Below, piece by piece: positions 1-37,221 of a stretch of 37,221 nt of DNA (its first letter is position 1; each line of letters begins with the position of its first letter). A program made the position numbers and the translations under genes. The notes beneath the pieces are model-generated. The model saw only the letters and a list, made by a program, of their open reading frames with translations. It was not told the DNA's origin and made no database searches. Source of the stretch: Gammaproteobacteria bacterium (GTDB lineage Bacteria > Pseudomonadota > Gammaproteobacteria > GCA-001735895); assembly GCA_024686195.1 (NCBI GenBank), contig JAIBDO010000005.1, positions 1-37,221 of the forward strand. The letters run 5' to 3'.

Positions 1-264
1 GAACTACTGATGCGCAAATCAGGCATTAACAGGGCCTGGTCCTTTTTGATAGCGGTTAACTGCATCGTGGCATTCAGTGCTATTTACGAAGTACTGGAGG
101 CGATTGCCGCGATGATCGTAAGCCCTGAGCTGGGTACAGCCTATCTGGGTACGCAGGGAGATGAATGGGACGCGCAGAAAGACACTTTCCTCGCTTTTCT
201 CGGTGCCGTGATCGCGATGCTGATCACCTGGCGGTATTGCCGCAACGAGGCGCCAGATGACTGA
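1..264 (+). CDS. DUF2238 (YjdF-like) inner-membrane protein, C-terminal part
   Basis: The reading frame is open back to base 1 (E-L-L precede the first Met at 10), so this is probably the end of a longer gene cut by the window edge. The visible part has a hydrophobic helix (SFLIAVNCIVAFSAIYEVLE), then a conserved-looking YLGTQGDEWDAQKD stretch and a second hydrophobic helix. The GTQGD-WD-Q-D motif after an E-x-x-E-like helix is characteristic of the DUF2238/YjdF family of multi-pass inner-membrane proteins of unknown function, which are about 200 residues long. It ends 9 nt before the 3' end of convergent moaB. The Met at 10 could be a start, but an 84-residue protein would lack most of the family's membrane segments. 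Function unknown. Confidence 0.7.
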   Translation, partial: ELLMRKSGINRAWSFLIAVNCIVAFSAIYEVLEAIAAMIVSPELGTAYLGTQGDEWDAQKDTFLAFLGAVIAMLITWRYCRNEAPDD

Positions 265-273
265 GCCCCGGGC

Positions 274-795
274 TTACTTCTCGCGCAACCTCGGCATCAG
301 TTCGACCAGGTTGCAGGGCCGCGTGCGATAGTCTAGCTGGCTGCTGATCAACATGGTCCAGGCATCCTTGCAAGCCCCACCGGATCCCGGCAGACAGAAT
401 AAATACGTACCGTTAGCAACCCCCGCCACCGCGCGTGACTGCAGCGTCGAAGTCCCAATAGTCTGGTAAGACAGGCTGCGAAAAGTTTCACCGAAACCAT
501 CGATGACCTTGTCGAGTAGAGGCGTTACCGCCTCCGGAGTGCCGTCACGACCGGTAACACCGGTGCCTCCGGTGGTCAGCACCACGGAGATGGCTTCATC
601 GACTATCCAGCGCGAAACGACCTCGCGAATGCGGTACTTGTCGTCGGGTACGATCGATTTTTGCACGGCATTGTGACCACTTTCGGTGAGCAGACGAACC
701 AGCAAGGCACCCGACTTATCGGTCGCCTCGTCACGCGAATCGGACACGGTCAACACCGCGATATTTAACGGAATGAAATTTCGCTCTTCACTCAT
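274..795 (-). CDS. moaB: Molybdopterin adenylyltransferase-type protein MoaB
   Basis: A 173-residue protein of the MoaB/Mog family, which adenylylates molybdopterin before metal insertion by MoeA, in the cytoplasm. Diagnostic stretches are LNIAVLTVSDSRDE near the N-terminus, VVLTTGGTGVTGRD (the pterin/nucleotide loop), GFGETFRSLSYQTIGTS, LQSRAVAGVANGTY and FCLPGSGGACKDAW; the length and C-terminal LDYRTRPCNL resemble E. coli MoaB closely. The ORF track extends 14 codons upstream, but that extension overlaps the neighbouring DUF6494 gene, and the family starts at MSEERNF, so I use 795. The gene follows DUF6494 by 7 nt, probably as one transcript, divergent from tupA. In tungsten users MoaB is the usual isoform in place of MogA; that it serves tungstopterin here is inferred from the neighbours. 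Confidence 0.93.
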   Translation of the reverse strand: MSEERNFIPLNIAVLTVSDSRDEATDKSGALLVRLLTESGHNAVQKSIVPDDKYRIREVVSRWIVDEAISVVLTTGGTGVTGRDGTPEAVTPLLDKVIDGFGETFRSLSYQTIGTSTLQSRAVAGVANGTYLFCLPGSGGACKDAWTMLISSQLDYRTRPCNLVELMPRLREK

Positions 796-802
796 GATGG
801 CT

Positions 803-1003
803 CTAGTACTTGATTTCATCTTCAATCGACAGGCCACCGTCGATCAAATCACATTCCAGGGTTATCTTAACCGGCACCGGGCTGCCGTCGAGCTGCCCAT
901 CCTGGTCGGCCTGGTTCAGCGCACGCTCAATCTCGCGTTGCGAAGTGATGCCCACTTTCTTCAAAAATTTACGTATCGACATGTTCAGGGCTTCTTCGTC
1001 CAT
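803..1003 (-). CDS. DUF6494 family small protein
   Basis: A 66-residue cytoplasmic protein starting MDEEALNMSIRKFLKKVG and continuing into an acidic, helical N-terminal half and a short beta-like C-terminal part (VPVKITLECDLIDGGLSIEDEIKY). This matches my memory of the short DUF6494 family, whose function is unknown. The track's 118-residue version begins far upstream in low-quality sequence; the internal ATG at 1003 is preceded by a clear ribosome-binding site (GAGGAAAC), so that start is chosen. It is first in a two-gene unit with moaB, 7 nt apart, which suggests a link with cofactor work, but nothing in its sequence shows a metal or nucleotide site. Confidence 0.8.
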   Translation of the reverse strand: MDEEALNMSIRKFLKKVGITSQREIERALNQADQDGQLDGSPVPVKITLECDLIDGGLSIEDEIKY

Positions 1004-1035
1004 TGTTTCCTCGGCTGACTTGACATGAGACCCTG

Positions 1036-1065
1036 ATTCTAACCGTTTTTGCCGATTCGACCCAA
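1036..1065 (-). promoter_or_regulatory. Candidate sigma-70 promoter for DUF6494-moaB
   Basis: Read on the minus strand there is a -10-like TAGAAT (1036-1041, 5 of 6 consensus) and a poor -35-like TTGGGT (1060-1065, 3 of 6) with an 18-nt spacer. Transcription would start near 1029, about 26 nt before the DUF6494 start. This lies in the 137-nt divergent gap shared with tupA. No convincing promoter was found for tupA. Confidence 0.35.
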
Positions 1066-1140
1066 TCACTATTCGACGCCATGCTTGATGGGTTGCTACA
1101 CTTCCGATCCTGCAGTTAACTACGGACACCAATTCGCCCA

Positions 1141-1962
1141 ATGTTTCGTCGATTATCACGGTTACCGATTGCCTTACTGGTCACATTACTCGCTTCCACT
1201 CCGCTTCAGGCTGCTGATCCGGCATTAAGACTGGCGACGACCACCAGTACCGCCAATTCCGGATTGATGGACTTCCTGCTACCCCGATTCACCGCGGTAA
1301 CGGGATTCGAAGTGCACTTGATCGCGGTCGGCACCGGCAAGGCCCTGCGTCTCGGACGCGAAGGCGACGTCGACGCCGTGCTGGTGCATGCACGCCAGGC
1401 TGAAGACAAATTTGTCGCGGATGGGTATGGCGTCGATCGCGCTGACGTCATGTATAACGATTTCATCATCGTCGGCCCCGAATCAGACCCGGCCGGTGTC
1501 GCCAGCAGCAACTCGGTTGCCGAGGTGTTCCGTAATATCCACGCCAGCAAACATCCGTTTATCTCCCGCGGCGATGACTCCGGGACCCACAAACGCGAAC
1601 TGATTCTGTGGCAGAGCGCAGCAAAAAACCCGGGCGGCAGCTGGTATCGTGAAGTCGGCCAGGGCATGGGTAAAACCCTGCAAATTGCCAACGAGGTAGA
1701 CGGATATACCATAACCGATCGTGGCACCTGGCTCGCCTACCAGTCCAAGCTTGATATCAAACTGCTATACGCAGATGACCCGCCACTTTTCAACCCTTAC
1801 GGAATTATCGCGGTCAATCCGGCTCGACATACAGACGTCAACTACAAAGGCGCCAGTAAACTGATCCAGTGGATGATCTCACCCGAGGCGCAGAAAATGA
1901 TCGGTGAATTCAAGATCAGGGGACAACAACTGTTCGTGCCGTCAGCGGTTAGCGGCAACTAG
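1141..1962 (+). CDS. tupA: Tungstate ABC transporter, periplasmic binding protein TupA
   Basis: A 273-residue secreted binding protein that captures tungstate in the periplasm and delivers it to TupBC. Residues 1-24 form a Sec signal peptide (RRLSR, then a hydrophobic core, cleavage near LQA-AD). The mature N-terminus carries LATTTSTANSGLMDFLLP, the TTTST-SGL oxyanion motif of TupA proteins, followed by G-x-G-KALRLGREGDVDAVLVHAR, FISRGDDSGTHKRE and YTITDRGTWLAY, all typical of TupA rather than ModA or WtpA. It heads a five-gene run (tupA-tupB-tupC-mobA-mobB). The start has no obvious Shine-Dalgarno sequence, but the signal peptide fits this ATG. Specificity for tungstate over molybdate is inferred from family and from the aor operon nearby. 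Confidence 0.92.
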   Translation: MFRRLSRLPIALLVTLLASTPLQAADPALRLATTTSTANSGLMDFLLPRFTAVTGFEVHLIAVGTGKALRLGREGDVDAVLVHARQAEDKFVADGYGVDRADVMYNDFIIVGPESDPAGVASSNSVAEVFRNIHASKHPFISRGDDSGTHKRELILWQSAAKNPGGSWYREVGQGMGKTLQIANEVDGYTITDRGTWLAYQSKLDIKLLYADDPPLFNPYGIIAVNPARHTDVNYKGASKLIQWMISPEAQKMIGEFKIRGQQLFVPSAVSGN

Positions 1963-1964
1963 CT

Positions 1965-2666
1965 TTGGATATCCTGCTGGCTAGTTGTGCCGAGGCCTTT
2001 CGCTTGCTATTCAGCGGCGATCCCGAAATCTGGGAAATCATTGCGATTTCGTTCCGCGTATCCAGCCTCGCTATTTTGTGCGCAGTCCCCCCCGCCCTGG
2101 TCATTGCGTTTTCGCTCGCTTATGGCAATTTCTTCGGTCGACGTTTGTTGATTCTGCTGTTCAACACATTCCTATCGGTGCCGGCGGTGGTCATCGGCCT
2201 GACCCTGTTCATCGTATTGTCGCGCCAGGGGCCACTCGGCGACTTCAAACTGTTGTTTACGCAGACCGCTATGGGTTTAGGTCAATTTCTGCTGTGCCTG
2301 CCGATCCTGGTCTGTATGGTGCATGTTGCGCTGCAAGCTGCCGATCGCGCGGCCTGGGAAACTGCTCGCACGCTGGGCGCGAGTCGAGTGCGGGCGTTTT
2401 TCACCGTGCTCTTTGAAATTCGCTTCGGGTTGATGGCCGCATTGCTCGCCGGCTACGGGCGCATCATTTCAGAAGTCGGCGCGTCGATGATGCTGGGCGG
2501 AAATATCGCCCATTACACGCGAAACATACCGACCGCGATTGCGCTCGAAACCAGCAAAGGCGCTTTCGCCGAGGGCATAGCGCTGGGCATCGTCCTGTTA
2601 TTTCTCGCCTTGATGGTCAATGCACTGTTGCAGTACGTACAGGGAAAAGGCAGTATCAACCCATGA
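1965..2666 (+). CDS. tupB: Tungstate ABC transporter permease TupB
   Basis: A 233-residue inner-membrane permease with about five or six hydrophobic segments. It contains the binding-protein-dependent permease EAA-type loop (AWETARTLGASRVRAFFTVLFE), which contacts the ATPase. The segments FNTFLSVPAVVIGLTLF and GRIISEVGASMMLGGNI are typical of TupB/WtpB proteins. The start appears to be TTG at 1965, only 2 nt after the tupA stop, without a strong ribosome-binding site, so it is probably translated by coupling. The end overlaps tupC by 4 nt (ATGA). Confidence 0.9.
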   Translation: MDILLASCAEAFRLLFSGDPEIWEIIAISFRVSSLAILCAVPPALVIAFSLAYGNFFGRRLLILLFNTFLSVPAVVIGLTLFIVLSRQGPLGDFKLLFTQTAMGLGQFLLCLPILVCMVHVALQAADRAAWETARTLGASRVRAFFTVLFEIRFGLMAALLAGYGRIISEVGASMMLGGNIAHYTRNIPTAIALETSKGAFAEGIALGIVLLFLALMVNALLQYVQGKGSINP

Positions 2667-3379
2667 TTGAAACCCTCAACATCGGCTTTCGCAACATCGC
2701 CAAACGCTATGGCAGTAACCTGGTGCTGGATGGCGCCAGCATCGATATCAGCAGCCACAACTGCATTGTCATCACCGGCAAAAATGGCGCTGGCAAGACG
2801 ACACTATTGCGCATCATTGCCGGCCTGGAGAAACCAGACAGTGGTGACATCCTGATCGACGACGCAGATGCTGAACCCTGGCGCAAGCAACGCAAACGGC
2901 TGTTGAAGTCGGTGATGTACCTGCACCAGCAACCTTACATGCTGTCCGGCAGCCTGCGCCGCAACATCGAATACGCTGCGCGCCTGAACCCGGGCATCGC
3001 AGATCGTGCCGCCAGCGTTACCAGGGCGATTCACTGGGCCGGGCTCGAGGGCCTCGAAACACAGTCTGCCACTTCCCTGTCGGGTGGTCAGAAACAGCGA
3101 GTGGCGCTGACACGTGCGCGCCTGCGCGACCCCCAGATTCTGCTACTCGATGAGCCCACTGCCAATCTGGACAATGAAAGTCGAGCACGCACTTTACAGA
3201 TGCTGCGTGAATTCTGCGCCAGTGGCACGGCCATCGTCATTGTCACCCACGACCCTGAAGTGTTTGATGAACTGGCAACGCACAAACTGCAATTGCTGGA
3301 TCACCGCATCCACACTGAAACCGGTAGCAGCCCGGATGTCATCGAGCTGGAATCGGCACGCCATTCCAGGCAGCGATGA
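2663..3379 (+). CDS. tupC: Tungstate ABC transporter ATP-binding protein TupC
   Basis: A 238-residue cytoplasmic ABC ATPase powering tungstate import. Visible motifs are Walker A GKNGAGKTT (about residues 39-47), the Q-loop region YLHQQPYML, the signature LSGGQKQR (about 139-146), Walker B ILLLDEPTANLD (about 159-170) and the switch histidine in IVIVTHDPE. It lacks the C-terminal TOBE/Di-MOP oxyanion-sensing domain seen in some ModC proteins, so no built-in substrate regulation is visible. It overlaps tupB by 4 nt upstream and mobA by 4 nt downstream, so expression is coupled to guanylylation of the cofactor. Confidence 0.92.
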   Translation: MIETLNIGFRNIAKRYGSNLVLDGASIDISSHNCIVITGKNGAGKTTLLRIIAGLEKPDSGDILIDDADAEPWRKQRKRLLKSVMYLHQQPYMLSGSLRRNIEYAARLNPGIADRAASVTRAIHWAGLEGLETQSATSLSGGQKQRVALTRARLRDPQILLLDEPTANLDNESRARTLQMLREFCASGTAIVIVTHDPEVFDELATHKLQLLDHRIHTETGSSPDVIELESARHSRQR

Positions 3380-3969
3380 GCATCGATCTGGATGACATCA
3401 CCGCGGTCATACTCGCGGGCGGAAAGGGTCGGCGCATGGGTGGCCAGGACAAGGGTTTGATCGAATTTGATGCAAAGCCGCTGGCGGCCATTCTGGTCGA
3501 GCGACTCAGTCAGCAGGGCGTTAAAATTGTCATCAACGCCAATCGCAACCATGACCGCTATCGACAATTCGGCCATCCGGTTATCACCGATACGCTCGAA
3601 GATTACCAGGGACCCCTGGCCGGTTTCGCCAGCGCGATGGCCGCGGTCGACAGCCGCTTTATTCTGACGCTGCCCTGCGACGGCCCTTTGCTCAGCGACG
3701 ATTACGTGGCTCGCTTCATCGCGAACTACAGGGCCCGCGAAGCGCCGGTTCAGGTTGCATTCGATGGCGAACGCCTGCAACCTGTGCACGCCATGATAGA
3801 GGTAGACCTGTTACCCAGTCTCAACCAGTTCCTCGACAGCGGTGACCGCAAGATCGATCGCTGGTATGCCCAGCATGATTATGCGCGGGTTGATTTTTCC
3901 GATTGTGCCAACATGTTCCGTAACATCAACACCCCTGCCGACAAGGACTCACTGCAGACCGATTCATGA
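3376..3969 (+). CDS. mobA: Molybdenum/tungsten cofactor guanylyltransferase MobA
   Basis: A 197-residue cytoplasmic nucleotidyltransferase that transfers GMP from GTP to the metal-pterin, giving the guanine dinucleotide cofactor. The N-terminal signature VILAGGKGRRMGGQDKGL is the GTP-binding loop. INANRNHDRY, LEDYQGPLAGFASAM and TLPCDGPLLSDDY (with the metal-binding Asp) follow in the usual order, and the length is normal. It overlaps tupC and mobB by 4 nt each. Oddity: AOR-type tungsten enzymes known so far bind bare tungstopterin without a nucleotide, so MobA probably serves other Mo/W enzymes of the cell, such as formate dehydrogenase-type enzymes, and not AorB; this is inference. Confidence 0.92.
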   Translation: MSIDLDDITAVILAGGKGRRMGGQDKGLIEFDAKPLAAILVERLSQQGVKIVINANRNHDRYRQFGHPVITDTLEDYQGPLAGFASAMAAVDSRFILTLPCDGPLLSDDYVARFIANYRAREAPVQVAFDGERLQPVHAMIEVDLLPSLNQFLDSGDRKIDRWYAQHDYARVDFSDCANMFRNINTPADKDSLQTDS

Positions 3970-4490
3970 TCAGCACCATACCCATACTCGGTTTCAGCGC
4001 CTACAGCGGCACTGGCAAGACCACCCTGCTGCGCCAGATTATTCCCGCACTGAAAAAGCGTGGCCTGCGCGTTTCGGTGATCAAACATGCACATCACGAT
4101 TTCGATCTCGACTTCCCGGGCAAGGACAGTTACGAGTTGCGCAAATCCGGTGCCGATCAGACCGTGATCTGCACCATGACGCGAATGGCGACCATTACCG
4201 AGTTTGCCGACCCGAGCGATGAGCCCGATCTGCAACAAATCATCGCATCACTCGACATGAGTCGCGCCGATATCGTGCTCGTCGAAGGCTACAAGGGCAT
4301 TCATTTCCCCAAGATAGAATTACACCGGGCAGCGCTGCGTAAACCCTACCTGCATGAGAAGGATGACTCGGTGATTGCCATCGCCTGCGATGCGCCATTG
4401 CCTGCCGCGGTATCCATTCCGGTACTCGACATCAACGATATCGAGTCAATCGCAACTTTTATCTACGACGATTTCTACCGCAAGCAATAG
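3966..4490 (+). CDS. mobB: Molybdopterin-guanine dinucleotide biosynthesis adaptor MobB
   Basis: A 174-residue P-loop GTP-binding protein that assists MobA. The Walker A motif SGTGKTTLL sits at about residues 14-22. The sequence VSVIKHAHHDFDLDFPGKDSYELRKSGA is the MobB family hallmark, and ADIVLVEGYKGIHFPKIEL contains the Walker B-like region with the conserved VEGYK. It ends the tupABC-mobAB run; the next gene is convergent, its stop only 28 nt beyond the mobB stop. Confidence 0.93.
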   Translation: MISTIPILGFSAYSGTGKTTLLRQIIPALKKRGLRVSVIKHAHHDFDLDFPGKDSYELRKSGADQTVICTMTRMATITEFADPSDEPDLQQIIASLDMSRADIVLVEGYKGIHFPKIELHRAALRKPYLHEKDDSVIAIACDAPLPAAVSIPVLDINDIESIATFIYDDFYRKQ

Positions 4491-4517
4491 CTCGACAGAC
4501 AATCATTCGAGTACTCG

Positions 4518-5555
4518 TCAGGATGCCTGTCCATTATTCTGCCTGGCAGGGCTCAGCTCTATCGATTGATCCCAGATACGCTCCCAGAACAGAGGCAATC
4601 TGCTGAGATCCAGAACAACATCGAGTTGTTCGGGTATCACCGGCTGCGCGTGGGGATTGCTGATTTCACCAACCTTGAAGCGAAACACGTAATCTGGCTC
4701 AACCCCTATACGCAAATCGTTGATGACGATATCGTCCTGTAAACGGGTGACCGAGTATATCCCACGCGAAAACCACTGCAGACGCTGTAGCGGCCAGTAG
4801 TCCTCGATCCCGTTAAGCAACTCGAGCTCGCTGGGGTAGTAACTGAAGCGGATGTCATTGGTCGCGTCCAGCAGCGAGTACCAGGCCTCATAGTATCCGT
4901 TGTCAGCCATGACTACCGCTCGCCAAAGAAGCGAGTTGAAGGGTGCCGGTGAGGTGTGAATCCTGTCGTACTCGATGTTCTGCACTTGCAGCGCCGATTT
5001 GAAATTGTGCTCCGCCGTAAAACTCGCTGGCACCGTCCATGCCAGGTACAACGAACTGACAACCAGGCCAACAGAATTCGCCAGGTGGCCACCATTATGC
5101 TCGCGTGACATGACCAGTGCGGTAATGACGCCGACCAACAGCGGCACTGTATATAGCGGATCGATAATGAAAATCGTCGACCAGGACACTGGCATGTTAC
5201 TGATGGGCCAGAAAATCTGCGTGCCATAAACGGTAAAACTATCCAGCAGGACATGGGTCGCAAAGACGAGATAGACCAGCAGCATCCAGCGAGTTCTATG
5301 CTCGCGCAACGAAGGATGGATCCTGTTGATCAGCCACACCAGCAGGGGTGTCACCAGCGCCAGCATCAACAGCGAATGGCTGGCCGAGCGATGGTAGGTG
5401 AAATCCTTGACAGCGTCGCCCAGCGACACTAAAACGTCCAGATCCGGCAGGGTACCGGCAATCGCCCCCCACAGCATCGCCCGGTTACCGATCTTGCGCC
5501 CGAGAACTGCTTCACCGACGGCAGCGCCAAGCGCAATTTGAGTCACTGAATCCAT
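4518..5555 (-). CDS. DUF457 / YdjM-like membrane-bound metal-dependent hydrolase
   Basis: A 345-residue protein beginning MDSVTQIALGAAVGEAVLG, the standard opening of the DUF457 (YdjM) family. Conserved polar motifs lie between hydrophobic helices: GTLPDLDVL, YHRSASHSLLML and THVLLDSFTVYGTQIFWP. The His/Asp residues are thought to bind metal within the membrane-embedded domain. At least four or five transmembrane segments fill the N-terminal 200 residues; the C-terminal 150 residues are soluble and beta-rich, with several tryptophans. In E. coli ydjM is LexA-regulated, but I saw no LexA site here. It is convergent with mobB and unlikely to be part of the tungsten pathway. Substrate unknown. 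Confidence 0.82.
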   Translation of the reverse strand: MDSVTQIALGAAVGEAVLGRKIGNRAMLWGAIAGTLPDLDVLVSLGDAVKDFTYHRSASHSLLMLALVTPLLVWLINRIHPSLREHRTRWMLLVYLVFATHVLLDSFTVYGTQIFWPISNMPVSWSTIFIIDPLYTVPLLVGVITALVMSREHNGGHLANSVGLVVSSLYLAWTVPASFTAEHNFKSALQVQNIEYDRIHTSPAPFNSLLWRAVVMADNGYYEAWYSLLDATNDIRFSYYPSELELLNGIEDYWPLQRLQWFSRGIYSVTRLQDDIVINDLRIGVEPDYVFRFKVGEISNPHAQPVIPEQLDVVLDLSRLPLFWERIWDQSIELSPARQNNGQAS

Positions 5556-5726
5556 CGCTGATTACCCTGGCATTATCGTGAATGAGTGTGCGGTTTAGCT
5601 GGCGTTAATATCTTACAGCATTGTTTTTACGTCACAGCGTTTGTTTCGGATCTCCGGGAGAAATTGGCGCGCTTTTAGTGCGATCTGCTCGGCTCATAGA
5701 CAAACCCCTGATTATTGTCAAGATCG

Positions 5727-5743
5727 CGAAAGCATTGCTTTCG
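5727..5743. repeat. 17-bp palindrome upstream of the DUF302 gene
   Basis: CGAAAGCATTGCTTTCG is a perfect 8-bp inverted repeat around a single central base. It lies just upstream of the candidate promoter of the DUF302 gene, about 70 nt before the start codon. Its compactness and position suit a binding site for a dimeric regulator; as RNA, a 1-nt loop would be strained. No regulator is identified. Confidence 0.45.
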
Positions 5744-5748
5744 ATCAA

Positions 5749-5776
5749 TTGAATGATTGCGCTGTTACTGGATAAT
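5749..5776 (+). promoter_or_regulatory. Candidate sigma-70 promoter of the DUF302 gene
   Basis: TTGAAT (5749-5754) and GATAAT (5771-5776) are separated by 16 nt and match the -35 and -10 consensus at 4 and 5 of 6 positions. Transcription would begin around 5783-5785, leaving a leader of about 27 nt with a GAGG ribosome-binding site before the ATG at 5812. The rest of the 256-nt gap back to 5556 holds the palindrome at 5727 and nothing else recognised. Confidence 0.45.
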
Positions 5777-5811
5777 TGGACGATTCCATCACTCCTATGA
5801 CGAGGCAAAAA

Positions 5812-6198
5812 ATGAGCTACACGCTTAACAGGTTAATCGAAAAATCGGATATCGATGCGGTAGACGCGCGCACCCGCGAGGCACTCGCCGCGCAGGGTTT
5901 CGGCGTCCTCACTGAAATTGACGTAACCGCAACCATGAAAAAGAAGCTGGATATCGATATGACACCCTATCGCATACTCGGTGCCTGCAACCCGAAAATG
6001 GCTCACCAGGCGATCGGCATGGAACCGCGCGTCGGTGCAATGCTGCCCTGTAACGTGATCTTGCGCCAGATCGATGCAGATGTTGAGGTCAGCGCTATCG
6101 ATCCGGTCGCATCGATGATGGCAATCGATAACGATCAACTCAAAGTTGTAGCCGCGGAAGTGCGGAAACTGCTTGCCGACGTAGTGGAATCGATTTAA
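5812..6198 (+). CDS. DUF302 domain protein
   Basis: A 128-residue protein of the DUF302 family, single compact alpha/beta domain, no signal peptide. Family features are the opening SYTLNRLIEKSDIDAVDARTREALAAQGFGVLTEIDVTATMKKK (a helix then a strand), the core YRILGACNPKMAHQAIGMEPRVGAMLPCNVILRQ, and a C-terminal helix. The GACNP and LPCNV cysteines are commonly conserved in the family. The track starts at a TTG at 5776; I use the ATG at 5812 because it has a GAGG ribosome-binding site at proper spacing and matches the usual family start. The gene appears to be monocistronic. Biochemical role unknown. Confidence 0.85.
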   Translation: MSYTLNRLIEKSDIDAVDARTREALAAQGFGVLTEIDVTATMKKKLDIDMTPYRILGACNPKMAHQAIGMEPRVGAMLPCNVILRQIDADVEVSAIDPVASMMAIDNDQLKVVAAEVRKLLADVVESI

Positions 6199-6211
6199 CG
6201 CCGAAACTTGC

Positions 6212-6261
6212 ACCCTGCGCGGCCGCAACAGAATCATTGCCCATGAACCAGCCCGCAGGGT
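6212..6261 (+). repeat. Inverted repeat downstream of the DUF302 gene
   Basis: ACCCTGCG (6212-6219) and CGCAGGGT (6254-6261) are perfect inverse complements; two more pairs (GG/CC) form if one C is bulged. The 30-odd-nt loop and absence of a following T-run make this a poor intrinsic terminator, though its place 13 nt after the stop codon is suggestive. The rest of the gap to 6407 (about 145 nt) contains nothing recognised. Confidence 0.3.
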
Positions 6262-6406
6262 AACGAGTTCGACAGGCAAAGATACCTGAGGATTATCACA
6301 GCGCAGTAACGGAGGTTGATATTCTCGAACCACTCATTCGGCCTGTCGGCCCGGTTACCTGGTTTAAAACGGAGACCAGCGGATAGAATGGCGACATCAG
6401 GGGATT

Positions 6407-6613
6407 TTATTTATTGTCGACGGGTTGCTCTGTATCGCATTTCACGCAGTTCAACTGGTAGCCCAGCATCGAGTCCCGACCATCCTGCGTCTCGACCCAG
6501 GGTCGACTGACCAGAGGTGGATTGTGGCGCACATGTTGATTGTGGCCACAGTTCAATTCTGCAACCCAGTGGTTCTCCTCATCCTTATGATAATCAACGA
6601 TCGACTGCTTCAT
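6407..6613 (-). CDS. DUF3565 family small protein
   Basis: A 68-residue protein, MKQSIVDYHKDEENHWVAEL, continuing into LNCGHNQHVRHNPPLVSRPW and ending GYQLNCVKCDTEQP. This order of conserved Cys-Gly-His-Gln-His and Cys-x-x-Cys is the DUF3565 pattern, likely a small metal-binding (zinc ribbon-like) fold; metal binding is inferred. The track's start 12 codons earlier is less likely, because family members begin at MKQSI; a modest AGG lies upstream. It stands alone on the minus strand. Function unknown. Confidence 0.8.
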   Translation of the reverse strand: MKQSIVDYHKDEENHWVAELNCGHNQHVRHNPPLVSRPWVETQDGRDSMLGYQLNCVKCDTEQPVDNK

Positions 6614-6748
6614 CGCTAACCTGTTACTCCGGCGACGCCATAAAATCACATCCAGCGAGCGTTGATCCCAACCGCTACTGACGCTCAGTGCCAGGAACCA
6701 GGCTGGGGAAGAATCTTTTACCTGGCCCCGGCCGCTCCGTGGAACGAA

Positions 6749-7027
6749 TTAACTCAGCGCAGAGCTTTCCCAGCCCGAATTATTATCAAGCCATCGTAAA
6801 CTTAACCAATACCACAGCAGGACAGGGACCATCATGCCAACCCAGCTCCAATCATCCATCAGAAAAAATGTTGCCACCCAGCTATGATCGACGAAAAACA
6901 GGGGCCAGGGGATACAATAGACCGAATATACCAGGCAGGCCCAGATCAACAACAGGGCGCCCCTTCTGGTGTTTATGCTCGAAAAGGCAAGAAATACCCA
7001 GATTGGCATATCCTCTGATTTTTCCAT
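6749..7027 (-). CDS. Small hypothetical membrane protein
   Basis: A 92-residue protein with two or three aromatic-rich hydrophobic helices (GALLLIWACLVYSVYCIPWPLFF and WVGMMVPVLLWYWLSLRWL). No family is recognised with confidence. The start may be the Met at residue 7 (MPIWVFLAF) rather than residue 1. Its downstream neighbour on the same strand is DUF3565, 135 nt away; upstream lies the end of the aor operon, separated by a hairpin at 7058. Hydrophobic composition and lack of a competing gene support its being real. Confidence 0.55.
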   Translation of the reverse strand: MEKSEDMPIWVFLAFSSINTRRGALLLIWACLVYSVYCIPWPLFFVDHSWVATFFLMDDWSWVGMMVPVLLWYWLSLRWLDNNSGWESSALS

Positions 7028-7057
7028 AAGTCCAACCGCCCCTGATTGCCCGTCAAA

Positions 7058-7077
7058 TAGGTGTTTTGCAACACCTA
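7058..7077 (-). terminator. Hairpin after moeB, possible end of the aor operon
   Basis: TAGGTGTT and AACACCTA form a perfect 8-bp stem around a 4-nt loop. On the minus strand, the direction of the aor operon, it is followed only by ATTTG, so the T-tract is weak. It lies about 50 nt after the moeB stop, where transcription of the operon would be expected to end. Confidence 0.45.
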
Positions 7078-7127
7078 ATAATAGTCAAACATTCGGAAGG
7101 TTATGGATTTTTTCCGGTAAACAAGCC

Positions 7128-7871
7128 TCAGGAAGAACCACAGGCAGGACATGCGGGGTTTTTCGGCAACGTGACAGCTTGCCATTGCATCGATTGTGCA
7201 TCGAACAAAAGCAGCCGATTTATCAGCTCTTCACCCTGCCCTGCGAGCAACAGCAAGGTCTGCAACGCCTGCATCGTACCGATAACACCAACCACCGGGC
7301 CAAGCACACCTTCGAGCTCGCAGGATTCCTCATTGCCGTAGGCCTCGGTGTAAAGGCATTGGTAACAGGCGCTGTTTGCAGCCGGCTGGTAATTCATGAT
7401 CTGCCCTTCGAGACGGATAGAAGCTCCGGTCACCAGGGGAGTAGCCGTTTCGACGCAGCAACGGTTCACTGCGAAACGGGTCGGGTAATTGTCGCTGCAG
7501 TCGAGCACGATATCGACCGAATCGATAACCCGCTTCAACTCCTCTGTTTCCAGCTGATAGCCGATGACTTCGACGTCACAGTCCGGGTTGAGCGCAGCGA
7601 GAGTCTTCCGAGCGGAGTCAACCTTGTTCTCGCCGACCGACGCCTGGTGGTGGATTATCTGGCGCTGCAGGTTGGAGGTTTCGACGATATCGTAGTCGCT
7701 CAATATCAACTTACCGACACCCGCCGCCGCAAGATACATGGCAGCCGGTGAACCGAGCCCACCGAGGCCCACGATCAATGCACTGGCATCAAGGATTGCC
7801 TGCTGTCCGCTTTCACCAATCTGCGGCAGACGAATGTGGCGCGCATAGCGCTCCTTTTGCGCGGGCGTCAT
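7128..7871 (-). CDS. moeB: MoeB/ThiF-type sulfur-carrier adenylyltransferase of the aor operon
   Basis: A 247-residue E1-like enzyme that would activate the C-terminal glycine of a MoaD-type carrier with ATP so that sulfur can be loaded. Visible are the start MTPAQKERYARHIRLPQIG, the nucleotide loop GLGGLGSP (about 35-42), SDYDIVETSNLQRQIIH with the catalytic Arg, DCSDNYPTRFAVNR, and a Cys at 184 just before GVLGPVVGVIGTMQA. Two CxxC pairs (CYQC at about 169-172, CPAC at 241-244) would hold zinc. The track's longer version adds 62 unrelated residues that overlap the previous gene; the true ATG at 7871 overlaps that gene's stop by 4 nt. It is last of the aor operon. Because MoaD-like and aor genes precede it, I infer that it serves tungstopterin synthesis for AorB, possibly as the gene called aorE elsewhere. 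Confidence 0.9.
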   Translation of the reverse strand: MTPAQKERYARHIRLPQIGESGQQAILDASALIVGLGGLGSPAAMYLAAAGVGKLILSDYDIVETSNLQRQIIHHQASVGENKVDSARKTLAALNPDCDVEVIGYQLETEELKRVIDSVDIVLDCSDNYPTRFAVNRCCVETATPLVTGASIRLEGQIMNYQPAANSACYQCLYTEAYGNEESCELEGVLGPVVGVIGTMQALQTLLLLAGQGEELINRLLLFDAQSMQWQAVTLPKNPACPACGSS

Positions 7872-8197
7872 CCGCCGCCCTTGTGAAAATACTGATGGAA
7901 ACGATGGAAAAACTGTTCGCGCAAAACAGCGTCGGTAGCACCGAAGGTGAAGCGCACATCGAGCACGGGCAAGTTGAACAAACCAAGTTTGCGCGGTGGT
8001 TTTTGCGCCACGGTTATGGACAACTCCAGATTCGCGCCGGCTTGAGCGAGCGACCATTGATGGCGCGCCAGTTCACGGCACTGATAAGGTGATTTGTTGC
8101 CACTGAAGGGTCCGTTCAGGACCTTGCCGAACTCATCCGCGCCATAACCCATCTCGTAGGTGACGACAGGCGAATCGGGATCAGGATTGGTTTTCAT
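7868..8197 (-). CDS. Unrecognised 109-residue protein of the aor operon
   Basis: Not recognised as any named family. It is a soluble protein of 109 residues with no signal peptide and no membrane segment. The middle has one Cys in SGNKSPYQCRELARHQWSL. A likely beta-strand pair follows (ANLELSITVAQKP and LPVLDVRFTFGATD), and the C-terminus is rich in Phe/His (QFFHRFHQYFHKGGG). It lies 17 nt after the moaD-like gene and overlaps moeB by 4 nt, so it is certainly co-translated with them. The terminal Gly triplet is encoded by the purine-rich sequence that also acts as the moeB ribosome-binding site, so the tail may have no protein meaning. It does not contain MoaE, MoaA or MoaC motifs. A role in tungsten-cofactor assembly or AOR maturation is inferred from position only. 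Confidence 0.8.
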   Translation of the reverse strand: MKTNPDPDSPVVTYEMGYGADEFGKVLNGPFSGNKSPYQCRELARHQWSLAQAGANLELSITVAQKPPRKLGLFNLPVLDVRFTFGATDAVLREQFFHRFHQYFHKGGG

Positions 8198-8214
8198 CGA
8201 CTTCCTGCATCGGT

Positions 8215-8466
8215 CTAGCCACCCGCCACCGGGGGCCAGATGGAAACCACATCGCCTTCAACCAGCTCACGATCAGCACGCTTGTCAGCATCGACAAAAT
8301 GCCCATTGACCAACACGATGTGCGCCATTTTCTCAGGGATATGAAATTGTTCGACCAGACGATTGACGCGCAATCCGTCCTGCACGCTGATTTCGCGCCG
8401 GTGACGGCTCTTGCCCGGGGGCAGGTATTGCATCAGGGATGCGTAGAATTCGATATTGATCTGCAT
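8215..8466 (-). CDS. MoaD/ThiS-like sulfur-carrier protein of the aor operon
   Basis: An 83-residue ubiquitin-like protein ending in PPVAGG, the C-terminal di-glycine that is adenylylated and thiocarboxylated. The fold order is typical: N-terminal strand MQINIEFYASLMQYLP, helix around VNRLVEQFHIPEKM, then HIVLVNGHFVDADKRADREL and GDVVSIWPPVAGG. It lies 35 nt after aorC and next to its presumed activating enzyme, the MoeB-like protein. A second MoaD is encoded after moeA at 13837; the two are clearly different in sequence, so this copy may be dedicated to the aldehyde oxidoreductase cofactor. It corresponds in place to the MoaD-like gene of aor operons elsewhere. Confidence 0.9.
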   Translation of the reverse strand: MQINIEFYASLMQYLPPGKSRHRREISVQDGLRVNRLVEQFHIPEKMAHIVLVNGHFVDADKRADRELVEGDVVSIWPPVAGG

Positions 8467-8501
8467 GAGAGTTCAACGGCTGCGAGCCGGTATGGACAGA
8501 A

Positions 8502-9755
8502 TCAACTGTACCCAAGTTCCTGGGTGCAGCCAACATAAGCTTCCATGATCGCAGTCGGATCCTGCATCAGGCGTTGCTTCCACACACCGAGATGAATCCT
8601 GGACTCGATCAGTCCACGCAGCACACCGATGTGCTGGGTCTTGCCAACGCTGCTGGCACCGACCAGGTGGTCACCGTCGAACTGCAGATTGATATACTGA
8701 TATTCCTCCGCATTGTACAACTGCGCACTCTCGCCACCTTCAACACCCATCCATAATCCAAAAGAGCAGGAAATCAGCCCGACAGTATCGAGCACGTTCA
8801 TGTTCAAGGTACCGTGATGGGCGCTACCCTGACCGGCCATGTTGAGCGCGGCAATTCGGCCATGGTCTGCCGCGGTTGGTTGAATAGCCTGCACCTCGTG
8901 TTTACCAGTGGAGAAATCGACACCCTGCGCCACGTCACCGGCGGCATAGATATCAGGCTCACTGGTTTGCATGGAGTGGTCGACAATAATCCCCTGATCC
9001 GTTTTGATACCGGTGCCTTGCAGCAGATCGATATTGGCTTTAACACCGGTTGCGGTAATCACCAGCGCGGCTGACAGCTTGCTGCCATCACTCAAACTGA
9101 CCTCAACCAGTTCACCCTCTGCCGCGGCAATACCATCCACGGTACAGGAACTGTGAACATCGATACCTTCTTTCTTACACCAACTTTCCAGCAGACCACC
9201 GGCATTTTCGTCCAGCATGCGCGGCACCATACGGTTGCCGGCTTCGACGACAGCCAGATTGATTCCGCGCTTGACCAGCGCTTCAAGGATAATACAACCG
9301 ATGAAGCCAGCACCGATCAGAACCACGTTGGAACCAGCTTGAGCCAGGCGGATAATGTTGCGCGCGTTTTCCAGCGTCCAGCAGGAATGCACCTGCGGCA
9401 AATCGAGCCCTGGAATGGGTGGGCTCACCGGATGTGAGCCGGTTGCAATTAACAGTTTGTCATAAGCGCGCGTACTGCCGTCAGCAAGATTAAGCTGTTT
9501 TCCAGCCGCGTCGATCTTGTCCACGCGCTGCTGCACAACTTCAATGTTCTGGGTCTTGAAGTGCTGATCAGGATCGCGCAGATAAGTACCCGACTCACCG
9601 ACGTTGTCGATCAGGTAGTAAGGGATAGCCATGCGCGAATAGGGTGGTTCGGGCTCGTCACCAATAATAGTAATGACTGCATCCGGGTCCGCTTTGCGCA
9701 GAGTTTCTGCCGCAACCACGCCCGCGGGACCGGCACCTATGATGATATGTTGCAT
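8502..9755 (-). CDS. aorC: AorC: FAD/NAD(P)-binding reductase subunit of aldehyde oxidoreductase
   Basis: A 417-residue pyridine-nucleotide-disulfide-type flavoprotein. The FAD loop GAGPAG is at residues 7-12 and the NAD loop GAGFIG at about 148-153; ATGSHP and DIYAAGDVAQG complete the two-dinucleotide fold. No CxxC redox-active disulfide is seen, so it is not a thioredoxin or lipoamide reductase; it resembles NADH-ferredoxin/rubredoxin reductases. In AorABC enzymes this subunit passes electrons from the ferredoxin-like AorA to NAD. It follows aorB after an unusually long 223-nt gap containing a hairpin and a terminator. The ribosome-binding site is weak (GAAGAG). Confidence 0.87.
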   Translation of the reverse strand: MQHIIIGAGPAGVVAAETLRKADPDAVITIIGDEPEPPYSRMAIPYYLIDNVGESGTYLRDPDQHFKTQNIEVVQQRVDKIDAAGKQLNLADGSTRAYDKLLIATGSHPVSPPIPGLDLPQVHSCWTLENARNIIRLAQAGSNVVLIGAGFIGCIILEALVKRGINLAVVEAGNRMVPRMLDENAGGLLESWCKKEGIDVHSSCTVDGIAAAEGELVEVSLSDGSKLSAALVITATGVKANIDLLQGTGIKTDQGIIVDHSMQTSEPDIYAAGDVAQGVDFSTGKHEVQAIQPTAADHGRIAALNMAGQGSAHHGTLNMNVLDTVGLISCSFGLWMGVEGGESAQLYNAEEYQYINLQFDGDHLVGASSVGKTQHIGVLRGLIESRIHLGVWKQRLMQDPTAIMEAYVGCTQELGYS

Positions 9756-9776
9756 GATTCAGCACTCTTCAAATTG

Positions 9777-9804
9777 AAAAAACCCCTAACATGAAGCGAG
9801 GGGT
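9777..9804 (-). terminator. Rho-independent terminator between aorB and aorC
   Basis: On the minus strand, ACCCCT and AGGGGT form a 6-bp stem with an 11-nt loop, followed at once by TTTTTT. It ends 21 nt before the aorC start. The stem is short, so read-through is expected; it would act as a partial terminator that lowers aorC and later genes relative to aorAB. Confidence 0.65.
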
Positions 9805-9854
9805 CGAAGGTTCAGGGTGCCGCTGATTGAGTCTGGTTGAATTTAGGCTGAGCT

Positions 9855-9935
9855 GAAATCGTCCCAAACTCTTTTGAAGTGAGCAGTAATAGCCATCCTA
9901 TTGCTGCGGTCTTCAGAGGAGTTTGGGGCAATTTC
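9855..9935 (-). repeat. 81-nt near-perfect hairpin in the aorB-aorC gap
   Basis: The arms fold onto each other almost throughout. From outside in, the pairs are GAAAT/ATTTC (9855-9859 with 9931-9935), a short G-C and G-T step, CCCAAACTC/GAGTTTGGG (9863-9871 with 9919-9927), a 4x4 internal loop, GAAG/CTTC (9876-9879 with 9911-9914), a 3x3 internal loop, and GCAGTAATAG/CTATTGCTGC (9883-9892 with 9898-9907, one wobble) around a 5-nt loop. No T-run follows, so it is not a standard terminator. It begins about 44 nt after the aorB stop. It could protect the 3' end of the aorAB message, be an RNase III site, or be a miniature palindromic repeat; I cannot tell which. Confidence 0.75.
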
Positions 9936-9978
9936 TGCCAGCGTAAAACAATCATGACTCGATCAGTGGCGCCCTCGA

Positions 9979-11829
9979 TTAGAGTGACAGGCGTTGACGG
10001 GTTTCCTGCGGGATTTTGCCATCCGCAGTCCAGCCCCGTGCTTCGTAATACTGCGGCAGCATTTCGCCCAGTCGATTAACCTGACCCTCGGTCGGACCAC
10101 TCTTGATGATTTCCTTAAGCAGTCGCTTGGGCAACGTGTCGTCATCCGCGGTGAAACCGGCTGCCTCGTTGAACAGACGCTCCATGTTCCAGATGCGCTC
10201 ACCGGTCTCCAGGCAATTCTCCACGCTCCAGTCACCTTCACAGGCGGCGTCGATCTGTGGTGCGATGTTATCCATACCCCAGGCAAAGGTGGTGAACACA
10301 CACAACCCGGCCGAATCGACCAGTGCAGTGGCGTCCTGAAATGCCTTGACCAGTTCCGCCTTGCCATCGGTGTCGTTCATCTCGGTCTTGACTGGAATGC
10401 CCAGCACTTCTGACGCAATGGTGTAACCGCGCAGATGGCAGGCACCACGATTCGAAGTGGCGTAAGCAAGACCGATACCCTGAATGCCACGCGGATCATA
10501 AGCCGGGAATTCCTGGCCCTTGACCGTCATCGACAATTCCGGACGTCCGTACTTCTCACACAGACGCTTGGAGCCGAGCCCCAGATCTGCGGCAAACCCC
10601 TCACCGGTCACGAATTGCTCGGTGATTGCCACAAAAGCCTCGGCATTGCCGAATCTCAGTTCGATACCGCCGGTGTGTTCAGTAGTGATCACGCCATCTT
10701 CGAACATTTCCATCGCCGCAGCCACGGTGCAACCGTAGGTAATCGGGTCCATGCCGTCTTCGTTGCAGAGGAAATTGATATAGGTCAGCGCATCGAGATC
10801 GTCGACTCCGGTATCCGCACCAAGCGCCCAGGCTGCCTCGTATTCGAGACCACCAGAGTTACCCTGATACTGCGGCTTGTCCTTGACCGAGAAGTGCTCG
10901 GGATTGACCGTGGAAATACGTCCACAGGCAATGGTACAGCTGAAACAGGCGCCATTGGTGGTCAGATTGGCTTTGCCGTCGCTTTTGCGTGGCTCGGCCA
11001 TGGCTTCGGCCGAAATATTTTCAGCACCCTCAAAGCCGACGTCGCGCATATTGCGTGCGGGCAGCCCACCGACACCGTTGATAACGTTCATCAACACCTG
11101 GGTACCAAAAGCCGGCAAACCCTGTCCGGTAACCGCATTTTCGGCGAGCACCGCCTTGCCATCATTGGTGGCTGCCATGAACGCTTTGGAGTCATGGACG
11201 TTACCGATACCACCGGTGCCGCGCACCGCGACAGCCTTCAGATTCTTGGACGCCATCACCGTACCCACACCGGAACGGCCGGCGGCACGATGCTTGTCGT
11301 TCATGATTGCCGAATACAGGCAACCGTGTTCGGCAGTTCGACCGATACAGGCGATGCGCAACTGCGGATCCTGGTGGGTCTGGCGCACTATATCATCGGT
11401 TTCCCAGGCAGATTTGCCCCAGAGATGCTCGGCTGAGCGCAGCTCGGCCTTGTCATTCTGGATGTAAAGGTAGACCGGTTTAGCGGACTGACCTTCGAAA
11501 ATAATCATATCCCAACCGGCAAACTTCAGCTCCGCACCAAAAAATCCACCGGAATTGGAGCAGGCGATAGCGCCGGTAAGTGGGCTTTTGCAAATGACGG
11601 AATAGCGACCTCCGGTAGAGGCCATGGTGCCGGTCAATGGCCCGGTGGCCATGATCATTTTATTTTCAGCCCCAAGTGCATCGCAGGCCGGATCGACTTC
11701 TTCGGTCAGGTATTTTGATGCCAATCCACGTTGACCGAGATATTGATTCGCCCACTCCATGTTGAGTGGTTCGGAAGTACAGCTACCGTCTGAGAGATTG
11801 ACTCTCAGTATTTTTCTTGTCCAAGACAT
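9979..11829 (-). CDS. aorB: AorB: tungsten-containing aldehyde:ferredoxin oxidoreductase, catalytic subunit
   Basis: A 616-residue enzyme oxidising aldehydes to acids with a tungsten bis-pterin centre and one [4Fe-4S] cluster, the usual length for the AOR family. The N-terminal domain has RVNLSDGSCTSEPL, TGPLTGTMASTGGRYSVICKSP and SNSGGFFGAELKFAGWD, the family's pterin-binding core. Cluster cysteines are C295, C298 and C302 (CFSCTIAC) plus C510 (DSAGLCVF). DPRGIQGIGLAYATSNRGACHLRGY (about 445-469) is the other highly conserved pterin region. No signal peptide, so it is cytoplasmic. It follows aorA by 18 nt. The AorA/AorC neighbours place it with the Aromatoleum-type NAD-linked enzymes and not the archaeal monomeric type. 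Substrate range is not readable; these enzymes are typically broad. Confidence 0.95.
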   Translation of the reverse strand: MSWTRKILRVNLSDGSCTSEPLNMEWANQYLGQRGLASKYLTEEVDPACDALGAENKMIMATGPLTGTMASTGGRYSVICKSPLTGAIACSNSGGFFGAELKFAGWDMIIFEGQSAKPVYLYIQNDKAELRSAEHLWGKSAWETDDIVRQTHQDPQLRIACIGRTAEHGCLYSAIMNDKHRAAGRSGVGTVMASKNLKAVAVRGTGGIGNVHDSKAFMAATNDGKAVLAENAVTGQGLPAFGTQVLMNVINGVGGLPARNMRDVGFEGAENISAEAMAEPRKSDGKANLTTNGACFSCTIACGRISTVNPEHFSVKDKPQYQGNSGGLEYEAAWALGADTGVDDLDALTYINFLCNEDGMDPITYGCTVAAAMEMFEDGVITTEHTGGIELRFGNAEAFVAITEQFVTGEGFAADLGLGSKRLCEKYGRPELSMTVKGQEFPAYDPRGIQGIGLAYATSNRGACHLRGYTIASEVLGIPVKTEMNDTDGKAELVKAFQDATALVDSAGLCVFTTFAWGMDNIAPQIDAACEGDWSVENCLETGERIWNMERLFNEAAGFTADDDTLPKRLLKEIIKSGPTEGQVNRLGEMLPQYYEARGWTADGKIPQETRQRLSL

Positions 11830-11847
11830 GATTCATTACCTCCATTA

Positions 11848-12327
11848 TTACGCGGTGACTTCGGCGGAAGGCAAGCTTTTTGACGCCGAGGCGAGCATGC
11901 GATCGTAACCGGTCCAGTCGGCGTCGATGTAAGTGATGGCGTCGGTCGGGCAGGCAGCAGCACATTGCGGATCACCGCCACAGAGATCGCATTTGACAAC
12001 CTTGCCAGTACTTTGTGAATAATTGATCGTGCCGAACGGGCAGGCGATTGTGCAGACCTTGCAACCAACACACTTATCGTCCGATACCACCTTGGCGCCA
12101 GTGGCTGCATCGATGCTGATCGCATCGACCGGGCAGGCCCGCACACACCAGGCTTCATCGCACTGGGTGCAGGTGTAAGGCGCAAATCTCCCTTCATGAT
12201 GGAAGGTGAAAACCTTGATAAACGATCGTGACGGGTTGAACGTCCCAGTGTGCTCGTAAGAGCAGGCCATTTCACACTGGAGACAACCGGTACACTTGCC
12301 CGGATCGATGTGTAGGGATTTTTGCAT
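11848..12327 (-). CDS. aorA: AorA: ferredoxin-like electron-transfer subunit with four [4Fe-4S] motifs
   Basis: A 159-residue cytoplasmic iron-sulfur protein. Sixteen cysteines fall in four groups: C12-C15-C18-C22, C53-C56-C61-C65, C86-C89-C92-C96 and C113-C116-C122-C126, enough for four [4Fe-4S] clusters as in DmsB/HycB-like subunits. The ACP motifs (RACPVD, IACPFG, AACPTD) are typical. It is the first gene of the operon, directly before aorB, and should carry electrons from the tungsten site to AorC. In the Aromatoleum enzyme the equivalent subunit is known to stack into a filament decorated with AorB; whether this one does is unknown. Confidence 0.93.
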   Translation of the reverse strand: MQKSLHIDPGKCTGCLQCEMACSYEHTGTFNPSRSFIKVFTFHHEGRFAPYTCTQCDEAWCVRACPVDAISIDAATGAKVVSDDKCVGCKVCTIACPFGTINYSQSTGKVVKCDLCGGDPQCAAACPTDAITYIDADWTGYDRMLASASKSLPSAEVTA

Positions 12328-12456
12328 TGTATCCTCCGATTATGTCGTTATTGCCGTTCCCGCAGCGTATTTCAATTATTGTTCTGCCGGAACGGTCCAT
12401 CTCAGGGCGTAAAAATAACACTCTCGCCAATTCATTTATAGCCCTAAAGCACAAAT

Positions 12457-12522
12457 TAGATTGGCAACCCTACTATAATAACCCCTTAAGTGAAAAAATT
12501 TGACGCTACCTCTACCAATCTA
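12457..12522. promoter_or_regulatory. Divergent aor/moeA control region with inverted repeats
   Basis: The 243-nt gap between aorA (minus) and moeA (plus) must hold both promoters. TAGATTGG (12457-12464) and CCAATCTA (12515-12522) are perfect inverse complements 50 nt apart, centred between the two genes. The right copy also sits in CGCTA-N12-TAGCG (12504-12525). An exact TATAAT is present at 12474-12479 on the plus strand, but without a good -35. The spaced repeats could bind a regulator that controls both directions. No known molybdate or tungstate operator (ModE-type) and no Moco riboswitch fold were recognised. Confidence 0.35.
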
Positions 12523-12570
12523 GCGGCGTCTATGACTCAATTGACGACTTCAAAGCATTACTGATATTTC

Positions 12571-13836
12571 ATGAATAACAAGATACCCCATCAACCCAGC
12601 TGTGCGGATCCTTTCGAAGAGGACATGATCAGCCTGTCCGAGGCGCTGACGCGAATCGAAGGGCGCGTAGTTCCAGTGCATGCCTGCGAACGCCTGCCCA
12701 TTCGACAATGCCTGAACCGGGTCAACAACGAAGCGGTCAAATCGCCGCTCAATGTGCCACCGTTACCCAATTCGGCAATGGACGGTTATGCGATTGCGAT
12801 CGACAGCCTGGTCGCAGACAGTATTGTCGAACTGGAAGACATTGGCACAGCCTATGCCGGCGTTCCATTTAAGCAGGACTGCGGGCCGGGACAGTGTGTG
12901 CGCATCATGACCGGCGCACTTATACCTGCCGGCACCGATACCGTCGTCATGCAGGAGCAGGTCCAGGTCGGCGCAGATGGCAGGATTCGAATTGATTCCG
13001 ATCATCGCGGCGGCCAGAATATTCGCCAGGCCGGTGAAGACGTACAGCAGGGCGAAGTCGTAATTGAGGCCGGTGTGCGCCTGAGCCCTGCCGACCTCGG
13101 TGTACTGGCCTCACTTGGCCTTTCGCAGCTGCAGGTCAAGCGCAAGCCCGTGGTCGCCTTTTTTTCTACCGGCGATGAACTGATGTCGGTCGGTAAGCCG
13201 CTCGAGCCCGGCATGATTTACGACAGCAACCGCTACAGCCTGTACGGGATGCTGGCACAGCTGCCCGTCGACGTTCTCGACCTCGGCGTGGTGCGCGACA
13301 ATCCCGAAAGCATGCGCGAGGTGCTGGCTGATGCTGCGGAACGGGCTGACCTCATTATCAGCACCGGCGGCGTATCCGTCGGCGAAGCCGACTACATAAA
13401 GCCCGCGCTGGAAGACCTCGGTAACACCGAGTTCTGGAAAATCGCCATCAAACCGGGGCGACCGCTGACCTTCGGCCAGATTGGCAGCAGCATCTTCATG
13501 GGCCTGCCCGGCAATCCGGTGGCGGTGATGGTGACCTTTAGTCAGTTTGTCGCGCCTGCTATCGAAGTATTGTCAGGCGCCAGCATGCGGCCACCGCGAC
13601 TGGTAACAGCACGTTCGCTGGAACGCCTGCGCAAGAAACCCGGGCGTACCGAGTTTCAACGTGGCATAGCCGTCCTCGATGAAAACAACCGATGGCAGGT
13701 CGGCAGAACTGGCAAGCAGGGCTCCGGGATACTAACCTCGATGAGCCGCGCCAACTGCCTGATCGTGTTGCCCGACGACAATGCCGGCGTCGAACCCGGC
13801 GATGAAGTCAGCATTCAGTTCCTCGACTGGGCATAG
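12571..13836 (+). CDS. moeA: Molybdopterin molybdenum/tungsten transferase MoeA
   Basis: A 421-residue cytoplasmic enzyme that inserts molybdate or tungstate into adenylylated pterin. It has LPNSAMDGYAIA (about 66-76), RIMTGALIPAGTDTVVMQE, FFSTGDELM, YDSNRYSLYGML, ISTGGVSVGEADYIK and FMGLPGNPVAVMVTF, all family signatures in normal order and spacing. An extension of about 20 residues precedes the usual start region (MISLSEALTRI at about 19), so a later Met at residue 19 is an alternative start. It is divergent from aorA and contiguous with moaD. Tungsten use is inferred from neighbours; many tungsten users have two MoeA versions, but only one is here. Confidence 0.93.
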   Translation: MNNKIPHQPSCADPFEEDMISLSEALTRIEGRVVPVHACERLPIRQCLNRVNNEAVKSPLNVPPLPNSAMDGYAIAIDSLVADSIVELEDIGTAYAGVPFKQDCGPGQCVRIMTGALIPAGTDTVVMQEQVQVGADGRIRIDSDHRGGQNIRQAGEDVQQGEVVIEAGVRLSPADLGVLASLGLSQLQVKRKPVVAFFSTGDELMSVGKPLEPGMIYDSNRYSLYGMLAQLPVDVLDLGVVRDNPESMREVLADAAERADLIISTGGVSVGEADYIKPALEDLGNTEFWKIAIKPGRPLTFGQIGSSIFMGLPGNPVAVMVTFSQFVAPAIEVLSGASMRPPRLVTARSLERLRKKPGRTEFQRGIAVLDENNRWQVGRTGKQGSGILTSMSRANCLIVLPDDNAGVEPGDEVSIQFLDWA

Positions 13837-14094
13837 ATGATGGCCAAAATCCTCTATTTTGCGAGTCTTGCGGAAACTCTCGGGTTGAAGTCGGAACAAC
13901 TTGAACTCCCCGTCGATTGCCAATCGGTCGCCGAGCTGGTGGCGCTGCTGCGCACACGTGGCGAGCCATTTGACGGCACCTTTGATGGTGCGACGCGGGT
14001 TCTGGTTGCGGTCAACCAGGAAATGGGGGATAGCGATATGCCAATCGGCGACGGCGACGAAATTGCCTTCTTCCCGCCGGTCACCGGCGGCTGA
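13837..14094 (+). CDS. moaD: Molybdopterin synthase sulfur-carrier subunit MoaD
   Basis: An 85-residue ubiquitin-like protein ending FFPPVTGG, the classical MoaD terminus. MMAKILYFASLAETLGLKSEQLELP and VLVAVNQEMGDSDMPIGDGDEIAFFPP match MoaD closely. The start codon follows the moeA stop with no gap; two ATGs in a row (13837, 13840) are possible. Its partner MoaE is not in the window. It is the second MoaD-type gene here and looks more like standard MoaD than the one in the aor operon. The 131 nt after it contain nothing recognised. Confidence 0.92.
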   Translation: MMAKILYFASLAETLGLKSEQLELPVDCQSVAELVALLRTRGEPFDGTFDGATRVLVAVNQEMGDSDMPIGDGDEIAFFPPVTGG

Positions 14095-14225
14095 AACACT
14101 CCGCCAGCTGAACGATCAACCTGAGCGATCGATGAGCGCAGTAACAGCAAATGCCAGATGACTTCTGGCGACACCCGTCATAATATCGAGACCAGATATC
14201 GCAGCAATTCAAATCAGGCGCACAC

Positions 14226-14783
14226 ATGTCCGAACTCGAGCAAATTCTCGCCAGCATCAAATCTGGCGAGTCCACCCAGGCGCTTCGACGCCAGTGGGAC
14301 CCGGCGCAGCAGGGATCTATTGATATCCGCATCGCTGCGGATGGCAGCTGGCATCATGAAGGGCGTCGTTTTCAGCGCGAGGCCATGGTTAAACTGTTCG
14401 CCGGCATTCTGCGTCGTGAGCAGGAAGATTACTACCTGGTAACACCTGTTGAAAAACTGCGCATCGAAGTGGAAGATGCGCCCTTTATCGCCGTACTGGT
14501 CGAGCAGATAGATGCTGACGGCAGCTCTGCGATCGTGTTCACTACCAACATCGGTGAACGTGTCGTTGTCGACCAGGCGCATGGGTTACGCGTCGACATT
14601 GATGAGCGCACACGGGAACCCAGGCCTTACGTTCACCTGCGTGACGGGCTGGAGGCTCTGATCAGCCGTAGCGCATTTTATGAACTGCTTAATCTGGCCT
14701 ACGAAACACAACACGATGGTGGCGCGTACCTCGCGATCACCAGTATGGGACAGGAATTTGAACTGGGAAGTATCGATGACTAA
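14226..14783 (+). CDS. DUF1285 family protein
   Basis: A 185-residue cytoplasmic protein of the DUF1285 family. The hallmark is IDIRIAADGSWHHEGRRFQREAMVKLFAGILRRE followed by DYYLVTPVEKLRIEVEDAPFIAVLVE, and later RPYVHLRDGLEALISRSAFYEL. The fold is probably two small beta-rich domains. Function is unknown. A purine-rich AGGCG lies just upstream of the start. The end overlaps the aminotransferase start by 8 nt, so the two are co-translated. Confidence 0.85.
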   Translation: MSELEQILASIKSGESTQALRRQWDPAQQGSIDIRIAADGSWHHEGRRFQREAMVKLFAGILRREQEDYYLVTPVEKLRIEVEDAPFIAVLVEQIDADGSSAIVFTTNIGERVVVDQAHGLRVDIDERTREPRPYVHLRDGLEALISRSAFYELLNLAYETQHDGGAYLAITSMGQEFELGSIDD

Positions 14784-15696
14784 ACAAACCAAAGGCACAC
14801 ACGAATATCAGGACGATCCGCGCAATGCCACGATCCGGATCGACATCAACGGTGAACTCTTCGCCCGCGAGGAAGCGCGAGTGTCGGTTTTCGACAGCGG
14901 TTTCGTGCTCGGCGACGGCATCTGGGAGGGCTTGCGAGTGCATCACGGCAAGGTGGCATTTCTTGACCAGCATATGGACCGTCTCTACGAAGGTGCCAAG
15001 GCGCTCGATATGGATATGGAAGTAACACCGCAACAACTGCGCGAACGAATTTACCGCGTACTGGAAGAGAACGCGATGCACGAGGGCGTGCACATTCGCC
15101 TGATGGTATCGCGCGGCATCAAAGCGACACCCTATCAGGATCCGCGCATCACCATCACGCCGCCAACCATTGTCATCATTCCCGAATACAAGGAAGCGCT
15201 GCCCGAGACGGCATACAAGGGCATTCGTCTGTTCACGGTTCACGTACGCCGCGGCTATCCCGACGTTCAGGACCCGAAACTCAATAGCCATTCCAAGCTG
15301 AACTGCATCACCGCCTGCATCCAGGCCACCAAGGCCGGAGCCGATGAAGCCCTCATGCTGGACCCCCACGGATTTGTCGCCACCTGTAACTCAACGCATT
15401 TTTTCATCGTCCGCAAGGGTGAAGTCTGGACCTCCACCGGCGACTATTGCCTCGGTGGAATTACGCGCGGCAATGTGATCCAGCTTTGCGAACAGAACGA
15501 CATCCCGGTACGCCAGAAAAATTTCAGCCTGACCGACGTTTATGGTGCCAACGAGGCATTTGTTACCGGCACCTTTGCCGGTCTGGCCCCGGTTGCCGAG
15601 ATCGACGGTCGAGTCATCGGCGATGGTCAACGCGGACCGATGGTGGAAAAACTCCAGCAGCTCTACCTCGCCATGCTGGAGGCCGAGTGCGCCTGA
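14776..15696 (+). CDS. Class IV PLP-dependent aminotransferase (D-amino-acid / branched-chain type)
   Basis: A 306-residue cytoplasmic fold-type IV transaminase. Conserved features include the early SVFDSGFVLGDGIWEGLRVHHGKV, the Schiff-base Lys at about 174 in LNSHSKLNCITACI, EALMLDPHGFVATCNSTHFF and YCLGGITRGNVIQLC (phosphate-binding loop), and YGANEAFVTGTFAGLAPVAEIDGR. The track adds 32 upstream residues inside the DUF1285 gene; the ATG at 14776 is the natural start. It is followed 25 nt later by the sulfotransferase-like gene. Class IV enzymes include D-alanine, branched-chain and other transaminases as well as aminodeoxychorismate lyase; which activity applies cannot be decided here. A separate IlvE is encoded at 27093, so this one probably has another substrate. 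Confidence 0.87.
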   Translation: MTKQTKGTHEYQDDPRNATIRIDINGELFAREEARVSVFDSGFVLGDGIWEGLRVHHGKVAFLDQHMDRLYEGAKALDMDMEVTPQQLRERIYRVLEENAMHEGVHIRLMVSRGIKATPYQDPRITITPPTIVIIPEYKEALPETAYKGIRLFTVHVRRGYPDVQDPKLNSHSKLNCITACIQATKAGADEALMLDPHGFVATCNSTHFFIVRKGEVWTSTGDYCLGGITRGNVIQLCEQNDIPVRQKNFSLTDVYGANEAFVTGTFAGLAPVAEIDGRVIGDGQRGPMVEKLQQLYLAMLEAECA

Positions 15697-15721
15697 CAGT
15701 GGAGCGCCGACACCCCTGCGC

Positions 15722-16468
15722 ATGACATCCTCAGCCACGACAGAACTGCGTTTAGCAATGTGGTCGGGACCGCGTAACATTTCCACTGCGCTGATGCGCG
15801 CCTGGGAAAATCGCGACGATTGCGTGGTCTGGGACGAGCCTCTCTACGGCTACTATCTCGACGCCACCGGCAGCGACCATCCCGGAGCGGCCGACGTAAT
15901 CGCCGACCAGGGCACCGACAGCGATGCCATCATCGCTCGCTGTATCGGAGGCATTCCCGAGGGCAAATCAATCTTCTATCAGAAACACATGACGTTGCAT
16001 CTGCTGCCGCAACTCGATCGCGCGTGGCTCGGTAACCTGGAAAACTGTTTCCTGATTCGAGAACCAGAGGCGGTGATCGCCTCTTATGCTGCGGTACGCA
16101 ACCAGGCAACACTCGCTGACATCGGCTTCGTACAGCAGGCAGAATTGTTTCATCAGGTCGCTGCTATCACCGGGAAACCGCCGCTGGTGATCGATAGCCG
16201 CGATTTCCTGCTCGACCCACGCGCCATGCTGGAAGCGCTATGCGCCAGATTCAAGCTCGACTTCAGCGAAAGCATGCTGCACTGGCCAGCCGGCCCACGC
16301 AGCAGCGATGGTGTCTGGGCACGCTACTGGTACGATTCGGTATGCCGCTCGACCGGCTTTGCACCCTATCGAGATAAAGCATACGACCTCAACGATGCGG
16401 ACCGCAAAATCGCGCGACAGGCTCGCCCCTACTACGACGAGCTATATCCGCACCGTTTAAAACCGTAG
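15722..16468 (+). CDS. Sulfotransferase-like P-loop protein paired with the aminotransferase
   Basis: A 248-residue protein starting MTSSATTELRLAMWSGPRNISTALMRAW. The SGPRNIST segment resembles the 5'-phosphosulfate-binding loop of PAPS-dependent sulfotransferases, and FLIREPEAVIASYA resembles their 3'-phosphate-binding region. YQKHMTLHLLP and DSRDFLLDPRAMLEALC also fit. The track version begins 60 codons too early, inside the aminotransferase gene. No signal peptide. Sulfotransferase activity is not proved: many bacterial members of this branch have no known acceptor. My recollection is that some plant branched-chain-aminotransferase-like proteins fuse a similar domain to a class IV transaminase, which would support a joint role. 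Confidence 0.78.
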   Translation: MTSSATTELRLAMWSGPRNISTALMRAWENRDDCVVWDEPLYGYYLDATGSDHPGAADVIADQGTDSDAIIARCIGGIPEGKSIFYQKHMTLHLLPQLDRAWLGNLENCFLIREPEAVIASYAAVRNQATLADIGFVQQAELFHQVAAITGKPPLVIDSRDFLLDPRAMLEALCARFKLDFSESMLHWPAGPRSSDGVWARYWYDSVCRSTGFAPYRDKAYDLNDADRKIARQARPYYDELYPHRLKP

Positions 16469-16579
16469 TAAAAACGCCTGTGCCAGGCTCGCATTAATGG
16501 AAACTATCTAACATTTTTCGCCTTCCGCCCCTCTGTACATACAGGTACACTGATTTGCACAGCAATCATTATCAGAACC

Positions 16580-18754
16580 ATGGCTGAACCACAAATCCTA
16601 ACCCCGGCGCCCGGATGCAGAATCGTCACAGACGACACTGATACCGTGCTTTTCGCGCAACCGCCCGAAGTACTGAAAGGCTTGCTGCGCGAGAAAATCA
16701 CTCATTTCGACACCCTCGTACTCACCGATATCCGCGAAAAGAACGGCTCGCTGCTTAATAACCTCGAGTTCCCATTGTATTTTTTCCTGTTTATCGCCAG
16801 AGGGCTTGCCGAAAAACGCAAACTCAACCTGGTGGGGCACCCCGAAGCCATCAGCCATGCGATGCGTTTGCTGCGCTTCACACTGCTCGGACCATCACGC
16901 GCCGAACTCGACAAGTGGCATACCGATGAGGCGCTTAAGAAGGAGTGGCTGGAGGTTGCCGAGGCACTCGCAGTCAAGGGCGATAACGACAATGTGGTGC
17001 CGGTTGAAGGTTTCTTTAACCTGATCCCGTTTGAAGACAACCTGGCAGTGGTCGGTGATTTCGCGATCGAACACAAGGGGGTCGATCGCTACCTGGTATC
17101 AAGCCCCGGTGGCGATGTCTACGTCGACCTGAACGATGACACCGAGATCATCCCCCCCTATCCCGTGCAAACCGATTACGTGCCTGGTGGCTTGTCAAAA
17201 CTGGGCATAGAGGTGCTCGGAGGAGCTTCCGGTTTTGCCACTGACGAACCCTGCAGCGGCCTTGCGCTGTGCTACAACGGCGATTATCTGCTGATTGATT
17301 CGATCCCGTTTCTCCACCAGCACCTGTTCGCCCGAGGCATTTCCCGCAACCAGGTGTCAGCGGTGTTCCTGACCCACCTGCACGACGATCACTGTTCGAT
17401 GTTTCCGCTAATGGAAATGCCGCACCGGGTCGAAGTCATTACGACCGAAGAAATATTCCACATGGCGATGGAGAAACTCTCCTGCAGCCTCGGCTGGAGC
17501 GTCGACGTAGTGCGTGAACATTTCAGTTTACTGAGCGTAAAACCTGGTGATTCGCTAAATTATTATGGCTTGAACATCGAGGTGCACCATACGGTACACA
17601 GCATTCCAACCATCGGCGCCACCTTCTCGACGCGGCACAAAGGCGTTTTCCGGGACGTTTGCGTGGTTGGCGACAATCAGAATATGTCGGCGGTGCGCAG
17701 TATGGGCGAGGCCGGTATCGTGCGCGCACAAACCATTGAAAACCTGGAACGCCTGTATCAGCAGAATTTTCACTTACTGATTGCCGACGGCGGTGCTGGT
17801 GAAATTCACGGCGACCCCGCGGATTCGCTGAAATCACAGGCAGAACGTGTCGTCTTCGTGCACGTCGACAAGGTTCCGGATGCCCTGCAGACTACCTTTT
17901 CGCTCGCCAGTGCGGGTAAACGTTACACCCTGCTCGAAGGCGACAGCATGATCTACACCTCGCAGATCAATCACTACCTCACCTTATGGCTCGGGCAACC
18001 CTTCCCCAACCGCTGGATGCGCAACCTGCTCGCCGAGCAGGAAATCTATCGTTATAACACCGACGACGTCATCATCGTGCAAGATGCATCCACGCACGGC
18101 TCGGTCTACCTGGTTCTGACCGGCTACTGCGAAGTGGTGCGCATTGACGAGGGTGGTCGCGAAACCATGGCGCTGTTGCAGGCCGGCGACATAATCGGTG
18201 AAATGGCGGTGCTCACCGGTTTGGGTGTGCGTAACGCCAGCGTTGTCGCCAAAACTCCGGTCACCGTCTGCGTCTTCGCCGAAGAGACCTTTGGTAATTT
18301 CATCCGCTACAGCGGCCTGCAAACGGTGCTGGAAAATCGCTGGCTATTGCGACCAGTGGTCAAATTATTGCCGCAGTTCGCTGAATTATCGTCGACCGTC
18401 ACCGACAAGATTTCGCGTATTGCCGAATGGCAGGTTGTGGAAAGCGGCAAAACCCGCTGGCTCGACGACGCCCATTTGTACATTCTGGTGGAAGGTTTCG
18501 GCTCGATCGTACACGCCGATAGCAGCCAGGATAAAATTATCGCCGGCGAAGAGCTCGGCTGGCGCCCCTACAGCGAGAACCGCCCCGTTGAAATGGTGGC
18601 GAGCACAGATTGCGGGCTCATTACCATAGAGGCAGGTGCTTACCGGGAATTGCTCAAATCAACGCCTCAACTCAACTATCAAACGCGCAAGCGCCTGACC
18701 CTCGAGGGCGACGACGGTGTCGACTGGCTGCTCGGAGAGGTGGCAATTTATTAA
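16580..18754 (+). CDS. Metallo-beta-lactamase-fold protein with C-terminal cyclic-nucleotide-binding-like domains
   Basis: A 724-residue cytoplasmic protein of unusual architecture. Residues 1-150 form an alpha/beta region I do not recognise. Residues about 200-470 are a metallo-beta-lactamase domain with THLHDDH at 265-271, further candidate ligands at H340, D365 and H410, and a central beta-sandwich. Residues about 480-590 are a cyclic-nucleotide-binding fold with QAGDIIGEMAVLTGLGVRNASVV (535-556), including the phosphate-contacting Arg551. Residues about 600-710 look like a second, degenerate copy (YILVEGFGSIVHADSS, AGEELGWRPYSENRPVEMVA). It lies between the sulfotransferase-like gene (111 nt) and the ABC transporter (55 nt). 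A ligand-gated hydrolase or phosphodiesterase is possible; substrate unknown. Confidence 0.83.
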   Translation: MAEPQILTPAPGCRIVTDDTDTVLFAQPPEVLKGLLREKITHFDTLVLTDIREKNGSLLNNLEFPLYFFLFIARGLAEKRKLNLVGHPEAISHAMRLLRFTLLGPSRAELDKWHTDEALKKEWLEVAEALAVKGDNDNVVPVEGFFNLIPFEDNLAVVGDFAIEHKGVDRYLVSSPGGDVYVDLNDDTEIIPPYPVQTDYVPGGLSKLGIEVLGGASGFATDEPCSGLALCYNGDYLLIDSIPFLHQHLFARGISRNQVSAVFLTHLHDDHCSMFPLMEMPHRVEVITTEEIFHMAMEKLSCSLGWSVDVVREHFSLLSVKPGDSLNYYGLNIEVHHTVHSIPTIGATFSTRHKGVFRDVCVVGDNQNMSAVRSMGEAGIVRAQTIENLERLYQQNFHLLIADGGAGEIHGDPADSLKSQAERVVFVHVDKVPDALQTTFSLASAGKRYTLLEGDSMIYTSQINHYLTLWLGQPFPNRWMRNLLAEQEIYRYNTDDVIIVQDASTHGSVYLVLTGYCEVVRIDEGGRETMALLQAGDIIGEMAVLTGLGVRNASVVAKTPVTVCVFAEETFGNFIRYSGLQTVLENRWLLRPVVKLLPQFAELSSTVTDKISRIAEWQVVESGKTRWLDDAHLYILVEGFGSIVHADSSQDKIIAGEELGWRPYSENRPVEMVASTDCGLITIEAGAYRELLKSTPQLNYQTRKRLTLEGDDGVDWLLGEVAIY

Positions 18755-18809
18755 CAGTCGCGTTAGCATCGCGTTTCCTCGAGACGATTGCTAACAAATA
18801 ACAAAACAA

Positions 18810-20525
18810 ATGCCCCTGTTAAGCGTCAAAAATCTCAGCATCGAGTTCCCCGGCAGATACGAAACCGATTTTGCGGTCGAAGGCGTCAGCTTTGATCTCG
18901 AACCGGGTGAAATTCTGGGTCTGGTTGGCGAGTCCGGTGCCGGCAAATCGACCATTGGCAACGGGATCGTCCAGTTACTGAGCCCACCGGGGCGCGTCTC
19001 CAAGGGCGAGATTTACCTGAACGACAGCAAGATCTCTGATTTTAACGAGCAGCAAATACTCAAGGTTCGCGGGTCGCGGGTCGGTTTCATCTTTCAGGAC
19101 CCGATGACATCGCTGAACCCTTTGTTCACGGTAGAGAACCAGATGGTCGAAACCATTCTGACCAATCTCGATATATCCGACACCCGTGAGGCGGAAAAGA
19201 TCGCAGTCGACCTGTTGCGCCAGGTTGGTATCCCCGATCCCGAGCTGCGCATCAAACAATTCCCGCACCAGTTTTCCGGTGGCATGCGCCAGCGCGTGGT
19301 AATCGCGATCGCACTGGCCGGAGAGCCGGAACTACTCATTGCCGATGAACCGACCACCGCACTCGATGTCTCGGTGCAGGACCAGATCCTGACCTTGATT
19401 CGCAAACTGTGCCATGAACGCCAGGTCGGTTGTCTGCTGGTCACACACGACATGGGCGTTATCGCCAACATCACCGACCGCGTGGCCGTCATGTACCGCG
19501 GCAAGCTGGTGGAGCTCGGCACTACGAAACAAATACTAACCGCGCCAAATCACGATTACACCAAGAGCCTGATCAGCGCGGTACCGCGCTCCAGCATCAA
19601 GGTAGATCGCTTTCCACTGGTGGAATACATCGAAACCACGGCGAAAGGGCTCAAGCAAATTGATGTAGCGACCCACTGGCTCGGACAAAGCAAAAAACAC
19701 AGTGGCGGCGAGAATTTGCTGGAAATCGAAAATCTCAATCTGCGCTTCATTACCCAGGATGCAATTTTCGCCCGCAATCGTAAATACCTGCAGGCAACGA
19801 GCGACGTCAACCTGCAGATCAAGCAGGGCGAGACCTTTGGTCTGGTGGGTGAAAGCGGTTCCGGCAAATCCACAATTGCACGCATGGTCGCCGGTCTGCA
19901 ACAACCCGAAAGCGGTTCGATTAAATTCGATGGAGTTGAATTGGTCAACAACCCGGATCGCGCCACCATACAACGCATACGCCTGCAAATGCAGATGGTG
20001 TTTCAAAATCCTTATTCGTCGCTGAATGGGCGCATGAAAGTCAATGACATCATAGCGGAGCCCATCCGCTTTCACCGACTGACGCCACCTGATCAGGTCA
20101 GCGGGATCGTTGGCGACCTGCTCGATCACGTCGGCCTCGGACGACAGATGGGGCGCCGTTATCCACATGAATTCTCCGGCGGCCAACGCCAGCGCATATC
20201 CATTGCCCGCGCCCTTGCCTGCCGCCCGCGCCTGTTGATCTGTGACGAGCCCACCTCGGCGCTGGACGTATCGGTGCAGGCACAGATTTTAAACCTGTTG
20301 AAAGATCTGCAGGATGAGCTGGGGCTGACCATGCTGTTCATCAGCCACGATTTGCCGGTGATTCGTCAAATGTGCGACCGGGTTGCAATCATGCGTCATG
20401 GGCGCATACTTGAGACCGCGGATTCGGAGACCTTCTTCGAAAATCCGCAAAACGAATACAGTATCGAGTTGCTTTCACTCATGCCGAGATTCGATCGCAT
20501 CCACGAAACCGCCGCACAACCATAA
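18810..20525 (+). CDS. Peptide/opine-type ABC transporter, fused double ATP-binding protein
   Basis: A 571-residue cytoplasmic ATPase made of two complete ABC domains, equivalent to DppD and DppF joined (as in GsiA and YejF-type proteins). The first half has GESGAGKST, FSGGMRQR and LLIADEPTTALDVS; the second has GESGSGKST, FSGGQRQR and LLICDEPTSALDVS. After the first domain, HDYTKSLISAVPRS is the usual oligopeptide-family C-terminal region, and the second ends with NEYSIELLSLMPRF in the same role. It is first of four transporter genes. The A-rich region before the start shows no Shine-Dalgarno sequence. Confidence 0.93.
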   Translation: MPLLSVKNLSIEFPGRYETDFAVEGVSFDLEPGEILGLVGESGAGKSTIGNGIVQLLSPPGRVSKGEIYLNDSKISDFNEQQILKVRGSRVGFIFQDPMTSLNPLFTVENQMVETILTNLDISDTREAEKIAVDLLRQVGIPDPELRIKQFPHQFSGGMRQRVVIAIALAGEPELLIADEPTTALDVSVQDQILTLIRKLCHERQVGCLLVTHDMGVIANITDRVAVMYRGKLVELGTTKQILTAPNHDYTKSLISAVPRSSIKVDRFPLVEYIETTAKGLKQIDVATHWLGQSKKHSGGENLLEIENLNLRFITQDAIFARNRKYLQATSDVNLQIKQGETFGLVGESGSGKSTIARMVAGLQQPESGSIKFDGVELVNNPDRATIQRIRLQMQMVFQNPYSSLNGRMKVNDIIAEPIRFHRLTPPDQVSGIVGDLLDHVGLGRQMGRRYPHEFSGGQRQRISIARALACRPRLLICDEPTSALDVSVQAQILNLLKDLQDELGLTMLFISHDLPVIRQMCDRVAIMRHGRILETADSETFFENPQNEYSIELLSLMPRFDRIHETAAQP

Positions 20526-20592
20526 TAAATTTATTGGGTTTTTTTGTTTGAACCCGCTGTAGGCATAACTAACGACAAACTGGAGAAAGAAT

Positions 20593-22149
20593 ATGAAAAA
20601 CCGTTTTCTACTAACCACCGGCCTGGTTATCGCGAGCCTGCTCGCCTTCACCACGGCCAGCGCGAAAGACCTGCGTATGGCGTACGACGCCGACCCGGTT
20701 ACGCTCGACATACACGAGCAGTTATCCGGTGGCGTATTACAGCTGTCGCACATGTCTTTCGATCCACTGATTCGCTGGACCAAGGAACTGGCTTTCGAAC
20801 CACGGCTGGCGACCAGCTTTCAGCGTCTGAACGCGACCACCGTGCGCTTCACGCTGCGCAAGGGCGTCAAGTTCCACAGCGGCAACAAGATGACTGCAAG
20901 TGATTTCAAATGGACCTTTAACCGTCTCAAGCAAAGCCCGGATTTCAAGGGTATTTTCGCTAACTTCCAGGCCCTCAACATCATTGACGACTACACCATC
21001 GACCTCGTCACTACCGGACCTTACCCGCTGGTGTTGCACACGGCGACTTACATCTTCCCGCTCGACAGCCAGTTTTACAGCGGCACCGATGCCAACGGCA
21101 ATGACAAGGCTGCGATCGTCAAGAATGGTGCGTCTTTCGCTTCCACTAACATGTCAGGCACCGGGCCATTCAAGATAGTATCGCGTGAACAGGGCGTCAA
21201 AATTGTTTTTGAACGCTTCGCTGACTACTGGGACAATGCTTCCAAAGGTAACGTCGACCGCATCGTATTCACGCCTATCAAGGACGAGCAAACCCGCGTA
21301 GCAGCACTGCTATCAGGTGGTGTCGATTTCATTGCACCAGTATCACCCAACGACTTCGACCAGATCCGCGCCTCAGATAATGCCAAGCTGATCACTATGC
21401 CGGGTACCCGCATCATTACCTTTCAGTTGAACCAGGAACGTCGTAAGGAATTTCAGGATCAACGCGTGCGTATGGCCATGGTGCATGCCATCAATAATGA
21501 AGCCATCGTGCAGAAAATCATGAAAGGATTCGCGACTACCGCAGCGCAAATGAGCCCTACAGGATACCTCGGTCACAACCCGAACCTGAAGCCGCGCTAC
21601 GATCTTGCACTGGCAAAAAAGCTGATGAAAGATGCAGGCCATGAGAATGGCTTCAGTGTCACCATGATGGCGCCCAACAATCGTTACGTAAATGACGACA
21701 AGATTGCCCAGGCAGTTGCCGCCATGCTGTCAAAAATCAAAATCAAGGTTGATCTGCAAACCATGCCCAAGGCTCAATACTGGCCGTCTTTCGATGACCG
21801 CGCTGCGGACATCATGATGATCGGCTGGCATTCAGACACCGAAGACAGTGCCAACTTCTACGAGTTCCTGGCAATGACCCCGGATCAGTCAACAGGAATG
21901 GGGGCATACAACTCGGGTAACTACAGCAGCGACTACGTTGACCAGCAAACCGTGAAGGCCAACCAGGAAACCGATATCGCCAAACGCACCAAGATGTTGC
22001 AGGCTATTGAAAACAAGATGTTCCAGGATGCCGCTTTCATTCCGCTGCACTGGCAGAATCTTGCCTGGGCTGCACGCAAAGGCGTCAATCTTGATCCGGT
22101 CGTCAATGCGCTCAACTTCCCTTACCTGGGTGACCTCGTAATCGACTAG
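20593..22149 (+). CDS. Family 5 periplasmic substrate-binding protein of the ABC importer
   Basis: A 518-residue SBP_bac_5 protein (dipeptide/oligopeptide/opine-binding class). Residues 1-25 are a Sec signal peptide (KNRFLLTTG, hydrophobic core, TASA-KDL). The mature protein shows AYDADPVTLDIHEQLSGGVLQ, TSFQRLNATTVRFTLRKGVKFHSGNK and ASDFKWTFNRL, then GTGPFKI and QVRDQRVRMAMVHAINNEAIV-like segments typical of the family. No lipoprotein Cys is present, so it is a free periplasmic protein. A GGAG ribosome-binding site lies at ideal distance. It is followed by a strong terminator before the permeases. Ligand not identifiable. Confidence 0.93.
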   Translation: MKNRFLLTTGLVIASLLAFTTASAKDLRMAYDADPVTLDIHEQLSGGVLQLSHMSFDPLIRWTKELAFEPRLATSFQRLNATTVRFTLRKGVKFHSGNKMTASDFKWTFNRLKQSPDFKGIFANFQALNIIDDYTIDLVTTGPYPLVLHTATYIFPLDSQFYSGTDANGNDKAAIVKNGASFASTNMSGTGPFKIVSREQGVKIVFERFADYWDNASKGNVDRIVFTPIKDEQTRVAALLSGGVDFIAPVSPNDFDQIRASDNAKLITMPGTRIITFQLNQERRKEFQDQRVRMAMVHAINNEAIVQKIMKGFATTAAQMSPTGYLGHNPNLKPRYDLALAKKLMKDAGHENGFSVTMMAPNNRYVNDDKIAQAVAAMLSKIKIKVDLQTMPKAQYWPSFDDRAADIMMIGWHSDTEDSANFYEFLAMTPDQSTGMGAYNSGNYSSDYVDQQTVKANQETDIAKRTKMLQAIENKMFQDAAFIPLHWQNLAWAARKGVNLDPVVNALNFPYLGDLVID

Positions 22150-22178
22150 TTGAAGCCATTGTCTTCTCGTGACAACCT

Positions 22179-22210
22179 GCTCCGGGCGTGTAAACGCCCG
22201 GAGCTTTTTT
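22179..22210 (+). terminator. Strong rho-independent terminator after the binding-protein gene
   Basis: GCTCCGGGCG (22179-22188) and CGCCCGGAGC (22195-22204) form a perfect 10-bp stem with a 6-nt loop TGTAAA, followed by TTTTTT. It starts 30 nt after the binding-protein stop and lies before the permease genes. This arrangement commonly gives more binding protein than permease through partial read-through. Confidence 0.93.
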
Positions 22211-22252
22211 CAACCCGATCTACGCAAAAAATCGAGACCATAATCAAGGCCG

Positions 22253-23233
22253 ATGATTCAGTTTTTAATTAAACGAGTACTACAAGCAGCACTGGTGATG
22301 CTCATCATCAGTATGTTCTGTTTTTCGATTCAAGGTTCGCTCGGCGACCCGACGCGCGAGATGGCGGCAATGTCGATGTCCGACGCCGAACGTGAAAACC
22401 TGCGCGACGTGATGGGATTGAATGACCCGTTACCGGTTCAATATCTGCGCTTCGTCAAACGGGCACTGCAGGGTGATCTCGGTACCTCGTATTTTTTCAA
22501 GGAACCGACGCTCGATGTGATCATGAAAAAGCTACCAGCAACGCTGGAACTCGCCTTTGCCGCGTCAATTCTGATCATCACTATTTCCATTCCACTCGGT
22601 GTGTTCTGTGCCATCAAACCGCGCCACTGGTTCAGTCGCTTCACCATGGCAGTCAGCGTTATCGGCATTTCGATTCCAGTGTTTTTGACCGCGCTGGGAT
22701 TAATCTACCTGTTCTCGATCACGCTCGGCTGGATGCCCTCTTTCGGGCGCGGCGAAACGGTGCATGTATGGGGCTCCTGGAGCACCAACTTCCTCAGCTG
22801 GGACGGCTTCAGACACATCGTCATGCCGGCGGTCGCGTTGTCGTCGATCATGCTCCCTCTGTTTATTCGCCTGGTAAGAGCGGAGATGCTCGAAGTCCTG
22901 AGCTCCGAATACGTCAAGTTCGCCCGCGCCAAAGGCCTGAGTGATGGACCCGTGTACCTCAAACACGCGCTCAAGAACACCATGCTGCCGGTGATTACCG
23001 TCGGCGGTGTACAAATTGGCATCATGGTTGCCTACACCATCCTGACCGAATCGGTTTTTCAATGGCCAGGAATGGGATTCATGTTTCTCGAGGCGGTTAA
23101 TCGCTCCGATATTCCGCTGATTACTGCTTACATCATGTTCGTCGGCTTCCTGTTCGTCGTCGTTAACACGCTGGTTGACCTGCTTTACGGCATTATCAAT
23201 CCGATGGTCGACCTGGTAGGGCGGCGCCAATGA
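22253..23233 (+). CDS. ABC importer permease, DppB-type
   Basis: A 326-residue inner-membrane permease with about six transmembrane helices. The start MIQFLIKRVLQAALVMLIISM, the periplasmic segment with GDPTREMAAMSMSDAERENLRDVMGLNDPLPVQYL, and GDLGTSYFFKEPTLDVI are standard for DppB/OppB. The EAA loop YVKFARAKGLSDGPVYLKHALKNTMLPVITVGG contacts the ATPase. AAGG precedes the ATG. It overlaps the next permease by 4 nt. It lies after the terminator at 22179 but is surely part of the same transporter. Confidence 0.93.
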   Translation: MIQFLIKRVLQAALVMLIISMFCFSIQGSLGDPTREMAAMSMSDAERENLRDVMGLNDPLPVQYLRFVKRALQGDLGTSYFFKEPTLDVIMKKLPATLELAFAASILIITISIPLGVFCAIKPRHWFSRFTMAVSVIGISIPVFLTALGLIYLFSITLGWMPSFGRGETVHVWGSWSTNFLSWDGFRHIVMPAVALSSIMLPLFIRLVRAEMLEVLSSEYVKFARAKGLSDGPVYLKHALKNTMLPVITVGGVQIGIMVAYTILTESVFQWPGMGFMFLEAVNRSDIPLITAYIMFVGFLFVVVNTLVDLLYGIINPMVDLVGRRQ

Positions 23234-24159
23234 AGCTTTTCGCCAACCTCTGGCAACAGCTGCAGCAATCCGACCTGCTGCACTACTACAAGCGCGACAA
23301 GGTCGCTATCGTGAGTAGCGTGGTTTTCCTGATACTCGCGCTGATGGCGCTATTTTCGCCCATCATCGCCCCCTTTGATCCCTACGATTTGACCCAGATC
23401 GATCTGATGGACTCGGAAATGCCTCCGGCCTGGCTGCCAAATGCGGACGAACGTTTTCTGCTCGGCACCGACGATCAGGGCCGTGACCTGTGGAGCACCA
23501 TCCTCTACGGCATGCGCGTTTCTCTCATGATCGGCATATTCGCCGTGTTGCTGCAATCAGCCATCGGCATCGTTATCGGTCTGGTATCGGGTTATGCCGG
23601 TGGCCGCGTCGATAGCGTGCTGATGCGCATCGCCGATGTGCAACTGTCGTTTTCTACACTGATGGTCGCCATCATTGTGCTTGCCATCGTCAAGAACGCT
23701 TTTGGTGGCGAAACCTACAGCAGTTACGCCATGCTGATCCTGATTCTGGTGATTGGTTTATCCGAGTGGCCACAGATAGCGCGCACCGTGCGTTCTTCGG
23801 TGCTGGGCGAAAAGGAAAAAGAATACGTCGATGCGGCGCATGTAATGGGTTTCGGCCCAATTCGCATCATGTTCAAGCACATCCTGCCAAACTGCCTGTC
23901 GCCGATTTTTGTCATCGGTACGGTACAGATTGCCAACGCCATCATCACCGAAGCCGCACTGTCTTTCCTCGGCCTCGGTATGCCGGTGACTGAACCCAGC
24001 CTCGGTTCACTGATTAGTATCGGCAAGGAATACCTCTACTCCGGTTCCTGGTGGATTACGCTAATTCCCGGCTTCTTCCTGATCGTGATTGTCATTTCGA
24101 TCAATCTGCTGGGCGACTTTCTGCGCGACGTATTCAACCCTCGTCTCTACAAAGACTAG
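23230..24159 (+). CDS. ABC importer permease, DppC-type
   Basis: A 309-residue inner-membrane permease. It has the N-terminal cytoplasmic region and first helix of DppC/OppC proteins (DKVAIVSSVVFLILALMALFSPIIAPFDPYDLTQI), then LLGTDDQGRDLWSTILYGMRVSL, AIGIVIGLVSGYAGG and the EAA loop YVDAAHVMGFGPIRIMFKHILPNCLSPIFV. The C-terminus SINLLGDFLRDVFNPRL is a family signature. It starts within the last codons of the DppB-type gene. About 45 nt downstream is a possible weak hairpin. Confidence 0.93.
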   Translation: MKLFANLWQQLQQSDLLHYYKRDKVAIVSSVVFLILALMALFSPIIAPFDPYDLTQIDLMDSEMPPAWLPNADERFLLGTDDQGRDLWSTILYGMRVSLMIGIFAVLLQSAIGIVIGLVSGYAGGRVDSVLMRIADVQLSFSTLMVAIIVLAIVKNAFGGETYSSYAMLILILVIGLSEWPQIARTVRSSVLGEKEKEYVDAAHVMGFGPIRIMFKHILPNCLSPIFVIGTVQIANAIITEAALSFLGLGMPVTEPSLGSLISIGKEYLYSGSWWITLIPGFFLIVIVISINLLGDFLRDVFNPRLYKD

Positions 24160-24202
24160 AGGCCATAAAGACCTGGGCGCCACTCACCGTTCAACCCGTC
24201 TG

Positions 24203-24235
24203 CTGAAAAATTACGCTGCACCGGGCGGTTTTCAG
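24203..24235 (+). terminator. Weak hairpin after the permease genes
   Basis: CTGAAAA (24203-24209) and TTTTCAG (24229-24235) pair, with CGC/GCG pairing inside the loop. There is no T-run afterwards, so it may not terminate. It is placed after the last transporter gene and before the small gene at 24328. Confidence 0.3.
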
Positions 24236-24327
24236 AAGCGCAATACTAGCCCCAATGATATATAGGTTTGTTGGTCGGCTTCGCCAATAATGCCGGTCCC
24301 ATCGATTTCAGCTCTGGAGAATCCATT

Positions 24328-24717
24328 ATGTTCAACCCAATCACCATCCCCTTCGGGGCCGTCATGCTGCACAACGTGGTAAAACTGAAACCCGGCGTCA
24401 GCAGTGATGACGTGGAAATGGCCATCGGCGAAATGTGCAACGTCGTCAAGGAAACCTATGGCAATGAAGAAGGTGGTTTCATCGGTGGACAGGTTTTCGA
24501 GTATGCCGGATTTGTTTCCGCCGAGGGCTCGTTCGATCCCGAGCAAAAATCCGAAGATCACATCGTCATCATCACCTACTGGCAATCCTTCGAGCAGCAT
24601 GAAAAATCGCATGCGGACAGTATTTTCAAGGAAAAATTCGATGGCCTGGCCGAGTACTGCTCAGAAACCTATGAACTCGGCTACAACATGCTCTGGCAGG
24701 GAACACCCGAAGAATAA
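24328..24717 (+). CDS. Small alpha/beta protein, possibly Dabb/ABM-like ferredoxin fold
   Basis: A 129-residue soluble protein with no signal peptide. The order is strand (AVMLHNVVKLKPGVS), helix (SDDVEMAIGEMCNVVKETYG), strand (GGFIGGQVFEYAGFV), strand (DHIVIITYWQSF), helix (EQHEKSHADSIFKEKFDGLAEYC), then strand (YELGYNMLWQG). This pattern, with HNVVKLKPG-like opening and the W-x-S-x-x-x-H-E-x-S-H helix, resembles dimeric alpha+beta barrel proteins (stress-response Dabb or antibiotic-biosynthesis-monooxygenase-like families); assignment is tentative. The ATG at 24328 is chosen over the track's earlier start because GGAGA precedes it at good spacing. It lies between the importer and the sulfatase gene, so a role in the same pathway is plausible. 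Confidence 0.7.
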   Translation: MFNPITIPFGAVMLHNVVKLKPGVSSDDVEMAIGEMCNVVKETYGNEEGGFIGGQVFEYAGFVSAEGSFDPEQKSEDHIVIITYWQSFEQHEKSHADSIFKEKFDGLAEYCSETYELGYNMLWQGTPEE

Positions 24718-24799
24718 CTCGGATTGCGCGGACCAGCTTACCTGGATCAAGGCATTATAATTGGGTGACTACTATTTGTGATGAATTGAGTAAACTGCC

Positions 24800-24826
24800 A
24801 CTGCAATAGAGTTACTGCTATAGTAA
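24800..24826. promoter_or_regulatory. Repeated motif upstream of the sulfatase gene
   Basis: ACTGCAATAG (24800-24809) and ACTGCTATAG (24814-24823) are direct repeats with one mismatch and a 14-nt period. Overlapping them, TTACT-GCTAT-AGTAA (24812-24826) is an inverted repeat, and TATAGT (24819-24824) resembles a -10 box without a matching -35. The cluster lies 18 nt before the sulfatase start codon, a likely place for an operator or promoter. No known site is recognised. Confidence 0.35.
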
Positions 24827-24843
24827 AAAACGGACCTGCGGCG

Positions 24844-26412
24844 ATGCCAAGAAACATACTGTTCATCATGTGCGACCAGCTGCGCTGGGATTACCTGTCC
24901 TGCTACGGCCACAAAACCCTGCACACCCCGAACATCGATTCCCTGGCCGAACGCGGCGTACGTTTTGACAACGCCTACTGCCAGGCCCCTTTATGCGGGC
25001 CATCGCGTGCGAGCTTTTACAGTGGTCGCTACATGTCGAGCCACGGCGTGATGGCAAACAACGACCCCAGTCGCGTCGACGAACTCACCATGGCCGACTA
25101 CCTGCGCGCTTCGGGCTATCGCAGCGCGTTGGTCGGCAAGGCACATCATCGGAAAAATCGAGACCTGCTGAAAGCCCTTGGCGTCGATGTCGAATCCGAC
25201 CTGCTCAGAAACTCCGCTAGCGGTGGTTTCGAACCCTTTGAACTGCACGACGGCCTGTTGCCGGGCAAACGCCATAACGGCTACAGCGCCTATCTCAGTC
25301 GACAGGGATATGAGGGCGACAATCCCTGGCAGGATTATGCCAATAGTGGTGAAGACCGCGACGGTAACATCCGTTCGGGATGGCGCTTGCGCAATTCGGT
25401 TTATCCGGCGCGCGTGGCAGAACAGCATTCAGAAACCACCTTTAGCACAAATCGCGCCATCGACTTCCTCGAGCAACAGGAAAACGATCAACCCTGGTGC
25501 CTGCACCTGTCCTTCATCAAACCGCACTGGCCACTGATCGCAGCGGCGCCATATCACAATCTTTATCAGGCCAGGGATATTCAACCGATGGTGCGCGCCG
25601 ACTCGGAACTGCACAATCCACATCCGGTTTATGCAGCCTTTATGGAGCAGGAATACAGCGAGAGCTTCGCCCGAAAAGAGGTTCGCGAAACCGTGATCCC
25701 GGTTTACATGGGCCTGGTGCGCCAGATCGATGACCAGCTTGGCCGCCTGTTTGACTATCTCAGGCAAACCGATCAATTCGACAATACATTGATCGTGTTT
25801 ACCAGCGATCACGGTGACTATCTGGGTGATCACTGGCTCGGCGAGAAGGATCTGTTCCACGAACCCTCGGTGCGAATTCCACTCATTATCGTCAACCCGA
25901 ATTCCACCGCCGACGAAACCCGTGGCCAGGTTTGCAAGGAGATGGTCGAAGCGATCGACCTGTTACCCACCTTCGTTGAATTCGCCGCTGCCAACATCTG
26001 CCATGAACGCGTCGAAGGGCGCTCGCTGATGCCGCTGTTGCGCTCGAACACGCCACCCGCTGACTGGCGCCGCTACGCGGTAAGTGAAATCGATTACTCG
26101 GAACGAGGGATAGGCGAACGGCTGCAACTGTCACCCTACGACTGTCGCGCGGTGATGATTCGCAACCAGCGTTGGAAATACATTCACCACCATTGCTTTC
26201 GACCACAGCTGTTCGATCTGCAGCAGGATCCCGACGAGCTGATCGACCTCGGTGAAGATCCTGCCTTCGAGGTGCAGCTCCGCAGCATGCAATATTTGCT
26301 GATCGACTGGCGTAAACGCCTGAAACCACGCGTCGGGGTCACCTACGAAAACCTGCCCGCCATGGGGCCGGCGCGCGATGAACGAAATGGCATTGTTATC
26401 GGCCGATGGTAG
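24844..26412 (+). CDS. Formylglycine-dependent sulfatase / phosphonate monoester hydrolase family enzyme
   Basis: A 522-residue hydrolase of the alkaline-phosphatase superfamily. The N-terminal NILFIMCDQLRWDYLSCYG supplies metal ligands (D11, Q12). CGPSRASFYSGRY (from residue 51) contains the C-x-P-x-R sulfatase motif, in which Cys51 would be converted to formylglycine. FTSDHGDYLGDHWLGEKDLFHEPSVRIPLII contains the second metal-binding pair. No signal peptide, so the enzyme is probably cytoplasmic and acts on imported substrate. Length and the GEKDLFHEPSVRIP segment recall phosphonate monoester hydrolases, which also cleave sulfate esters; true sulfatase activity is equally possible. The formylglycine-generating enzyme is not in the window. 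The stop overlaps the cytochrome start by 7 nt. Confidence 0.9.
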   Translation: MPRNILFIMCDQLRWDYLSCYGHKTLHTPNIDSLAERGVRFDNAYCQAPLCGPSRASFYSGRYMSSHGVMANNDPSRVDELTMADYLRASGYRSALVGKAHHRKNRDLLKALGVDVESDLLRNSASGGFEPFELHDGLLPGKRHNGYSAYLSRQGYEGDNPWQDYANSGEDRDGNIRSGWRLRNSVYPARVAEQHSETTFSTNRAIDFLEQQENDQPWCLHLSFIKPHWPLIAAAPYHNLYQARDIQPMVRADSELHNPHPVYAAFMEQEYSESFARKEVRETVIPVYMGLVRQIDDQLGRLFDYLRQTDQFDNTLIVFTSDHGDYLGDHWLGEKDLFHEPSVRIPLIIVNPNSTADETRGQVCKEMVEAIDLLPTFVEFAAANICHERVEGRSLMPLLRSNTPPADWRRYAVSEIDYSERGIGERLQLSPYDCRAVMIRNQRWKYIHHHCFRPQLFDLQQDPDELIDLGEDPAFEVQLRSMQYLLIDWRKRLKPRVGVTYENLPAMGPARDERNGIVIGRW

Positions 26413-26948
26413 TCCCTGTCCTGCTAGAGATAGAACCACCACGCAAGCGGATATACCCGCTCTTCATCGCCTGCATCCTGCTGCTATGCACATTAAGCAG
26501 CAGCCGTCTCGAAGCTACCGAACGGATTGACCTGCACGCATTATGGGATGACCGTTGCGCCGAATGTCACGGACACTCCGCCGAATTCGCGCGTCGCTTT
26601 CTGCAGATTTCAGACGGTCGGCTGCAGGGCCGTCACCATGTCGATAACCTGCAGCTTTTCATCTCTCGGCACTACAGCACACCGGCACAGGCAGCGGCAA
26701 TCTACGCGATGTTACAGGCACAGGTTGCGACGCCGCCATTGTTCCGACAGCATTGCAGCAGATGCCACGACAGCGCCGCTTCGCTGGTGCGCAACACAGC
26801 CATCCTGCGCGACGGGGTTTTATTCAGCCGCCACAGCGGCCAGCCTATGCAGCAGTTTCTATCGAACCACCGAAACCTGACTGCGGAAGAGATTGATTTC
26901 TACCACAGACTGCTAACCCGTGTAGCGGCAGAAACCGGCCAACCTTAA
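26406..26948 (+). CDS. Exported diheme c-type cytochrome
   Basis: A 180-residue protein with a signal sequence after a charged stretch (PPRKRIYPLFIACILLLCTLSSSRLEA). Two heme-binding CxxCH motifs are visible: CAECH at about 54-58 and CSRCH at about 117-121, both followed by short helical regions. It would be periplasmic and carry electrons. The start overlaps the sulfatase stop by 7 nt; no other ATG fits before the signal peptide, and there is no obvious ribosome-binding site. The overlap suggests a transcriptional link with the sulfatase, although a functional link is not obvious. The family is not recognised beyond cytochrome c. Confidence 0.82.
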   Translation: MVVPVLLEIEPPRKRIYPLFIACILLLCTLSSSRLEATERIDLHALWDDRCAECHGHSAEFARRFLQISDGRLQGRHHVDNLQLFISRHYSTPAQAAAIYAMLQAQVATPPLFRQHCSRCHDSAASLVRNTAILRDGVLFSRHSGQPMQQFLSNHRNLTAEEIDFYHRLLTRVAAETGQP

Positions 26949-27092
26949 TCTCGCCTTGACGGCTCCGCCAATCCAACGGCTATGTTTCTCGGTGCAATCA
27001 GCGACTGGTGCGCCAAATCGATCAGTCTGTTAGGATGCCGACAAATCGACGTCTGCCTGCCGGCGGTCAGTCACCTATAAACAGGGCGCTCT

Positions 27093-28190
27093 ATGCAACA
27101 CTCCAGATTTCCGCTAACAGCGGTCACCCAAAGCCGTCTCGGGCAGGTAGATTTTGACAATCCTGGTTTCGGCAAAATCTTCGGCGATCACATGTTCAGC
27201 ATGGTCTACGAAGACGGTGCCTGGAGCAAAGCAGAAATTATCCCCTATCAGGCACTCGCCATCGAGCCAGGCGTCGCCATGCTGCACTACGGCCAGACCG
27301 TGTTCGACGGCTACAAGGCATTTCGCGGCGAGGATGGTCAGGCGCGTATCTTTCGGCCCGAACGCAATGCGGCCCGATTGCACGATTCCTGCCAGCGCCT
27401 GTGCATCCCCATCATGCCTGTCGATGAGCTGACCGACATCATGATTCAGGCAACCCGTGAACTGATCGAACTGGATCATGCCTGGATACCATCGCAATGG
27501 GGGCATTCGCTCTACGTCAGGCCACTGGTGATCGGCACCGAATCGACGCTCGAAGTGCGTGCCGCCAACCGCTACCATTTCCTGATCATGACATCGCCAG
27601 TTGGTAGTTATTTCACCGATCTGCAAAATGGCGTGTCGCTGCGGGTTGAGGATCGCTTCACTCGCGCCGCCAGTATCGGTGGGCTGGGTGCTGCAAAAAC
27701 GGCAGCTAACTATGCCGCAAGCCTGCTACCGGGCGCCCAAAGCAAGGCGCAGGGTTTCGACCAGGTACTGTGGCTGGATAGTAACGAGCACCGCTATGTG
27801 GAAGAAGTCGGTGCTATGAACATCTTCTTCAAGATCGCCGGCCGCGTGATAACACCGCCGCTCGGCGGCTCAATATTACCTGGTGTCGTGCGTGACAGCG
27901 CCCTCACCCTGCTGCGCGACTGGGATATTCCAGTGGAAGAGAGGCGGCTCGGCATCGATGAAGTCATCGAGGCTTTTGCCAGCGGGGAACTTGAAGAAGT
28001 GTTTGGCGCAGGCACCGCGGCGGTCATCTGCCCGGTCGCCAGCATCGGCTACCGCGACGAGCTCTACAGTATTGCCAGTGCTCCACCGGGTGAACTGACC
28101 CTGAGGCTTTACAATGAGCTTACCGGCATACAATACGGCAAGATCGAAGATCGTCATCACTGGAATCAATGCGTTACCTTACCCGAGTAG
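27093..28190 (+). CDS. ilvE: Branched-chain-amino-acid aminotransferase (IlvE, type II)
   Basis: A 365-residue fold-type IV transaminase for Leu, Ile and Val, cytoplasmic. Its length and the segments FGKIFGDHMFSMVYEDGAW, EPGVAMLHYGQTVFDGYKAFRGEDG, ARIFRPERNAARL, LYVRPLVIGTE and SIGGLGAAKTAANYAASL (PLP Lys) match the longer eukaryotic/Actinobacterial-like BCAT group (type II) rather than E. coli-type IlvE (about 310 residues). VEEVGAMNIFFKIAGRVITPPLGGSILPGVVRDS and EVFGAGTAAVICPVASI follow as expected. AGGGCG is upstream of the start. It probably has its own promoter in the 144-nt gap, in which I saw nothing else. Confidence 0.93.
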   Translation: MQHSRFPLTAVTQSRLGQVDFDNPGFGKIFGDHMFSMVYEDGAWSKAEIIPYQALAIEPGVAMLHYGQTVFDGYKAFRGEDGQARIFRPERNAARLHDSCQRLCIPIMPVDELTDIMIQATRELIELDHAWIPSQWGHSLYVRPLVIGTESTLEVRAANRYHFLIMTSPVGSYFTDLQNGVSLRVEDRFTRAASIGGLGAAKTAANYAASLLPGAQSKAQGFDQVLWLDSNEHRYVEEVGAMNIFFKIAGRVITPPLGGSILPGVVRDSALTLLRDWDIPVEERRLGIDEVIEAFASGELEEVFGAGTAAVICPVASIGYRDELYSIASAPPGELTLRLYNELTGIQYGKIEDRHHWNQCVTLPE

Positions 28191-28231
28191 AATCAGACAT
28201 GCGCACCCGCAAATCAAAGAGAACCATCACG

Positions 28232-29914
28232 ATGCTGCCAATGACAAACCGTTTAATCGATATTTCCCTGATACTGCTGTTATCCGGGATGCTGCTAAGC
28301 CCAATCAAGACTGCCTATGCCAATGACTCGAAGCCAACCGAAAAGACAACTGAGATCGAGCGCATATTGGTTAAAATTGATCGTGAATCCCAAAGTATCA
28401 GCAAGCTCGGGAAGCGCCTCGCAAATGCAGAAGATCTCACCAGGGCCTCCCTCGAATCGCGCCAGATCCGCGCGCGTTTAAATCTGCTGGAGCAGAATCA
28501 GAATTTCCTCAAACTGGTAACACAGCAGAAAGAAGCCTCCGATATAAACGAAAAATATCAGCAACGGGCGCTCGCCATCCTGGAATCCCAATTGCAGGCA
28601 TTCGAGCCCATGATTACCGCCCTACGTGAGCGAATCGTGCTGCCAAAGGCCGACGCTTCGGCTTCTGAACGAGCGGCTATCTTTAGCCAGGTCTTTGAAG
28701 AAGTCGACCGCCTGGACCGCGTCTACCAGTTGCAACTTGACTGTATAGAAATTGCACCCTTGATAGGTCGCAATGTAGATACAGAAAGGGAGGCACTCCA
28801 GCAAGCACTTCTGGAGCGCGCCGAGACTGGCTCGGTGCTGCTGGAAATGGCCACTAGTGACATCAAGGCCCTGCGCGCAAGCGTTGCCGCCGTCCCCGAC
28901 GATGCAGAGTCAAAATCCAGGCTCACTGTCATGACCGGTTACGTCACCAAAATGGCGAATATGCTCTCCAAAACTATTGCCACGATGAATATTCTGGAAA
29001 TGGATACAACTGATTATCAACACCAGTTACTCGTCATCACGGGCCAGATCACCACTGACCTGCTTCAGATTGGTGTTGCTACTAACCTGCTGGTCGGCTG
29101 GAGCGAAACCCTGTGGTCAGGCATCATCAAAAGCGGGCCGGGACTGATTTTCAATCTCTTCCTGTTGGTGATTATTGTCTTTATCTTCTACAAACTGGCT
29201 AATCTCGCGCGAAACTTGACCGAGAAGGGACTTGAAGACTCGCGTTTCAAGCTCTCCCAGCTGTTGAAACGCATGGTGGCCTCTATCGTGCGCAACACCA
29301 TTCTGATACTGGGCGTGTTGATCGCGCTGTCACAAATTGGCTTCAGTCTCGGCCCCCTGCTCGCTGGTATGGGACTGGTTGGCTTTGTTGTAGGCTTCGC
29401 GCTGCAGGATACCCTGTCCAATTTCGCCGCCGGGATGCTGATACTCATTTATCGCCCCTTCGACGTCGATGATGTCATCGAGGCCGGCGGAGTATCCGGA
29501 CTGGTCAGTAAAATGAGCCTGGTGAATACTACCTTCCTGACTTTCGATAACCAGACCATCATCGTACCCAATGGCAAAATCTGGGGTGATGTCATCAAGA
29601 ACGTCACCGCACAAACCGTGCGCCGCATAGATCTGGTATTCGGCATCGCCTACAGCGACGACATCGAGAAAGCCGAGAAAGTGATGGCCGAGGTTGTGGC
29701 GGCTCACCCTGCGGTCCTCGATGATCCGCCAACCATGATTCGCCTGCATGAGCTCGGTGACTCTTCGGTTAACTATATTGTCAGGCCCTGGGTCAACAAG
29801 GACGATTACTGGGAAACCTTCTGGGCCCTGAAACGGGCGATGAAAATGCGCTTTGATGAAGAAGGCATCTCGATTCCGTTCCCACAGCGCGACGTTCACC
29901 TGTTCAAGAAATAA
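28232..29914 (+). CDS. MscS-family mechanosensitive channel with periplasmic N-terminal domain
   Basis: A 560-residue (from this start) inner-membrane channel that opens under membrane tension. The N-terminus has a signal-like helix (LIDISLILLLSGMLLSPIKTAYA), then about 260 residues of mostly helical, probably coiled-coil periplasmic sequence (ERILVKIDRESQSISKLGKRL and similar). Three transmembrane helices follow; the third is MscS-like TM3, GLVGFVVGFALQDTLSNFAAGMLILIYRPFDV, with the beta domain after it (VDDVIEAGGVSGLVSKMSLVNTTFLTFDNQTIIVPNGKI) and the alpha/beta C-terminal cage. Possible starts are 28169 (inside ilvE), 28199, 28232 and 28241; the choice is uncertain and 28232 has a purine-rich AAGAGA upstream. 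It follows ilvE closely. Confidence 0.88.
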   Translation: MLPMTNRLIDISLILLLSGMLLSPIKTAYANDSKPTEKTTEIERILVKIDRESQSISKLGKRLANAEDLTRASLESRQIRARLNLLEQNQNFLKLVTQQKEASDINEKYQQRALAILESQLQAFEPMITALRERIVLPKADASASERAAIFSQVFEEVDRLDRVYQLQLDCIEIAPLIGRNVDTEREALQQALLERAETGSVLLEMATSDIKALRASVAAVPDDAESKSRLTVMTGYVTKMANMLSKTIATMNILEMDTTDYQHQLLVITGQITTDLLQIGVATNLLVGWSETLWSGIIKSGPGLIFNLFLLVIIVFIFYKLANLARNLTEKGLEDSRFKLSQLLKRMVASIVRNTILILGVLIALSQIGFSLGPLLAGMGLVGFVVGFALQDTLSNFAAGMLILIYRPFDVDDVIEAGGVSGLVSKMSLVNTTFLTFDNQTIIVPNGKIWGDVIKNVTAQTVRRIDLVFGIAYSDDIEKAEKVMAEVVAAHPAVLDDPPTMIRLHELGDSSVNYIVRPWVNKDDYWETFWALKRAMKMRFDEEGISIPFPQRDVHLFKK

Positions 29915-30023
29915 TCCATCGGCCAATCAAAGAATCGAGGATTTCGGCCATTGATCGAGTTCAAGCAGCTTTCCTTGCCGGCCGCTCAACGACGCTTGCA
30001 CACCAGACGGTGCGCTAATATAA

Positions 30024-30070
30024 CCGCCGCGGGAGAACAACAGCCGCGACGGACCGTTAATATCAACGGT
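30024..30070. terminator. Two adjacent hairpins between convergent mscS-type and small membrane genes
   Basis: CCGCCGCGG (30024-30032) and CCGCGACGG (30044-30052) pair with one wobble or mismatch around an 11-nt loop; ACCGTT (30053-30058) and AACGGT (30065-30070) form a second 6-bp stem directly after. Neither has a T-run. Their position in the 160-nt gap between convergent genes makes a bidirectional transcription end likely. Nothing else is recognised in this gap. Confidence 0.35.
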
Positions 30071-30074
30071 TCAG

Positions 30075-30356
30075 CTAGCTGGCACTGTCTTCCCTGCGCA
30101 GCAGATGCTTCGTCAATTTGAAGGAAAGAATCCCGACCAGGGCGGCAACCGTACCGCCAACAAGCTGTGCGATCAACCACATCGAAGCATCCGGGTCATC
30201 GTTCGCGAGGCCATAAACCGTAAACAGCAGCGCACCTAATAGCCCGAACCAGGGAATCGCAGCAGCGAGATAAACTGCCCACCAGGTTTTAACCACCACC
30301 GCGACTAAAAAGCCAATCAATACCGCCCCGCCGATTAATATTAACCAGATGGCCAT
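30075..30356 (-). CDS. Small hypothetical membrane protein
   Basis: A 93-residue protein with three hydrophobic helices (AIWLILIGGAVLIGFLVAVVV, VYLAAAIPWFGLLGALLFTVYGLA and MWLIAQLVGGTVAALVGILSF) and a charged C-terminal tail (KLTKHLLRREDSAS). A strong GAGGGGG ribosome-binding site stands just before the ATG, which supports the call. No family recognised. It follows the MFS gene on the same strand after 102 nt. Function unknown. Confidence 0.65.
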   Translation of the reverse strand: MAIWLILIGGAVLIGFLVAVVVKTWWAVYLAAAIPWFGLLGALLFTVYGLANDDPDASMWLIAQLVGGTVAALVGILSFKLTKHLLRREDSAS

Positions 30357-30458
30357 AATTCCCCCTCGATGTTTTTAAAAACTGTCCGCACTCCACCAAC
30401 GGGTGACCTGGACGCAGTAAGTAGCAGCGGTCGTTCAGGATAAAGCATATTTCATCCT

Positions 30459-31646
30459 TCAGGAAACCAGAGGGCTGGGTGCCTGCCTGCCCTGATTCAA
30501 ACGAAACCAGGCTAACGCGACAATCGCCAGCAGTAGCACCACGCTAGCCAGGATCAGTGGTGCAACAGGGTTGCCCGTGAGATCCAGCGCATAGCCGGCG
30601 ATCAACGGGAATACTCCCATTCCCACGTAATAAATAGTGAAGAAGATCCCCATACCGACCGACCGGTTTTCTTTGCTCAGCACCTGTGCGGGTAAGGCCA
30701 TGATCAGTCCACCGGCTGGTGCGAACACGATGCCCAGCATAATGAACATAACCGTGTAAGAAGGTATAAACGGTATCATCAAAATCAACACCGCGATGGT
30801 TATCAAAATCACTACCAGCGTCGCCAATGGGCGCCCAGACCGTTCTGCCATCCATGCACCGAGTGGCAATGCAGGAATAAAAAACCAACTGGTCAAACTG
30901 ACTATTGCGCCAGCTGATCCGAGTTCTACGCCCCTGCTAATCAGGTATTCAGGCCCGAAGCTGAGCAGCAAAATGAAGGCGATATTATAAAACGCCCAGA
31001 CACAGCCTGCGAGGATTACGCCCCTGAATTCATAAGCAGTGAAGCGCCCCGACAACGATGCATCTGATGCTTGATTGCTGTCAATGGGCCGCGCAGGCGC
31101 TCTATAGATCAACGCGATCAGCAGCAGCGCGATGACGCACAGCACCACCGGAATGAAGAACGTTAATCTCAGTCCGATCATGCCCTCCAGTGGCCCCATG
31201 ATCAGTAGCGCGATGGCGATCCCGAGTGGCCAACTCGAAATCAATATCCCCATGGCAGTTGCAATTCGATGTTCTGCAAACCAGTCGGTGACCATCTTTG
31301 CCACCAGCACATTGAACAACACGGCCCCAAGCCCGGAAATCAACCTGCCGAGGAGCATCATCTCGTAAGCATCGGAAAGCGCCAACAGCACACCGCCGAG
31401 GGCCATCATCGCCAGGCCGACTAAAACGACAGACTTATCGCCAAATCGTTTCCCAAGCCAGCCTCCAGGAAGTGCAAACAGCGCACCGGGGAGAAGGTAT
31501 ATCCCGATCAGCACACCCAGCTCACTGTGGCTGATGATCGAATCAGCGGTGAGTACAGGGCCGACAGCGGCAATCGACTGGAACTGAATACCCATTGTTG
31601 TTCTAGTCAGGGTAAGCGTTACCAATATCAACCAAAGTCGCTGCAT
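30459..31646 (-). CDS. MFS transporter (CynX/NimT-like)
   Basis: A 395-residue inner-membrane transporter with about 12 hydrophobic helices. After TM2 it has GGWLGKRFGDKSVVL, a version of the MFS motif A loop. GRLISGLGAVLFNVLVAKMVTDWFAEHRIATAMGILISSWPLG resembles the cyanate/nitroimidazole (CynX/NimT) branch. The central loop (RPIDSNQASDASLSGRF) separates the two six-helix halves. It is on the minus strand, 141 nt after the small cytochrome c gene. The transported compound cannot be read. Confidence 0.88.
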   Translation of the reverse strand: MQRLWLILVTLTLTRTTMGIQFQSIAAVGPVLTADSIISHSELGVLIGIYLLPGALFALPGGWLGKRFGDKSVVLVGLAMMALGGVLLALSDAYEMMLLGRLISGLGAVLFNVLVAKMVTDWFAEHRIATAMGILISSWPLGIAIALLIMGPLEGMIGLRLTFFIPVVLCVIALLLIALIYRAPARPIDSNQASDASLSGRFTAYEFRGVILAGCVWAFYNIAFILLLSFGPEYLISRGVELGSAGAIVSLTSWFFIPALPLGAWMAERSGRPLATLVVILITIAVLILMIPFIPSYTVMFIMLGIVFAPAGGLIMALPAQVLSKENRSVGMGIFFTIYYVGMGVFPLIAGYALDLTGNPVAPLILASVVLLLAIVALAWFRLNQGRQAPSPLVS

Positions 31647-31787
31647 GCTTTATTTACCAAAGTGGTGTCTGGCTTAGACCCGAGATTTGCGCAAGGTAAT
31701 ACAGCGCAGTTGCACCTGATAAAAGGTCGACAACGCTACCCGGGCAATACAGCCTGGCAGTCCATACCCTCAGAAACCCTGCTGAGA

Positions 31788-32054
31788 TCAAAAGTGATAG
31801 TAGGTAGTATTGAGATACTCGATCACGTCATCGACCTCATCGTCAAACCAGGTAACGCCAATCGCATCCCTGCAAAAGCGCACCTGCTGGCCGAGTCGAG
31901 CCAAATCGCCAACCTTGCGATTAGCGCGTGTGTACACACCTGAATCATGGCAGCCGGTGCAGTGCTCAAAGTGCAGATCATCGCCGTTTTCGATATCGGC
32001 AGCCTGGATTGCCCCCAACCACAGGAACAGTAAAAGTGTTGCTAAGAATTTCAT
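31788..32054 (-). CDS. Small monoheme c-type cytochrome
   Basis: An 88-residue exported protein. Residues 1-18 are a signal peptide (MKFLATLLLFLWLGAIQA-AD). The heme motif CTGCH appears in FEHCTGCHDSGVYTR. The C-terminal helix (WFDDEVDDVIEYLNTTYYHF) is the usual end of such domains. A Met that could be the sixth heme ligand is not visible after the heme motif, so the axial ligation is unclear. The track start 17 codons earlier is rejected because GGAGA precedes the ATG at 32054. It lies 23 nt after the glutamine amidotransferase gene, probably in the same transcript. Periplasmic electron carrier; partner unknown. Confidence 0.82.
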   Translation of the reverse strand: MKFLATLLLFLWLGAIQAADIENGDDLHFEHCTGCHDSGVYTRANRKVGDLARLGQQVRFCRDAIGVTWFDDEVDDVIEYLNTTYYHF

Positions 32055-32077
32055 TATCGTCTCCGTCATTCGCACAA

Positions 32078-32791
32078 TTAACCAAGGTAAAAGCGCATCA
32101 TCCATTCGGCCCAGACATCTGCATCCGGTTCGCCCTCGGCTATGTAGCGTTCCGCACTGGCACGCGCCTCTGGTGAAAGACTGTCGGTAGCCTTGAGAAA
32201 GTTTACCATGGCGCGATGCGGTTGCTCAGGATGGCCCTGGAGACAGAGCACGTTGTCACCAATCGTGTAGCCGTAATTTTCATATTCGTCGGTGTGCGCA
32301 AACGTGACCGCGGCCTCGGGCAGGCGCGTGACCCGCTCCTGGTTAAAATGATAGAGACCAGTGGTCGTCATCACTGGTTGCATCCAGTCTAATTGCCTGC
32401 TGATATGCACCGGGTAATTACCAATCAACCAACCCTGTTCGTTGTGCCCGACATCGCCGCCGAACGCACAGGCAACTAACTGATGGCCGAAGCAGGAGCC
32501 GATGATTTTGAGCTTACGATCCTCGGCCGCCTGGATTAGTTCGATCAAGCGCGCAATCCAGTCATGATCATCATGCACACTGCAGGGACTGCCGGTCACC
32601 AGAATGGCGTCATAATCATCGAGGCGCCCGGGGAACTGATCTTTCGAGGTAAAGAAGACGTCGAAACGAGCATCCGCATTAAACGGCTGCAGCAGGTCGA
32701 TAAACTTCTGTGCGTCGGTTATACCCAGATCGTCGGCCCAGTAAACTTCGGGGACGGAATCCAGAATGGCGATTCTAATGGCTTGCTTCAA
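32078..32791 (-). CDS. Class I glutamine amidotransferase-like protein
   Basis: A 237-residue protein with the complete class I triad: nucleophile C100 in IIGSCFGHQLVA, and H187 and E189 in CLQGHPEQPHRAM. LVTGSPCSVHDDHDWIARLIELI forms the oxyanion region. It is a stand-alone domain, similar to GuaA-like amidotransferases encoded without a synthetase partner and to YfeJ/PuuD-like hydrolases. It could release ammonia from glutamine for an unknown synthetase or hydrolyse a gamma-glutamyl compound. No synthetase or puu genes are adjacent. Upstream 92 nt to the divergent small ORF hold nothing recognised. Confidence 0.88.
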   Translation of the reverse strand: MKQAIRIAILDSVPEVYWADDLGITDAQKFIDLLQPFNADARFDVFFTSKDQFPGRLDDYDAILVTGSPCSVHDDHDWIARLIELIQAAEDRKLKIIGSCFGHQLVACAFGGDVGHNEQGWLIGNYPVHISRQLDWMQPVMTTTGLYHFNQERVTRLPEAAVTFAHTDEYENYGYTIGDNVLCLQGHPEQPHRAMVNFLKATDSLSPEARASAERYIAEGEPDADVWAEWMMRFYLG

Positions 32792-32883
32792 TTTGCTTTC
32801 CTTTCAATACACGTTGACTCAAAAAGCAACGATACCTGAAAATGAGAAGACTATTAACCCGCTAACGTAAATCGGATGCCCTC

Positions 32884-33051
32884 ATGACACCAGAAGAATT
32901 TCGCCAGGCGGGCACCGCTTTCATCAGCCCGTCTCAATTAAACGGCCGCTGGATGGTACGGGTTTCCATTGGCGTTGAAGCCACCACAGGCCAACACCTG
33001 GAGATACTGTGGGAGCTGATACAACAACAGCTGCGGCAGAGCGACAGATGA
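32884..33051 (+). pseudogene. C-terminal remnant of a PLP-dependent decarboxylase
   Basis: A 55-codon ORF missed by the track's length limit, starting ATG at 32884 and ending TGA at 33051. The translation (MTPEEFRQAGTAFISPSQLN, then GRWMVRVSIGVEATTGQHLE and a C-terminal helix ILWELIQQQ) resembles the last 45-50 residues of aromatic-L-amino-acid/tyrosine decarboxylase-type PLP enzymes, where the segment L-x-G-R-x-x-x-R-V-S-I-G/C and a final helix close the small domain. The catalytic Lys and cofactor site are absent; a stop codon lies 21 nt upstream in frame. Either a decayed remnant of a lost gene or an unusual small protein; remnant is favoured. Family match is from memory and not confirmed. 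Confidence 0.5.
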
Positions 33052-33142
33052 TGGCTATCGATGTCGAAATTGAGTAAGACATTGATCGGAAAAAAGGATA
33101 CATTACGCGGCTTTCACAACCACAACCGATAAGCGCGAGACT

Positions 33143-33463
33143 ATGGCCACGATCACCTGGAAAATGGAAGATGGCAGCGAAATAACGGCTGACGTCAAAA
33201 ACGGCTTGAACCTGATGGAAGCCGCGACTGCAAATAACGTACCCCACATCGAGGGCGAATGCGGAGGATGTCTTTCCTGTGCTACCTGCCACGTGTTTGT
33301 CGACCCGCAGTGGTTCGCCAAAACCGGTGAAATCGATGACATCGAAGACACCATGCTCGAGATGACCGACGTCGAACGTGAAGACAACAGCCGTCTGAGC
33401 TGCCAGATCATCGCCTCGGAAGAACTTGACGGTCTGATACTGAACGTTCCCGAACCGGAGTAA
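33143..33463 (+). CDS. [2Fe-2S] ferredoxin, adrenodoxin/putidaredoxin type
   Basis: A 106-residue electron carrier. The cluster cysteines are C40, C46, C49 and C87 in GECGGCLSCATCHVFVD and LSCQII, the CX5CX2C...C spacing of adrenodoxin-like ferredoxins that feed cytochromes P450 or Rieske oxygenases. An additional Cys at 43 lies within the loop. Acidic C-terminal half (EIDDIEDTMLEMTDVEREDN) is typical for reductase docking. It is immediately followed by its reductase gene with no gap, so they form a pair. No P450 or oxygenase lies in this window. Confidence 0.92.
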   Translation: MATITWKMEDGSEITADVKNGLNLMEAATANNVPHIEGECGGCLSCATCHVFVDPQWFAKTGEIDDIEDTMLEMTDVEREDNSRLSCQIIASEELDGLILNVPEPE

Positions 33464-34690
33464 ATGGTGACCAGCCCCATCGTCATCGTTGGTGCGGGAC
33501 AGGCGGCGGCCTCATTCATTTCTCGCCACGTGGCGCTGGCAAACCCGCAACCAGTGGTATTGATCGGCGAGGAATCGCACCCTCCCTATCAGCGCCCGCC
33601 CCTGTCAAAAAAATATCTGCTGGGCCAACTGGAGCGCGAACGCCTGTTCATCCGTCCACTGGAATGGTACGCAGAACAAAACATCAGTCTGCACCTCGAT
33701 ACGCGAGTTGAGGCTATTCAGCCCCAGCATCACAGCCTGAAGACCGCGAACGGCGAAACCATTGATTATGACAAATTGTTGCTGTGCACCGGCTCCAGCG
33801 CGCGCCGCTTGCCCGCTGCCGTCGGCGGCTCGCTGGACGGTGTGTTTACGCTGCGCAGCATTGCCGACATTGATCAGCATTCGCCTGAGTTTCAGTCGGG
33901 ACGCAAACTGCTCATCGTCGGCGGCGGCTATATTGGTCTGGAAGCAGCCGCTGTCGCGCGTCAGCTCGGTCTCGAAGTCACCCTGCTGGAAATGGCCGAT
34001 CGCATTCTGCAGCGCGTCGCGTCAGCGGCCACCTCGGATTACTTTCGTGCGCTACACCAGCAGCATGGGGTAGAGGTGCGTGAATCGACACAACTCGCGC
34101 GCCTGCTAGAAAAAGACGGCAAGCTGTGTGGCGCCGAACTTGAGTCAGGCGAAGTGATCGACGCCGACCTGGTGCTGGTGGGCATCGGCGGCAGTGCCAA
34201 TATCGAACTCGCGCAGGCGGCAGGCCTGGATTGCGATAACGGCATTCGCGTCAACGAGGTTTGCCAGACTTCCGACCCGGATATCTATGCGGCCGGTGAC
34301 TGCAGCTGCTTTGAGCGCAACGGTCAAAGCATGCGCCTTGAATCGGTGCAGAACGCCGCTGACCAGGGTGACCTGGTAGCGCGCCACCTCGCTGGCGAGG
34401 ACGTGCGCTACACGGCACTGCCGTGGTTCTGGTCAGACCAATACGACTGTAAACTGCAGATCGTCGGGCTCAACCAGGGTCATAACCACAGTGTGATCAG
34501 ACCCGGCGCAAGCGCTAGCAGTCGATCGATCTGGTACTACCGCGATGACGAACTGCTCGCTATCGACGCTATGAACGAACCCAAGTCATACGCCTTTGGT
34601 CGCAAAATCATCGAGGCTGGCATCAATCCTACACCGCAACAGGTCGCCGATCCGGCGACAGATTTAAAAACTCTGGCCCTTGGCCGATAG
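33464..34690 (+). CDS. FAD-dependent ferredoxin reductase
   Basis: A 408-residue NAD(P)H:ferredoxin reductase of the putidaredoxin/BphA4 class. It has the FAD loop IVGAGQAAASF, the PPYQRPPLSKKYLLG segment typical of the family, the NAD loop IVGGGYIGLEAAAVARQLG, SDPDIYAAGDCSCFE and the C-terminal domain ending with LPWFWSDQYDCKLQIVGL. It starts directly after the ferredoxin stop (translational coupling) and should reduce that ferredoxin with NAD(P)H. Its last codons begin a 16-bp tandem repeat. The final oxygenase acceptor is elsewhere or unknown. Confidence 0.93.
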   Translation: MVTSPIVIVGAGQAAASFISRHVALANPQPVVLIGEESHPPYQRPPLSKKYLLGQLERERLFIRPLEWYAEQNISLHLDTRVEAIQPQHHSLKTANGETIDYDKLLLCTGSSARRLPAAVGGSLDGVFTLRSIADIDQHSPEFQSGRKLLIVGGGYIGLEAAAVARQLGLEVTLLEMADRILQRVASAATSDYFRALHQQHGVEVRESTQLARLLEKDGKLCGAELESGEVIDADLVLVGIGGSANIELAQAAGLDCDNGIRVNEVCQTSDPDIYAAGDCSCFERNGQSMRLESVQNAADQGDLVARHLAGEDVRYTALPWFWSDQYDCKLQIVGLNQGHNHSVIRPGASASSRSIWYYRDDELLAIDAMNEPKSYAFGRKIIEAGINPTPQQVADPATDLKTLALGR

Positions 34691-34725
34691 ACCCTGGGGC
34701 CGATAGACCCTGGGGCAGATAGACC
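34682..34725 (+). repeat. 16-bp tandem repeat spanning the reductase stop codon
   Basis: GGCCGATAGACCCTGG occurs twice exactly (34682-34697, 34698-34713) and a third, partial copy GGCAGATAGACC follows (34714-34725). The first unit includes the codons for the final Gly-Arg and the TAG stop of the ferredoxin reductase gene. Likely a replication-slippage duplication. The remaining 190 nt to the convergent mltF-like gene show no gene and no clear terminator. Confidence 0.85.
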
Positions 34726-34916
34726 AGCACGATTTTATTATTTTGCCTGGGAACCCCTGGCGGTTAACACCGCGCATCTGTTCGCGCCTTACCTGCGCAA
34801 GCGGGAATCTCGAAAATCAAAAGCGGATATAGCGAAGACAGTTTTCAGGTTGCCCTCGCATCAAGATATCACCAGGTGAATGCAGCGATGACGCCACAAG
34901 GCGCGGAAACTTAACC

Positions 34917-37175
34917 TTAAAATAGCGACCTGCTATTAATATCGTCCGACGGTGGATGCAGAAGTAATCCCACGCCAGGGGCTTGCGACCTAAACGCAGC
35001 ATCAATCAGAAACTTGTTTGCAGGAATCGACAGTAGCCTGGGTTGCGCCGTAGTGATCTCACGACTGAGATCGATATAGGCTTCAAATCGCTGGCGAATA
35101 TCACGCACGTAGTTAACCGGCTCACGACCGTTAACGTATCCGAATCGGGCCTTGCGAGCGTATTCTTTCTTAGCCAATAGCAGCATTGCCTTTTCAGTAT
35201 GATCAAACCAGCGATTCGGATCAAAGCCCTTCAATCGCGCCAGGCGCCGAGCATCGTGCACGTGACCTGCACCGGCATTGTAAGAGGCAAGCGTAAACCA
35301 GAGCCGCTCTGAGATGGGCAGGTTGGAGTCGAATCGATCGCGTAACCAATCCATATACTTGATGCCTCCCTTGATATTCAAGGCAGGATCACTGGTATTT
35401 TTCACCCCCATCGCCTTGGCTGTACGTGGCATCAATTGCATCAAACCACGGGCGCCAACATGCGACTTTGCCTTCGGATTAAACTTGCTTTCCTGATACA
35501 TCTGCGCGGTGACCAGCCGCCAGTCGAAACCGTAACGATCGGCATACTTGCGCACCAGCTCATCGTAGGGAGAAATCTGCCCTCGCAACGGATCCACCAC
35601 ACGACCACGCGCAAGGCGCTGCATCGAGCGCTGACTCTTGAAATACTTGGTATAGATGACGTTGTAAAATTCGCTTTTGTAGACCCGTTTAACGAACTCA
35701 TCGAGAGCCTGCTTCAACTTCGGGTTGTTCTTTCGCAAGGCAATCGAATGCGCCGCCGGTTCATCCAGTACGTATGCCGAGCGCACCGGCACTCCCTTGG
35801 CCAGTTCGATATCGAGCAGGTGCTCACCCGCCATGGTGGCTTCGTACTCGCCGCTTGACACCATCTTTATCAGTTGCTCGGTTTCCACATTGTCATTGGC
35901 TTCGCGCAGATGAAAGCGAGCGCCCTCGCGCTGCATTTCGGAAAGACGGTTCCAGTAGCCGCTGTGGTGGCGCACAAACAGGGTAAGATCATCGAGATCT
36001 GCGAGCGATTTTGCTGAATCTTCCTGCTGAACCACTATGTGCTGGTTCGCATAGTGATAGGGGTCAGAATACTCGATACCCAGACGACGCCGGCGCTCAT
36101 CGGGTTCCATAAATCCCATTGCGATATCGGCACGTCCTTCCATCAGCCAGGAGGTCATTTCGCCATGACTGGGTGGCACTACCACTTCGAGCCGCATGCC
36201 ATGATACTCGGCAAATTCACGTGCCAATTCATACTCGAAACCCATCAACTCGCCGCGATACAGAAAATAGGATGCCGCGTTGTTGCGTAATAATACGCGT
36301 AACACCTTGCGTTCTTTAATCGCCTCGAAGTCATCCAGAAAACGTTGATCACGATCTTCAACCATGTGTTCGAGTTGCAAATAGCGATTGATTTCACTGA
36401 CTAGCTGCGGGGCATTTTTGCGGATACCCCAGGCGACATTACGCTGGCTGCTGAAATTGGTAGCAACACGCAGATCGTCGCGGTAACTCAGGTAGATCTC
36501 GACCAGGTTGCTATCGAGGATAGTGGCATCGATCTTGCCCTGAGCGACGTCGTCGAGCACCTCCTCGGTTTGCATGCCATCAGGGATTTCGACGATTTTG
36601 ATATCCGGATAGCTCTCCTCTTTGAGCCAGTTGAGGGCATGCCAGAAGGTCGAGTCGCGATTGACCATCACTGTCCTGCCATTCAAATCACTTACTCGCT
36701 GGATTGACTTGTCATCCTTGCCGACGATCACCTGTTCGTGCACATGATCAAGCGGCACCGAAAAAGCCATCTTCTCGAGTCGATCAGCACTAATAGTCAG
36801 ATTACTGATAGCAATATCCCCCTTACCCTCAATCAGGGCGGGGATCAGCTTGGAAAAGTTATCGACCAGTACCAGTTCGGGAATTAATCCATGCGAAAGG
36901 GCGAATTCCTCAGCGATACGCTGCTGCTCAACGAGCGGAGAGCGCCGACGTGGCAGGTAGGAGGCACTGGAATTATCGCGCGTCAGCAAAATACGCAACT
37001 TACCCTGAGCCAGGATATCCATGAAGTCGCCATCAAAACGCTGCGTCTCCGCCAGCGTGCTGTAGGTGCGATTCAAGTATGCATCGGCCGAAAGCGAAAG
37101 CAACGAACTGACTACCAGCAGCAAAATTCCTGCAGCGGAATTTCCGACCATCTTATGGGTAGTAGTCAAGCTCAT
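34917..37175 (-). CDS. MltF-like lytic transglycosylase with two substrate-binding domains
   Basis: A 752-residue envelope protein. An N-terminal hydrophobic helix (AAGILLLVVSSLLSLSADA) is a signal peptide or anchor. Two SBP_bac_3-type domains follow (about 53-275 and 288-515): LRILLTRDNSSASYLPRRRSP and RVLLRNNAASYFLYRGELMGFEYELAREFAEYHG are the typical first strands. The C-terminal lytic transglycosylase domain (about 540-690) has the catalytic Glu near 562 in MYQESKFNPKAKSHVGARGLMQLMP and LASYNAGAGHV, and would cleave peptidoglycan to 1,6-anhydromuropeptides. Ordinary MltF has one binding domain and is about 500 residues. The track's first codon is TTG; the ATG at 37175 is preferred. Convergent with the reductase gene; the gene ends near the window edge upstream. 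Confidence 0.9.
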   Translation of the reverse strand: MSLTTTHKMVGNSAAGILLLVVSSLLSLSADAYLNRTYSTLAETQRFDGDFMDILAQGKLRILLTRDNSSASYLPRRRSPLVEQQRIAEEFALSHGLIPELVLVDNFSKLIPALIEGKGDIAISNLTISADRLEKMAFSVPLDHVHEQVIVGKDDKSIQRVSDLNGRTVMVNRDSTFWHALNWLKEESYPDIKIVEIPDGMQTEEVLDDVAQGKIDATILDSNLVEIYLSYRDDLRVATNFSSQRNVAWGIRKNAPQLVSEINRYLQLEHMVEDRDQRFLDDFEAIKERKVLRVLLRNNAASYFLYRGELMGFEYELAREFAEYHGMRLEVVVPPSHGEMTSWLMEGRADIAMGFMEPDERRRRLGIEYSDPYHYANQHIVVQQEDSAKSLADLDDLTLFVRHHSGYWNRLSEMQREGARFHLREANDNVETEQLIKMVSSGEYEATMAGEHLLDIELAKGVPVRSAYVLDEPAAHSIALRKNNPKLKQALDEFVKRVYKSEFYNVIYTKYFKSQRSMQRLARGRVVDPLRGQISPYDELVRKYADRYGFDWRLVTAQMYQESKFNPKAKSHVGARGLMQLMPRTAKAMGVKNTSDPALNIKGGIKYMDWLRDRFDSNLPISERLWFTLASYNAGAGHVHDARRLARLKGFDPNRWFDHTEKAMLLLAKKEYARKARFGYVNGREPVNYVRDIRQRFEAYIDLSREITTAQPRLLSIPANKFLIDAAFRSQAPGVGLLLHPPSDDINSRSLF

Positions 37176-37221
37176 AGTCAAACACTAAACCGTTTTATCA
37201 TCCCTTTGTCAAAACTAAAAC

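Follow-up and report, generated by a model that had tools for sequence, protein, structure and literature searches.

Gene organization of the tungsten island

The window analysed here (the whole stretch of 37,221 nucleotides from contig JAIBDO010000005.1 of a gammaproteobacterial assembly, GCA_024686195.1) is in its entirety a tungsten island, which contains genes for a TupA/B-like transporter as well as mobA, mobB, moeA, a canonical moaD, and moaB (Table 1). Its aor operon is arranged in the order aorA, aorB, aorC, a MoaD-like gene, the gene under study (hereafter the AorE-family gene), and moeB. The AorE-family gene starts with ATG and stops with TGA, and the ATG of moeB lies within this stop codon (GGATGA), generating a 4-nt overlap, whereas 17 nt separate the gene from the MoaD-like gene, the stop of which ends at 8215. 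Both distances, which had been given in the initial annotation, were confirmed from the coordinates, with the minus strand as the coding strand.

Table 1. Features of the aor operon and associated genes in the window.
Feature	Position	Strand	Remarks
AorE-family protein, 109 aa	7868..8197	-	Predicted beta-alpha-beta4-alpha domain and disordered C-terminal tail
Lys-Gly-Gly-Gly tail codons	7871..7882	-	Followed by TGA (7870-7868), which overlaps the moeB ATG
aorD-like gene, MoaD/ThiS-family carrier	8215..8466	-	Ends PPVAGG; under the curated cut-offs of canonical moaD models
MoeB/ThiF-family adenylyltransferase, 247 aa	7128..7871	-	Best full-length ThiF match of the assembly
aorC, FAD/NAD oxidoreductase subunit	8502..9755	-	
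aorB, tungsten aldehyde oxidoreductase large subunit	9979..11829	-	
aorA, 4x[4Fe-4S] polyferredoxin subunit	11848..12327	-	
Tungstate ABC transporter genes (TupA-like, TupB-like, ATPase)	1141..3379	+	TupA and TupB models matched without reaching their equivalog cut-offs; ATPase named from its location
moeA and separate canonical moaD	12571..14094	+	moaD exceeds the TIGR01682 cut-off

The 91% complete assembly contains no strong full-length ThiF match other than the MoeB of the aor operon, which may therefore serve the whole cofactor pathway. A 140-aa ORF without an NCBIfam match is located close to the aor operon (positions 5776-6198, plus strand), and an Rfam search of the window returned 0 matches, and thus no Moco or Tuco riboswitch. 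The source genome contains a second AOR (G000:C4; L161), which is accompanied by its own MoaD-like gene (ending PPIKGG) and lacks aorC and aorE.

Identification of the gene as aorE

As a single query, the window protein gave no match of note in Pfam, NCBIfam, PHROGs, PADLOC, or the PDB sequences. The initial statement that it contains no motif of MoaE or of a known chaperone was thereby borne out for Pfam and NCBIfam. An identity as MoaD or a known chaperone was rejected, as was an identity as MoaE, because no Pfam/MoaE match was found and the genome encodes its own MoaE elsewhere (G000:C184; 126 bits).

A search with AorB identified a genome in which AorB is 100% identical to that of Aromatoleum aromaticum (PDB 8c0z). 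The operon in this genome consists of aorA, aorB, aorC, a MoaD-like gene (ending PPIAGG), and an AorE-family gene (ending MQRGGG), and the family profile matches the gene at the AorE position with E=2e-15. Because the gene order is the same and the profile matches in this locus, the window protein is, as judged from sequence, an orthologue of AorE, AorE itself being identified by gene order in the 8c0z-identical locus. In A. aromaticum, aorD and aorE have been reported to lie in an operon with aorABC, and both products were called MoaD-like putative maturation factors (PMC6365974); AorE of strain EbN1 is listed as WP_041646407 (PMC10413684). The window protein resembles EbN1 AorE in its position after aorC and the MoaD-like aorD, its membership in the same profile family, and its GGG end. 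It differs in its low identity (17-33% among distant members) and in its association with moeB, which overlaps the gene in the window, whereas no moeB is present within the 10 kb examined in EbN1. The initial annotation had proposed an undescribed part of AorB maturation: the tie to aor operons stood, but the gene had already been named AorE (PMC6365974, PMC9295118), and the published expression test pooled AorE with AorD and never used AorE alone.

Conservation of the family and of its glycine tail

Twenty related loci (53-88% identity) retain the gene among aor genes where the contigs allow, and purifying selection is acting on it (dN/dS 0.05 against the nearest relative); the ORF is therefore more than a chance ORF. 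A profile made from close relatives detected distant members in 23 of the 369 genomes surveyed in the class, and a broader profile detected members in 40. Within one family of the class, 72 of 251 genomes carry an AorE-family gene. The members share EMG...EF...L in the N-terminal part, R..G/A.L.LP..V.F in the central part, and K/R-GGG at the end. The window protein contains a single Cys (C40) and ends HKGGG, as had been noted initially (one Cys and a KGGG end). A catalytic Cys common to the whole family was rejected, because C40 is replaced by A or L in some relatives.

When counted with a profile lacking the last six columns, the GGG end was present in 105 of 107 distinct closed ORFs of the family, nearly always after a basic residue. 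One of the two exceptions comes from a fragmentary genome in which the tail of the MoaD-like neighbour is also altered, and the other is an unlinked second copy. The initial annotation had considered that the glycine tail might be a by-product of the ribosome-binding site of moeB. An overlapping ATG is present at the gene end in only 19 of the 105 GGG-ending members, however, and all four Gly codons are used at each GGG position, so this explanation was rejected: the tail is conserved as protein.

Two additional copies are of note. In G345 (contig C11; L122, positions 7931-8557), two AorE-family copies are located in tandem, each ending GGG. An unlinked second family copy in G008 (contig C160; L121, positions 7360-8205, minus strand) resides within a long ORF, has the tail KGLG, and is perhaps decaying or repurposed.

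Predicted fold and remote similarity to 1v8c

AlphaFold2 models of two different members both have the topology beta-alpha-beta4-alpha (pLDDT 85 and 87) and a disordered tail. In Foldseek searches with both models, PDB 1v8c ('MoaD related protein' of Thermus thermophilus HB8) ranked second, behind a KA1 domain, with a probability of 1.00, a TMq of 0.52-0.55, and an E-value of about 0.01, which is not significant alone. The same protein was also the best PDB sequence for the family profile (HMMER, E=0.013 and then 0.0033), and hhalign aligned the family with it at a probability of 95% (87% without Gly). None of 2000 shuffles scored as high as the 1v8c match, with or without the tail. The 1v8c sequence used agrees letter for letter with the alignment over 168 residues.

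1v8c is composed of a ThiS/MoaD-like domain ending PPVAGG, directly followed by a DUF1952 domain ending RGGG, and it is this second domain that matches the family by both profile and fold. DUF1952 (PF09189) was detected at E<=1 in 8 of 77 relatives (best 1.3e-5); the window protein gave no PF09189 match and so does not reach the Pfam gathering score (22 bits). These results support a distant homology, predicted from profiles and models, between the AorE family and the C-terminal DUF1952 domain of 1v8c, which falls short of formal membership. 1v8c would then be a natural fusion of a MoaD-like and an AorE-like protein. The initial description of the protein as unrecognised thus holds for single-sequence searches, whereas profile and fold searches reach DUF1952 and 1v8c. 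The DUF1952 domain of 1v8c is fused behind the MoaD-like domain, whereas the window protein stands alone; because the GG of the MoaD-like domain is internal in the fusion, the two domains cannot act exactly like two free proteins.

AorE shares several features with MoaD/ThiS carriers and the ThiS-like 'WorX' (PMC13328260, PMC1779556), in that it is small, is encoded in AOR operons, and has a glycine motif at its C-terminus, and the Gly-Gly end typical of MoaD/ThiS carriers is included in the GGG found in 105 of 107 family members. In contrast to these proteins, AorE matches no ThiS/MoaD profile, is not predicted to have a beta-grasp fold, and was found only with AorABC-type enzymes in the 369-genome survey. 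Contrary to its published description, AorE is not MoaD-like, either by sequence or by predicted fold.

Restriction of the family to AorABC operons

Among the 369 genomes, AORs were found in 52, AorE-family members in 40, and both in 36 (hypergeometric P=7e-33, uncorrected for phylogeny), and the four carriers without an AOR represent short, fragmentary, or weak matches. The co-occurrence with aor genes raised in the initial annotation therefore extends across genomes, and the homologues do not lie mostly outside aor operons. When the AORs were divided at 435 bits, a threshold picked after the data were seen, an AorE-family gene was located within 10 kb of 31 of the 49 top-scoring AORs versus none of the 35 lower-scoring AORs. 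Most of the 18 top-scoring AORs without the gene nearby are truncated by the end of their contig; in one case the sequence is masked, and in five the gene lies on another contig. Two nearly complete genomes (G254 and G332) contain aorABC and a MoaD-like gene with no detectable AorE-family member; AorE is therefore either not strictly required or diverged in them. The 20 loci fetched for the lower-scoring AORs contain neither aorC nor an AorE-family gene, and in most of them a MoaD-like sequence is present, either as a separate gene or as a tail of the AOR. Both situations occur in G345, in which one AOR is accompanied by aorC and an AorE-family gene and another by neither. In the 369-genome survey, the AorE family accompanies only NAD-linked three-subunit AorABC enzymes. 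The AorABC type has been published as 'Class III WOR', and the accessible part of that AOR/WOR classification names only the ThiS-like WorX as an accessory protein.

A plasmid collection that includes AORs (of Azospirillum, haloarchaea, and Thermus) yielded no AorE-family member by tblastn with the queries tried. The Azospirillum plasmid AOR loci examined contain a MoaD/ThiS gene and no aorC, and no MoaD-like gene lies next to the divergent AOR on Thermus pTT27.

In L146 and L151, the MoaD-like gene and the AorE-family gene are kept together on the other strand or 8 kb from aorABC. This joint location away from aorABC and the fusion in 1v8c suggest that the MoaD-like protein and AorE form a working pair. 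In L133 and L131 (G062 and G066), the family gene and the aorABC-MoaD genes are located on different contigs of the same genome. In L116 and L117 (G085 and G209), genomes in which no AOR was found, a MoeB-like gene lies near a truncated or broken remnant of an AorE-family gene.

Published activity data

Published activities were 4.5 U/mg for aorABC, 16 with aorDE, and 85 with aorDE and extra tungstate, and the W contents in the same series were 1.06, 0.39, and 1.52, apparently from single preparations (PMC9295118). The activities per W computed from these values are about 4, 41, and 56 U/mg per W. The approximately tenfold gain per W with aorDE suggests that the cofactor is more fully completed and not that more metal is present, and a simple role in metal insertion is unsupported, because the W content fell from 1.06 to 0.39 with aorDE when no tungstate was added. 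Since AorD and AorE were added only together, the effect on activity may be that of AorD alone.

Proposed role of AorE

How the tungsten cofactor of AOR enzymes is made and inserted is poorly known, and recombinant production of these enzymes depends on it. AorE has so far been treated as a MoaD-like extra. Its status as a separate family, its tie to AorABC, its near-universal GGG end, and the solved structure of a distant relative make it a testable target, and the likeness to 1v8c is a concrete lead on how the AorABC enzyme matures. Descriptions of the separate fold of AorE, the link to DUF1952 and 1v8c, the GGG tail, or the restriction to AorABC were not found in the open-access literature searched, an absence that is no proof of novelty.

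The role in AorB maturation proposed initially is retained in its simplest form: AorE is probably a dedicated maturation factor of AorB or AorABC that is paired with AorD and has its glycine tail as the working end, a reading we hold with moderate confidence. Pairing with the MoaD-like AorD is suggested by the genomic co-movement of the two genes and by the likeness to the single Thermus protein, and the conservation of the K/R-Gly-Gly-Gly tail points to this flexible segment as the working end. AorE would dock on AorD and on apo-AorB (or AorAB), and the tail may enter a narrow site and keep the cofactor or the active site in the correct state during completion or insertion of the tungsten-bis-pterin, much as the tail of MoaD enters MoaE. 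A function in tungstopterin sulfuration in general, also proposed initially, is unlikely: AorE does not accompany other AORs that have a MoaD-like gene of their own, and this function fits AorD better because MoaD-like partners accompany several kinds of AOR.

AorE might alternatively serve the AorC or filament side of the enzyme, through FAD loading of AorC or the docking of AorC/AorA to AorB, rather than the tungsten cofactor. AorE tracks aorC, whereas MoaD-like genes occur with several kinds of AOR, but the presence of aorC is confounded with the AorB clade. The phosphorus content rose from 5.2 to 8.9 with aorDE and Mg was not raised (PMC9295118), which could reflect more FAD, but these phosphorus values are higher than the total expected and apparently stem from one preparation each. 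Moreover, the activity gain was assayed on benzaldehyde with an artificial acceptor (PMC9295118), and the pairing and the Thermus fusion with a MoaD-like protein point to the pterin cofactor. We consider a role on the AorC side unlikely.

Another explanation is that AorE is a second carrier, in which MoeB or a housekeeping E1 adenylates the C-terminal Gly to form a sulfur-bearing thiocarboxylate or a conjugate, in spite of a fold that is not ubiquitin-like. This would account for the exact GGG end of 105 of 107 members, mostly after a basic residue as in many E1 substrates, for the location of moeB, which overlaps the gene in the window and adjoins it in several other lineages, and for the AorE domain owning the sole free glycine tail in the Thermus fusion. 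However, the predicted fold is not beta-grasp, most operons have no neighbouring moeB, and AorD in the same operon already provides a standard MoaD-type tail, making such a carrier quite improbable. A form of this reading in which MoeB or another E1 would chemically activate the C-terminus of this non-ubiquitin fold, or AorD would charge it, AorE would complete the tungsten cofactor of NAD-linked AORs as a second carrier, and the Thermus MoaD-AorE fusion would perform both steps in one chain, strikes us as very doubtful.

The least likely rival, to which we give hardly any credence, is that AorE replaces MoaE and forms an AOR-dedicated molybdopterin synthase with AorD: its gene comes directly after the MoaD-like gene, AorE resembles MoaE as the likely, sometimes fused, partner of a MoaD-like protein, and the Thermus fusion parallels MoaD-MoaE fusions such as MoaX (in the available part of PMC4326299), but the genome contains a normal MoaE and a separate canonical moaD, and AorE has no sequence match with MoaE, a different predicted fold, and few conserved polar residues other than a single Arg and the basic position in the tail.

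MoaD-like sequences may also be fused to AORs themselves. A divergent AOR type ending GGG or AGG was found at five loci (L245-L249, in G061, G014, G087, G265, and G332, respectively), and the C-terminus of the AOR in L245, the only one of this type tested, showed a weak ThiS match; judging from this match, AORs of the divergent type may carry a fused MoaD. A MoaD-AOR fusion in Azoarcus has been reported (Iyer 2006).
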